From: Orbilia blumenaviensis
Lineage: Eukaryota; Ascomycota; Orbiliomycetes; Orbiliales; Orbiliaceae
Reading direction: 5' to 3'
DNA length: 64,000 nucleotides
Assembly (NCBI GenBank): GCA_036872755.1
Contig: JAVHNS010000017.1
Location: 310,001-374,000, forward strand
Part shown: positions 1 through 64,000 of the stretch, piece by piece
Layout of the letters: each line of letters begins with the position of its first letter
Numbering within the stretch: the stretch's first letter is position 1
Position numbers and translations under genes: made by a program
Notes under the pieces: generated by a model
What the model saw: only the letters and a program-made list of their open reading frames with translations
Told to the model about the DNA's origin: nothing
Databases searched by the model: none

Positions 1-59
1 TCACCAAAAAATACACATAAAAATTCCCAATTAGCTTTGATTTTCAAATAATAATAATT

Positions 60-272
60 TTATTTTATTATTATTGGGGGAAGACAGACATAGTTCTTGT
101 TGAACTCGCGCTGGTCGACGAGGTACTCCGGCAGCGACTGGAGGAACAGCGAGCGCACGACGGAGTACTCGAACATGGGACGGCGGTCGGAGACGAGGTA
201 TGGCATGACAGGCTTCTTCGCGGGCCGCGGGGGCTCGTCGGTTGGGATCGGGGTGTTCGTTCCGGTCGACAT
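60..272 (-). CDS. Short hypothetical protein or first exon of a gene running off the left edge
   Basis: A 70-codon frame opens with ATG at 272 and meets a stop at 60. The first 60 residues have coding-like composition, with many G/C third positions, and a basic, proline-rich start followed by a Tyr/Phe/Leu-rich stretch (SDRRPMFEYS, then SLPEYLVDQ). The last residues are encoded by AT-rich DNA resembling an intron, with a branch-like GCTAAT further left. The real gene may therefore splice near position 95 and continue outside the window. I do not recognise the family. The upstream side faces the NADP-IDH gene across a 2.4 kb divergent promoter interval. Confidence 0.4.
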   Translation of the reverse strand: MSTGTNTPIPTDEPPRPAKKPVMPYLVSDRRPMFEYSVVRSLFLQSLPEYLVDQREFNKNYVCLPPIIIK

Positions 273-2704
273 CCTCTCTTTATTTTATTATATTATATTG
301 CACTGTATTGCTTTTGGTCGGTTTATTTCGAGCTCTATCTATCGTTCTATTCTTTTTTTCTATTTGGTTAAAAGTCGATTTCGGGGTTTTGATGGTATAA
401 TATAGATATTTATAAGTTATAGATGGAAGGAGGGGGTGGGTGCAAGGGAGGCAGCAGATGGCTTATATACCTTCGTTTAACGTTTTCGGGATCAGATGCT
501 TTTTTTTTTTTTTTTTAAGAGCTAGAGAACCCGACGGATTTCGAACTAGAGAATTAAATTCTTTTTATGTTAAGAAAAAAACGGGGTGGGTACCTGCAGC
601 CCTGGCTCCCGTCCAGTTGATTGGCCCACGTTTTTTTTCTCTTGAAATTCAAATTCTCGCTTTTTTTTTGCATTGGGAATGTAAGGTAAGTGCGTTTTTG
701 GGGGGCGATAAGTGAATTGGGCCGGTGGCTGAGTTGGAGTGTCTACGCTTGCGTCTACATCTACATCTGCCTACATTCTATATGTTCGATACTATACTAT
801 ACTATGTGTTTAATGGATGGATGGATGGATGGGACTGGATCGGGTAGTTAGCGGCGGGATATCGGGCACTGGACTCGGGAAGTATATAATGGATAAATTA
901 GGCCATGGGAAATCAAAAATCAGAATCGAATTCGGCATGCCGAGATACAGCCCCAGGTCTATAGCTAGGCTAGGCTAACTGGGGAGAGCTCCTCTGCAGC
1001 CGAGCCGAGTATGTATGTATTAGTATCTAGTGAAGTAGGTATCTGGATATACCCGCCGCGGGGCACAGCGCATCTCCGTTATCGATTATCGTAATCGATT
1101 TAAATTAAACATTCGCGTTCTGAGGTTTTTTTTTTGTTTCCCGATGATGATTCTTTTTTAGCTTTTCTGGATCTGACACTTTACCATATTCTATGCTAGT
1201 TAACTCGACCTGACTCTGGTAGTTAACCAGTTGGAGCTAGAGTTCGGTCGGTCGGTCAGGGTCTGGTACAGACACACACACACAGAGACACGCCCACCCA
1301 CCGTCTGAATTTTTATTCGGGGTGTGTGATGCTGCTGCTGCATGGATTACATACGTGCATTACTCACGTACTTACATACATACATAATGCCCGCGCAGAA
1401 ATAAAAAAAATAAAAATAAAATAATGTATAGAATCTCGATGCACCCTGGCGATGCCTCTTGTCAGGGTGGGGGAATGGAATATCCCGCGCGACACTACAT
1501 TACACTACATTATAGCCTCCCCTTCCCCCCCGCTCCAACTCGTAGTGTAGTAGTAGTACATGTATAATATTGGGACTTGCAGGTTAAAATGGCCGTGCCG
1601 GTCCCCGGTCGCATGGTCTCTTGTCCCTCTCTCCCTCTAGAGTGAGGGAAAAAAAGTATAAGTATATAAACGTGCCTGCATTCCCGCGCCGTTAGTGTAC
1701 AGAACAGAAGAAGATAAGATCTGATTGTTTGTTCTGATCCAGGACTGTTTCTGTCGAGACGGTTGAATGTTACATTATATAACATAACACACGCACTCTC
1801 TCTAGCTCTACTCTAAGGTCTATACTACCTAATACCTACCTACCTAGATACTTACTTGACTTGATATATATATATAAGAGGTGGCCAGTGCTGTTCCGGG
1901 CAGGTGAGTAGGTACTTATATTTCCCACCTATCCCATCCCATCCCTCCTATCGATAGGTACCTATCTACCGTATCGTATCGCATCATATCACATCACATC
2001 ATATGATTATCTGACTTCCTGATCGGATCTGAAATCTGATCCATCGGCTTCCCCGCATTTTCTGAATTCTGGCTAACCCTCCCAAAGAAAAAAAAACAAA
2101 AAAGAAAAGAAAAGAAACACCATCGCGAATATTCGGCATCCGTCCAAGCTACGGCCTCGCATTAATAATCCCCGTCTCCGCCCCCCGTCTCTACCCTTCC
2201 CCCCTCCTGGTCCTAGCTCGCCAGCTAGCTAGCTATAGGATTCTCCAAAAGCTCCAAGCTCCCTTTCGGTATACTTTCTCGGTCTCGGTCTCTTTTTTTC
2301 CCTCTTACGGCCCGGTTCTGATTCTATATTAACAAGCAGTATTTTCCCATTTCTGTCTTTGTTCCTTTTTTTTCTCGAATTTCTACCTCGGATAACACCC
2401 CAAAACAGCAAAGCAAGCCATCCATCCGTCCATCCATCGTTGAGGGAAAAGAACCAATCCCAACCCTCCCCCGCCCAGGTCAACAGTAGAATAGAACGAC
2501 CGGCCGTACGACACTAGGAACGGGAAAGGAAAGAAGCCAAAGAAAAATTAAAAAAATAAAAAAAAAAGGAAAGAGAAAGAAAGAAAGAGAGGGACACGCC
2601 GCTCCCCGTTCCGAAGTCTGGATATTTCCCATCTCTTATAATATCCCTCTCTCCTCTCCTCTTTTTTTTTTCTCTTCTTCTTCTTCTTCTTTTTTTTTTT
2701 CAGA
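273..2704. promoter_or_regulatory. Divergent intergenic region upstream of NADP-IDH
   Basis: No convincing gene is visible in these 2.4 kb. The stretch holds simple repeats (GGAT units near 814-834, CATA units near 1373-1386, GTCG units near 1248, an AT alternation near 1866-1878) and long A- or T-runs. The last 60 bases before the NADP-IDH start codon are almost pure pyrimidine and end in CAG one base before the ATG. That can be read either as a CT-rich core promoter or as the acceptor of a 5'UTR intron. The short ORFs here have low-complexity composition. Confidence 0.6.
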
Positions 2705-5103
2705 ATGTTGTTCTCATCAACGGCTTCTTCTTCTGTTGCTACTGTTTCGCGGCGCTGCTCTTCAAAGCTGCTCCGAACCCCTGTTCTTGCTCGACAATAC
2801 TCCCTCCTCGCCACCTCTTCCGCTTCCTCTATCACTCCTACCTCTTATTCTGCTGCTGCTGCATCTGCCAGATCGCTCGTTGCCGCGAATACTGCCAGAT
2901 ACCTCCCAAGAAACCAACTAGCTTTCACCTCGTTCGCTGTTGCACGAAACATGTCTTCTGACGGTATGTCCCTCGCCTCCCTCCTCTTATTTACTATATT
3001 ATATTTCAGGTGGTTTGAGATATAGTATATGGTAGATTGTATAAAAGTTTGGTAGCACAGTTGGTCATGAATACTAACTTTTTTTTTTTTTTTTTCGTAA
3101 TCCACAGCTTCGGGACGTAAGATCAAAGTCAAGAACCCGGTCGTGGAACTCGACGGAGATGTATGCCCCCCCTCCTCCCCTCTTTTTATACTACAATCTA
3201 CCTTTATATAAATCTATATATGAAGTGATATGAAAAGGTAGATGCTAACAGCAACTGGCAATGGTCTAAAAGGAGCAAACAAGGATCATCTGGCAAATGA
3301 TCAAGGATAGGGTATGTTCACATTTTTCAATTGGGTAGTTGGTTTTAAATAGTGGGCTAACTGTGCGCGTGTGTGTAGCTTATCCTGCCGTAAGAGCGCC
3401 TTATGATATCTATATGCATACGAAATATTTAAGAAGAAAAAAAAAAGAATGGCTACTAAACGGATTGTGAGATGGGGTGTAGATACCTTGACATCGACCT
3501 CAAATACTATGATTTGGTACATAACCCCCTCCTTTGCTATCTACCCCGCCCCCACCATCACCACCACCATCACCACTCAACTAACATTTTCTTTTTTTTT
3601 TGAAAAAAAGGGCATCGAATACCGCGACCAAACCAACGACCAAGTAACAATCGACGCCGCCGAAGCCATCAAAAAATACTCCGTCGGCGTAAAATGCGCC
3701 ACCATAACCCCGGACGAAGCCAGAGTCAAAGAATTCAACCTCAAACAGATGTGGCTCTCCCCGAACGGTACCATCCGTAACATCCTCGGCGGGACCGTGT
3801 TCAGGGAACCGATTGTCATCCCTGCGATTCCAAGACTCGTCCCCGGTTGGGAGAAGCCGATTATCATCGGTAGACATGCGCACGGGGATCAGTATAAAGC
3901 GAAGGATTATGTTGCTAGGGAGGAGGGGACGTTGGAGATGGTGTTTACGCCGAAGAATGGGGGGCCGGCGGAGAAGATTCATGTTTTTGACTATAAGGTA
4001 CCCTACCTACCCCCTTCAAAACTACAAAAAAAACAAAGCGCTAAAGAGAAAAAAAATTAAAAAATGGAACAGAACGGCGGCGGCGTCGCAATGGCAATGT
4101 ACAACACGGACGAATCCATCCGCGGCTTCGCCCACGCCTCGTTCAAGCTGGCCCTGGACCGGGGATACCCGCTGTACATGTCCACCAAGAACACGATCCT
4201 GAAGAAGTACGACGGCAGGTTCAAGGATATCTTCCAGGAGATCTATGAGGCTGAGTATAAAGCCCAGTTTGAGGAGAAGGGACTGTGGTATGAGCATCGT
4301 TTGGTACGTTTCCCTCCCCCCCCCGCTTCCCCTTCTTTTTCAGTTTATACATATATTTGTGTGTATAATATAGCGAAGGCCCTTGTTAATATTTATATAA
4401 TTAGATCGATGACATGGTCGCCCAAATGGTCAAATCCACCGGTGGATTCGTCATGGCCCTCAAGAACTGTGCGTCCTCAACCCAACCCCCTCCCCTCCCC
4501 TCCCCTCCTAAACCCAAGAAGAAAAAAAAGACTAATATAAAATGAAATTTTTTTTAAAAAAAAAGACGACGGCGACGTCCAATCCGACATCGTCGCCCAG
4601 GGCTACGGCTCCCTCGGCCTGATGACCTCAGTCCTGATCACGCCCGACGGCAAGACCTTCGAATCCGAAGCCGCGCACGGAACAGTCACCCGTCATTACC
4701 GTGAGCACCAGAAGGGCAAGGAGACTTCCACGAACCCTATCGCGTCTATCGTATGTCCAAAAAAAAAACCATCATCCCCCCTCTAAACCCCTTTCCAAAA
4801 AGGAGAGAAAAAAAAAAGAAAAAAAAGAAAATTTGCTAATATAAAATTGTGTGTTTGTGTGTATAGTTCGCATGGACCCGCGGCCTGATCCAACGCGGAA
4901 AACTGGACGACACACCGGAAGTCGTAGCCTTCGCCGAAGCGCTCGAGAAGGCATGCATCGACGCCGTCGATAAGGATGGAATCATGACGAAGGATCTGGC
5001 GCTGGCGCAAGGGAAGACCGATAGGAGCGCGTGGGTTAATACCGCTCAGTATTTCGATGCGGTGGAGAGGAGGTTGAAGAGTGCGTTGGAGAGTAAGCTG
5101 TAA
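2705..5103 (+). CDS. idp1: NADP-dependent isocitrate dehydrogenase, mitochondrial with C-terminal SKL
   Basis: Converts isocitrate to 2-oxoglutarate and CO2, producing NADPH. Exons read as 2705-2963, 3108-3160, 3273-3311, 3379-3389, 3483-3516, 3611-3997, 4073-4303, 4405-4468, 4566-4750 and 4867-5103. They sum to 1500 nt (499 aa), with every junction keeping frame. The N-terminus is Ser/Arg-rich like a mitochondrial presequence. The core motifs are characteristic: [55 protein letters not shown] and [12 protein letters not shown]. The last three residues are SKL, a peroxisomal PTS1. An in-frame ATG at 2951, just before exon 1 ends, would give a form without the presequence, so dual mitochondrial/peroxisomal products are plausible, as reported for the Aspergillus homologue. 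Oddities are an 11-nt exon, a non-YAG acceptor before exon 3, and EQTRIIW where the family normally has EMTRIIW. Confidence 0.95.
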
Positions 5104-6236
5104 AAAAAAAAAAAGCCTCTCTGTCTATCTTCTTACGGACTTTTTCTGGAGGGTGGAGGGAAGGGGATAGGAGGAGAAGGAGGAGGAGGAGGATATTAAA
5201 ACATTACATTATAGATGAGCGACGGGGTTTGGAATTGAGTTTCTTAAGATCTTGTGGCCTGGCTATATTACACCGTTTTGTTTTTTTGTTTTTCATATTT
5301 AATACCCTGAGATACCCCTCTTCTCTCTCTCTTTTCTTCTTCCCTCTTTCCTTCCCTTCCATCGTGGAATAGGATAGCATAGCATAGCATAGCATCACTC
5401 ACCATATATTGCATGCCCGTTATGAGGAATACTGAAGTTTTGTTAAATTGGTTGAAGTGAAATGATCTCTAAAGGTATAGTAGCTCTACGAACTTTATAA
5501 TGACGGTGTTTTCGAAAAATTTTCTTCTTCTTCTTAAGCTATAGTTTATTCACAAAAAGTGGGACCGGAAAGGGTATTTTTTTTTAATATTCTTTTTATT
5601 CCTCTTCTCTCAATTTTTGGGGTTTTATAAGACGCAAAGAAAGAGGGAAACGCCGGTGACCATGATAAATAAAAACCATGGCAAAAAAAAAAAAAAAAAC
5701 GAAAGGGAGTAGTTAGCAGCAGTTAGCCGTCTTTGTAGTACACCAGTAAAGAAGAAGAAGCAGCGTGAAAACGCCGGTTTGGGTATTTTTTCAAAAAGAA
5801 AAATGCAACAAAAAAAACGCCATTCCTTGCTCGTATGCCATAATAACCACTAAAATATAAAACAATGCAAAAAAGAACAGGCTGTGGGTAGTAAACGCCG
5901 GTATAACCAAGTGAAAGGAGCAGAAGAAGAAGGAGGAAAACAAGTCAAAGCTAATTACAAAAAACGCCGTTTCTGGCCCCATATGCATTATGATTATGAG
6001 CAAAGAAAAAATGATTAAGCAGAGCAGTGTGTGTTTTTTCGGTAGTGAAGAGAGAGGGCGGTATACACCATTGGCATACCCTATGGCATCAAAGCGGCAG
6101 CGTGCTTCACGAACAGAGAGTGCCAGCTAAGAACGCTATGTGAGAACCATCCAAGAGCGTGCGTATCAACAAACGAGAGACGAAGAAAAAACTTTGAAAA
6201 GAGGGGTAGGTAGGTATAAAAAGGGACACATCCCCT
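5104..6236. other. Convergent intergenic region between NADP-IDH and the 708-aa gene
   Basis: This region lies between two 3' ends. It is AT-rich with long A-runs and contains no convincing gene. Its main content is a cluster of AAACGCCG words listed separately. A short GATAGCATAGCATAGCATAGCA-type GCATA microrepeat lies near 5370-5395. Confidence 0.5.
5648..5970 (+). repeat. Dispersed AAACGCC(GGT) motif cluster
   Basis: The word AAACGCCGGT occurs exactly at 5648-5657, 5769-5778 and 5893-5902. Shorter relatives AAACGCC(A) and AAACGCCG lie at about 5815-5822 and 5962-5969, making five copies in about 320 bases of non-coding DNA. The copies near 5815 and 5962 are also followed by similar words (ATGCCATAATAA and ATGCATTATGAT), suggesting a diverged longer unit. 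One more copy, AAACGCCG at 14173-14180, lies in another 3' intergenic region, also followed by an ATGAATGCAATGA-like word. Confidence 0.6.
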
Positions 6237-8729
6237 TCACCATTCATCCATCTTCTTCTTCTTAAACCTCTGTACATGCTCACGCCCAGAAGTCTTCGTA
6301 TACACCTGCTCAGCCGCCCCAGGCGCAAACGGCCCCCCATCAGCCTGACGCTGTTCATGGTAATCAATCTCCTCCAGCTTCCTCCCTCCGATGTTTACAA
6401 GGTGGTACGTTCCTGAGAAAGTGAAGTCACCAGTAACACGATCGTAGTGAGTTGTCACTTTGCCCATCGGGGCGAGTGCGCCGACTACTGGGTTGGTGAT
6501 GAATTCGAACATCCGCCCCCCGTTTTGGTAGTCTGGCTCTGGAGTGGTGTTGGTGCTTCGGGGGCGGATTTCGTTCTTCTGCAGGAACTTTATGGGCAGC
6601 GGGATGACGTTGAGAAGGAAGTCCTTGCTGCTTATTCTGTTTCGTCGTTTTCAGCATTGTCAACGTTAGTATACTTCTCTCTTCACCTTTTGCTTTCTTC
6701 TGCTAATGATGATAATGATGATGAAGATGTAGACGTACTTGAGGACTAATGGATTACGAATAGCCGTTATTGGCTCTACAATCTGGCAGAGCGGCCTCGG
6801 GCGTGGCGTCCGTGGGTCTGCTCGAGCATTTTCGAGGTATTCATTGTGCTCCCTGCGGATCCGCTCGAAGGACATGACCATATCGAAAAGCTTCGCGTCA
6901 GGGCAACGGCCCTCGACCGACCATCGCGAGAATTTGACTGTACCATAGAATAATTCCCGGTTCAACTATTTGCGGATACCCACAGATCAGCGGACAGAGA
7001 AAAAAAAAACGTGGTTTTTTTTTTTTTTTTGTGGGACGTAAGAAGATCCACGAGGGCTGCTTGTGTCACCGTTATACCAACGGAGGCTTGGAGGAGATTC
7101 CAACACAGAAAATGCAACGCTCCACGCTCCACCCGCCCCAATTGGGGTAGGGCAGGGGGGGTAGGAGCTGATGAGTGCATCGCTCCCTTGACATTTAAAT
7201 ATAAAAAGGATGGTAGAAGAGAGGCTTACGATCAACTGTTTTCTGATCTTCGAGAAGATGTCGTCAACCATCTGCTGCAACTCGACGAACATGACCTCGA
7301 ACTGGACAGACTCGATCTCTTCGGCATCCTTATACCGACCGTCCTGTCGCATTCGGCGGATCTCTTCGCGGTATTTCTTCCCCCGCTCAAAGTTGATCTT
7401 TAAGTTTCTTGGAGGGTCGGGGGGCTTGGGGCCGCAACGAAGGGTTATGATCGTCGGTTTTCGAGGGACTGTTTGGACGCGGGGAGCGCCACTGCTGGAA
7501 GCCTCTTGGTTTTGAGACTCGGTGCCCCCATTGGCATTCTCAACTCTACCCTTTTGAGGGAGGGTGTTGGATGGAGCAAGCTCGGGGAGGTTGTCGGCTG
7601 GAGCTGGTCTGGGGAGGTTGCGACCCATATACATATCCGGTTTTAATTGCCCGAACACGAAATCGGACCTTTTGGAGACCTCCAATATCGAGCCCGGTTC
7701 ATGCTCTTTTTCATGGGAGCCATCTTCGCCGTCTTGTTGTCCTCCCTGCTCAAAAGCAGGGACCGGAATTGGAGGTGGGAAAAGTGGGAGGGAAAAGTCT
7801 GGGACAGGAATCGGGGCAGCGGTGCCATTCTGCACTTGTCGTTCCAGTTGCGCGAGCTCCTCGACCGTTTGAAGGTACATCTCGTTCATCTGGGCAGGGG
7901 AGAGCTGACTGGCATCGATCCCATCAAAAACCGATTCTCGGCTAAGTTGGTCATAGGCATAGTAGATGCCACCACGGAACTCTTCTTCCTCCCCACCATC
8001 AGCAGGGGATGGGTCTTCATCTGGTGAAGAAAGGACTTCATCAGAGTCCTCATCGGAGTCTTCGTCGGAGTCTTCACCAGAGCCTTCGCTGGAAGCATTG
8101 CCAGAGCCTTCGTCGGAACCTTCATCATCAGCGTCCCCACCATCATCATTGTCGCCGTCGCTCGTGGAGTCAGTGTCCTCTTCCTCGTCGTCATCGTCGT
8201 GGGAGGGCTCACTGGCGAAAGTGACTCGAGAAACCCGGGGGACTGGTGGGGCCGGGAAGACATGGGAGACTCGGGTGACTTGAACAGGCTCACATACCGT
8301 ACCGCCGACACGGAACTCGTCTAATTGGTTCCAAATTTGGATAGGGAACTCTCCGTCCTTTCGGTCTGCGGGAGTCAGAAGCTCAGCTGGTGGGATATAC
8401 CCTCCAATCCATGGGTCACGGACCCTGGGTTGAACATCTGGTAGTGCAGGCATAGGAGTGGATGTGACCATCGCGGTGAGACCCGGCCAATGGAGATGAG
8501 GGGAAGGAGGGGAAGGATGAGAAGGAGGGGAGAAGGGAACAGCTTCAAAACGATGACTGGGGGGTTCTTGATGGACGGGAATGGCGTCTGAAGAAGACGA
8601 ATACTTCTGCTGTGGTGAGATCTTATTGATTTGTCTCCGTGGAGGACGGTCTGTGAGTGGGTGATTGGCTCCAGCGTAGAAGAACAAATCCTCAATTGAG
8701 AGCTGAGGGGGGGTCTCGTCTCTAGACAT
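6237..8729 (-). CDS. Unrecognised acidic, proline-rich 708-aa protein
   Basis: Exons on the minus strand read as 8729-7230, 6965-6739 and 6636-6237 (1500+227+400 nt, 708 aa). The first intron is GTAAGC to AAATAG. The second is GTACGT to ACAG with a TACTAAC branch site. Residues 1-170 are Pro/Ser-rich. Residues 177-250 are almost all Asp, Glu, Ser and Gly with EDSDEDSDEDSDE repeats. A charged, probably helical region near 450-500 (NFERGKKYREEIRRMRQ) follows. The third part (TVKFSRWSVEG, LLNVIPLPIKFL, TGDFTFSGTYHLVN) looks folded and ends in a lysine-rich tail (RFKKKK). No signal peptide or membrane segment is visible. I do not recognise the family. The acidic and basic tracts would suit a nuclear or chaperone-like protein, but that is a guess. 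Confidence 0.75.
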
Positions 8730-9531
8730 CTTGATCTGATTGTCTCGAGGTAGCTGAAGAGAGAGAAGAAGTAGTGGATTGAGTTAGGGAATGGAAGCAG
8801 ATGGATAGATGAGGGTGGTACTAGAATGAAATTGTGATTGTCGATGGTGTCAGAGAAAGAAGTGGTGATGGTGATGGTGGTTGTAGGGAAGTGGGAGATA
8901 TGAGATGAGGAGGGAAAGAAGGATTTATTTTGTGGGTTGGAGGAGGAGGACCATGTTATTTCAGAGGGGGGGCCTACGTCGTTGGCCGGACCCCGTCCTG
9001 CCCGCATATCGCGGCGGGACTGCCCTCCACCAGCTGAGTACTTAAGTACTTAAGTATGCACGTCTTTACGCATAGCAGCTAGGGAATCTTCTTCGGGACT
9101 CTGTTGCACTACGCTTGAATCTTGCGGCATCATTTTGAATGTCACCTTCATTCACTTTTACATGTTGACTATGTATAAGGACCAAGATTACTGTGTACTT
9201 AGGTATTGTTGAGGGAAAACAATTAACTACTTAGTTCCGTAGCACTACAGTATGTTTACTTGGATCAGGTATTACTATATCTTTGATGCATATATTACAG
9301 CACTCTATATCTATAGAATACATATACCAGAACCCTCCATAATGGCGCCAAACAAATAGTATAATATACAGATAGTAAGGAAGTATGAATAAAAGGGAAG
9401 AAGTGTTACTATCCGTCCCGAAGAAACTTTTAGTAAAAAGGAAAAAGATTTGTTGGAAAGATGAATATACCACAAGACGCCTGCTAAAAATGCAACTCCT
9501 TAAGAAACCCACAGCGGTAACCCGTCATCAA
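8730..9531. other. Intergenic region between UTP15 3' end and the 708-aa gene
   Basis: No gene is supported. Positions 8760-9007 carry an antisense-open but low-complexity GA/GT-rich stretch that is probably the promoter and 5'UTR of the minus-strand 708-aa gene. A perfect 18-bp palindrome lies at 9039-9056. Confidence 0.5.
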
Positions 9532-11146
9532 TCACTCGGACCCAGCAAGCAGTAAGCTAAGCATTCCGTGGACTTCAGTGGCACTCTTGCTCTTCCTAAT
9601 CTCTTCATCGACTCGCTCGTGTAACTTTACAACCAAGTTATCAATCTGCTTTGACTGTCCGAATGAGCTGGCGTACGTATCTAGCAAGAGCATTGTGACA
9701 TCGGCGAGGAAGTTGAAGAATCGGGGATCTTGAAGGTATTTTGCAAGATACTTCATGATAGGCTGGAGAGTCTCTTCATTCCTACCCTGCAGAGCAGCAC
9801 GGAGGGCAGATTGGTGCTTCAAGGCGGTTAAAGCTGTATATGGTACTGTTGGGTCCTTAAACTATTCTGGGGTTAGCGCTAACCTCGCGTAACACGATTG
9901 TAGTATACAACGGGGAGCTTACCATAAGAACCTCGTCCAATGCCTGCGCATAGTTACCGCTCCTAAACGAGCGCTCCCACTTCTGTAACTTCTTCTTCTT
10001 GTCCTTGTCCATAACGGCAATATCCTCTGCTCCACCCTTGTAGTCCATACCCCTGATCTTCCTCTGGTAGTTCTTAGACCTTTCCTTCTTCTCCCGTTTA
10101 ATAACCTCCTCAATACCCAAATCTGCCAACTGCCCTATCTGGGATAGAACGTCCAGCTTCTGTGCTCCAGATGCCCTTGTCTTGATGCTCAACAGTCCAT
10201 TCGACATACCAACCACCAAATGCTTATCATCCGGCGAAACGCCTAAGCACAGCACCGGCTCCGGATACTTGAATCCATGCACAACCTTCCACTCCCTCGT
10301 CTCATAAACCTTAACATGTCCATCCAACCCACCAGACAACACTCTATTCCCACTAGCCGTCGCCACAGCAGTCACAGTCTTCTGATGGTTCCCAAGCTGC
10401 TTCAACGCCTTCGCAGCCACAATATCTAACACGTTAACCGTATTCCCCGCAGAACTCAATATAGTCGTTCCACCGATCATTGGCACCACGCTCTCAACGG
10501 CATGTGCATGCGTGAATGTCATCACACAGCCACCAGAGGCGCTGCTGGTCGATATCCTCGGATCCCAAAGCTTAACCGTCCCATCGTATGATCCTGAAAT
10601 CACCGTTCCAGAAGAACCGGGTAAGAATGCACCGGACCTGACGTAGTCCGTATGGCCCATGAACACGTGCGTCGGCTCCTGCGATGGGATATCCCACAGT
10701 CTAACTGTAGTGTCATCACTGGTAGACATTAAAGTCGTCATACTCGTCGGTGAGAACTTTGTAGTCTGAACTGGTTGCTTATGCTGCTCGAACGACCGTA
10801 GGATAGCGCGAGAACCGACGTCAAAGATCTGGATGAGACCCGTGGCGTCTCCTGCGACCAAGATCTTTCCATCTTGACGGATGTTGGCAGAGTATACTGT
10901 GTCTTTAAACCGGGCGATATTCTTGGTAACGGCGCGAGTTTTAGAGGAGAATATTTGAACGCGGGTTGCTGAGGAGGTTATGATGTCGTGTGGGGATATC
11001 GGGGAGAAGTTGATATGGGTGATCGCGGAGTAGGAGTTTATGAGTAGTGGAGATTTGTAGGTGCGCCAGTAGCGATTGTCGGGTGTTAAAGCTGCTGGCA
11101 GAGCCGCCAGCTTGACGGGCTGGATGTGCTCCACTGGCGCCGCCAT
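9532..11146 (-). CDS. utp15: U3 snoRNP / SSU processome WD40 protein UTP15
   Basis: UTP15 is a t-UTP/UTP-A component of the nucleolar small-subunit processome, acting in pre-18S rRNA processing. Exons on the minus strand are 11146-9923 and 9861-9532 (1224+330 nt, 517 aa), close to the usual length of about 510-520. The N-terminus carries the family pattern of a RYWRTYKSP element followed by WD40 repeats, for example TTKFSPTSMTTLMSTSDD ahead of TVRLWDI, and GTVISGSYDGTVKLWD. The C-terminal part (KHQSALRAALQGRN, LQPIMKYLAKYLQDPRF, VVKLHERVDEEI) is the UTP15 C-terminal domain. The intron (GTAAGC to AATAG) is in phase 0 between the propeller/linker and this domain. GUF1 follows upstream in the same orientation, with about 300 bp between. 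Confidence 0.95.
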
Positions 11147-11452
11147 GGTGACTTTTGGAACGTTGACGGTGGTGGTTGGCGCAAAAAGCTACTGGTTGTC
11201 GTGGATTGAAAGTTTGAAGCTCTTTCAAAAAAAAAAAAAAAAGTTTTGGGAGCAAAGAAAAAGCAGCACGCTAAAAAATAGGCGGTGAAAAATTACAACA
11301 GCCGACAACGCGGGTTATTTATGGTTTCCGATGTCAGAACAAAAGCCACGTGCAGGCGCATGTTATGATATTCTTTCCTCTATCAGGCAAGAGTATATTT
11401 ACAGAAACATGTGATGGGCTAATATAATACAATTTATGGATATCGAGATAGC
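11147..11452. promoter_or_regulatory. UTP15 upstream / GUF1 downstream spacer
   Basis: A spacer of about 306 bases between two minus-strand genes. It contains an A-run at 11228-11242 and nothing else that I can name. Confidence 0.5.
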
Positions 11453-13946
11453 CTACTTTTTCTTCGGCTTCGCTTCTCCGCTGTCCTTCGACAGGAAACC
11501 CTGGAATGCCTTCTGGTCAATAATGACATTGCCAATTGCTATATCTCACGAATAGGCTTATTAGTACGAGGAGTCAGTGAGTGAAGCTTAAGGGGGGCTC
11601 AACTAACCTCGAAGCTTCTTTTTTCCGGCTTTCTGCTTTTCTAGCAACTTCTTTCTTCTGGTATGATCACCACCATATAGCTAATCTAGATTAGCATTTA
11701 TCAATCTCGAGAGATTTGGGAGTACCAACCTTGGCAGTAACATCCTTTCTAAACGCCTGCACCGTCTCTCTGGCAAGAACTCGCTTCCCAATAGCCGCCT
11801 GGACCACAATTTCAAACAACTGCCTATCCACAAAGCTCTTAAACCTCTGAACCCACATACGACCCAGCCTCTCCGCCGAGCTCCGATGGCATAGCTGCGC
11901 AATGGCGTCCACAGGCTCTTTATTCACTAATAATTCAAGCTTGACGATGTCTGATTTCATATACCCTGCCTCTTCGTAGTCTAATGTAGCATAACCTTTT
12001 GTGATACCCTTTAGCTTTCCGAAGAAGTTGTCGACCAGCTGGAGTAGCGGTAGTTTGTATTTAAGGATGACTTGGGTGGCGAACCATGTCAGCTCCACCT
12101 GTGTACCTCGGTTTTCCTGGCATAATTCGATAACATGGCCGAGAAATTCGGCGGGTTCGGCGGGGACGGTGATAGTTGCTAAGACGAACGGTTCTTGGAT
12201 CTCCTCGACCTTGGTGCGCACAACGTCTTCCTCGGGGTATAGTGCCGGATTTGTGATGATTGTTTCTTTGGGTCCATCTTCGCCGGCTTTGTTTTTGCCA
12301 ACATCTCGCCAAACAATCTTAAACGGCACGGTCGGTGCGGTGATGAGTAGTTCTGAACCACCGAATTCCTGTCGTAGTCTGTCCTCGAAGACGGAGCAGT
12401 GGAGTGTTCCTAGGAAGCCCAATCTCCACCCGAGCCCGAGGGCGTGGGAGGATTCCTTGGCTATTGTTATGCTTCGGTCGTTCAGTGTCAACTGATTGAT
12501 ACTACACCACAAAGTTAGCATCCCGAAGCCTTGTTGAAGACTTGATAACACACCTGTCCTCCAGTTTCTGGAATTCATCCTGGTTGGTCGGGAAGGCGCC
12601 AACGAAAACCATAGGTTGCGGTTCCTCGAACCCTCTAAACGGCTCCACCTCTTTCCCAACATGACAGAATGTGTCTCCTAGCTTCGCATCCGAAATATTC
12701 TTCATCCCCGGATTGAAATACATATACCCAACCTGCCCCGCCCTCAGCGACCCCGTCGCAACTTCAGTAGGATACTGTATCCCCAACTCTCCAACGAAAT
12801 ACTTAAGCTTCGACGATATCGACATAATCTGATCCCCCTGTTTCACCACCCCATCGAATACTCTAACCAACAATACAACCCCCTTATATGTCGAATACCA
12901 GGAATCAATCAACAACATCCTTAACGGCTTATCCACGCTTCCCTCCGGCGGCGGCACACGTTCAATAACCGCCGGCAGAATCCCACCAACATTCAACCCC
13001 GTTTTCGCAGATACCAACACCGGATTCTCCAGCTCAAACGTGCTTTTCAACTGCTCAACCGCCCTCTGTGGCTCCGCGTGCTGTAGGTCGACTTTATTGA
13101 TAACAGGAATCATACTAAGCCCCTGTGCGAACGCAAGGTAAAAATTCGCCACAGTCTGAGCCTGTACTCCCTGCGAAGCATCAACCACCAACAACGCCCC
13201 GTTGCAACTAGCGTATGACCGTGAGACTTCAGCTCGGAAATCGACATGACCCGGAGTATCGACCAGGTGGAGGAGGTAGTCCATTCCGTTGTGGTTGTAC
13301 AGCATCGTGCATGTTTGCGCTTTTACGGTGATACCGCGCTCGCGCTCGACATCGAGTTTGTCAAGGACTTGTGCGCTGCCGCCGGGTTTTATGGTGCCTG
13401 TGAGTTCGAGGAGGCGGTCGCTTACTAGAATATTGTTATTCCATCCGGTTTTTTATTTAGTTATCGTTTCGAATATAGATATATATGGTAGGTAATTGGT
13501 CATACGTGTGCTTTTCCCGTGATCCTACATAATTGTAATTCCATCAGAATGCGGGTCGCAGATAAGAGAGGTGGGTTTTCCAGAGATTAGAGGTTATATC
13601 ATACGATATGGGCGATCACGCAGAAGTTACGCATTCTGGAAGTCGCAATAAAATAAGTTATTGGTTCTTATACGATAACATATTTTGGCTGTCTACGAAC
13701 AAAGGCAGAAAGGTAGTGGTAGCGGTACCTCTCAATCGGAACAGCAGCCACCCGCGCTTCGAGTTCTGGATTCGCCCGAACGGTTGCAGCGTATCGTCTC
13801 TGCCATCTTTGCGAGTTTAAGAATGTAGGAGAGATCCGCCGTGGTCGAGTATTTGGGGAGCACCATCCCGCGGACCTGACGAGCCTTGGGAGCAGAAAGT
13901 CCGGGAGTATCGCGGTGCTTGCCCGGAACGATGCGGCCATTGGCAT
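11453..13946 (-). CDS. guf1: Mitochondrial translation factor GUF1 (LepA/EF4 GTPase)
   Basis: A ribosome-dependent GTPase of the mitochondrion, homologous to bacterial LepA (EF4). Minus-strand exons are 13946-13729, 13635-13605, 13524-13506, 13424-12554, 12501-11730, 11680-11608 and 11538-11453. They total 2070 nt (689 aa), with all phases agreeing. The N-terminus is a mitochondrial-type presequence, then [20 protein letters not shown] (G1), a [18 protein letters not shown] switch/G2 region, VDTPGHVDF (G3) and NKVDL (G4). The EF4-specific C-terminus follows, including the [20 protein letters not shown] element. The G1 loop is spread over three exons, one of only 19 nt. The donor of the fifth intron is GTTGGT. 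A second in-frame ATG lies two codons after the first. Confidence 0.94.
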
Positions 13947-14387
13947 CGAGTTCTTGTAGGCGTAAATTCGGGCGAAAGGGTTATGATATCGGCATGGCAG
14001 TCCGTTTTCTTTCGAATTGTTTCGGCTCCGAAGTGGTGTGGTTTTTGTTGGAAGGGTTGGAAATTTTATATCAAAGCTTCGCTATCACAACACTTTGAAG
14101 ATTCGGTAAAAGAGAGAGAGAGAGAGAGATTGGTATTTGATATCCACCAGCACTGACAAAACTTTAAGAAAAAAACGCCGATATCCCAAGCTCCAATGAA
14201 TGCAATGAAAAAGAGTAAAAGGACATATAATAATAACATGATCATGAGCCTCATGCTAGTGAAAAAGAAGATAGGGAACGAAGCCGAAACCATGACCATG
14301 ACATATAACCCGACATGCCTACCATACCATACCCTGCCAACCCCTTGTATAGTGTACCAGCTTCACAGAAGAGGGCGCCAGGCCGAA
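13947..14387. other. Spacer between MAD2 3' end and GUF1 5' end
   Basis: Holds the GUF1 upstream region and MAD2 downstream region, a (GA)n tract at 14110-14128, and an AAAAACGCCG word at 14171-14180 matching the motif cluster near 5.6-6.0 kb. No gene is seen. Confidence 0.45.
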
Positions 14388-15327
14388 TTAGTCTGTAATC
14401 CTATAGCTAACCATCGTCTCCACCCGATGGCTACTGCTGGACCATGACCTCAACTGGACCTGCTCGGCATCCTGGATTCCCTCGTCCTCCCCGTCACCCC
14501 ATTCCATTGGAACCTCCGCATCTCCGTCCGCGTAAACCAGCACATTGAACGTGCAGTTGTAGTTTCCGTCAAGCATGGGCAAAAATGTAACGGATGCCGT
14601 GATCTGCCTAAATATTGACTGGATCTCCTCCTGTATCTCTTTGTCCGTCTTATCCGCAGTCGGCTCCGAGCTTGCACTAAAATCCCACTATGAATTAGCA
14701 TACCGTCGGCCCTCCATCCATAAAAAGAGGGGACTACATACCCCGCCGCATTCTCCTTATCTCCCATCTCAACTTCAGCACCCTTCGCAGTCTTCTTCTT
14801 CCCCTTTCCCAAAATATGCACGTCAAACTGCCATCTCTCCAGCTTATTACCAGTATCTTTATCCGAAATAACGAGGATAAACTTCGAGATCTTTCCGTGC
14901 AGCATCCACTTGCTTAGTTGTGACATGATCTTTTTGATGTAGGCTTGTACTTGGTCGTCGGTGTTCATCAACATGTTGAGACCGTATTTTTTAACACTGG
15001 GTTTGGAGTTATATCATCAGTATGCAGTCTTTTCTTTGCGGGGTGGTAGTGGGGGGTTTTAACGTACGGCGAGAAGTCGTCGGCAGGGTATACGCCGCGC
15101 TGGAACAGGATCGAATGAATCGAGTACTCGAACTACCCATTTCAATAATATCATTAGCATCTAACTATCACCGATTTCTTCAAAAATAGCGTTGGTATAC
15201 GTACAAACTCAGAAACCATCTTCGCGCTACCTTTCAGCGTGAGCTTGTGGACCTTATCCCCCTTCTCATCGCCGGCTTTGGCAGCCGCGACCTTCTTTGT
15301 TTTCTTGACAGGCTTCTCGGCGGGCAT
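14388..15327 (-). CDS. mad2: Spindle assembly checkpoint protein MAD2 (HORMA domain)
   Basis: MAD2 is the HORMA-domain checkpoint protein that binds MAD1 and CDC20 at unattached kinetochores and restrains the APC/C. Minus-strand exons are 15327-15205, 15132-15068, 14996-14742 and 14676-14388 (732 nt, 243 aa). Visible family marks are LTLKGSAKMVSEFFEYSIHS and ILFQRGVYPADDF near the start, KKYGLNMLMNTD, the long KWMLHGKISKFILVI and ERWQFDVHI strands, IFRQITASVTFLPML, and a C-terminal safety belt ending SSSHRVETMVSYRITD. The protein is somewhat longer than the usual 200-210 residues. The extra length is a Lys/Ala-rich N-terminal extension (about 26 residues) and a polar insert around the third intron. 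Confidence 0.93.
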
Positions 15328-16081
15328 GGTTGTTTAAGTCGGTGGATTATGGATTCTGGTATAGGTTTTGGTGGGTGTATGGTGATTTCAGGCGAAGTTG
15401 AGGGTTGGAAATGTTATGCTGATATCAAGGTCCCTGGAGTGGAAGCTTAGATGGAAGTTGAGGGGGGAATGGTTTGTGGACCTGGGAGGATCGGGCATTT
15501 TGGCCCTTGCAGCTTGGAGCTTTAGCTTGTTTGGAAAAAGATGTGTTGCCACAGGAACCTGAGAATTACCGTGTGTGGAAGATGTCATTGTCGAGATTTC
15601 CTAATACAGGAATATTTATAATTCATTCAAAACATATAATGCTACTCGAGATTGGTGGCTTCGATGGCACCTACGGCTTTGTTTCGTTGGGATATTCTGA
15701 AGGAAGGAAAAATGTTAAGAATAGATTGTGAAACAAAATCAATATACGAACATGAACACCGTTGCCTGTAATAATCTACAGAAGCATATACAAAAGCCAA
15801 ATACCATGCAGAACTCCCAAGATATGCAAGCCCAGCTATTGGACCGAACGAAACCATAAACTCGAAAGAGAAGCGGATGCAGCTATCAGATGAATACAGT
15901 GGTAGTAAAAGGGAAAACAAAGATCGATCTAGACTCCTTATTCTAGTCCAAACCATAGCTCCAATACGAAAAGACGGGACAATAAACGACGAGAATGCTC
16001 TGAAACGAAAAGAAAAAAAATATTAAAAGAAATACAACAAAAGAAATGAATCAAAAATTGAAAGAGAATGTAATATGGTTC
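15328..16081. other. Spacer between transporter 3' end and MAD2 5' end
   Basis: About 750 bases between two minus-strand genes. The side next to MAD2 is moderately GC-rich promoter DNA and the side next to the transporter is A-rich 3' flank. I see no gene. Confidence 0.45.
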
Positions 16082-17935
16082 TTAGACCTGATCTTCTGGG
16101 CGTGGGCTCCTCGAGCGCCCTCGGCTTCTAGGCCTTCTCAGAATCCCAGTGGCACTCGAAGATCCAACAGGGCTTTGAATGGGCGTTACATCCGCCGAAG
16201 GTCTGGGGCTCAAACTTCGTCGTGGGCTCCAGGAGCGGCGCGGACTAGGTGATCTCCTCGGGCTCAGAGATCGTGGAGGAGGACTTGGTGACCTTTTTGG
16301 AGTTGAGGGGACCGAAATCCTAGGGCTTCGTGACCTTCTCGGGCTCAAACTTCTTGCGATAGCTCGAGGGCTGAATGACCTTCTTTCCCTCAGAAGAGGA
16401 GTGCGCGAGGACTCTCGGCTTCGAACCGGTGGGCTAGTAACTACTGGCGCCGGCTGCTGCTTCTTCCTCCTAAACACATGCCTGAAAAGCCATGCGGTCG
16501 CTTTCTTCCATGTTGAAAAGACCAATCGAGTGAAACTAGTGTCCTCTAGTGTTTCTTGAAGTATATAACCAAAATAGCACACTGTCCCAGCAAGAAGACC
16601 GACCGCATCGTTTCTTGCAGCGATAACTCCACCAACAGTAGCAAGCATGATAACGAACCGTTCCTTCTTCTCTCGATCCGTAATATCAACTCGTACCAAT
16701 CTCTCGCGGTGTAGCCGAAGTCCTAATGTCGGATGAATAATTGCTCGATTCTCAACTTGAATTTCCCACAAATCCCTGGCAGTGGAATTAAGATCCTCCC
16801 CAACCTTTGCAAGCTCGATACCGGCAGCGAAAACGAGGACGACCAAAAAAGACTTGGGAAAGTTGACAAGTAAAGTGCTGACTGATGAGCCGAAGAATAG
16901 GCCTACAAGAACCTTTGCGATACCCAGCATAACCGGGGCCGCACCAGACCTTGCGCCGAATCTATATTGTCCAGAAAGTCCACCACTCCCATGACACACA
17001 GGCATAGCTCCAAACCAACACCCGATCAAATTCATGGCAGCAACACTAGTCCCGAGAGCTTCGATAGATGGTGATGGTCGTTCGGGTAACAGATCTGCCG
17101 AAAGGTATGTAACCGCGACCACAGAATTAAGAATAGTCAACGGAAGCTGCCCTAGTCCTGCGAACCAAAACCCGTTCATGATATCCGCCCACTCTGGTGG
17201 AGTCCATGTAGGTAGATTCCAACCAGGCTTTGGCACCTCTACCCCACTACCCAAGACTAGAAACATCCCCAACCCGAATATAAGCAGTGCGTAAGGAAAT
17301 TGATGGTGTCGAGATGTAAAACATAGTAGAATCCAAGCTAATAAAACAACGATATAGTTATCCGCGGAATGGGCCGTCCAGGAAAGTTTCATGAGTGTAG
17401 CGCCAGCATTGAGGACGAGTGAGAGACCGGCTCCCATTTGTATGCCCTTGATTAGAGGTATTGGGATTCGGTCACCGACTTCTGTGAGGAAGCCTGTGAA
17501 AGTGAGGATGTAGACGATAACGGCGACGGAGATGCCTGCACCCATTGTTTCGTGCAGGGTCATGGGGCGGGCGATAGAGATACTGGCGACAGCTTTCATG
17601 GGCTGGACAACGATTCTATATTTTAGTAAATTAGTTCTCATGTATCAGAAACGGAATCATATAGGACGGAATATTCAAGAAACGTACGGGATCCCAAATA
17701 AACTACCCGACACTATATTCCAGATACCAGAGAAGATGAAGGTAGCTGTCGGGTCTATCGTACCAGCTGCGGCCATAGCTGTTAACAGAGGCAGCAATGT
17801 TCCCAGATCTCCCAAAGATCCAGCGACTTCACCAAGAGGGTTGTCGAAGACCATTTTCCAGTTGTACCATGTTGACCGCCAGAACGACGGCCAACCGCGC
17901 GATAGCGGCTGCGGCGGTTTGAGTGTCGTTGGCAT
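16082..17935 (-). CDS. MOT1-type molybdate/sulfate-family transporter with Ser-Pro-Arg-rich tail
   Basis: Minus-strand exons 17935-17688 and 17615-16082 (248+1534 nt, 593 aa). The N-terminal motif NPLGEVAGSLGDLGTLLPLL and the later PMKAVASISIA, IPLIKGIQMGAGLSL and PVCHGSGGLSGQYRFGARSG segments are diagnostic of the MOT1 molybdate transporter branch of the SulP superfamily. Several strongly hydrophobic segments follow in the order expected of a polytopic membrane protein. The last roughly 100 residues, from RRSFSPRAI on, consist of repeated S-P-R-R and S-R-S-P units, then a short Gly/Arg end. This tail resembles an RS domain of splicing factors and is not part of the transporter fold. It is continuous with the transporter frame, with no splice signal needed. 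The substrate (molybdate rather than sulfate) is inferred from family motifs only. Confidence 0.88.
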
Positions 17936-19803
17936 CTTTCGTATGAAGGAACAATCGCCAGTTACTATATAGGTAGGAACCGGAAACAGTTGGCCGAATC
18001 GGCCAAAAAAAAAAAAGTAAAATAAATAGATAAAAAAAAACCGAGATCTCGAGGACCGATCAAATTTCTCTTATCTGCAGGTTTCGGGAGGGCATGGAGG
18101 GAGATAAGGCTCAGGCGTGGGAACGTGAGTCCTTGCAGTCATGCAAAAGGAAGAATAATCATAAAAAAAGCGGTAACGACGGTATATGTAATGCAAGAGA
18201 AAGCGCAAATATTCTACGGGACGTCTACCGATGAGATGAGGAGAGATGTGGTGAAGACGAAGGATTTTTTTGGATCAGAAGGCGGGCTCATGTGAGGTTG
18301 CCCTTGTGGGCATGACATGACGTTTCTGATAGCAGAGACAACCATCCCTGGGCGAACAGCGACAGGCAGGTCCGCGGAACATAACGAAGCACCAACCCCA
18401 CGTGCAGCGCGAACGGGAAGGTATTTGTAATGAACTTATTAAAGGTAGCGGCTGCCCCGCAGTATATCTCCTGCAGTTTCTCTTTTATATATTCTCGCTA
18501 AGACCTGGGGAAGAGGGAGGAGTTCCTGGAGGCGACACACTGAACTGGACACGAGGTTGGAATTTGAAGATTCAGAGACATTTGCGGAAGTGTGCAGGTA
18601 CGCCTTGGATGGTATCGCAGCCAAGGGTTCACGACAGCTGCACCAGCTACCTCGTAGCCTTGTCCATGGCCACAGCATACATAATTAAATTCCAAGCAAG
18701 TAACTACCCATTTCTTTTTACCCTCAAATTCAAGAGCCCTTTGATCCTCGAAGTAACCAACAAACGTGTAGAACCGGTGTGAGCTGTGTCATGTATCCTG
18801 AGCGATATATCTATCTTCTGCTTGCAAGGGTCCCAAGTTGCTCCGTCTTACCCTCGACGTATCCGATGCGTTCCTGGCCTGAGCAAAGATAATCTTGCAT
18901 GAATTCTGCAAACTAGCCCAAAGGAGGACTGTTCTGCCCCGACGGACTTTCGTCCTGATTGGCAAAGCATACGATCAAACAGAATTAGCTCCACGTGCAT
19001 CACGAATGGCAAACATCTGAATTGAAATCTAACGAGCAGCAACGCGCAAACCCATTTTCGCGGGGGAGCATGGTGTTAGAATGACAATCATTAATCATGG
19101 GAGACGGCTGTCGGCAAGATTCCTTATAATTCAGGGCCATAAACCAATCAATGAGAGGCCCAAGAGTTCGCCAAGGCGGGAGGACAGGAAAAGGGCGAAT
19201 AGGTGAATTCTATTGACGAGAAGATTGAACGGGATACAACATTAAAAGGAAGAAGCTCAAACCTGACTTTCCCTTGCAGCCACGGTTCGAAGCCAAGGGA
19301 GTCTTTTTTTTTAAAAAAAAATTGATTTTCTTCGCAGCTTCTTCCTAGCGGGAAATACATACATAGGTGCAGAGCCATATATTTGCGCTTGGTATTGGTT
19401 CTTCGACAGCTGAATTGCTAGCTGCTATTGGATGGTCGGATATGCTGCCGGCCCAAATTGATGCTTCCAACGCCGCGTCTGGCGCGCCAAGTCGGGGCCA
19501 ACATGGTGGCTCTTGGTCCACGCTCATTAGCGAGTGAACGCTTTATGTAATATAATGCCTGTGGGTTGCATTGCAGGTGCTAGACGTTGGTCATGAGATT
19601 TCAGCCTCATTCTGAAATTTCTCCCCAGATACCCAGCAATAGGGAGAATCGTGCATCTGAGCCGTTGTCGCTCGAGCGCCCGAGGATTGGCCTGTTATAA
19701 AATGCAGGCCATCCCCATATCGCCTCTGGGCTGCTCAAGGTATTAGCCTCCAACATCCAAGTTCCCTGTCTATGTCCAGCTTCGGACAAGACCGATTTCA
19801 ACC
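17936..19803. promoter_or_regulatory. Divergent intergenic region between transporter and secreted protein gene
   Basis: About 1.9 kb separates the minus-strand transporter from the plus-strand secreted protein gene. The ORFs in it are short, mostly lack an ATG start and show no family resemblance. This is the boundary between the conserved block and the accessory island. I see no mobile element. Confidence 0.5.
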
Positions 19804-21051
19804 ATGGGCAATTTCTCTCGCTTCAATATCTTGGTTCTTGCCTTGATCACTTTCGCTTCTTTTTGCACAGCACGCACTGTCATTACTATCAATGGAAGTT
19901 GCGCCACTCGTTATTGCGGCTCCCCCGTTCCCAAGTCGAAAATAAGAAAGGCTGTAAAAACGTTCTGTACGACTGTCCCGTATACGGTAACGCGCTGGAA
20001 AACAGTCACGAAACCAAAAACGACGACGACGATTAGGAAGACGAAAAAGATCAGTCTCGTTGTAACTAAAACTATATCTACTGTTACCAGCACGGCGACA
20101 AAATCAAGTAAGGTGACTAGAACGTCCACATTCACAGTTACTGTGCCTCGTTGGATCGCGACAGGGTCGATCACAACTTTTACGCTCCAGTCTCCTACAG
20201 TCACCATTCCTGCCCCTTCAGGGTTCGTTGGTGTAAATGACGACCCAGATAACGTGAAGTCTCTGCCCCCGATCAATCCACTCGCTCGCCGCGACGCAAA
20301 GGCTGAGCCGGAACCTGGTAATCATCCGAGATACATAACCGCAATTACCTGTACAAAGACCCTCCTCACAAAAACTGGCACAAGTGACCTTTGCAAAACT
20401 ACGACGAAGACCATAGGTACTGCTAAAGAGACAGTCTGGACGACCCAGACTATCCGATCAACCAAGACTGTTACCAAAAAAGGCGCGGTTACGGTACGCA
20501 CAACGGTTACAAAATATACAACTGTATCCGCAGTTACGACCAGGAGCGTTACTAGAGCAGCCACATCATTTTTTACTACGGAGACTGTGTCCGTCCCTCG
20601 AGCCACTTACTACGCGGCATGCGGAATAAGAAATCAAGGCCCACCTCCCGATGAACGTCGCTATTACGCAGCCGAGGCAGCACCTTTTGCGGACGAAAAA
20701 ATTGAAATAATCATGAGCAACGGCACAATCTACGATTGCTGCGTAGCCTGCCAGACATGGGCAGGACCTGGAACATGCATGGGCAGCGTATACAACTTTG
20801 CAGGTTTCTGGGGGGATCCGGGCCCATGGCCTTGTGAGGACATACAGCTCCCAGGGTTCCCGACGTGCCCACCGCCCCCGGTGGCGAAGTTTTCCAGCAA
20901 ATGCGAACTGGCTATCAGCGATTCCAAATCGGGCACCTGTCGTCGTCAAAAATATGAGTACTGGTGGTACACGGAACAGCCTCCGACTGTTGTTAGCAAT
21001 GGACCGGGTTGTAAGAGGTTTAAGTACAGGGGTAGAGGTGCACCGCTTTAG
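19804..21051 (+). CDS. Secreted Thr/Val-rich protein with Cys-rich PAN-like C-terminus
   Basis: A single 415-aa exon with a favourable ACCATGG start context. Residues 1-23 form a signal peptide (hydrophobic FNILVLALITFASFCTA). A short Cys module follows (CATRYCGSPV ... TFCTTV), then Thr/Val/Lys-rich tracts of TVT and TKT type (about 45-130 and 190-265). These are separated by a dibasic site (ARRDAK, near 162) suitable for a Kex2-like protease. The C-terminal 140 residues carry about ten cysteines (YYAACGIRN, DCCVACQTW, GTCMGSVYNF, SKCELAI, GTCRRQ, GPGCKRF), a pattern I associate with fungal PAN/apple-like domains. It is probably an extracellular or wall-associated protein. No GPI signal is visible. 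Its function is unknown. Confidence 0.85.
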   Translation: MGNFSRFNILVLALITFASFCTARTVITINGSCATRYCGSPVPKSKIRKAVKTFCTTVPYTVTRWKTVTKPKTTTTIRKTKKISLVVTKTISTVTSTATKSSKVTRTSTFTVTVPRWIATGSITTFTLQSPTVTIPAPSGFVGVNDDPDNVKSLPPINPLARRDAKAEPEPGNHPRYITAITCTKTLLTKTGTSDLCKTTTKTIGTAKETVWTTQTIRSTKTVTKKGAVTVRTTVTKYTTVSAVTTRSVTRAATSFFTTETVSVPRATYYAACGIRNQGPPPDERRYYAAEAAPFADEKIEIIMSNGTIYDCCVACQTWAGPGTCMGSVYNFAGFWGDPGPWPCEDIQLPGFPTCPPPPVAKFSSKCELAISDSKSGTCRRQKYEYWWYTEQPPTVVSNGPGCKRFKYRGRGAPL

Positions 21052-21468
21052 AGGTTAGGAGGTTGGATGTAAGAAGGATTGCACGTGGGGGAGTATGGAG
21101 TGAGAATGGTGCTGTTAATATTTATACGTAAATATCAATGTTTAATGGATTAATTGGGTATAGTGTACCATGTCATGATACGGCGTGTCGGAGTTCGAGA
21201 CATTCGCGATGTCAAGATCGTTATAAATTTAAAGCTGACGTCTCTTTTCCACATTATTTCATCATGGCTCTACCTTATATTGACTACAAGCGATCTAGTA
21301 ATATTAAAATTCAAATTCGCATTTAATGATATGCATCTAAATACTCAAAATACATATCCAAGATCTTGAAATCCCAATCACAACTTGCATTGTAAGATTT
21401 CTTGTCACTAAGTTCAAGGCCCAAAACCCAACAACCTCATGCGTTGTAGATTCCACAGTCTCGTCTGC
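21052..21468. other. Convergent 3' spacer
   Basis: An AT-rich spacer of about 417 bases between the 3' ends of the secreted protein gene and the minus-strand 329-aa gene. Nothing is identified in it. Confidence 0.45.
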
Positions 21469-22500
21469 TCAGCAGTTGTCGACCGTCAGGCAGTATCGTA
21501 GATCGTTGCCCTGCATAGAACACATGGGACAGTTACCGAGATTCATACAGAAGCTCATCCTAGAACAGTACCAATCCGGTATTAGTTAGCGTCCCTTCTA
21601 CCAACAGAATCCGGAAAGGTCTACCTTGAAATCCAACGTGGTTGACGTCCGCACAACACCAAGCCAATCCTCCAACTGCAGCTCTTCAAATGAAAATTTA
21701 GATGTCACTGTTCCAAGGTTGCTATTCGGCTTGAACAGAATGGGATCGTCCTTCGACCATGGCAGCGCCGCCAAAGTTATGTTCATATGTGTCTTAACAG
21801 AGACTTCAACACTGGCTTGGAAAGGATGTCCGTCGTATTCTACCAAAATGGCACAAGTCACTCGATCAGGTATGCCCCTGTTCTCCTTTCTGTTCTCTCT
21901 TATTGACCATTTGACAGCGTTATTGTTCGTGACCCCAGACGAAGCTATAGGCAAGCCTTTAATTTCAGCCCGGTGGGTTTTCGGGAAGCGGGTTTCGTAT
22001 TGCACTGAAGCCTCAGGGCCTGTCTGGACTGGTCCGACGGACAATAATAGTGGAACCGCTATGCCGAAGGACCATTTTCTGCTTTCTAGAATGGGAACTC
22101 CGTATATATGCCGCGGGCAGAAGTTTAGAACCGTCACAGAACCTTGAGTTTCATTATTAGGCGAGACATAGTTTGCGCCGATAACTGTCCCATCTTTCGT
22201 TTTTACAAACTCGATTATTATATCTGCGGCCTTGAATCTAGGCATAGAATCCGCATCGAAAACGAAAAGAAAGTCGAAAACCAGAAGACATGACGGTTTT
22301 TGGTGATAGGTTCCATACTGAACACCTCGCAGTATTCCTCGAAAGCCTGTGTTGCGGATGAAGGATTGGTCTGTGATCAGAGATCGATTCGTTTCACCGT
22401 CCAGGTGTTCCTGGCGACCTAAAACCCCCGAGGATGGGTCAATTATAAATGGTACATCTCGTGTGATCGTTTGTGCTGGTCCTGGCTGGTCCGATGCCAT
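21469..22500 (-). CDS. Unrecognised 329-aa protein with Cys-rich tail, paired head-to-head with the CHAT gene
   Basis: The main exon runs 22500-21602 and a second exon 21559-21469 (899+91 nt, 329 aa). The 42-nt intron (GTAGAA to TCTAG) has a GCTAACTAA branch. Without it the frame stops at 21598. Splicing adds a 30-residue tail with five cysteines (SFCMNLGNCPMCSMQG, RYCLTVDNC), whose regular spacing supports the splice. The body looks beta-rich, with alternating hydrophobic stretches (SCLLVFDFLFVF, VTCAILVEYDG, ASVEVSVKT) and conserved-looking motifs (AVKWSIRENRKENRGIPDRV, SKDDPILFKPN). There is no signal peptide or membrane helix. I believe similar uncharacterised proteins occur near fungal NLR-like genes but cannot confirm it here. 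The start is 547 bp from the start of the CHAT gene on the other strand. Confidence 0.7.
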
Positions 22501-23047
22501 TGCCCTGCTCTGTAGCTCTCAATCCTTCGAGATATAGTTATTCAGCGCTGACTAGTTGTTAATACCGGGAAGATTTGATTGCCTTCGGGACGGATGCTAT
22601 ATAAGGATACTTCAAGATTGTAAATTTATACTAGTTACGGTGTATTGGTGGAATTGGGACAAAGGTTGGTTATCCCCTGAACTCGACGCAACGGAGCCTT
22701 GCCGCCTCAGTTCTAGGCCGTGGCATGATATCCGAGTGAAGAATGGATACCCGATAATATCCGTTTGTGCCTCAGCTCATCGCGTGGGGTGCATACGTGC
22801 ATACACAGGTACGTACCATTTCCAGGAAGTGATGCAAATTACGCAACGACATGGAAAGGTGCCAGCCTTATTCCTAAATAACTAGATAGGCGCATGTGAT
22901 ACAACCCCTGCCTGAAAATTAAGAATCTTGAGTCAAGGGAACCACCGTTGCATTGGTGGCAATTCGGAAAGACAAAATAACTCAACCGAACCTCTAGTAC
23001 ATAGAATTGTACAAGTTTGGGTAGATCTTGGAGTTAGATGGTCAATA
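22501..23047. promoter_or_regulatory. Bidirectional promoter of the 329-aa gene and the CHAT gene
   Basis: The two start codons at 22500 (-) and 23048 (+) face away from each other across 547 bp. The plus frame of the CHAT gene is open back to 22928, but the first ATG is at 23048. No recognised operator is visible. Confidence 0.5.
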
Positions 23048-26000
23048 ATGTCAGCACAGAGCAGCACCTACGAGTTACTAGAAAGCCCAGCCGGAGACCG
23101 GAGCAACCAGGAAATCGATGAAGTCATCACAGATATTTCATTCGGTAAATATACGAAAGCAAGGCTAACTTGTAGCCGATTACTTCTGGGGTTCCACCCT
23201 GGCGAATCTCTTAAGGAATGGGCAAAAGTCATTGTTGAAGTTATCAGACTCTTTATTATTATTGGTAACTTCAGTGCCGCGCTACAGACGATCCATGATG
23301 TCGAGAGCTTGAAAGAGATTCCAAAAGATGGGTTGGAGCAACCTCAAACACAAATTTCGGATGAATGCTCGAATATTAGTGTTGATGCTGAGGGGGAACA
23401 GACCTCCTCGGCTGCTGGTCAAGCCGGGAATAGCTTGGAAGTTAGTATTGATGGGGATAGGGAAATACAAGAAATCGACTTAGTCTTTGAGCTGCAAACC
23501 GCTTTTTGCAAAGCTATGAGTGATGGCAGATTTCACAATCTACAGATACCCTTCGAAAAGGGGCTGGAGTGGATATTACAGGACGAGGTCGAAACTTCGA
23601 AAATTACTAGATACACGGTAGGTTGAGTTCGATTTTATACGTATGGAAGTCGCACTCTTTCTATATTATAACTCATAATCAGGTTACTAAGTGTTAATAT
23701 TATTTGCAGGTCCTTCTCCTATCATACACAACGAAACTTGCCGCGATTGCAGAAACGTACAAATTCCCGAGCGGTCCTCTCAGAAGAGGCAAAAACAAAG
23801 AGAGCCTGACAAAAGTTCTACGCCTCTTTATTAATAAACTGAAACAGTGTAGCCGGGTGGATGAGGCGCATATTCTGATTCGAGAACTAAATTCACTCGA
23901 CCCAACAGCAAAACTACCCAATCTACTTCAACTGCTGGACTGTTGGGGACTATACGATTCACCCGCTAAACTTGCAGACTTACATCTTGATATTGCTGAA
24001 GCTGCTCTGGCAGCGCGGCAAAAGGGGTTAGCGAAAAGCTATGCGGTACTCGCGCTGGTCGGGTATAATTCTACCAATCATCTCTTGGGTATCAAGAATA
24101 CACTCTACTTACAGGTAAAACTCACGGATGATTATGACGACAGCGTAGTCGTCAAATCGGGCCGGGTGAATTTCTATGCAATTAAAAGTCTGTGCGACTT
24201 TTATGAACAAATTGGAGATAGAGCCGGTATTCAAAATATATATGTTGACTGGACAGAGATGGCGAGAGCCCGCGCTGATCTCGACAGTTACCTTATTCTG
24301 AGCGACGACCTGTACTACATGACGAAGCAAGTGGGATCGAATTTGACGTGCCTGCACACCCGTGTTCTACAGATTGCGTTTTTCCTCAGCCGAACCGCGA
24401 ATACAGCAAAGACCCTGGAATGCATTGATGCAGTCTTGGAGGATGTTGCAAAGTTGGAGATTCCATATCTTCAAGGGCTAGTGGCTTCTCTAGCATCAAG
24501 GACGTATTTAGCCATGGGCCGTCAAAAATCCGCTCTCAGGTTTGCAGAGATTGCTTTGGCGAAACTTAGACCTTGTGGGCCAGATTCTGAAAGCGGGGCG
24601 AAATTTCAACTCGTTCAGTGTCGGAAGGAAAGAGTGGACAATCGCAGCAAGCCTGGGGACACCCATAAGCCTGGTCGACTCGCAAATATCATCCGAGATA
24701 CTGAGGAGCTAATAGCTGTTGATTTAAATGGAGAAATGCATTCCGAGGCGGCAGACAAGCTTCTATACCTCGCAAGCCTCCATTATGAAGAATTTGACAA
24801 ATCGGCGGAGACTCGCTCCCAATCAGCGATACATGCTCTCAACCGCGCGATTAAGTGTTCCTCGCATTTGAAACCTAGGGAATCCAAGTATATATTTGCA
24901 TCCGCTTTCCAACTTCGGGGTGCCCAAATTCTGATAATACCCGGTATCCCAACACCAAAAGAGAAAGGAAAGTCGCTCAAAGATTTACAGAAGTCACTTG
25001 AATATTTTGGGGAGCTGAATATGTGGTACCAAACGGCGGCTGTTAAACAATATATGGGGTTGGTACTTCAGAACCAGAGCTGGCGGGATCAAATTGACTC
25101 CCTGGACTGCTTTGAGGCAGCTTACCTCTTATATGAAAAACTGGGTCAGACAACAGAGTGTATTGCTGTTAGCTCTTTAATGCTGAAGATATGCTACAAT
25201 ATCTGGAAAAGATCGGGTTTCTCGGAGCAGGTGTCAGTGGGCCTTCTTGAGGCCCTTGAGAGAACTTCAAAATGGCTGGACTACCGCCGCTCAGAGCTAT
25301 CTGCGCTGGGTGGGCTCCAAGCAATCATTGAAAAGCAGGCGCTCGCCCGGGACTCTCAAGTCCAAAATCTGGGCGAAATCGCTTTCCATTACTGTGTTGA
25401 GTCAAGAAGCGCTGAACAGGCATGGTATTGGGTCCAAAGGCAGAAAGCAAGGAGTGTCGCCGACTTGATGGGACTTGGGCATGCTTCGGATGAATACTCA
25501 GCTAAGCATAAGGTCGAGTCGGAACAAATAACAACTCTACTAGAAGAACATACACGATTATTATCGCAAATCCGAGATGCATCGCCTGGAAACAGGTTGG
25601 TTTTACGAGCCACTCATTCTAGACTGTTGGACCGAATGAGCCGATATGCAGAATTGAAGGAACTGATCAATCTTCAACTTGGGCAGCCTATCGATTTCAG
25701 CGATCTGGAGAGTATATTTTCTCAGGACACGGGCCCTCAAAGCTACGACATAGTCTTGGTCGACTGGTTTTCGACAGAAACGGATATTTATATGATCTCA
25801 AGTCGATGTGGAACTCCCCCAAGGGTATCAAAACTTGAGAAATCAATAGGATATATTTTAGAGCGGATTGCAAATAACTTTACGGATATTGAAGATAGAG
25901 AAAATACCCTTGACAGCGACCCAGATGATCCAGATGCTCCATTCCGAGAGTTAGATTTCCTAATATCGCCATTAGCGGACTTTACTCGGCCAGGAGACCT

Positions 26001-26958
26001 TCTAGTCCTGGCGCCTTGCCAGCCCCTTCACTCAATTCCGTTGCATGCCCTGGTCCTTCCGACTGGTGGCCGCTCAGAGATACTAATTAAAAGAAACCCA
26101 GTCATATATACCCCAAGTCTTACGATCTTCAAGCATTGCGTTAGTCGCGCCGAGAAGCCTAGGGAATTTAGATCGGAAGGCATCAGATGTGCTGCTGTCT
26201 ACGAATACCCTCCCACACAACCCTTCAGGGCGGCAGAGCAAGCTATGATCAAAAGCAACATAGATAATCTTGGAAGCCTATTGAATACGAAACCACTGTG
26301 GGGCAACAACTGCACCAAAGAGGCCTTACGCTCCCATTTCAATGGGGCGTCATTGCTTCACTTTCACGGGCATTGCCATTACGATAGTGTCAATATTCTC
26401 AACCACTCTCTCGTAACTTCCGGGGTCTATAACAATTTAGCACTAGGAATTCGAAGCCTCTCCAGCACAAAACTGATAGAAGATGACAAGAATACTTTGT
26501 CGAATCGTATTCTATTTCTGGGGCAGAAATATGAAGGTCTAGAGTTTGAGTATAGCATACGGCCGCAGAATACTGGGCTTTCGATATCAGAAATATTTGA
26601 GGTCCAACTCGCGGATCCCGTAGTAACGATAATCGCCTGCGAATCAGCATCTCAGCAGATAGGGCCTGGAGACGAACCACTTGGACTTGCGACGGCTTTC
26701 TTATGCGCAGGTGCTTCTTCGTACGTAGGGACTATATGGGAAATGCCTTGCGAAGAGGCAAGGGTCTTTTCAACGGCATTTTACGAAAATATACTAAGTC
26801 AAAAGGGAGCTCGAACTGTCAACCTGGCTTTTGCACTACAGTCAGCGGTTTTAAAAGTTATGAGCATTCCAAAGAGTCGGAATTATATGTACTGGGCGCC
26901 GTTGGTTCTTCATGGGTCATGGTTTTGCCAGTCGGGTGTTTTCTGGAAGAACAAATAA
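23048..26958 (+). CDS. TPR-like / CHAT-domain (caspase-like) protein
   Basis: Exons 23048-23617 and 23710-26958 (570+3249 nt, 1272 aa). The intron is GTAGGT to TTGCAG in phase 0. Residues about 30-850 are mostly alpha-helical, with TPR-like pairs such as LHTRVLQIAFFLSRTANTAK, LVASLASRTYLAMGRQKSAL and YLLYEKLGQTTECIAVSSL. Residues about 930-1265 form a CHAT domain, a caspase-like cysteine peptidase fold. The histidine motif LLHFHGHCHYD (likely catalytic H1078) and the cysteine motif IIACESASQ (C1167) are both present. The family continuation EPLGLATAFLCAGASSYVGTIWEM follows. The PCQPLHSIPLHAL strand is also typical. No signal peptide is seen. CHAT proteins are proteases in prokaryotic gasdermin and TPR-CHAT systems and occur widely in fungi next to STAND receptors. 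Activity and substrate here are inferred. Confidence 0.88.
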
Positions 26959-27282
26959 TATTGATGCATGATCGTGAAATGGCTAACTGGGCCGCCACGA
27001 CTTGAAGTCTTATCAACATCCAACGTTACAACACGTTGTACGTATCTCCTGTGCGTAGATGCATTGTTCGCTCCACATCCTGAAATTATGTAGCCTTATA
27101 AATTATAAGCGGTTACCCCGCTTGAGTTCTGGTGCACAACTACATTTCGAAATTTCGAGTTCAAGTCGTTGGTAGGGTCTAGCTTCTGACTGCCACTGCA
27201 ATACGGACTAATCCACAATATAGGTAGCGCGAGAAATTATAAAACGCCTATACAAAGAACTTTCCTCTTTATTGTTTCAGCC
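26959..27282. promoter_or_regulatory. Spacer upstream of the NACHT-WD40 gene
   Basis: 324 bases between the CHAT stop and the NACHT start, both on the plus strand. It must hold the CHAT 3' end and the NACHT promoter. The ATG at 27283 is in a GCCATGG context, supporting the start. Confidence 0.5.
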
Positions 27283-30200
27283 ATGGAAATTGTGGGCGGG
27301 GTTGCCAGCACCGTCACGCTCGTGGAGGTGGCTGGCAAAATCGGGCTGCTCTGCGCGAAATATATATCAGAAGCTCGAGGGGCCAAAGAAGATGCCGAAA
27401 GGATCATGAAAGAGACCTCGGTGTTCAGCAACCTTCTCAAAGATGTTGATAGTATGCTCAACGGGCCCGCTGCTACCTATTTGAAGGCTTCGAAAACTCT
27501 CGACGGCGCAGTCCGCGACAGTAGAAAAGTCCTGGAGGAACTGCAGAAGGATTTGGAACAGGGGCTAAAAGGAAGGGAAAAGCCGAAGAAGCCGGGTATC
27601 TTTGGAAAACTTACGAAATTTGTGAAGATCGAGGATCTGAAGTGGCCATTTGAGAAAAAAGATGCATTGCAGATCATTGAGAACCTCAGGGCACTAAATG
27701 GAGCAATCACTTTAGCCCTTCAGGTCGATGGAATTTCGCTGGCTACTATCAGAGACCAGAGAGCAAATCTCGATGCACTAGGCGCAGTCAAGGAAGCAAT
27801 GTTTGGATCACTTGAGGATCAATATGAGCCGCAGTGCCTCCCGGATACCAGAATGGAGGTCCTTGACAGCATTGAAAGATGGATAACAGGCCCACGAGAC
27901 AGTTGCATATTTTGGCTGCGCGGTATGGCTGGTACCGGAAAATCTACTGTCGCACGCACAGTTGCAGGTCATCTCAAAGATAAAAGCCAATTAGGAGGGA
28001 GCTTCTTTTTCAAGAGGTCACAAGCTCACCGGAATAACTCCTCGAAGTTCTTCCCTACTATTGCTTACGGCCTCGCGATGCATTTGCCGCTTCTAATGCC
28101 GTACGTCAGTAAAGCGATTGAAGATAACCCTGACGTCCCGAAGAGAAACTTTAAGGAGCAGTTCGATAAGCTCATATTTGAACCTCTTTCTCAGATAGCC
28201 CTCACCTCAACGGTAGTAGTGATCATCGACGCTCTTGATGAGTGCCAGGGAGAAAGAGAAGTACAACTAATTCTCAAGCTGATGGGGAAGCTACGCGAGT
28301 TAAACGGCGTGGACTTGCGCATATTCATTACCAGTCGGCCGGATCATGCTCCAACCGCAGGATTCCAAGGATTGTCGGATAGTAGAGTCTTGTATCATGA
28401 TCTGGCCCTACACGACGTCGAAGCGGAAAAAATCAGGCGCGATATTCAGATTTTCTTGACGCATGAGTTTACACAAATGCGGATCCACCGCCACAATAAA
28501 CTTCCGGACCTTTGGCCTGGGCAAGACGTAATTGAAAGACTGGTCGGAATCGCTGAACCCTTATTCATATCAGCGGCAACCATATGTCGTTTCGTTGATG
28601 ATAAACACTTCCCCCCGACAAAACGCCTTGAAACTATTCTAGGATCGGATCACAAAGCATCTGGGGTTTACCCCATATACTTTACGGTTTTCGAACAGAT
28701 ACTTGAGGGTATGGTTGACATGGATGATGGCGATAGGAGCACTATTGTCGAGGAGATCCGAAAAATTGTCAGCACTGTTATTATGCTTGAGGTCCCCCTC
28801 TCTCGGCAGACACTGTCAGATCTTATACTTATGGACGAAGAGACAATACATGTTCGACTTCAGCCTCTCAATTCTATTTTAAGGATTCCTATGGAGCCGG
28901 ATATCCCAGTGCAGACGTTCCACTTGTCTTTCCGGGACTACCTCTTAGACGCGAAAGAAAAACATAGAAATCCATTTAATGTAGATGAAGAAGCAACCCA
29001 CAGAAGGCTAGCCAATGATTGCATCGCGCTTCTATCAAGAACTCTAAAGAGGGACGTGTGCGGCTTGAAGGCCCCAGGGATTTTTGCTTCCGATATTGAA
29101 CCAGCTCTTCGCCAACAAAGTATATCTGCGAGTGTCGAATATGCGTGCAAGTACTGGGTACACCACCTAAAAGCGGGTCGATGCCCACTCGAAAATGACG
29201 GTGTGGTTCACATATTCCTTCAAGTGCATCTACTCCATTGGTTGGAAGCGACAAGTATCCTTGGTATACCATCCAAAATCATATATTTGATCAAAGACCT
29301 ACAGTCATTAGTTACGGTAAGTATGCATGTTCAGCCCGGCCTTTGGTATATACAACTTGATACTCATAGATATCATGAAAATAGGAAGGGAACGGAGGTG
29401 TTCAGTTGATGGAACTGCTAAAAGATACTGAACGGTTTGTAATGTCAAACCAATTCATAATTGCTAAAGCACCATTACAGGTGTACTGTTCGGCACTCCT
29501 CTTCTCGCCAAAAACAAGCGCTGTGAAAGCTCTCTACGCACCAAGCTATCTGGCTTGGGTTCGGAAAGCTCCGGAAGTTGCCGAGGATTGGGGTCCGATG
29601 TTACTAACAATACAGAGCAACTGTGGCGAGGACATCAAGCACATAGTGTTCTCACCAGACTCCAAGTCGCTGGCGTTAGCTCTGAGCTCTAGTATGATTG
29701 AGCTATGGGATGTAACTACCGGAGCACTGGTGCAAGAGTTTAGCACTATGAATGCTCCGGGATTCTCACCAAATGGCCGGCAGTTTGTATCCGGAACGTC
29801 CACAACGGATTGGGAGAGCCAAATCCTCTTATGGGACGTGGTTCCTGGGTCACCCATTCAAATTTCGGATGTCCCCCAAAAAACTTTAACCTTTAAGGGT
29901 ACTGCGGAGCATAGTTACTACGGCTGGGCTAAGCCATATTTGCTAAGATTTTCACCAAATGGCGAACTAATTGCCTCGGTGTCGTGCACGGGGGTTTACA
30001 TATGGGATACAACATCGGGAACGGTTACACGCATCTCCGACACGGGGAGAAGGGTCGTTTTTTCCCCGGAAGGCAACAAACTTTTTATAGAGTATTATGG
30101 CTCTATTAGCATCTTTGATGTAAATTCCGGGGAAAGACTGAACATATTTGAGTACACAGTGCCAGCACTTCCCACAACTCTAGCATTCACAAAAGATGCG

Positions 30201-30683
30201 AAGCACTTTGTATCAGCAACGTGCCCTTTGCAATTGTGGACAACCTCTGGAGAATATGTACGAGAATTCAATCACGACGCCAGACCGGTCCCACATGTTA
30301 CCGCATTGGATTTCTCACCAGATGGCACACAATTACTATCAGTACAGAATGGCAAAAATATTGTATTACAGGACGTGGCTTCTGGGAAATTGTTGAAAAA
30401 CGTCCGCAATGCTTACCATGGTGATTGCCAGATAGAATCGATTGTATTTTCACCAAATAACCTCCTATTTGCGTCGTCAGGGGGAGCAAGCCTCAGTATT
30501 TGGGATGCCAATAATTTTCGAGAGGTTAGCCACAGAGCAAGAGCATCCAGTCCCCTTCTGGGCCTGGGTTTAAAGAGAACAGCTTGGTCACCAAACAAAC
30601 AATTGCTAGCCAAATTAGCGCAGTCCTCGGAAAGTGTTGAAATATGGAACTCGGTTTCGAGGACCCGTGTTCAAACAATTTAG
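27283..30683 (+). CDS. NACHT-WD40 STAND (NLR-like) protein, up to an in-frame TAG
   Basis: Exons 27283-29316 and 29385-30683. The intron (GTAAGT to AAATAG) removes a stop and restores a typical junction into GVQLMELLKDTERF. The product to the TAG is 1110 aa. Residues 1-180 are a helical N-terminal domain of the kind at the head of fungal STAND proteins (GGVASTVTLVEVAGKI). The NACHT core has Walker A GMAGTGKST (214-222), Walker B VVVIIDALDEC (311-321) and a sensor-like IFITSRP. A winged-helix/helical region ends in TFHLSFRDYLLD. After the WD40-entry signature (FIIAKAPLQVYCSALLFSPKTS), degenerate WD40 repeats begin (HIVFSPDSKSLA ... IELWDVTTG; VLRFSPNGE). The TAG at 30681-30683 cuts the propeller in mid-blade, and the same frame continues for 300 codons. 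Proteins of this class sense ligands through the repeats and trigger incompatibility or cell death. Confidence 0.88.
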
Positions 30684-31586
30684 ATGACCGCGAAGGTTGA
30701 TGATATAGCATTTTTACCGAATGGTAAACTAGCTATAGGTCTGGGACGGGATCGGGATCACATGGAGGAGAATCTCCTAGCGGTTGTATTATGCGACCCG
30801 GATTCTCAAGAGTTCTCAAAAAAGTTCAAATATTCAAACCCCTACCAGCAGCATAATATTGTGTCAATCGTATTCTCGCTAGATTGCAAGAAGATCGCAG
30901 CTTTCATAAGCGGTCACATAAATTTTCGCGTTGTTGTGTGGGATATCACTTCCGAGATAGAACTACAACATCTCAACTATGCAGCCAGTCCTTTGACCGG
31001 CATTGCATTCTCAGCAGATGGTACCCAGCTAACAACGTATATTAATTGGCCTCTCTTCGGGGAGCGTACCCCTTCCGATGTCGTAATACACGATTTAGGG
31101 CCTAAAAGGCGCACGCAGACGCTTAATACTAAGTTTGAGAACGAGTCCTGGAAAATTGCATTATCTCCTGACGGCAGGCAGGTTTGGGGAGACGATGGCG
31201 GAAGCGTCTTTTGCCATCGCTGGGACCTGTATTCCGGAACGGTCTCACAGGTACCCAATGTTAATCTGGGTAGATCAAATCGGTTGCATTTCTCCGAGGA
31301 TGGGAGAGGTATTGAATTCGAAAATGGCTCAGTTGAACTCCCCCTAATCCAGGGAAATGATCCTGCCCCTCCACCGACCCGCCGACTCTACTACTGCTGT
31401 AACAGGGACGGGTTCTTAGTCTTGAATGGAAAGGCTCTTTTATGGATCCCGCTCGAATACCGGCCAAGAACGCTGCGTAACATCGACTCCCTTTGTATGT
31501 TTGTCGCCGAGTCAGGCCATCTGGAACATCTAGAGATTGACGAAACTTTATTCTGCGAGCTTTGGTTTGGGGATTTTCGGTTCTGA
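30684..31586 (+). pseudogene. In-frame continuation of the WD40 propeller beyond the TAG
   Basis: This 300-codon segment starts directly after the TAG, in the same frame as the upstream WD40 part, with no intervening spacer. It encodes further WD40-like blades (VDDIAFLPNGKLAIG, IVSIVFSLDCKKIAA ... VVVWDITSE, LTGIAFSADGTQL, WKIALSPDGRQVWGDD) and ends at a stop at 31584-31586. It has no plausible independent 5' region. It is therefore either the C-terminal half of one disrupted gene, or reached by readthrough, or the TAG is a sequence error. Confidence 0.75.
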
Positions 31587-32566
31587 CGTGTGGCGACATT
31601 GTCACTCCTCTACGAGGCACACCGTTGTGTTGTGCCTGTGGTTTTTTTCCCCCCAGCCTGTGTATATATATATACGAGTCAAATCAAGACTCTGGCTGAA
31701 AATGTTTCTCGGCTACTTTGTATTAATTGTACTGTAAGCTTGTTATAGTAAGTAACTGGGGATGTATCATTCACGACTGCTCTATCTTGTTGACTAGCTA
31801 AATCTCAGCTGAGGACATTTCCGTGTAATAAGTTCTCGAAGTTATGTGCATTATATGTATTATTCTCCAGGTACATAGGTAGTCGTTTTCGTATACTTAT
31901 ACATCAACATGCTAGGTATATATATTTCAGGGCCTTCTAATCTACATTCATAAATTTAGACACAATACTGTCATATTTTTATTTTTTGGATTAGAAAAAT
32001 AGGAGGGTATCGGGAACAATACAACATGTAGAGCGGCTGATGTTATCTTGATACTTCTAACACGAGGGTTTCATGGCTGCATAATAGAGATTTGGCAGGT
32101 TGGTATAACGGGATCTGGTTCGACGCGAACAAATCCTGTAGACCTGATTTAGTAGTAAAATTATTCTGAATTCATGGTCTTCATACTTTACAGTCTACTA
32201 CCTAGGTAGCTATCAGCGTTCTCGACTACAGTACGCAACGGTCTGGTGAATAAACGGTAGTATATTACAATCTTATTAGTTATAGCAGTCTATATCAGAC
32301 CACATTTGACCATGAATGCATGCTGATATTTCCGATGGAAGTTAAATTTAGGTTTAAAGTTTAGGTTTAGGTTATTCCCTTGTCTCATGCCCCGACCTTC
32401 CAATAAAGTGTGTTATTTTGTAGGTACAGAATATAGAATCGGTTATTGAAATTATTTATTACATTTCTAAGATTACATAAAAGCTCAAGTTGAAGTCTGG
32501 ACCTGGTTCTAACAACGCCACGCCTCAAATCCAAGATGCAGTATTATATTGTGCCCCGAGCCCCGC
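31587..32566. other. Convergent AT-rich intergenic region
   Basis: About 1 kb between the 3' ends of the STAND gene and the minus-strand secreted protein gene. It contains AT runs (for example near 31664-31673), a GGTTTAAAGTTTAGGTTTAGG-like microrepeat near 32352-32372, and no convincing gene. Confidence 0.45.
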
Positions 32567-33776
32567 TTAAAATGGCACCTTAACAGCCTTCAAGGTGATG
32601 GGCTTACAACGCGCAAAGTTAGGGCCAGGGGAATAGGAAGCGACGGGATATACCCATAGAAACTGGTTAACCGGGTCTGGATCGCATCCCCAGAGCTTTA
32701 ATTCAATCGATGCGTCGGCTGGGTCGTAGGCTTTAATGGCGTCACCGATTAGTGCAAACGGCCATGGAATCGTGTTATAAGTGTCGAAGAATAAGAAAGT
32801 GTGTCGGATGCTTGGGTTAGAGAGCCAGCTCGAAATACCCGTGATTGGACTGCCAGTTTGAGTATGATGAATTACACCATCGGTCAAGGAAAATATGTCG
32901 CCACTACCGGATGGCGTGAACGAAAGACCGCTCCGCTCATACACCATGTGGGCATAGTAGCCGTCGTACTGAGAACCTTGGACTTGTATAGCGAATCTTG
33001 CAGAGAGGGGGATACGGACTGTATCCGTGGCAGTGGCGACAATGGTAGTCTGTGTCAAAGTGGCATCCGTGGTTTCAATGGTGTTGGTAGCATCAACAAC
33101 AGTAACGTAGTTTGTGGTCACAGTGATCGTGGTGGTCACAGTGGTCTGTGTAATGGTCTCATCTGCAGAGACTGTGACGGTCGAGGCAGGAAGTGTGATA
33201 GTAGTAGCGGTCACTCCGACGCAAGAACAAGCGCTGGAATAGCGGGCGGCACCCGAGCATAAGTAGGCATATGTTGGGATATCTGAGGGAATTTCGGTCT
33301 GCTGCCTCTTTACGAGATCTTCATATGCTGTGTTTTGGACGGTCACAGTAGCTGGTATGAGCTCTGTAGCAGTACGGTGGATCGTCTCTGTAACAGTCTC
33401 GTAAACCGTGCTTGTAGCAGTAGCGTCTTGTGTCGCACTTGCGGTGGCATATTCTGTATTTGTAGCGGTAACGGTCCTAAATATTCCATTAGAATAAAGG
33501 TACCTAGGCAGCTAAAAGTCGTAGAAATAGGGTGACCTACACCACAGCTGGAGTTACAGTTGTTCGGAGGAATGATGAACAATCGGCGGCTCCTTGCCTT
33601 GTTGGAAAGGCAGATGCACGAACAGCTGGATATCATTGACCAAATTGTTAGTAAGAGAAGACTTATTAGGACCAACTGGGAGATAGCTAAAACTTGCCTC
33701 GAAGACAATTATCCGCGTCACACCGGGCCGCACTGGCCACTGCGAATATAGAAAACGCAGCAAGGACGTATTTCAT
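32567..33776 (-). CDS. Secreted Thr/Val-rich protein with Kex2 site
   Basis: Minus-strand exons 33776-33698, 33625-33541 and 33476-32567 (79+85+910 nt, 357 aa). The first intron uses a GC donor (GCAAGT) with a CAG acceptor and the second GTAGGT with TTTAG. Residues 1-16 are a clear signal peptide (MKYVLAAFSIFAVASA). A short Cys module follows (CDADNCLRAVRA ... ADCSSFLRTTVTP), then Thr-rich VTVT and ETVTET tracts. A KR site (DLVKRQQ) precedes a mature-looking region with CSGAARYSSACSC and further TTITVT tracts. The C-terminal 150 residues look globular (RFAIQVQGSQYDGYYAHMVY, SIELKLWGCDPDPVN). The Cys-module/Thr-tract layout resembles the secreted protein at 19.8-21.1 kb. Function is unknown. 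Confidence 0.8.
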
Positions 33777-36173
33777 TGCTGATGCCAGCTGTCAAGAAAT
33801 AACTGAATAAATATTATTAAAGATATATATATAAGGTTATGGAACTTAGATGTCCAGATGAGGATGATGTTGGAATGAGCTTGAGGTGAGAATATTACCA
33901 ACTCAGTGCTGAATCTCATGATACTTATAGGCGCACTCATGGCACCTTCCTCTATATTTGGTGAATCCAGCCCTCGGGGGGAAATGGACTCGCTTTCTTC
34001 AGCTCGCTTAGAAAGCACGCAGGGCTGGCACCGGCATCTTCTCCCGACCAGAATGGAATATCAGAACTGTTGGTTCCATTTCTTTTCCCAATATCACTGC
34101 AGCCTTATAGGATAGTGGACTGTATGCGGGCCGTTGTTGAGTTGTATTTTGGGTATAACATGTGCTAAGTTATAGCGACAAACGACAAAAGGGGAAACAT
34201 TCCACGAGCGCTCGAGCTTGCCGAACTAATACTAGTTAGATTCTGCGAAGTGCGCCAGGGCGCAGCAAACCATGTCATCGCTTTTCGGACCAACATCAGT
34301 TGCCATCTAAGCGATGCAACCGTGGATGCATACCAACTCTATTCCCCGGCCTTCAGCGAACCCTTAGCCTCAACTTTCCAGAACTCTTCGAATCTGGGCT
34401 GCAGCTGAGGTTCTACCTTGCAGTTTTATTTACCGATTTTAGGGAACAGATATACATGGCGTCCTATTAGGTCGGCGACACCCTTGGCAAATTGAGACAA
34501 ATATAGACCCATAGAATGCGCACCCATCGACCTAAATTTTTTTCGCATTTTGCCGTCCAGGAAGCAATGATGTGATGTGTCGGACGCAGTTCCAACCGAC
34601 CAACTGAACTGCAGTTCACAGTCAGCCGTGGGTGGACAAAATCTAGAGAGAACCTGGTCTCGTTGGACAACACCGTGTTGTCTGGTTCCAACGAGACCAA
34701 GGGAACCCGCAAATAATTCATACTGATATTCTGTGGGCAGTTTGCGGCTGAGAACAATTCCATAGTACCACCCGCCAAATTTGCAGACTCTGTACACACC
34801 TACATAACCAACTAGGTACTAAGTAGGGCTTGCAGACGCAAGGTCACAGTGGACGGGTCTACCCGACATGTCACGTCATCATGCATTTTGTCTGTGTCCC
34901 GTCGTATTTTTGGAGTTTTGTCTTCCCATCACAAACACCATCCCTCAACTTAAGGCCCCCGTCCGGCCAGGCCACTTCGTGGAGGCTGGGCCAGAGGACC
35001 AACCCAAGACGGGTATTTTCCACCATCAACATTAATTCATGAATGCCATCTTTCGTTTCCTACAAAATACAGTGCTGCGTTAGAACGTTAGAACGTTAGT
35101 TCTTTGCCTTCAGCGACTAGATTCTAGGTTAATGTTAGCTATAGAAAGCGCTAACCGGTCATCCAACTTAAGATACACCGACCTGCTGGTCGCTGGGCCC
35201 ATATATCAGTAAAACAAACTTGTATCTCCTCCTAAGTTACCAATATGACTAATTGTGCATATTGTTAAATTATTTGGGGTACAAACGCATATTTGCAAAC
35301 TTGGCTAGTATACTTGCGTAGCACGCCTTGACGCCTTGACGCCTTATTTATTAGGAGTATCGCTGCCGTTCCGGCCTTGCAAGCCTTACATCCATGACCT
35401 GCCATAGATAAAACATGCTACCGATCAACCAAGTGATACTATAGCTATATCCAAGCCTGGTTAACGCCCGTTAATATTAGACTAATCTCTCGTCTTTTCT
35501 CAAGCCTGACAAAATTCTATGCTAGGATATATAGACATATACATGCTGTGTTGATAAGGTAGTTAAGAGCAGGGCCATTTGATAGGGTATGCAAATCAAT
35601 ACTGTTGTTGACATAGTGGCCGTGGCCCTGCGTCTTTGCGAGGAGTACTCAGGCTTGACATCAAAGGCTCCGCTTCGAGCGACCCTGGTTGACTCGAGAT
35701 CAGGAATGTCCGCATTCACATGGGTTCCAATGTGTTTTCATTGGCTCGTTGTAAACCTGGGCTCTTGGTCTTGCCTTGTTGGATGGGGTGCAGCGTCGTC
35801 ATTTGCCATTCCGCCCGCCTTTTTCTCTGCCCATAAACAAATCACATCCATGCCATCGGCGCCCTTACTTGGTTTTTTAGATTTTCTATTCATGTAGCAC
35901 GAATATTCTTATCGGGACCCGTTCCTTCTCTCATGGGTAGTTTGACGTTTCTGTCTTGTTTTCTATATACCTAGGTATATTGTTCTTTTCAATTATGTAA
36001 TTTCTCTGTCCCTAATTTTTCATTTCGTCAAATCTGCTGGCGGCTTCTGGCGATCCCACCCCCATCCCCTTTAACCATCAAAAAGTGCAGGATCTGGTTA
36101 ATATCAACCTCATCCCAAAGGCTTCAGCCTTTCTTCTCCCTTTCCTATTCACCATAACACCAAATCCCCCGAG
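33777..36173. other. Divergent intergenic region with a hairpin and short tandem repeats
   Basis: 2.4 kb between the secreted protein gene (-) and the DysF gene (+). It holds a hairpin at 34656-34698 and three copies of CGTTAGAA-type units near 35082-35100. It also has three near-perfect ACGCCTTG units at about 35323-35345. ORFs here are short and not convincing. Confidence 0.45.
34656..34698. repeat. Inverted repeat able to form a hairpin
   Basis: GGTCTCGTTGGA at 34656-34667 is the exact reverse complement of TCCAACGAGACC at 34687-34698. Inside it, CAACAC and GTGTTG form a second short stem, leaving a six-base bulge on one side. No gene or known element surrounds it. Confidence 0.6.
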
Positions 36174-38089
36174 ATGTCGGTCCGCGGTTTTACTCTACAC
36201 TCCCAACGGACGCACGAATCAGACACCTCTGATCACTTTATCACTCTTAAGGATAACACCCTCCCGAATGGAAACGGCAACGGCAACGGCGCTACCCCCC
36301 CTGCAGCCAACTTATCCCGTGCAACCACAAACTTCAGCGAGAACAACAGTCCCGTCGCCTCGACTACCGTCTCCCGGGTACAATCGATCGCTTCGTTAAA
36401 CGATAGAATCGGGACTTTCAATACCACCGCCGGTACATTTACCTCTGCCGGTAGTGGGAACAGCGCAACTTCTTCGGCTCCGGCGTACGCACCTGGTCAT
36501 AAACGGAAGGAGTCTTTACGGAAACATCTGGCGGAAAGGAAATACCATAGAGAATGGAAGCAGGATCATAATAATACTATTGGTGAAGCGTCTGGGAAGT
36601 CTTCTTCAAATAATTCCGATGATAGCTCATCGGAAGAAGAAGTCGACCGAATACAGCGTCCGAATGGCAAAGATTCTAAGAAGATAAAACGGATAGACTC
36701 GCGGAGGTATAAAGAGGAAATCGACAAGGTCAAGGGACTCCCGACGGCAGTGTTGACAAAAAAGGACGAAATCCAGTCAAAGGGTACGAGGGCACTTCGA
36801 AAGGCTAAGCAAGTGGGAAGACAAGTACGGAAGGAAGAATTGGTCGATGATGCTGGCGAATTGGATATACTCTACGAAAATCAAAGAGGGACATTCTTTT
36901 TCGGAATTCCCATGTTCTCTGCCAAATCTTTACTACCTGTCGATTCTGCACCGTGGACGACCCGCCAACACGCCCCGAGCGCCGTTAACATATTCACAGC
37001 ACAAGTTCCAGACCCTTCGTGGGTATGGGCGTGGAAGTCATTCGCGGTAGACATGACCGGTGACGTTGATGAAGAAGGCTGGCAATACTCTTTTGCCTTC
37101 CGGGGTACCAAATGGCATGGAAATGCCGTATGGTGGCATGGTTTTGTCCGCAGGCGTCGATGGATCCGCAAGCGTGTGCAGAGGAAGTTTTCCGCAGATA
37201 TGGACGACGCCCATCATCTTACACCGGAGTACTTTACGATACACTCTCGCAACGCGAGTCAGGCAGAGCGACGACGGTCAGGGTACTATCCAAGTTCCAT
37301 CCGTAGCATAGAGAGGAACAGCAAATTGGTCGAGTATCCGGTTGCGGCGCAGGAGTCTGACGACAGTGAATTCGAGGAGTATGAAGTACAAGACATCCCG
37401 ACGCTTATGAAAGCCTTCAAGATGGCGAGGTTGGACCGGGAGAAGGTTGAGGCCCTGTCAAACTTTTTACAGCATGGCGGGTCCGAGGTTCTTTACCTCG
37501 CTGATAATGTGAGTAAATCCAAAATATCTTAGCTGGGAACTATTTGCTAATAGTGCCGATATAGATACCAAAAATCATGAGAAGTATGATCTTTCAGCAA
37601 TCTCGCCGACAAATATTGCAACTTCTTCTCGATACTCTTAACAAATCCAATGATAAGCGACAGTCGCGGAATCTAGGGAATGGGCACCCTACCGAAGAGT
37701 TTGAAGACTATGACGACGACGAAGAGAAGCGATTCATCGATGGCCTGGGAAGAGCAGTGGATGCGGGCGAGGATGAAGTGCGAAAGCTGGAGTTCTGGAG
37801 CGATATCAAAAAATCGCAGCACGAAGGGTATGGAGGGGTAGACAACGGCGGGCATTACCATCATCATCACAAGAAGACAGCGAGCCCGGACGACTCGGAT
37901 TACGAGTATGCAAATATCTGGAAAGCCAGAAGCAGATTTCTGAACAAGAAAAAGGAGCAAATCGCGGGCAGAGCACGAGGTGACTTCGCGGAGGAAGATG
38001 ATACTGACAGAAGCACACTAGAGAGTAGAGGCACCGACAACGGGTCTCTGACGGCACAGCAGAAAGGCAAAGGTAGAGCAACGGACTGA
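36174..38089 (+). CDS. DysF (peroxin/ferlin) domain protein, Mug65-like
   Basis: Exons 36174-37508 and 37565-38089 (1335+525 nt, 619 aa). The intron is GTGAGT to ATATAG in phase 0. The N-terminal 220 residues are polar and low-complexity (NGNGNGNG, SSSNNSDDSSSEEE). The central part carries the DysF signature: ILYENQRGTFFFGIPMFS with LLPVDSAPWT (DysFN), then QVPDPSWVWAWKSFAVDM, DEEGWQYSFAF and WWHGFVRRRRWIRKR (DysFC). This domain occurs in yeast Pex30-family ER/peroxisome proteins and fission yeast Mug65. No transmembrane segment is evident, which favours Mug65-like over Pex30-like. The C-terminus is acidic with a His run (YHHHHKK). Function is inferred only from the domain. Confidence 0.85.
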
Positions 38090-39568
38090 GGAAGTCACCA
38101 GTGCAAATGAAGTTATCGTTTCTTTCTTTAAGTTCTGTTTTCGGGGTTCGATGGCGCTTTTGTTTCTTCTTTCTAACTGATTCCTGCGAAAACATTGGAG
38201 CTTTTGGGTAAAAGTTGAAGGTTTTTTTACGGTTGCATTGTCATCTTGCATACAATTCTCCTACCGCCTTGAATAATTTTGTAATGTTTACTGTTTTGGA
38301 GAGACTCTTTTGGTTGAGCTCCTGTTCCTTTTCAATCTGGCTGTTAATGTCACGATACCGCTTTACCCCCCTTGCTTCTGATTTTTTTGTGGTCATTTAC
38401 CATGGCTATTTCATCGAGCCGGATGATAGTATTATCCGGCCAAGCAACGTTGTTTCTTCTTTTGGTTCAGGCATGCATACCAGCATAAGCACATATCATT
38501 TTACCCAATTTTTTTGCAGATTACAGAGTGCAAGAGTAAGGCAGGAAATGACCAATGTACAACATGATTACTTAATATACCAGACATACCAAATTCTTCT
38601 ATTTGACAGGTTCTAAATACAATCTGAATCAGATCCACGGCTGCAGGACCCATTCTTCCCATATTTGTACTACATCTTCGGTTGAATTGTGGAGAAACTA
38701 TGACCGAGAAGGTTTCCGAGACGGACACAAATCTATCATTCATAGTATGTTTTAAGTATTCGCTTCGGTAGGTATTTCACCGAAATGCGGACGAGCATGG
38801 GCACTAAACCTGCAGCGGGCAGCCAACCTGGGTTAAATTTCGTTACGCAGAGCCACCCTTTTAGCCTCGACCATAGTTTCGTTCGGCTTGTGACCTGGCG
38901 GTAGACGTTCTGCATGATGGGTCCCGCATCCATGCCCAGTACCTAGCCAGAAGCTCGAAGCTAGGCCAAGCTCAACCGTTTGCCCCACCACCCATCCCAC
39001 CCCGCGAAAAAGGCACCACTGCTCAGTTAGACTTAAGTACTAGTACCTCTCCTCCATGTTAAGATATCATGACGATCGGAAACATCCCCACGAAGACGTT
39101 CCAACATTTCTTAAACCAAATAAATCCTGACCCCCCCGCGGGATGAACCCTTTTTGCCTAAATACCATAGCGAGCGCCTTTAATTAACCGAAACGTTTCT
39201 CTATGGGTGACTATGAAACTGTGGAGTCGACGTGTAGCTCTCAAGAGGAAGGAAGCTGTTCCAGGGTTACACCGTCGCTAGATCCATAGTTCGTGGTTAC
39301 GCTCACCCATGGTAAATTAGTTCTGTCGGGACGAGTTCTGCCGGCCGGTAATGCACGATGTGTAGCTTACCTCTATTCCCTGGCTGTAGACATGGCCCAC
39401 TGACGTATATATAATCCCCTGGGCGTATCTCCCCCTCTTTATATTCGTTTTCGCTGGCCCCTCAATTTCTATCGGCTGCTTGGGGTAGATTGAACTTTAT
39501 ACCATTCAATTACAATATATCGACTGAACTTGACCTCCATAATATTTCGCTAGCGAATTATCGTAAAC
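38090..39568. promoter_or_regulatory. Intergenic region upstream of the GH31 gene
   Basis: About 1.5 kb without a convincing gene. At 38860-38866 the sequence TTTAGCC is the complement of GGCTAAA, the word bound by the (hemi)cellulase regulator XlnR. It lies about 700 bp before the GH31 start and is a weak single match. A short imperfect inverted repeat (CCGGAT/ATCCGG) lies near 38419-38440. Confidence 0.4.
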
Positions 39569-41878
39569 ATGAAGTTCACCGAAGGAATGTGGAAAATCCG
39601 CGGCGGCATCCAGCCAAACTGGATGTCCCACGTCGAACGAGTAATCTCCACAGATGAAACATCGGCCTCCCTGCTCCTCGCAAAACTCACCAGACATCGC
39701 GGCGATACCCTCAACTCCGGTACTCTAAATGCCAAAATAACATCACCGCTTGAAGGGATCACTGCCGTGAAATTTTCACATTGGCACGGCGAGGAGGACT
39801 TGGGACCGGATTTCCAGTTGAATGTTTCGCAGCCAAAGGTTACGATTCAGAACGAGCCGGGGAAGAATCTGAAGTATACCAATGGAGGACTGATTCTTGA
39901 TGTTAATACATCCACAAATAATCTGGCATTTAACTATACTGATGCTAAGGGGAAACGGCTGACGGGACATTCTTTCCGATCGATTGCGTTTGTGAACGAT
40001 ATTACAACGGAGAAAACAAAGTGGGCGGATAGCATCTATGCACAAAAGGATACCTACATCCTGCTTGAGTTGGATTTGTCTGTCAATGAGAAGATCTATG
40101 GGTTAGGAGAACGATTTGGACCATTCGTAAAGAACGGACAGACGGTTGAAGTTTGGAATGAGGATGGCGGTACTTCATCTGAGCTTGCGTACAAGAATAT
40201 CCCATTTTATATCTCCAGCAGGGGGTATGGTGTGTTCATCAACAACCCCGGAAAGGTCATGCTCGAGATTCAATCAGAGAGGACGACAAGAGTCAATATC
40301 GTTGTGAAGGGTGAAAGCCTAGAGTACATGATCATTGCGGGACCTACTCCCAAGGACATCCTAAACAAGTATACTGCTCTAACTGGCCGTCCGTCTCTTC
40401 CTCCGGCGTGGAGTTATGGTCTCTGGCTCACAACCTCATTCACAACATCATACTCTGAGGAAACCGTCACCGGCTTCCTTGACGGCTTCAAGGAACGCAA
40501 CATCCCCTTATCTGTATTCCATTTCGACTGTTTCTGGATGAAATCCTACCAATGGTGCGACTTCCAATTCGACGAAGAAAACTTCCCAGATCCAAAAGCG
40601 TATATCGACCGTCTTAAGGCCAAAGGTTTTAAGACCTGCGTTTGGATCAACCCCTATATCGGCCAAGCATCGCCTCTTTTCGCCGAAGGAAAGAAGAACG
40701 GCTACTTCGTCATGAGAGCCGACACCCCCCGTCCTACAGTCTGGCAATGGGATGAATGGCAAGCCGGTATGGCGCTCGTCGATTTCACTAACCCCGCTGC
40801 CTGCGAATGGTACTCCTCGCACCTAAGGCGACTAATGGACATGGGTATCGACTCCTTCAAAACCGACTTCGGCGAGAGAATTCCCTTCGACCACCGCATC
40901 GTAAAATACTCCGACAACAGCGACACCGAGAAAATGCATAACTTCTACACATTCATCTACAACAAATGCGTCTTTGAAACTATGCAAAAACACGGAAAGC
41001 CAGGATGTCTATTCGCGCGATCCGCTACTGCCGGTGGCCAACAGTTCCCAGTCCACTGGGGCGGTGACTGTGAAAGTACTTTCGAAGCTATGGCTGAAAC
41101 ACTACGAGGAGGGTTATCTCTCGCCCTCAGCGGGTTCGCATTCTGGGCGCACGATATCGGTGGGTTTGAAGGCCTGCCAGAACCGGCACTGTACAAGCGG
41201 TGGGTGCAGTTTGGAAGTTTGGGAAGTCACACACGGTTACACGGTTCTTCTTCGTACCGTGTTCCATGGATTTATGATGAGAAGGACTACCCTGGTGAAG
41301 CGGAGGAGTGCTCTAAGGTCCTACGTGAGAGCGTTAATAGGAAAATCGCATTGATGCCATACCTCCTTCGTACTGCTTTGGAAGCCAAGGAGACTGGCGC
41401 ACCGGTCATGAGAGCTATGCTACTAGAATTTGGTGAGACAGATCCAAATGTGTGGCACTTGGATACACAATATATGCTCGGTAAGGAGCTTTTAGTAGCA
41501 CCAGTATTTAGCCGGGAAGGGGAGGTCAGCTTCTACGTCCCCAAGACCGACAATAAGACCGGCGCGAAATGGAGAAGTTGGTTTGATAATAAGAAGACCT
41601 ATGAAGAGGGAAATTGGTATACCGAGACACATGGATTTGAGAGTATGCCGATCTTGGTCAGGCCTGGTGCTGTGGTGGCGTATAGTCCGGAATTGAAGAC
41701 ACCGGACGGGGATTTGACTAAGGGATTACAAGTGCTCGTTAATGGACCCTTGGAAGGGGATAAGAAAGTAGAAATTGTGGAGACTGGAGATGTAGAGAAG
41801 GTTAGTAAGACGCTGACCATTGGGGTTGACTTGAAGGCCAGTGGTGCAGAGGTTGAAGTCGTTGATCTGGCGAAGTAG
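39569..41878 (+). CDS. GH31 alpha-xylosidase-like glycosidase, intracellular
   Basis: A single 769-aa exon starting at ATG 39569 in an AACATGA context. It belongs to glycoside hydrolase family 31, retaining exo-acting enzymes that remove terminal alpha-linked xylose or glucose. Motifs in order are YGLGERFGPFVKNGQ, PPAWSYGLWLTTSF, FHFDCFWMKSYQWCDFQFD, TCVWINPYIGQASPLFAEG and SFKTDFGERIPFD. D433 in the last is the expected nucleophile. HWGGDCESTFEAM follows, with D500 as the expected acid/base. The CFWMK and DFGERIP forms match the YicI/alpha-xylosidase branch rather than starch-type alpha-glucosidases. There is no signal peptide, so it probably acts in the cytosol on imported xyloglucan-type oligosaccharides. 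That role is an inference. Confidence 0.92.
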   Translation: MKFTEGMWKIRGGIQPNWMSHVERVISTDETSASLLLAKLTRHRGDTLNSGTLNAKITSPLEGITAVKFSHWHGEEDLGPDFQLNVSQPKVTIQNEPGKNLKYTNGGLILDVNTSTNNLAFNYTDAKGKRLTGHSFRSIAFVNDITTEKTKWADSIYAQKDTYILLELDLSVNEKIYGLGERFGPFVKNGQTVEVWNEDGGTSSELAYKNIPFYISSRGYGVFINNPGKVMLEIQSERTTRVNIVVKGESLEYMIIAGPTPKDILNKYTALTGRPSLPPAWSYGLWLTTSFTTSYSEETVTGFLDGFKERNIPLSVFHFDCFWMKSYQWCDFQFDEENFPDPKAYIDRLKAKGFKTCVWINPYIGQASPLFAEGKKNGYFVMRADTPRPTVWQWDEWQAGMALVDFTNPAACEWYSSHLRRLMDMGIDSFKTDFGERIPFDHRIVKYSDNSDTEKMHNFYTFIYNKCVFETMQKHGKPGCLFARSATAGGQQFPVHWGGDCESTFEAMAETLRGGLSLALSGFAFWAHDIGGFEGLPEPALYKRWVQFGSLGSHTRLHGSSSYRVPWIYDEKDYPGEAEECSKVLRESVNRKIALMPYLLRTALEAKETGAPVMRAMLLEFGETDPNVWHLDTQYMLGKELLVAPVFSREGEVSFYVPKTDNKTGAKWRSWFDNKKTYEEGNWYTETHGFESMPILVRPGAVVAYSPELKTPDGDLTKGLQVLVNGPLEGDKKVEIVETGDVEKVSKTLTIGVDLKASGAEVEVVDLAK

Positions 41879-42487
41879 CCTTTTCCCGCTTCAAAATTCC
41901 TACTTTCTTGTCTTATTTGTAATTCTATTATCTTGGAGTAATAACTATCTAGCTTTGGAACCTTCAATTCAGTCGTTTTAAGGACTCAAATAAAGGCAAT
42001 AAAAGGGCTGGCTACCGTGGTACAGTGACATGCCAAAGTTGCGCGTAGGCGAAGCCTCATGAAATCTGTGTTGAGGACGTTGGAACGCGGCTCGCGTGGT
42101 AGCCCATCATCACTCCCAAACAGGAAATGTAATAGGCCTCATTGCCGAATCAGGTTGGTTGCCCTGACACGCTCCCATGCAACCCAACCAAAACACAGCC
42201 GAAAAAGTCCCTTCGCAACCAGCCAGCAGCAGCAACTATCACTACGGCTTCGTTACCATCACCGCCTGTTCCCAGTCGCCGTTTAAGTTAACGAACCTGT
42301 CGTCTTCGTTTCTACCAAACACGTTGTCGAGCCTACGCCGCCTTTACTTTATCAGTCTGTCACTGGGTCCAGCGTCAATAGATACACCCCGCTATCCATT
42401 CGAACACCAACTAGGCTCTGCCGTCTACCAGCCAACTCGGTGTATTAAAGTCCGCCGTTGCCATAGTATATAATATCCTTAAGAGCC
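41879..42487. promoter_or_regulatory. Spacer upstream of the Cdt1-like gene
   Basis: About 600 bases with both flanking genes on the plus strand. The ORFs in it are short and without recognisable content. It holds the GH31 3' end and the promoter of the downstream gene. Confidence 0.45.
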
Positions 42488-44083
42488 ATGGGTAGACCGA
42501 AGAAATCCTCAACAGCAACGGCACCGAAAAGGGGTTCTAAGGCCTTGAAGACTGCAGCAGCTCTCAAAGGACAGACGACACTTAAGACACAGACTACGCT
42601 GAAAAGTTCTGTAGCTAAGAATGCTACCTCTACTACATCCGCTACATCGGGGATAAAATTTAAAGCCTCAAAGGTTACAAGATCGAGTGAAAAGAAAAAA
42701 GAGAAGGATGTTGAGGAGATTGTCAAAGTTGAGGTTGAGAAGACAGTCGGGGAGGTCGCAACAACGGCGACGACGACTACTACTACTACAACAACCACCG
42801 TAGAGGTCAAAGAGGCAAAAATAGAGAAAGCACCGGTTACGCCCCGGAAGACTAGGAACAAGCGTACAATCGAAGATGCTTTTGAAGACTCGATCGCCAA
42901 GCGGCCGAAATTCGATGACACCGTCGATGAGCCAACTCAAACCCCTACGCCGTCGAAACGGAAGACTGTATCCCCTGTCACTAGAAAAGCGGCACCAAAA
43001 ACACCGCAACCATCTAAAGATGAGGAGGGAGATGAGGAGGAAGATGAGGAGGAAGAGGACAATACACTTCCTAAACGGATTCTACGCCTGATTACCATTC
43101 ACAACAGCATCACCTCCCTTTTGCTGCTCGACTACGCCACACAACCTGCTATTTTATCCGAGTACCTGCCACAGATCTCTCGAAATGCAAATACGAATGT
43201 CACGCTTGTTGATTTACAGCGAGTTGCTACGCTTTCGAAAGGAACTATCCGCCTTGTTGTGGTAGAAAATCGTGGGAATGCCATTGAACTCGTCAATGGG
43301 GTTAACTGGAGGACATCGAACTTGGGCCAGGAGTTTAAGATTCGAATTGAAAAGTGGTGGGAGGGCAAGACTAAGGCGGAAAGAAAGGATGAAGATAAAT
43401 TGTTGGGCAGTATTGAATTGGCAGAAATCGTAGCAGCGGAGAGCTCTTCCCAGAAGACAGGACTCCAGACTCCACCAGTCACCCCGTCGAAGCCCAAGGG
43501 AGTATTGACGACGCCATTGTCAAGGGGCCAAAGAAGACTGCAGGATTTAAAGAGTTTTACGCTATCGAAGCAAACCTCGTTGTCGCCTTCGCCCGTCAAG
43601 AAAAAGGAGAATATTTCGCTGTCGACAGGGAAGTCGCCGTCTGTCGCGAACAGGAACTCGTCGCTACTGGAACGCATACGCGCTAAGGCCCAAGCCGCGA
43701 GTTCAGCTCCCGCGCCCCCACCTCCAGAGGTCCTCCAGCGGCGCACGGCGATGCAGTGGCTTGAGTCTATTATTCCAATTTTATTACAGTTGACTACACC
43801 TGTTTCTACGCTCGGGACGAACAGTAAGCTTCATGTTCCGTCGACCACGTCGTTTCCCATGGCAACGGTGGTCCAGAATGTAAAGACGTCGCTGCAGAAA
43901 CCGATTAGTACCGAAGATATTGAGAGGAGTTTAAGATTGCTGGCTGACGAGGTTGCAGGGGAATTCGTGAAGATTGTGGAGTGGAAAGGGGATTCGACCG
44001 GGAGTCCGTTGGTGGGGGTCGTATTCAATCGGAACGGAAGAGCAAAGGTTGAAGCGTGGAAATACGTTGATGAGGAAGATTAG
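42488..44083 (+). CDS. Cdt1-like DNA replication licensing factor
   Basis: A single 531-aa exon. Cdt1 loads MCM2-7 onto origins with ORC and Cdc6. The N-terminal 180 residues are basic and low-complexity (GRPKKSS, an AT-hook-like start; a TTTTTTTTT run; KAAPKTPQPS), with an acidic run at about 178-192. The middle domain (LPKRILRLITIHNSITSLLLLDYA, NVTLVDLQRVATLSKGTIRL, LGQEFKIRIEKWW) resembles the Cdt1 geminin-binding-like winged helix. The C-terminal domain (TAMQWLESIIPILLQLTTPV, VVQNVKTSLQKPISTEDIERSL, EFVKIVEWKGDS) resembles the MCM-binding Cdt1 C-terminal domain. QTTL near residues 29 and 35 could be a degenerate PCNA-interacting motif, but this is weak. Fungal Cdt1 diverges strongly, so the call rests on domain order. 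Confidence 0.62.
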   Translation: MGRPKKSSTATAPKRGSKALKTAAALKGQTTLKTQTTLKSSVAKNATSTTSATSGIKFKASKVTRSSEKKKEKDVEEIVKVEVEKTVGEVATTATTTTTTTTTTVEVKEAKIEKAPVTPRKTRNKRTIEDAFEDSIAKRPKFDDTVDEPTQTPTPSKRKTVSPVTRKAAPKTPQPSKDEEGDEEEDEEEEDNTLPKRILRLITIHNSITSLLLLDYATQPAILSEYLPQISRNANTNVTLVDLQRVATLSKGTIRLVVVENRGNAIELVNGVNWRTSNLGQEFKIRIEKWWEGKTKAERKDEDKLLGSIELAEIVAAESSSQKTGLQTPPVTPSKPKGVLTTPLSRGQRRLQDLKSFTLSKQTSLSPSPVKKKENISLSTGKSPSVANRNSSLLERIRAKAQAASSAPAPPPPEVLQRRTAMQWLESIIPILLQLTTPVSTLGTNSKLHVPSTTSFPMATVVQNVKTSLQKPISTEDIERSLRLLADEVAGEFVKIVEWKGDSTGSPLVGVVFNRNGRAKVEAWKYVDEED

Positions 44084-45241
44084 TAGGCCTGAGGCTTTTT
44101 TTTTTTTTTTTTTAACTTCGCTATCAATATTAATATCGCATTGCAGCGTTTTGCATCGTATTGCAGCGTCTTTTGCATGTTAATCGATTGTTCCTTTAAT
44201 TCTTTTTTCCTTCTTTCCTGTTTGGAGTCACGTCAAAGGCGCATGAGAATTTGTATATACGGCCGTTTTACACTTGTTTGGAATCGAATTAAAATATTCA
44301 TGGGTTCAATGCTTGTATATTACCGACATGAGAAATAAAGAGGCCCTTACATTAAAACATACCTGGTCAGTTGCGATATTCTCCGAACCACGATAACGAC
44401 CCTCCCGCCTGTCCTATTTGACGTCAAGCGTTTAGTATCTCGAGCTGATACAGCCGGGCAGCGGCCGACAAACGATTTCTTGTGGTGAAGCCGTTCAGCC
44501 GAGGTGTTGGGCGGTCCAGGCCATGTGCGGCATATCTTGCTAGCTTCACATGTCCCACCACAGGCAATGACGACTTGCCACAGCCTAACCCTGCTATTGT
44601 TGGAACTTGAAGGCGATATCGCTATAACTGATCCATATTTTTTAGACTATGCCTTCACATGAAAAGTTCTTCCCTGTCCAGGACCCATCCTGGCTCGTCC
44701 GCGATGCAAGGAGTGTGAGGTGCAGCCAGCCAACCACAGATTCATCCGCTAAACCGAAATCTTATCTCGATGCAGCGCCATATCCGGTAACCTGCGCACA
44801 CACCAAGTTTTAAGTGAGCATCTTGCTCCCATCAAGCGGTTTAGCTCGGCTTGGGTCCGGGTCAAAGGGCAGACTCACACATACTGATAATCTTTTACTA
44901 CTAGTATATGCGAGTGATACTTGGGTTTTGCCTGGTCTTGTGCGTGGCTCCGCGCCGGTGCTCGAGGCGTGTTAGCCCTCGGCTCTGACGAAATGTTAGC
45001 ATGCGAGCGGGTGAGCAATGGGAGGATGGGAAGCTTAAATGGAGGTTGATATATACATCACCTCTTCCCCATCTTGTGAACGTGAACCTTCTTTTTTTCA
45101 CGAGCTTCTTCTTTATCCTTTATACATATTTGTGACTTTGTCGCCTTTCGTCTGCTTATTTGTCGCTGTATACCCCATTTCGATTTACCGATCCCTTTTC
45201 CATACCCAGTGTGCCGGAGTGTATATATCCATTTCACAGCC
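44084..45241. promoter_or_regulatory. Isocitrate lyase upstream region
   Basis: About 1.16 kb. CGG-N7-CCG at 44847-44859 is an inverted triplet pair typical of Zn2Cys6 activator dimers and lies about 380 bp before the isocitrate lyase ATG. The last 150 bases are pyrimidine-rich. No gene is seen. Confidence 0.45.
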
Positions 45242-47065
45242 ATGTCGATAAACGTCAACGTTAGGGACGAGCAGGCCGCTTACCTCGCTGAAGTCGAGGC
45301 TGTTAAGCAATGGTGGAGATCCTCGAGATTCCGCTTCACCAAGCGCCCATACACTGCTGAGCAAATTGTCCAGAAGAGGGGCAACATCAAGATCGAATAT
45401 CCCAGCAATGTTCAGGCTAAGAAGCTGTGGGGGATCTTGGAGAAGAGGTTCCCAGTGAGTTCTATTCCTCAATATCTCAAAATGGAGTGCGAATTAGGAG
45501 CGTGGACTAATTTATATCGAAACTGTAGGAGAGGACTGCCTCTTACACTTACGGATGCTTGGACCCTGTGATGGTCACCCAGATGGCGAAGTACCTTGAG
45601 ACCGTCTATGTTTCTGGATGGCAATGCTCTTCGACTGCTAGCACCAGCCACGAGCCCAGCCCAGATCTGGCTGACTACCCTATGGTAGGTTCAATTAAGT
45701 CTATTATGCATAATTACGATGGCGAATTCTAACTGCGATCTTAGGACACTGTTCCAAACAAGGTCCAGCACCTCTTCATGGCACAGCTCTTCCACGACCG
45801 GAAACAGCGTGAGGAGCGCTTGACCACTGATCCCTCCAAGCGCGGCCCAGCTGTCGACTACCTAAGACCCATCATTGCCGATGCCGACACCGGTCACGGT
45901 GGTCTCACTGCCATCATGAAGCTCACAAAGATGTTCGTTGAGCGAGGCGCCGCCGGTATCCACATTGAAGATCAGGCTCCAGGTACCAAGAAGTGCGGTC
46001 ACATGGCCGGAAAGGTCCTCGTCCCAATTTCCGAGCACTGCAACCGCCTCGTCGCTATCCGTGCCCAGGCAGACATCATGGGTGTCGATTTGATTTCTGT
46101 TGCCAGAACCGACTCTGAGGCCGCCACTCTCATCACCTCTACCATTGACCCAAGAGACCACTCTTTCATCTTGGGAGCCACAAACCCAAACCTTGAGCCT
46201 CTCGCTGATCTCATGGCCGCCGCTGAGCGCGCTGGCAAGTTCGGTGATGCCCTGCAGGCTGTCGAGGACAACTGGGTCCGCCAAGCCAACATCAAGCTCT
46301 TCGATGACGCTGTTGTCGCTGCTATCAACTCCTCCTCCCTCTCCAACAAGCCCGCCCTGATCAAGGAATACCTCGCCAAGGCCTCCCACAAGTCCAACAG
46401 CGAAGCCCGCGCCATCGCCAAGAGCCTTACTGGCCTCGATGTCTACTTCAACTGGGAGACTTGCCGTACTCGTGAAGGATACTACCGCTACCAGGGTGGC
46501 ACCCAGTGCGCCGTCAACCGTGCCGTCGCATATGCCCCATACTGCGATCTCCTCTGGATGGAGTCCAAGAAGCCCGACTACGCACAGGCCAAGGAGTTCG
46601 CCGCCGGTGTCCACCAGGTCTGGCCAGAGCAGAAGTTGGCATACAACCTTTCCCCATCCTTCAACTGGAAGACCGCCATGAGCACCGATGAGCAAGAGAC
46701 CTACATCTCGCGATTGGGAAGCCTTGGATACGTCTGGCAGTTCATCACCCTTGCTGGATTACACACCAACGCTTTGATCTCTGATACTTTCGCCAAGGCT
46801 TACAGCCAGATTGGAATGAAGGCTTACGGAGAGCTTGTGCAAGAGCCTGAGATGAGGAACAAGATCGAAGTTGTCACACATCAGGTATGTTATCACTATA
46901 ATCTCTCTCTATGAAACTTAGAATATATATACTAATTACTACGTGTTATAGAAATGGTCTGGTGCCAACTACGTCGATAACCTATTGAAGATGGTCACCG
47001 GCGGTGTCTCCTCCACCGCTGCCATGGGCGCTGGTGTGACTGAGGATCAATTCAAGGGACACTAA
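45242..47065 (+). CDS. icl1: Isocitrate lyase
   Basis: Cleaves isocitrate to glyoxylate and succinate in the glyoxylate cycle, needed for growth on acetate or fatty acids. Exons 45242-45454, 45529-45684, 45745-46884 and 46952-47065 (213+156+1140+114 nt, 540 aa) match the family length. The active-site signature KKCGH is at residues 205-209 with C207. Also present are GYTCLDP-like [60 protein letters not shown] and [12 protein letters not shown]. All four exons join in phase 0. The C-terminus FKGH is not a PTS1, so any glyoxysomal import would need another signal. The codon bias is strong and G/C-ending, as in highly expressed fungal genes. A long open frame on the opposite strand is a shadow of this bias. 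Confidence 0.96.
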
Positions 47066-49414
47066 ACTCCCTTGGCCGGTTGATAGTGGCGGTGGTGGCA
47101 TTCTGTTGGTGTTGAGTTTTTAGATATACCATAGTGGCATTTATAATGAGGTCTTTTATATTTTTTTGGTGTACTTATTTTTTTACCTTTTTTTTTTTTC
47201 TGGACTTGGAAGTTGTTTAGTCTGTAAGAATAAGCTTTGTTAGAATGGGATACCAATTTGATATCGCAATTTTCAGTTATCTAAGATTTCATGATATTGG
47301 TAGCAAAGGTATCTCGATGAGATCTCGAGATGCGGGGAAACCTGGTCAACCTCGTGAATATTGGGAAAGTGAATTAGCATGTGAATTTAAGATTAAGCGT
47401 GTTATAGTGTTGGAAATGTTGGCGCTGTTGAAGGTGTGAAACATTTGACTTCGGCTTTCTACCGAAGTTGGCCACACGCTTGTGGCTGGTGCTCTTATCT
47501 AATATAACGTTTCGAGCATACCGTTTAATCCCAATGGTCAGTAGGCGAGCAGTGCACTAAGAGTAGGTTTAGGCTAGGCGCGTATACGTATACCAAGCGA
47601 TTAATGGCAAGTGGTAGTTACCATTTCATAACGACGCCATCAACGTGATCGGTGGGGCACCATTCCTACCTGGGCCAAAATCATCAATATATATATGAAG
47701 GTATATATGAGTAGAAAAATCGTAAATTTTGGCCGCAGCCGCACAGTTCAACCTAACAGGTTGGTCGCAGCACTACGATTCGCAATTAGGATTATATGGT
47801 GGAAGATAGAGATCTAGACATGTGTATATAGGCGGAGAGGCTGGTTTGCGAGACATCGACCTTGCGCAAGGTAGTTTGTCACCCTTTGGCACAATCCCAT
47901 CGTTCGGTGGTCTCACCATGTAACTGAGCAGTTGATTCTTTCAGTAGGCCCAGGGCGGAGTAATGGCACCCAGGAACCTCTAATACACTTTGGAGTGGTT
48001 ACATCCGGTGACACGGTTATGAAATCTAGAGAGGATCGTAGTATGGTTGCAGCAGGGAGAAACATAATCGCATTTGAAATGAAAGGGCAAGAGATTTTGG
48101 GCAGTATTGCATGCATAGTCATCAAGGGAGTATGTGATAATGCGGACTCTCATAAAAACAAGAAGTGGCAAAGTTTGGCGCAGCGGCGCCAGCTTCTGCG
48201 ATTAAATCAGTACTAGAGCGATATAGTCGGACGGAAAGACATCATATTCTGAATGTAGCTTTCCAGCGGGTTATATATAGTTATATTCTCTCAGCTTTGT
48301 AATCGGAGTTTTATCTTGCGTTGACATAAATGTTTTGTGGAAACGGGATCGGATATAGTGAGCTAAGCGCCAGATAGGCGGGGTGATAGAATTTTAGAGC
48401 TCTATAGGGGACGGGACCAGACGGATCCAGCCTGCTGGAACAAGTAGTGTATACGCGTACCTATACACGTGCATGGTACCATGGTCTTGCCTAGTTTGAG
48501 TCGTAGGATGGCGGAACCCCGAAGTTGGCTTAAGCTAAACCTAACATAGAAACACCTAGCGGAAATGGAAGAAGTCTGGACGATCATTTCGATGTTTTAT
48601 AGTATGAAAGTTTTGCACTCGAGATTACTGATTAATGCTAAAGTGCCACGAAGCAGTTGCCACCGCCAAACAATTTTGTACGGTATGCAGTACACAAATT
48701 TGATGCATTGGTATGATGTTACGCTTATCACCAGACAGCTAAATTTATTGAAAAGCGGCGAGAATAATTAATTGGCCTGGAGCGTTCATGGATCCGGCCA
48801 CATACGTATGCATACGGATATATAAGTCTTAGTGCCGTTACACAAGATTTCAGCAGCGGACGCAAGTGTTGCATGTTGCTGCGCAACGCGCGTATTGTAG
48901 ACCTCGAGGGTCCGGAAAATGAAACTATAGTTGATATATCGAAGTCCAAGCTTGTAAATTGACTTGCTACTTATCTTGAGATATTCCATTCAGATTATAG
49001 TCCTAAGTATCTCGGTTTTCTAAGTCAAGAAGCAGTTTCGGCTACCCAAATTATATGGTGCACAGAACTGCTGGCAAATACAACAAAGCCAACACATCAT
49101 TTGCTTTACCTAGAACACCGAGTTATGAAATATTGTTCATATGATTTTGGGACGAAACATTATCGGTAAAGACATATCAAATTTGCTAGTAAATGACAGA
49201 GAAGATAAAGTAGTAAGGTAATCAGATACATTCATTAAACGCTTCAAGGCTCCAACCATAAGCCACTAATCCACACGCCAATATTAGAATTAATCGTCAT
49301 TTCCTCCTCTTCGACTACGACACCGAGGCAAACACATCCCTCCACGTTTTATTTCCTACTGCTAACTCCTCATTACGGCATAGCGGATGCCAAATCCTTG
49401 TTACAAGGAAATGT
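47066..49414. other. Gene-poor interval downstream of isocitrate lyase
   Basis: About 2.3 kb with no convincing gene. Two small adjacent hairpins lie at 47448-47468 (ACTTCGG/CCGAAGT) and 47471-47486 (GCCACA/TGTGGC with a CGCT loop). The rest is AT-rich and unremarkable. Confidence 0.45.
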
Positions 49415-50338
49415 TTAAACCGAAATTCCGACTTGAAGACAGAGTTTGATAAGAACCTGGACCCAGATAACAGGAAGCAGGCCACCGCAACCTTTGAGAA
49501 TCTAGTTGCACACCATATCAGTAAATAGTCTTCAACGCTCAGAGCCTCAAGAATATAAACATACCAATGCGCAAATGCCGACCTTGATCTTAACCTCAAT
49601 CAGCACAAGCAAGGTTACCACAATGTGCAACAAATCGCCGCACAACCCAAGCAAGAGCGAGAGGAGAAGGTCGACAGTTAGCAAGAGAATACCGACTAAA
49701 TAATAAATTAGCGAATCCATCCAGGCATGCTACTCCACCATCGCAAAGAGAGACTCACGTAGTCCGCCAAGATCAATAAAAACTTTGAGTTGCACGAAGA
49801 TAGTCACGATCAATTTCACAAAAATACCGACGCAATCATTGATTGGTGGGTATGAGCAACCACTAGGATATGCTGTGATCACGGCAATTAGGACCTTGAT
49901 CTTTGCGACTACTTCAGCAGCCCAACTTTGACAAGATCCCCTGGTGTATGTCTTTTTGGCGGTCTGGCCGTGAAGTTTAGTCAGTTTTGTGGTTTCTCAG
50001 TCGTTGAGAATATTTGCAATAATAGAATTAGGCTTACGTATTTGGAATTGATTGCGACAACAGCATCAATACAGACCTGCACGTCTGCAATCAAGTTGGC
50101 GCAACCGGTGCGCTCGACGAGATCTCCAGCAGGATCTCTTTCGAGTAACTCGCGTTTTTCGAAAACGTTGAGGCTAGTATCAGGGGCGGGAACAGGGGCG
50201 GGGAAAGCCGCAGCTGTTAATATTCGCTTGAGTCAGTCTTCTTTGGCTTCAATTTCTATATTGATATGATATTTTTGCGAGATTCCTACCGAAGGTGCTG
50301 AAGCCAAATGCTGCGAGGAGAATATTGCTGAACTTCAT
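49415..50338 (-). CDS. Small secreted hydrophobic Cys-containing protein
   Basis: Minus-strand exons read as 50338-50290, 50213-50038, 49963-49759, 49695-49565 and 49501-49415 (648 nt, 215 aa). All phases agree, and the third exon follows a GACTAAAC branch. The N-terminus MKFSNILLAAFGFSTF is a signal peptide, followed by a Pro/Ala stretch (AAFPAPVPAPD) and two dibasic or related sites (EKRELLERD). The rest is unusually hydrophobic with scattered cysteines and recurring Lys/Ile/Val words (AKIKVLIAVI, VKLIVTIFVQLKVFI, LTVDLLLSLLLGLC, VEVKIKV-like EVKIKVGIC). The end is uncertain: an alternative last intron (GTTTAA to ACAAG) would replace the final residue with a few others. I do not recognise the family. 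It could be an effector-like secreted protein or a small wall or membrane protein. Confidence 0.6.
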
Positions 50339-53300
50339 TGTATATGTAGATAGATGGTTTGATATTTAAAAGAAGAAGGAGGATGAGAATAAGAAGATTT
50401 TCTAGTTTGAAGATAACTAATTTATTCTTATATTCTTATATTTGTTTTGCGCCCTGATGCGATGTCGATGGGGATGCGGATTGAAGAGAACGGATCTGGA
50501 GGGCAAAACCTCGACCTTATATACTTCTTCGAGGCACATAGAAGATATATGGTTGTTATTGTGGTTGGTCTCCAAATCGCTGTGATGTTGGAACTCGACC
50601 AGATGGCCACAGCGCCGACTGGATTAACCGTTCTGTGGGTTGAAACTTTGCAAGCGGTAACTGAATTTTCTTGCCAATCGTAATGTGTGTATGCGTCGCT
50701 CCTAGCCGGGAACAAAGCCGATATCATCATCACTGAACTAAAGGCTTCGCAAAATTGACGTGTTGGAATTCAGGTTTTCAAGATGCAACGGAATGTCCCA
50801 TGTCAGTAGTATACCGGTTCGGAGCTGCAACGCCTCAGACGTTGGGGCATGAATACAAAGAAGCTGCAAAATCAATAATTATCATCAATAGATTTACTTG
50901 CTTCTGCGGCATGCGGGGAGAGATCTACACACTTTGAGCCACGTCCACAGGATATTGTTCTTCAAAGTTAGCCAATCAAGAAGCCCAGGAAGTGCCGATT
51001 ATTTCCTCGTAGGAATTCCACTATAGTTTACAAGTAATAGCTCAAGGTGATCATCAACGGCTGAGGCAGCGGTAAGTAGTTGAAACCGATCAGGAAATGG
51101 ATTGACAATATCTCCCAATATATAAACGTATACGCTCTAAAGTTGTTGAATTACAACGACAAACTGAGCTAGACTTAGCTGCATTTCGCGACGTCATTAA
51201 TCTATCTGATGGAATATGACGGGGAAATAAATTAAACAATGCGAGAGCTTTAACCGCTTTTCGGGAAATAATTCGAAACAGATAGATCCGTAGAGAGAGT
51301 CGCCGTGCCGGCATACTTGGCGACTCATGTTTTTAAAACCCTGGCAAGACCAAGGATATTGATTGATATAGCTCAATCGATGTAGTTTTTGGCGAAAAAT
51401 CAAGGACCAGGCCTCAGAAGGCTGGCTCAGAAGGCTGGATCTCAAGACCTCGGGTAAATTGGGACGACCTAGGTAGCTACAAGACTGGCTAATCATTCAA
51501 GTCCAAGTTTGAAAAGCAGGATTCTAAAATTTAGTTACAATCCTAATGTTGCACAACATACATAAAAATCCACTAGCGAGACCCCACTGGCTTAGCTTAG
51601 CCGGCTTGCCGGGGATGGAGTTTTAGCATTGCATTGTTAGTAATTGACCATCCAAGGATCAACTTCATAACAAGTACTCATTCCTACCATTCTAGAGTTG
51701 AGGGGAGAAATTAAAGATTGGGAGAATATTACTGTATACATAGTTAAACACAGTGTGATTGTCAGTTACAACGTTACAAATACCAGGACAAATTTTTCCA
51801 CTCATCAAAATAGTTTGAATTCATGAACATGGGCATCAAAATGCAATTCAAAATCTTCGCAGCCAACATTATGCCAATTGGATAGTATTCACGTAGACAT
51901 GCATATGCACATGTAACGCTGCAAGGTGGCTGCAGCCAACTGCAATGTTAGTTCTACGGCATATGGATAAACGGTTAAATTGGGCAATTTGGAAAGCTGG
52001 ACCGTTTTCCAAACCATTCCATATCTTGTCATTAAAGACGGCCTTCTAGTCTCAAAATGGAAGTGTCGTACAAACCGGGACAGGCCGAGTATTTTCCCCT
52101 CGATCGATCTCGCGTAAGTACCACAGCTGAATCGGGAAGGGGCGAGGGGTTCGTACGTTTGATATCTCAGTACCCACCCACCTACGTGGCTAAAGTTCAG
52201 CGCGGAATTTCCCGTGTGTTTCTTCCAACATCTTGAAAATACTCAGCCGACAGCCCCAGATTCTAGTGAAATAACTTGTCTCGAATACAAAAACTGGGAA
52301 ATAAATGGTTATATAATTGTATTTCCTTATTCCAAGGAAACCAGATTTTTTAGGAAATCAAAGACATGCATATTCCGTACCGCGCACAAATTAAATGGTT
52401 CCTGTGACTAATACATTCATTAACTCATCACAATCTCAGCTTCGTGAGGCTTGCACTGATAATTAAGTTATGGCAGTGAGGAACGGGAATTGTCTCCGAG
52501 GTGAAGCAGCTCCGTAACTAGCTGTCTTGTTTCATTCGAATGGCAGCTATGACATCAATCATGACTATATATGCCGCGTCATAACAGTGTTAGGTATCAT
52601 AAAATTCATGAACTGAAAACACTCACCATTGATTTCTCTAGATTCCGAGGCTTTTTAGTACAAATTAGCTGGCTCTAACAAAGCAAACCCAGACCCGCCC
52701 CCCCAAGAACTATGGGGATTACCAAGATCTTCGGAAGGCAAACTTTCATTTGAGACGGAACGAGCCGCATAGAACTGTGGGGCAAAGTTGAAGTAATCAA
52801 CATATCTTTAAGCGCTCTAGGCTACAATTAAGTCACGTCCTCGTAGCTTACACGTGTACACTCTTGGTTCTATATTCATAATATTTGCCAATTGGCTATG
52901 GGGATAAACCCGTAAAGAATAACCACGCGTATATTACCATGAGCATTCCCATTGCCCAGAATTTGAGCCATATAACTCGGTATGAGGGAGAGGTATCGAT
53001 GGCTGGTTTCCGGGCCAGTTGCTCCATATTACCGGTTGACCTGGTCCCGCAGCACGAAGATGAAATTTTTCAAGTCGGTGATGATCATAATCGACTAGAT
53101 ACCAAGTACATATATATTAGATATATAACATTTTGTGTGCTGAAGGCCACAGCCTAGGTAGCACGCATTATAATCATAACGGAACCCTTAGATAACTGCG
53201 CCTGTAGTTTGAGCGGTTGATGGATGGGGAGACTAATGGAAGAATATCAAAGTCCTTGTCCTGGACCTGCCTGTATTGGGTGGGCATTGCAATTGCAACA

Positions 53301-56300
53301 ATGGAAATCTTGGAGTGGGTATTCACGACTGGGCTGCTGGCGTAACAACTGTCTAACTTGCATTCATAGCCTTTGTCTGTGATATCCGCATGAAAGTTGG
53401 GACTGTCACCTCAAGGCTACGCAAGCATGTTCCACACTTGGTGACCTCGAAACCTTGCTAACATAGTGATAACAGTTCTTTCAACAATGGCTTTGCACAT
53501 TTAGTTGTCCTAGCTAGCTCTAGTAATTCGAATATTCTGCCCTTTGAAAGTGGAATCAGTAAGCGAGACGTCAACCAGTCAAGCCGCGAGTTTTGCGGCA
53601 CTTACGCAGCTAAGTGATGCGGTACTGACAAAATTATGCAACCACATATAGTTATCATGTATAAATGTGAAAATATAGGTCATTTGGATATGGTGGTGCG
53701 CAAACATACCAGCGCTCAGCCGCATGAACTCAAGGCTTTGGCCTTTTCTCGTTGCGAAACGGCCAATCAGTCGCGCATAAAAACTCGCGAACCAGCACCA
53801 ATTTTTTGTTGACCCAAGGCTTGGGAATTTAAGAAATTTGCTCAGCTGTATATTTAATGCATATAATGTCAAGTCTATAGCTCGTGGTCTCGAGTCTACC
53901 AATCATATGCCAATAGCTCCCTGCAAGTGATCTTCCTGAAATCCTCAATCTATCATATTTTTATCAATTTAGACTAATTGGCCTGTAGAAGGTCGAAAAT
54001 TAAGTCTTTCAGTGCCACATATTCCAAGTTTTCGGGGGTGATACATTGGCACGGCGACATTTTGGTAATTCTCGCTTCAATAGTAGCGGGTTGGGTGGGT
54101 ACGAAGGCTTTCCGCAGCCTCTCTGGATACTCGAAACCCTTTAATTCAATGAACGGAAGGACACCCTGATAACGGCCCAGTGTTCTTATTGGTAGCCTCT
54201 TGGAGAGTTTGTTATGAAGCGACGGACTATGTGCCGGGCTGCGGCTTTGTCGTCAAACCGAGCCGTGCCCGCCATGAGAATGGAAAGAAATGTGAGCTAG
54301 CAAGCAAGGTCTTTCGGCATCTCGAAACAGTTGGCATAAATGTCGAGACCTTAAATCTTTTGAGTGGCCCGGTTGGCCGTGAGGGCTTGAGTGATGGGCT
54401 ACCCGCTTACCTTCGACTAAGCTTCAAACGAAACGAAGTGTTCACTTATAAGAATGAAGTCCGCGAACGCGAACTCTTCAATACCACTATCAGAATCAAC
54501 GAGTCAGTTGTATTTCAGGAAATATATAGCCGTAAGGTAGAGACCCTGGCGAGGGGTTTCCAGAGGGCTTACAGCAATGTGGTATGAATAGGCGCATAGG
54601 ACCTGGTACGATCAGAACACGTTAGTGCAGGGCAGATATTATTCTTAACTGGCTTACAGCTTTTGATTAGGCCCCCACATGCGCGAGAGAATTATCAGCA
54701 GCATGCAATAGCCTTGAGAAATCCTTGTTTATCTTACAAGATATAGGTCTGTCTAATTCCACTCATGATGACAGTGAATGTTTTTGTCGCGGCCCTACCC
54801 AAGCTACATGTAAAAACTCACTGCAGTATCAAGCTTCTGTAGTGGAAAAAATGCAATTGCCTGGGTAAAATATACTCGGTGGTTCTGCGAACACAGTGAA
54901 ACAGATTTATTAGATCATTCAATCAATCAATCAAATAGATTTTGATTAAGTATGAGGCATCTCTAAAGGCTCAAACAAGGCTCTTCTCTTGGTACTGGAA
55001 TATTATGCATAATTCTGTTTATCTCCAGCCTTGCTAGCCCCAAAGTTGGCACCGGGGACTCTGACACCGAGCGTCTGTGACCAAAATACCCCTCCAGATC
55101 GATGAGCGGCACTTGGCATTTTTGCTCTTATCAACATTGTTGCATTCTTGAGTTCTCTAATAGTTGGCCGTCGGGATGTGGTGCACAAACTGGCTCGGGC
55201 TTGTGAATCGCCAGAAGGATCACGACTATGACTTCTTATAGTTATATTTTTCATTTCTGTATAACTAGGCGCCAACCTTGTCAACACATATTGCAAAAGT
55301 GTTCCTGGCTACTGAGCAACGCCGGTGTTCGAGCTGTTCTTGCTATGGTGTTCTCGACCAAGAATTACCTGGGTTGGTAATTTATTGGTGTGGATCCAGA
55401 AAGAAAGAACATTATACTTCTCTACAGCAATCAATGCCGCTTGTACGATCCCGTTCTGCAGGCCTTTGGTGGAGTAGACATAGCGCTAACAGTAATCTTT
55501 GGCTGGAAAGCCGGGCTGTCTCTCGCCAAAACTGATTTCCATTTGAGAAGAGTCGAAAACTATGCGCATGTCTCAACCACTAAGATGAAAGTTGGGGCTA
55601 TGTCGTGGGTTGTTTCCATTGGTATGGCTGCGATACACATTTATCGTGAATGTTCGAATATGACGGGGCCCGGCACATTAATCCAAACCATTTAGACCCC
55701 AATCAAAACAGAATGCCTTTTCGCAACAAGAGCTTGGCGGGTTGGTCTTGTAAACCAGCCTCTAGAAAGCGGCTTGCCTCTGGTTCCGTCGAGTGAAAAT
55801 AGCTTGCCAACGCCTCTAAGCAACTTAACAACAACAGAAACCCCAGACTCGCAGACAAATTCATCGTTGGTGTTAATAAATGCTTTCCTCCCCGACTATA
55901 GAGATTAGAAAGATGTTAGGTTGGATACAGGGTGGAATATGGTGCTGGCAATGATGGGGCTCAGCCCAAGAGGGTCAGAAGGCTTCGGTATTTGGTTATT
56001 CTAATGCTTATGCCTTATGTAGGCCAATGATTTTTCTGGGTCGGCTACGTGTATTATGCTGGATATTTGTGAGTAACCAAGACCCTAAGCCTTCTAAGAT
56101 GTCTTTTCGCGCAATGCCTAACCAGTACTCCTATGTGTCGTTTCTCAGATATATACTGTCCTCCAGAGTTGGCTCCTTTGCCGCAGTATGGGTATCAGCA
56201 TCTGTTTTAAGCATGTTGTTTCTACCTCTGAAAAAAAAATACCTCACACTTGTTAGCGAGACATTGCTAGATACCTCTACTAACTAACGAGTCCATCATG

Positions 56301-56828
56301 TCAATAGATATCTTCCTCGGCGCCGCACCATAAACTCACCAGATCAGATGCTGTGTTGCAGTGTTGTATTCTGATCTATAGCATCTTGGAACTTGCTCCA
56401 CAGTCTCGAAACCAAATTTGAGAATATAATTTCGAATACTTTTAGTGGAGGAATTTTATCAGTCAAGGTATGTGACTCGCATTGCATAGATACATCCTTG
56501 TATGCACTAAAGGGAGTCTGGATTTACACTTGTAAATTTTTGCAAAGAAATCATAATTGATTAAAATAAGCTTTACAAATATTGCATTGCAAGATAGCTT
56601 TCAATTGTGCGTTGCAATTGTTGGACCGGCTTGCGGCGGCATGCGCGTGCAGGCGATGGCGGGGCATCCCGGTCTTTACCCCGGCTTAAGTAACGTTAAA
56701 GTGGACGTCGTCATTCCAGTATAAAGCATATCTGATAAGATAATGCACATGCATAAGCTGCACCTTTCAACCTCATCACAAACCATCACAATAAAGTAAA
56801 CAATAGAAAGTAATACTAGTCCTACAAA
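50339..56828. other. 6.5 kb gene-poor region
   Basis: No gene can be supported here. Several open frames of 60-135 codons exist, for example 54180-54587, 55390-55695 and 53579-53902 on the minus strand. They lack good starts, splice partners or family motifs. The 54180-54587 frame (VGREGLSDGLPAYLRLSF ... YSRKVETLARGF) and the 55390-55695 frame (FGGVDIALTVIFGWKAGLSL) have protein-like composition and may be relics of decayed genes. I recognise no transposase or reverse transcriptase. Confidence 0.4.
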
Positions 56829-57844
56829 ATGTCACCGTCATCCACGATCCCACAGGTCCTGACGGACGAACAAGTTCAATTCTTCCACGACAACGGATAT
56901 CTCTTGATCGAGAATGCATTAGATGCAGAAACTATCGCAGGGTTGAAAGAGAGAACCAAGGCATTACTTGAGGATTTTTCGTTGGATGGGCATCCTATGA
57001 CAAAGTTTTCAACAGGAGAGAAGGGAAATAAACATGTCGGTGATCAATATTTCTTGGAAAGTGGAGATAAAGTTCGATTTTTCTTTGAAGAGGGTCAGTA
57101 GATCCGGTAGCTCGCTGAAGTAATTGATGTGAGTGCACACATGCTAATGGTTTTATGATGTATCTAGACGCATTTGACTCGACTGGCAACCTAACTCGCC
57201 CCAAAGAAAAGTCTATCAATAAGATTGGCCATGGTCTACATACCGCCGACTCTGCGTTCAGTGCCATGACCCTCACTCCCCAAAACCTTAGTATCGCACT
57301 CTCACTCGGCTTTCAAGATCCTCGGGTCCTCCAATCAATGATTATATGCAAGCAGCCGGAAATCGGCGGCGAAGTAGGTGCGCACCAGGACTCACCGTTT
57401 CTATTCACGAGTCCACCGTCTGCAATGGGGTTCTGGTACGCGCTCGAGGACTGCACCATTACAAACGGGTGCCTCGGATTTATCCCCGGTTCGCACAAAT
57501 ACTCCCCAATTACTAACCGACTGGTCCGAATAAATGGCGGAGCCGATGGGACTGGTTTCGAGAACATTCCTGAGACATGGCCTGCAGATGTCCCTGCACC
57601 TCATCCGACAAAGGAAGAAAGGGAAAAGATGGCGGAGGAAAAGAAGTACGAATTGGCAGAGGTCAAGGCTGGGACCTTGGTGTTAATTCATGGAAGTGTG
57701 TTGCATAAGAGTGAAAGGAACACAAGTTTGAAAAGTAGATGGATTTATACATTTCATATGATTGAGGGCGGGTATGAATATGATGCAAAAAACTGGCTAC
57801 AACCATCAGAAGGGGGGTTTTCAAAGCTGAGGGATGTCGTGTGA
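56829..57844 (+). CDS. PhyH-family Fe(II)/2-oxoglutarate dioxygenase
   Basis: Exons 56829-57093 and 57168-57844 (265+677 nt, 313 aa). The intron is GTCAGT to TCTAG. The start (LTDEQVQFFHDNGYLLIENALD) is the common opening of phytanoyl-CoA dioxygenase family proteins. The iron ligands are visible as H-Q-D in GAHQDSPF and the distal His in GSVLHKSERN, followed by the Arg that binds 2-oxoglutarate (SRWIYTFHMIEG). GFWYALEDCTITNGCLGFIPGSH is the usual strand pair between them. The length and overall pattern match the eukaryotic PHYHD1-like group more than phytanoyl-CoA hydroxylase. There is no targeting signal. The substrate is unknown. Confidence 0.92.
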
Positions 57845-58349
57845 CAGGGTATAATGGATAGGCCCATATTGGGAGTGGTGGTATAATTGTAATTTTAGGG
57901 CAATTTCTATGCAAATACATAAGGCAGGCTATAATATGATAACTTTAAGTTTCGGGAAGTAATCCTACGGCGTTATTGAGGTTATCAATGTGGCGTCTGG
58001 AGATATAAACCGTGGGGTGGTGGGCTGTTGGATCTTGTCTGTGTTGTTTTGCGCCGACATCTCGCAAGGGAAAAAAAATATTTTTTAGCTTCGGCCTGCT
58101 ACCACATCCCACCCTGAACAACCGACGAACTGAAGTAAACGACAAACCGTTGCGACAGACCACGGGCACATTGCCCAATCACGGCGGGGGACTTCATCAG
58201 GTGCTCTCCTTCTCTCTGCCCTTTCTTCTTCAAATCCTTCATGAGACTCAGGCTGATGATAGATTGTATTGTTTAGGTAGAACGATGCGCCCAATATCAA
58301 CACCTTACACTCAGACACCTTTCCACCCCACCACGCTTTTCTGGGACCC
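57845..58349. promoter_or_regulatory. Spacer upstream of the PPR gene
   Basis: About 500 bases between two plus-strand genes, with a T/A run near 58070-58087. No gene is seen. Confidence 0.45.
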
Positions 58350-61300
58350 ATGCTCCAGAAGGTGACCCTACGAGCCCGCCGAAGCTACAATTGGATATGT
58401 AGCGACTGCCAGAAGAGGCTGAGTTACAATACCAAACTTAATATTAAGAATCATGGCCCGAAACGGGCGGTTCGGTCCTTCAACAGCACGACGGCTCCTT
58501 TCGAGAGAAGGGCATTGTCATGGAGGCGGCCTGTAGTATTTTTAGGGGTGAACAATGGGGATTTGGTGGGCCGGGGTAGGAGATGGTACTCAGAGGATGG
58601 ACGGCCGCCTATGGACGAAGATACCCGGTTACGAGAGCTCGAGATGCTAGAAAAGGATATACGAGAGGTCATGGAACCATTCGAACCCGAAGACGAAGAT
58701 CTAGAGCTATTCCTTGACGACCTCGACAGCCCACCAACAGACGTTCACGATGTTGGCGGCAGCCACCAAGGGTCTATGCACCCCTATAGTAGCATCAGAC
58801 CAGAGCATCCTGATAAACTCAATTATGTCTATATCGTCGACCCGGACCTCGAAGACGAGGCTCCCCGAGACGTCGCCACACAGCCACCTATCCCACGTAA
58901 AGTAGCCTCTGAACTCCAAGACCCAACTCGAGCGCCTGATTGGACCCGCACACGGGGTGAAAACCGCCAACTCCGTCGAAAGGCTCCTGTAACCCGTGCG
59001 TCCATCGTCCAAGACCTTGAACGCATAAATGCCCGCCTCTCCCGCGGTGGTCTACAATTAGCGGAGTCTCGAAGATCTCGGCGCCAGGACCATATCGTCA
59101 CAAGACCCGAGGTTATAACTGAAGGTTACCAAGAAAGCATCTGGTCCAAATTTAAGGTGGACTACACTCGACGATTCCGCCACGGCGACCCGACAGTTTT
59201 CTTAGGAAGACCGGAAAGTTGGAAGCCTTCCCTTGGGGAACTGAAAAACGAATATAATCGGTACTATTGGGACCACGTCGGAAGCATTACGAAATGGTAC
59301 GCCCATAGAAAACACTGGTGGAATGCACCCGACTTAAGGCTATGTTTTGCGAACTCATTGTATATGTTGGAGAGGTTCACATCCGCAGAGACAATAAACA
59401 AATATCGATTCCGTGGGACGCCGCATCATAAGGTACAGCTCGAAGACGCGGGGGGGCTTATCGAAAATGCAGAAAGACCAATTCCGCTCGATACTCTCGC
59501 CCAAGATTGGCAGAAAGAGCTGCTCCCTTTAGAGCCAGAGAATTACGAGACCATTGAAACAACTGCACAGGAAAGGGATACTCTAATGTATACGATGAGG
59601 CATTGGACGCCTTCAGGGCTCTTTCCAAAGGAGATTGACGAATTTCGACTCGAATACCTGGAACAAGTTGACCTCGAGGGCTTAGCGAACGTCTTTAAAG
59701 TGAACGTTGAGAAAAAGCTACCACTATCCAGCGCTAAGCTTTTATCCCTAATTCAAGCTTTGGTAGCACTGAAGATTTCTAAACAAGACATGAGGTACCT
59801 CCTTCCACCTGGATACCCGGATAGCGTGGAGTTCATCTCGAGCACCATCGTCTCACTTATTCTCTCGCACGAGCACAACCGAGTCCTAAATACGACCATA
59901 TTCAACACTGCGATCAACTACCTAATGCGGGTCAACCAAATCAAGAAGGGTCGACATTTAATTGATCTTATGGATCATTTAAAAATCAATATGAATCTAG
60001 GAACCTTTCGAGAAGGACTACTGGCGGCAGCGAAGCAGAAAGACTTATTCGTGTTCGAGCGTCTCCTTCGACGGCTCATGCAGAAAAAGCTCAAGTTTGA
60101 TCACGAAACCTGGAAGGCGTTGTTGACCTGTTGTCACACACCAGGCCAGCAACTTCAGGTTTTCCGGATGATGAAGAAAATCGGCTTGGATCCAAAGAGG
60201 GTTGCCCCTGGTCAACTTATTTCGCTCTCCTTCAAAATGTATAAAGATCAGCTGAAACACGGGAATACAAACGTTCCTGTTCCTTGGAAGAACCTGGCTG
60301 GGATACACCTAGATGCCACAACACTCAACCCAATCCTTGAATTTCTATACGAAAACTACGCATACGATGAAGCTCGAACGCTTTTCTACAGAGCATCGAG
60401 GGAGCTGAAGATCCTGCCCAACCATGGCACCTTAAGGATAATCGTGCGACAAGCTCGAATCACAGGAATGATCATGCCTATGGTCAGGGCTGTGCGTGTT
60501 TTCGAAGATAAATTCGGTATCGAAGCCGGGGGCGATGTTATGCAAATGATATTCCAACAGGCGCACAGGTTCCGATACTACAATGTCGTAAGAACAGTTT
60601 GGGCGCATGCTTGTCTAAGAAATATGGCCACGAAAGGCATGATCGATCGCATGCGGGCGGATATCTACGAAACTGGTCGGTCGGCAGGCAAGCCTGGAAA
60701 GTTGGCGTTGGGCGTGTGCTCCGAAGACACTGAGTCGGTTGTTAAGACTCCGGTGTGGGCTATGAGACTCATATCCAAGGCTAGAGATCCTTTGGGCTAC
60801 CTAGCCAGTGAAGGAGATGTATATCGGAATCCAGAGGTGATGAGTGACTTCAAGGATATTGATGAAAGGGATAAAGCCATGGTGGAGTTTCAGAAACAGG
60901 CCATCAAGATGCGGATGGAGCTAATGAGGATGGACCTTAGCTCCCATCACTCTTTTAAGCCCAGGCGAAGTTTTTCGGCCGACCTGGTCGCGGCATTAAG
61001 GAGGGATAGGTTTTTGAGGAGGAAACACCCACAGTGCCATGATTGGTCCCTGTTGACGTGGGCTTGGAGTTTATTCCAGGTGCGAAGGGTACACCGTGAT
61101 GATGACATTCAGCAGATCCTCACATGGGAGCGCATCAAGAAGCGCCAGGAAGCAGCACGAAAGGAGGGAAGGAAGAGAGATGAAGAAATGATCTGGGCTC
61201 AGAACTTCGCTTTATTGAACAACATGCCATCGCACTTGAGTGTTCGTTGGTATGATCTTCCCTCGATGAATACCCCACCGATACAATCTAGCCGGATAAT

Positions 61301-61826
61301 ACCCGAGATAAAAAGCCTAAGCCAGGCCGACGTGCAGGAATCAGAAAGGGAAAAGGAGGAGGAGAGAAAAATGATGCTGGCAGGTAAGGAAGACCTGTAC
61401 GCGTTTTATGAGCACATCATCAGCGACGACTTGGATTGCCTTGAGTTTTCCGGTGACGACGGCGACGATGATGATGATGAAGTGAACGAGGCTCACTTTG
61501 ATAATCCGTTGTTTTTAGAACGTGAGATAGGTGGAGCTTTACACGACGCAATTGAGTCGTGGCTGAAGCCTCCCATTAACATTGAAGATGAAGAAGAATT
61601 CGGGAAGGAAAAAGAAGATGATGGCTTCTTCTGGGATGACCACGACAAAACAAACACAGAGATGTTGAAAAGGAAGGAAGCTATGCATGAGGCAGATATG
61701 AACTCACAGATCAGGGCAGACTTTGAGGCTGCTTATCGGGCGGCCCTGCCGAAGGACGAAACAGAGGGCGATAAAAACGTCCCCCAAGATAACAATATGG
61801 ATTATACCTCGACGAGGGAGACGTAA
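58350..61826 (+). CDS. Large PPR-like mitochondrial protein
   Basis: A single exon of 1158 aa. The first 50 residues are Arg-rich without acidic residues (MLQKVTLRARRSYNW ... KRAVRSFNST), fitting a mitochondrial presequence, and include a C-x2-C pair (CSDCQK). From about 440 to 780 the protein is a run of helical pairs typical of pentatricopeptide repeats (FNTAINYLMRVNQIKKGRHL, GTFREGLLAAAKQKDLFVFE, HETWKALLTCCHTPGQQLQV, YDEARTLFYRASRELKI). Such fungal proteins bind organellar RNA and act in mitochondrial mRNA stability or translation. The C-terminal third is charged, with an acidic run (DDGDDDDDE) and Lys/Glu-rich stretches. The repeats are degenerate, so RNA specificity cannot be read. A YYWDHVGSITKWYAHRKHWW segment near 295-320 may be a family mark. 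Confidence 0.8.
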   Translation: MLQKVTLRARRSYNWICSDCQKRLSYNTKLNIKNHGPKRAVRSFNSTTAPFERRALSWRRPVVFLGVNNGDLVGRGRRWYSEDGRPPMDEDTRLRELEMLEKDIREVMEPFEPEDEDLELFLDDLDSPPTDVHDVGGSHQGSMHPYSSIRPEHPDKLNYVYIVDPDLEDEAPRDVATQPPIPRKVASELQDPTRAPDWTRTRGENRQLRRKAPVTRASIVQDLERINARLSRGGLQLAESRRSRRQDHIVTRPEVITEGYQESIWSKFKVDYTRRFRHGDPTVFLGRPESWKPSLGELKNEYNRYYWDHVGSITKWYAHRKHWWNAPDLRLCFANSLYMLERFTSAETINKYRFRGTPHHKVQLEDAGGLIENAERPIPLDTLAQDWQKELLPLEPENYETIETTAQERDTLMYTMRHWTPSGLFPKEIDEFRLEYLEQVDLEGLANVFKVNVEKKLPLSSAKLLSLIQALVALKISKQDMRYLLPPGYPDSVEFISSTIVSLILSHEHNRVLNTTIFNTAINYLMRVNQIKKGRHLIDLMDHLKINMNLGTFREGLLAAAKQKDLFVFERLLRRLMQKKLKFDHETWKALLTCCHTPGQQLQVFRMMKKIGLDPKRVAPGQLISLSFKMYKDQLKHGNTNVPVPWKNLAGIHLDATTLNPILEFLYENYAYDEARTLFYRASRELKILPNHGTLRIIVRQARITGMIMPMVRAVRVFEDKFGIEAGGDVMQMIFQQAHRFRYYNVVRTVWAHACLRNMATKGMIDRMRADIYETGRSAGKPGKLALGVCSEDTESVVKTPVWAMRLISKARDPLGYLASEGDVYRNPEVMSDFKDIDERDKAMVEFQKQAIKMRMELMRMDLSSHHSFKPRRSFSADLVAALRRDRFLRRKHPQCHDWSLLTWAWSLFQVRRVHRDDDIQQILTWERIKKRQEAARKEGRKRDEEMIWAQNFALLNNMPSHLSVRWYDLPSMNTPPIQSSRIIPEIKSLSQADVQESEREKEEERKMMLAGKEDLYAFYEHIISDDLDCLEFSGDDGDDDDDEVNEAHFDNPLFLEREIGGALHDAIESWLKPPINIEDEEEFGKEKEDDGFFWDDHDKTNTEMLKRKEAMHEADMNSQIRADFEAAYRAALPKDETEGDKNVPQDNNMDYTSTRET

Positions 61827-63222
61827 GTTCGAGTTGTGGTATTTTTTGAGTTGTATATATTTTACCTGCACAACATGCACATACTATTTCATCTTTCATT
61901 GCACATACTTTTTTTTATATATAATTTTCTCTTCCGCCTGGTGGCATTGTATATAACTTAAAGCCTTTCATTTGTATTATATAGGCGGCAGCGGATAGAC
62001 GATAGGGGATATTTAACGGTGTTCTTTTCGAGTAACTATGCAGTACAACATAGCTCGATAAGCGGGTGGCGGTTTTTCATTAAATCCGGATTATATGAAG
62101 GGCTGATAATTTCTGGAGCTGAACAGCAACTAGCCATTGCCAAAGAAAGGGCTGGCAGTAATCCTGGTTGGGGCTGCGAGAATTATTGAACTTGGAATGC
62201 AATATTAATGCATTGAACCCGATGCATGCAGCCTAGCTCATGTTAGACGGTTGGGGCCGACAGGGCTTCTGATGGATCGCGGAATCCGGGTTGCACATTT
62301 TATCCACCTGCACACGACCAAGGTAGAGCCATTCCCTCGCCAACGTTATGCTAGTTTAAGCACAAGCCCAAGTGCCGGTCGGCTACCCGTTACTCGATTG
62401 TATCGGTCATATTTTTGGTTCGTGCCTTCCCCCGGTCCTAACAATGCAACTTGGGGAAAAAAGCCACCAGCAGCCGCATATTAGCGAAGAAGTAACCACG
62501 GTCCCTCGCATCGATAGCTTAGCTTGGTCTGGAATGCAGAACGGATGCTAGTGACCGACCCCATACTTTCCGATGATCGAAGAGTACATTGCATTACATA
62601 TGGCACAGTACAGACCACCGCTGAGAACTGGTGGAAGAAGCAATGATGCAACGAGGACAAAAGGATCCCAACACGTTCGCACGGGATTTGGTTAGTACAC
62701 ATGTGGCCTCCCCCAAATCCAAGGCGAGGGACAAGACAAGGCGAAGAATTATGTAGGAAAGAAGGCTTTACCAGACCCGGCGAAGAGGAGTATTCAAAAG
62801 GCGCGTACTCCCCGCAAGTTGCAATCTCAACTTGAGCTCTCGAATTGAATCACTTCCAGTTCTTACAAAGTAGCATTTACTATCTAGCTACAGCTTTTAT
62901 ACAATTTGCCATTTCAATTGGTCCTGTTTTTTACTGAGACATCTACTTAGGTGGTAGCTACGTGATACAGATAGCTTCTATATCATTTACTTCCGGTCGC
63001 GATAAGTCCACGCATACAAATGTACGTCATTTCATCACCCCTCATCCAATGAGCACGCTCATGCACCATCGGCTCATCCCGCTTCGCAACCGCTTCCGTC
63101 TTGGGCATGCCACGGGAATGTTTGCATGCTGTCATAAATTTGAGATATTATGGGCCAATTCCCAGACTATAGGCCAAAATAGCATTCAGTACTAATGATG
63201 GCGACAATTAAGACTTGTGACA
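61827..63222. other. Intergenic region before the VOC gene
   Basis: About 1.4 kb, AT-rich next to the PPR stop and more mixed later. The frames here are short and lack motifs. No element is recognised. Confidence 0.45.
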
Positions 63223-64000
63223 ATGTCTGAAAAGCGATCCACCGACGTCACGGAGCCAACTCCTAATGTCGACTCACCCGTGAAAAAGAAGGTCAAAACC
63301 GACGATGTCGATACTGAAATCGAGACTGTCGTTGACACCACAAATGGCGCTGAGGCCGAGGCTGCGCCGGCGGAAGATGCAATGGCTGTCGAGGAAAAGG
63401 ATACAAACGGCACAGAAGCCAAAACCGATTCCGCGGAAGACGCAGCTGCCAATTGGACCCCGCCGCCGTTTGGAAGTGTATGCTGGATCCAGATTCCTGC
63501 GACGGATGTTGGCCGGAGTAAGGCGTAGGTGCAAAACATCCTGGACTAAGATACGTCGATCGTTACACAAATACTAATAAAATAGGGCGGGATAAATGGC
63601 AGTTTCTATTCCTCCGCTTTTTCATTCTCCTTCAAGCCGACCCCTGCCGGTTACAAGGAATCGGATATTGCAATGTTCACCCTTGCAAACCCCGGTGGCA
63701 CTCTAACTGGTGGCATCTGTAAGGTTGATACCAACTCGACGCCTTCGGGATCGACGATTCTCTACTTCATGGTGGACGACGTAGATAAAGCACTTGAGAA
63801 AGTTGTGGAGCTAGGAGGGAAAATTAGGGAGGAGAAAAAGCCAGAAGGAGACCATGGCCTTATGGGGCTATTTGAAGACACGCAAGTTCTTTCTATTCTG
63901 TTCAAACCCTTTTTATCATTGACTCATATACGTATTTATATTTCGGACCGGTGACTAACATCACGTTTATAGTGAGGGAAATGTACACGGCGTATACCAA
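63223..64000 (+). CDS. VOC/glyoxalase-fold protein with acidic N-terminal extension (partial, right edge)
   Basis: Exons 63223-63524, 63603-63881 and 63973 to beyond 64000. The second intron uses a GC donor (GCAAGT). The first acceptor is GGCAG, chosen because it restores GRSKAFYSSAFSFSFKPT, the usual start helix of a VOC domain. The first 78 residues are acidic and Ala/Thr-rich, with a basic patch PVKKKVK that could be a nuclear localisation signal. The VOC domain then begins (GSVCWIQIPATDVGRSK) and continues with DIAMFTLANPGGTLTGGICK, ILYFMVDDVDKALEKVVELGGKI, GLMGLFEDTEGNVHGVYQ. This matches the bleomycin-resistance/glyoxalase superfamily with paired beta-alpha-beta-beta-beta modules. No specific enzyme activity can be assigned. 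The end is outside the window. Confidence 0.85.

What the first reader, a model, noticed from the sequence alone, without database searches (positions are those of the whole stretch)
21469..31586. STAND receptor + CHAT protease-like + small unknown protein cluster
Three neighbouring genes could form a functional set: a NACHT-WD40 STAND protein, a TPR-like/CHAT protein with both catalytic residues, and a divergently transcribed 329-aa protein of no recognised family. Established knowledge: fungal STAND proteins control incompatibility and cell death, caspase-like proteases can activate pore-forming partners, and fungal cell-death genes often lie next to their protease or receptor partners. Inference: the 329-aa protein could be the substrate or effector of the CHAT protease, with the STAND protein as sensor or a parallel receptor. 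Position is the only direct support.
Basis: partly seen in the sequence, partly recalled or inferred. Interest (0 to 1): 0.75.

Follow-up and report, generated by a model that had tools for sequence, protein, structure and literature searches.

The report
Fungal protease-paired haemolysin-fold protein
In a nematode-trapping fungus, a small protein that is predicted to fold like bacterial pore-forming haemolysins sits head-to-head with a caspase-like protease gene, and its relatives elsewhere in the genome sit beside protease or immune-receptor genes, which suggests a protease-switched cell-killing pore that is not a gasdermin.

Summary
The pairing of the small protein with the CHAT protease is real. 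The window is Orbilia blumenaviensis TWF730. The small protein has 300 aa, not 329, and is transcribed away from a 1272-aa CHAT protein with intact His/Cys. In O. javanica the two orthologues carry neighbouring locus tags. Five members of the small family were found in this genome: two divergent to CHAT genes, two divergent to subtilisin (S8) genes, one before a STAND-ankyrin frame. A CHAT/S8 hit lies within 6 kb of 4 of 5 (nominal P 1.7e-7; about 1.8e-4 as two events); a STAND hit lies within 6 kb of 4 of 5.

AlphaFold2 of a same-genome relative (pLDDT 65) matches the alpha-haemolysin/leukocidin fold in all 43 Foldseek chains at E<=1e-3, with low TM-scores. The window protein's own weak model, built without that clade, points the same way. 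No leukocidin sequence similarity was detected.

Best reading: a cytosolic haemolysin-fold pore-former switched by a protease sensor, parallel to fungal gasdermin-protease clusters. Pore formation, cleavage and cell death are inferred. The window's STAND frame has an in-frame stop; its role is uncertain.

The parts
21533..22500 (-). Small gene (TWF730_004221): exon 1 22500-21625, intron 21624-21560 (65 nt), exon 2 21559-21533; 300-aa protein of a family predicted to have the alpha-haemolysin/leukocidin fold
   Evidence: Gene model; identical public protein P0001; family; fold
21949..22125 (-). Stretch of the small gene that aligns with the long predicted beta-hairpin of its relative P0013 (residues 109-164), the candidate membrane-inserting stem
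   Evidence: Alignment A8 columns printed; hairpin in the P0013 model; uncharged stretch at residues 143-162. The coordinates are my conversion from that alignment and approximate
22501..23047 (.). 547-bp intergenic region between the two divergent start codons, candidate shared promoter region
   Evidence: Start codons; promoter function inferred, not tested
23048..26958 (+). CHAT gene (TWF730_004222): exon 1 23048-23617, intron 23618-23709, exon 2 23710-26958; 1272 aa
   Evidence: Gene model; public protein P0006 identical over its length
25957..26916 (+). CHAT caspase-like protease domain; His1078 codon 26371-26373, Cys1167 codon 26638-26640
   Evidence: PF12770; invariant His/Cys columns in 6 of 6 aligned proteins; codon places checked by eye (which residues are catalytic is recalled family knowledge)
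27283..31586 (+). STAND frame: N-terminal region without Pfam family, NACHT/NPHP3_N NTPase, WD40 repeats; intron near 29317 (several candidate ends, among them 29384 and 29405); in-frame TAG at 30681-30683 separates the last ~300 codons. Uncertain member of the set

Best explanation
The small gene and the CHAT gene form a two-gene unit. The small protein is a cytosolic, soluble beta-pore-forming protein of the alpha-haemolysin/leukocidin fold, kept inactive in the cell. The CHAT protein, with its long N-terminal part, is a sensor protease: on sensing a trigger (non-self in a fused hypha, a virus, bacterial products or damage) it cleaves the small protein, probably in its weakly structured ends (the C-terminal ~60 residues are the first candidate). 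The released core oligomerises and inserts its central hairpin into the fungus's own membrane, killing the cell. Relatives do the same with an S8 protease in place of CHAT, in some loci with a STAND receptor as a third gene. Shown: the genes, their domains and residues, the linkage in this genome and in one sister species. Predicted with moderate confidence: the fold. Inferred: cleavage, pore formation, cell death, trigger.
Confidence: 0.55

Rival explanations
1. The small protein is a cytoplasmic defence or attack toxin against nematodes or other predators, as proposed for the haemolysin-like protein P450139 of the mushroom Coprinopsis cinerea. The protease keeps it in check or matures it, and it acts on the eater, not on the fungus.
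For: Orbilia is a nematode-trapping genus (recalled). PMC6434838 (passages) describes a cytoplasmic C. cinerea protein with HHpred similarity to leukocidins (best 85.9% probability, over 75 residues) that is induced by nematodes and toxic to them. The window protein also lacks a visible secretion signal.
Against: Relatives occur in Podospora didyma, Botrytis elliptica, Eutypa lata, Cercophora scortea and Trematosphaeria pertusa, not known to me as nematode hunters. The partners are proteases and STAND receptors of intracellular type, which suits an internal switch better (inference).
Confidence: 0.17
2. Three-gene unit: the STAND protein is the sensor, it activates the CHAT (or S8) protease, and the protease activates the haemolysin-fold protein.
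For: NPHP3_N STAND hits lie 1.7 to 5.4 kb from 4 of the 5 family members: C17 (window), C3, C1, C5; chance of at least 4 of 5 within 6 kb about 9e-6 if loci were independent. At C3, C1 and C5 a STAND-ankyrin frame follows the small gene on the same strand, with a SPRY frame behind it at C1 and C5.
Against: The window's STAND frame carries an in-frame stop, lies on the far side of CHAT and is of the NACHT-WD40 type, unlike the ankyrin type at C3, C1 and C5. No STAND hit lies by the C6 pair (nearest 634 kb away). STAND hits are abundant (124). C3 and C1 look like duplicates (small proteins 60% identical).
Confidence: 0.3
3. The small protein is a divergent fungal gasdermin and the haemolysin match reflects only a generic beta-sandwich in a low-confidence model.
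For: Same size class as HET-Q1 (278 aa, PMC10989679 passages) and the same protease partners as fungal gasdermins. The window's own model is weak, and Ig-like domains also match it.
Against: The 43 Foldseek chains at E<=1e-3 for the better model are haemolysin-fold; PDB entries of gasdermins exist (named in a passage of PMC12881547) but none is among the 50 of 680 rows shown. No gasdermin profile hit in 17 of 17 members.
Confidence: 0.12
4. Chance or regulatory neighbours: the genes share a bidirectional promoter region but no common pathway.
For: Direct biochemical evidence is absent; 6 of 6 other CHAT loci examined lack the partner.
Against: Repeated divergent pairing with two unrelated protease classes, and adjacent locus tags in O. 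javanica.
Confidence: 0.08

Closest known systems
Fungal gasdermin-protease clusters (HET-Q1/HET-Q2 and Q2-like; TPR-CHAT/gasdermin pair of Podospora anserina)
   Same: Small partner gene (here 262-322 aa) beside an S8 or CHAT protease gene, in some loci with ankyrin repeats or STAND genes (PMC10197012 and PMC12881547 passages).
   Different: The small protein has no detectable gasdermin similarity, and its best fold match is haemolysin/leukocidin. Cleavage not tested.
Alpha-haemolysin/leukocidin beta-pore-forming proteins
   Same: Predicted fold with a long central hairpin; similar length.
   Different: No sequence profile match, no secretion signal visible in the window protein, fungal and genetically coupled to proteases.
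Coprinopsis cinerea P450139, nematode-induced haemolysin-like protein
   Same: Cytoplasmic fungal protein with remote similarity to leukocidins (PMC6434838 passages).
   Different: A basidiomycete defence toxin; no protease partner is mentioned in the passages seen. Its sequence was not compared here.
Type III-E CRISPR TPR-CHAT protease (Craspase) and bacterial CHAT-gasdermin systems
   Same: A CHAT protease with a neighbouring protein substrate (recalled; Craspase and bacterial gasdermin-protease clusters are cited in passages of PMC12881547).
   Different: No gasdermin match here. The CHAT protein's nearest listed relative outside Orbiliales was from Candidatus Poribacteria.

Membership tests
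Protease-controlled pore-former gene pair (fungal gasdermin-protease type) | Small partner gene adjacent to a protease gene, repeatedly | tested here: met
   4 of 5 family members within 6 kb of a CHAT or S8 hit, all four divergent; adjacent locus tags in O. javanica
Protease-controlled pore-former gene pair (fungal gasdermin-protease type) | Protease is S8 or CHAT with intact catalytic residues | tested here: met
   CHAT; S8 domain; S8 motifs read by eye (assignment of the triad recalled)
Protease-controlled pore-former gene pair (fungal gasdermin-protease type) | Partner is a gasdermin | tested here: inconclusive
   No gasdermin Pfam match in 17 of 17 members, no PDB sequence match, gasdermins absent from the rows shown; absence from a list does not exclude
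Protease-controlled pore-former gene pair (fungal gasdermin-protease type) | Proteolytic cleavage releases the toxic core | not testable with these tools
   Needs co-expression and a cleavage assay
Alpha-haemolysin/leukocidin pore-formers | Haemolysin fold with central stem hairpin | tested here: met
   Predicted only, for relative P0013 at moderate confidence; the window protein's own model is low confidence but agrees
Alpha-haemolysin/leukocidin pore-formers | Sequence match to the family profile | tested here: not met
   0 of 17 members match a leukocidin profile at E<=1 in Pfam-A. It is therefore described as having this fold, not filed as a member
Alpha-haemolysin/leukocidin pore-formers | Amphipathic, uncharged membrane-inserting hairpin | tested here: inconclusive
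   Uncharged run at the hairpin in 12 of 17; alternation within the range of permuted controls
Alpha-haemolysin/leukocidin pore-formers | Secretion signal | tested here: inconclusive
   Hydropathy only: window protein's best N-terminal 9-mer 1.13; the 17 members range from 0.02 to 2.10. No dedicated predictor was available
Alpha-haemolysin/leukocidin pore-formers | Oligomeric membrane pore | not testable with these tools
   Needs purified protein, liposomes, cryo-EM
CHAT proteases | CHAT domain with catalytic His and Cys | tested here: met
   PF12770 E 2.4e-28; His1078 and Cys1167 invariant in 6 of 6
CHAT proteases | Associated TPR repeats | tested here: inconclusive
   No TPR hit in the window's CHAT protein at E<=1; weak TPR_2 E 0.03, below cut-off, in the C6 paralogue
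Fungal STAND/NLR receptor | NACHT-type NTPase plus WD40 repeats in one open frame | tested here: not met
   Domains present but an in-frame stop at 30681-30683 interrupts the WD40 part; it may be a shortened protein, a damaged gene or an assembly error

The most novel reading that the evidence does not exclude
Haemolysin/leukocidin-fold proteins form a further class of endogenous, protease-gated cell-death executioners in filamentous fungi, beside gasdermins and HeLo-type domains. They have been wired at least twice, to caspase-like CHAT sensors and to subtilisin-type sensors, often with a STAND receptor in the same cluster: pyroptosis-like logic with a non-gasdermin pore.
Probability: 0.45. 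Interest if true: 0.9.

Novelty: new variant of a known kind. Interest (0 to 1): 0.75.

Why it matters
If true, the protease-plus-pore logic of pyroptosis is modular: the same CHAT and S8 sensor types that switch on gasdermins in fungi would also switch on an unrelated haemolysin-fold pore. That would give a function to a family of unnamed fungal proteins, add an executioner to fungal immunity and allorecognition, and link a fold best known from secreted bacterial toxins to controlled self-killing in a eukaryote. It is directly testable with two genes in yeast.

Tried and rejected
Gasdermin fold as first guess: not supported by the best fold matches, though a family that is not listed is not excluded (50 rows shown each). 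Viral structure library: no match at E<=0.001. Bacterial relatives of the S8-linked clade: 77 pattern matches in GTDB genomes, none a relative by tblastn; the CHAT-linked clade was not scanned. Hairpin alternation: within the range of column-permuted controls (61 permutations each), so not used as support. The weak C2 hit of the small protein (E 0.56) lies in an unrelated frame and was not counted. PADLOC (small protein, CHAT exon 2 and STAND N-terminal frame given): only weak matches to the STAND frame, none to the other two. So there is no confident model of the window protein itself. Other CHAT loci: none of 6 examined has a family member.

Literature: what I saw (listings; 25 of 241, 3 of 3, 15 of 2,519, 8 of 8, 15 of 16, 4 of 4, 15 of 8,375, 12 of 228, 7 of 7, 12 of 57 papers shown) held no title or abstract on haemolysin- or leukocidin-fold proteins paired with proteases in fungi. 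The library lacks most subscription papers and preprints. The key gasdermin paper (Clave et al. 2022, PMC8851545) is not held and is known here only through reviews. The nearest print found is PMC6434838 (passages). Passages only were seen of PMC12881547, PMC10197012, PMC9815663, PMC10989679, PMC7159879, PMC6434838 and PMC3110756.

Mended on checking: hydropathy does not exclude signal or membrane segments in every member (two of 17 exceed 1.6 in a 19-residue window), so that claim is now limited to the window protein; the STAND frames at C1 and C3 were scanned and distances computed.

Full report
What is there. The window belongs to Orbilia blumenaviensis TWF730; proteins identical to the small and the CHAT gene products are public as TWF730_004221 (300 aa) and TWF730_004222 (1272 aa), both on a 935,034-base contig, which is the length of contig C17 that holds the window. 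The small gene runs from 22500 to 21533 on the minus strand with one 65-nt intron; the CHAT gene runs from 23048 to 26958 on the plus strand with one 92-nt intron. The start codons are 547 bp apart. The STAND frame 27283-31586 has NACHT/NPHP3_N and WD40 domains but one in-frame stop at 30681-30683.

The CHAT protein. PF12770 matches at E 2.4e-28. His1078 and Cys1167 are invariant in an alignment of 6: the window protein, A. flagrans, O. javanica, D. cionopaga, Poribacteria and the C6 paralogue. The part before the CHAT domain has no Pfam match in the window protein at E<=1; the paralogue gives a weak TPR_2 match. In a tree of CHAT domains (12 rows: 8 of the 9 hits of this genome and 4 others) the window and C6 CHATs fall in one half with the Poribacteria protein and C11, and the CHATs of C3:1.30M, C1, C7 and C9 in the other (support modest, C4 and C11 are long, unsure rows).

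The small family. A single-sequence search found 5 proteins; a 7-row profile found 16 at E<=0.01, from Orbilia (several), Podospora didyma, Trematosphaeria pertusa, Botrytis elliptica, Cercophora scortea, Eutypa lata and unnamed sources. They form two clades, homologous by profile comparison (99.3%, E 6e-21). With the C6 relative 17 members were scanned: Pfam gave one weak unrelated hit (E 0.05) at E<=1, NCBIfam none at E<=0.1.

Linkage. Five members were found in this genome (the search tool calls such counts lower bounds): C17 (window), C6:694-695k, C3:2174k (TWF730_006806), C1:612.5-613.4k (TWF730_000185) and C5:1421.0-1421.8k. The genome gave 9 CHAT hits, 41 S8 hits merged to 36 loci and 124 NPHP3_N STAND hits. 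Within 6 kb of the member lies a CHAT hit at C17 and C6 and an S8 hit at C3 and C1; neither kind at C5. All four are head-to-head. Ankyrin repeats lie upstream of the S8 domain: clear at C3 (E 1e-9), below the curated cut-off at C1 (E 0.002). At C3, C1 and C5 a STAND-ankyrin frame follows the small gene on the same strand, with a SPRY frame behind it at C1 and C5. The nearest STAND hit is 5.4, 2.2, 1.7 and 2.5 kb away at C17, C3, C1 and C5, and 634 kb away at C6. Nominal chance of 4 of 5 with CHAT/S8 is 1.7e-7; since C3/C1 look like duplicates (60% identical) and C17/C6 may descend from one pair, a fairer figure is two events, about 1.8e-4. Against: CHAT orthologues of A. flagrans and D. cionopaga turned up without a named small partner, and 6 of the 7 other CHAT hits here have no member nearby (the C8 hit was not examined).

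Mechanism. The window protein shows no hydrophobic N-terminal core and no helical membrane segment by hydropathy, so it is probably cytosolic; among the 17 members two exceed 1.6 in a 19-residue window and no signal predictor was available. Published fungal gasdermins sit beside S8 (~63%) or CHAT (~19%) protease genes, and a TPR-bearing CHAT protease activates a gasdermin in Podospora (passages of PMC10197012 and PMC12881547); HET-Q1 has 278 aa and loses about 40 C-terminal residues (PMC10989679 passages). The arrangement here is the same with another fold in the effector position. The C-terminal ~60 residues are mostly of low confidence in the model and are the first candidate for a removable segment. 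This is inference.

STAND. The window's STAND belongs to a large family (48 matching stretches in this genome, itself included) and its frame is interrupted. No STAND hit lies at the C6 pair. Yet 4 of 5 loci have a STAND hit within 6 kb, three of them in the same place and orientation. I leave a three-gene unit as a serious rival (0.3); it is compatible with the two-gene core.

Novelty. Fungal haemolysin-like proteins are not new in print: C. cinerea P450139 is a nematotoxic one (PMC6434838 passages). The pairing with CHAT and S8 proteases was not seen in the listings examined (several of them capped). I rate it a new variant of a known kind.

Noticed in passing
L034 7419-9770(-), L035 1-681(-), L037 8346-9998(+) (C9, C3:1.29M, C7): Three CHAT genes without a small partner have a metacaspase-like frame (Peptidase_C14, E 1e-10 to 4e-15) in the same 10-kb stretch; these CHATs fall in the other half of the CHAT tree.
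   Followed up: partly
L034 1319-2389(-) (C9): A PNP_UDP-type frame (E 5e-9), a known fungal NLR effector domain (PMC9815663 passage), lies beside the C9 CHAT gene.
   Followed up: no
L033 1825-8549(+) (C5): The C5 family member is followed by frames with STAND, many ankyrin repeats and SPRY; the frames before the STAND look like a degenerate alpha/beta-hydrolase by eye; the one frame scanned there had no Pfam match.
   Followed up: partly
window 30681-30683: In-frame stop in the WD40 region of the STAND gene; a related STAND match at C17:582596-584575 has three in-frame stops.
   Followed up: no
P0010: The only listed hit of the window CHAT protein outside Orbiliales was a Candidatus Poribacteria protein (23% identity over 84%), and it falls in the same half of the CHAT tree as the window and C6 CHATs.
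   Followed up: partly
window 19804-21051(+) and 32567-33346(-): Two threonine/valine-rich frames flank the block; not analysed.
   Followed up: no
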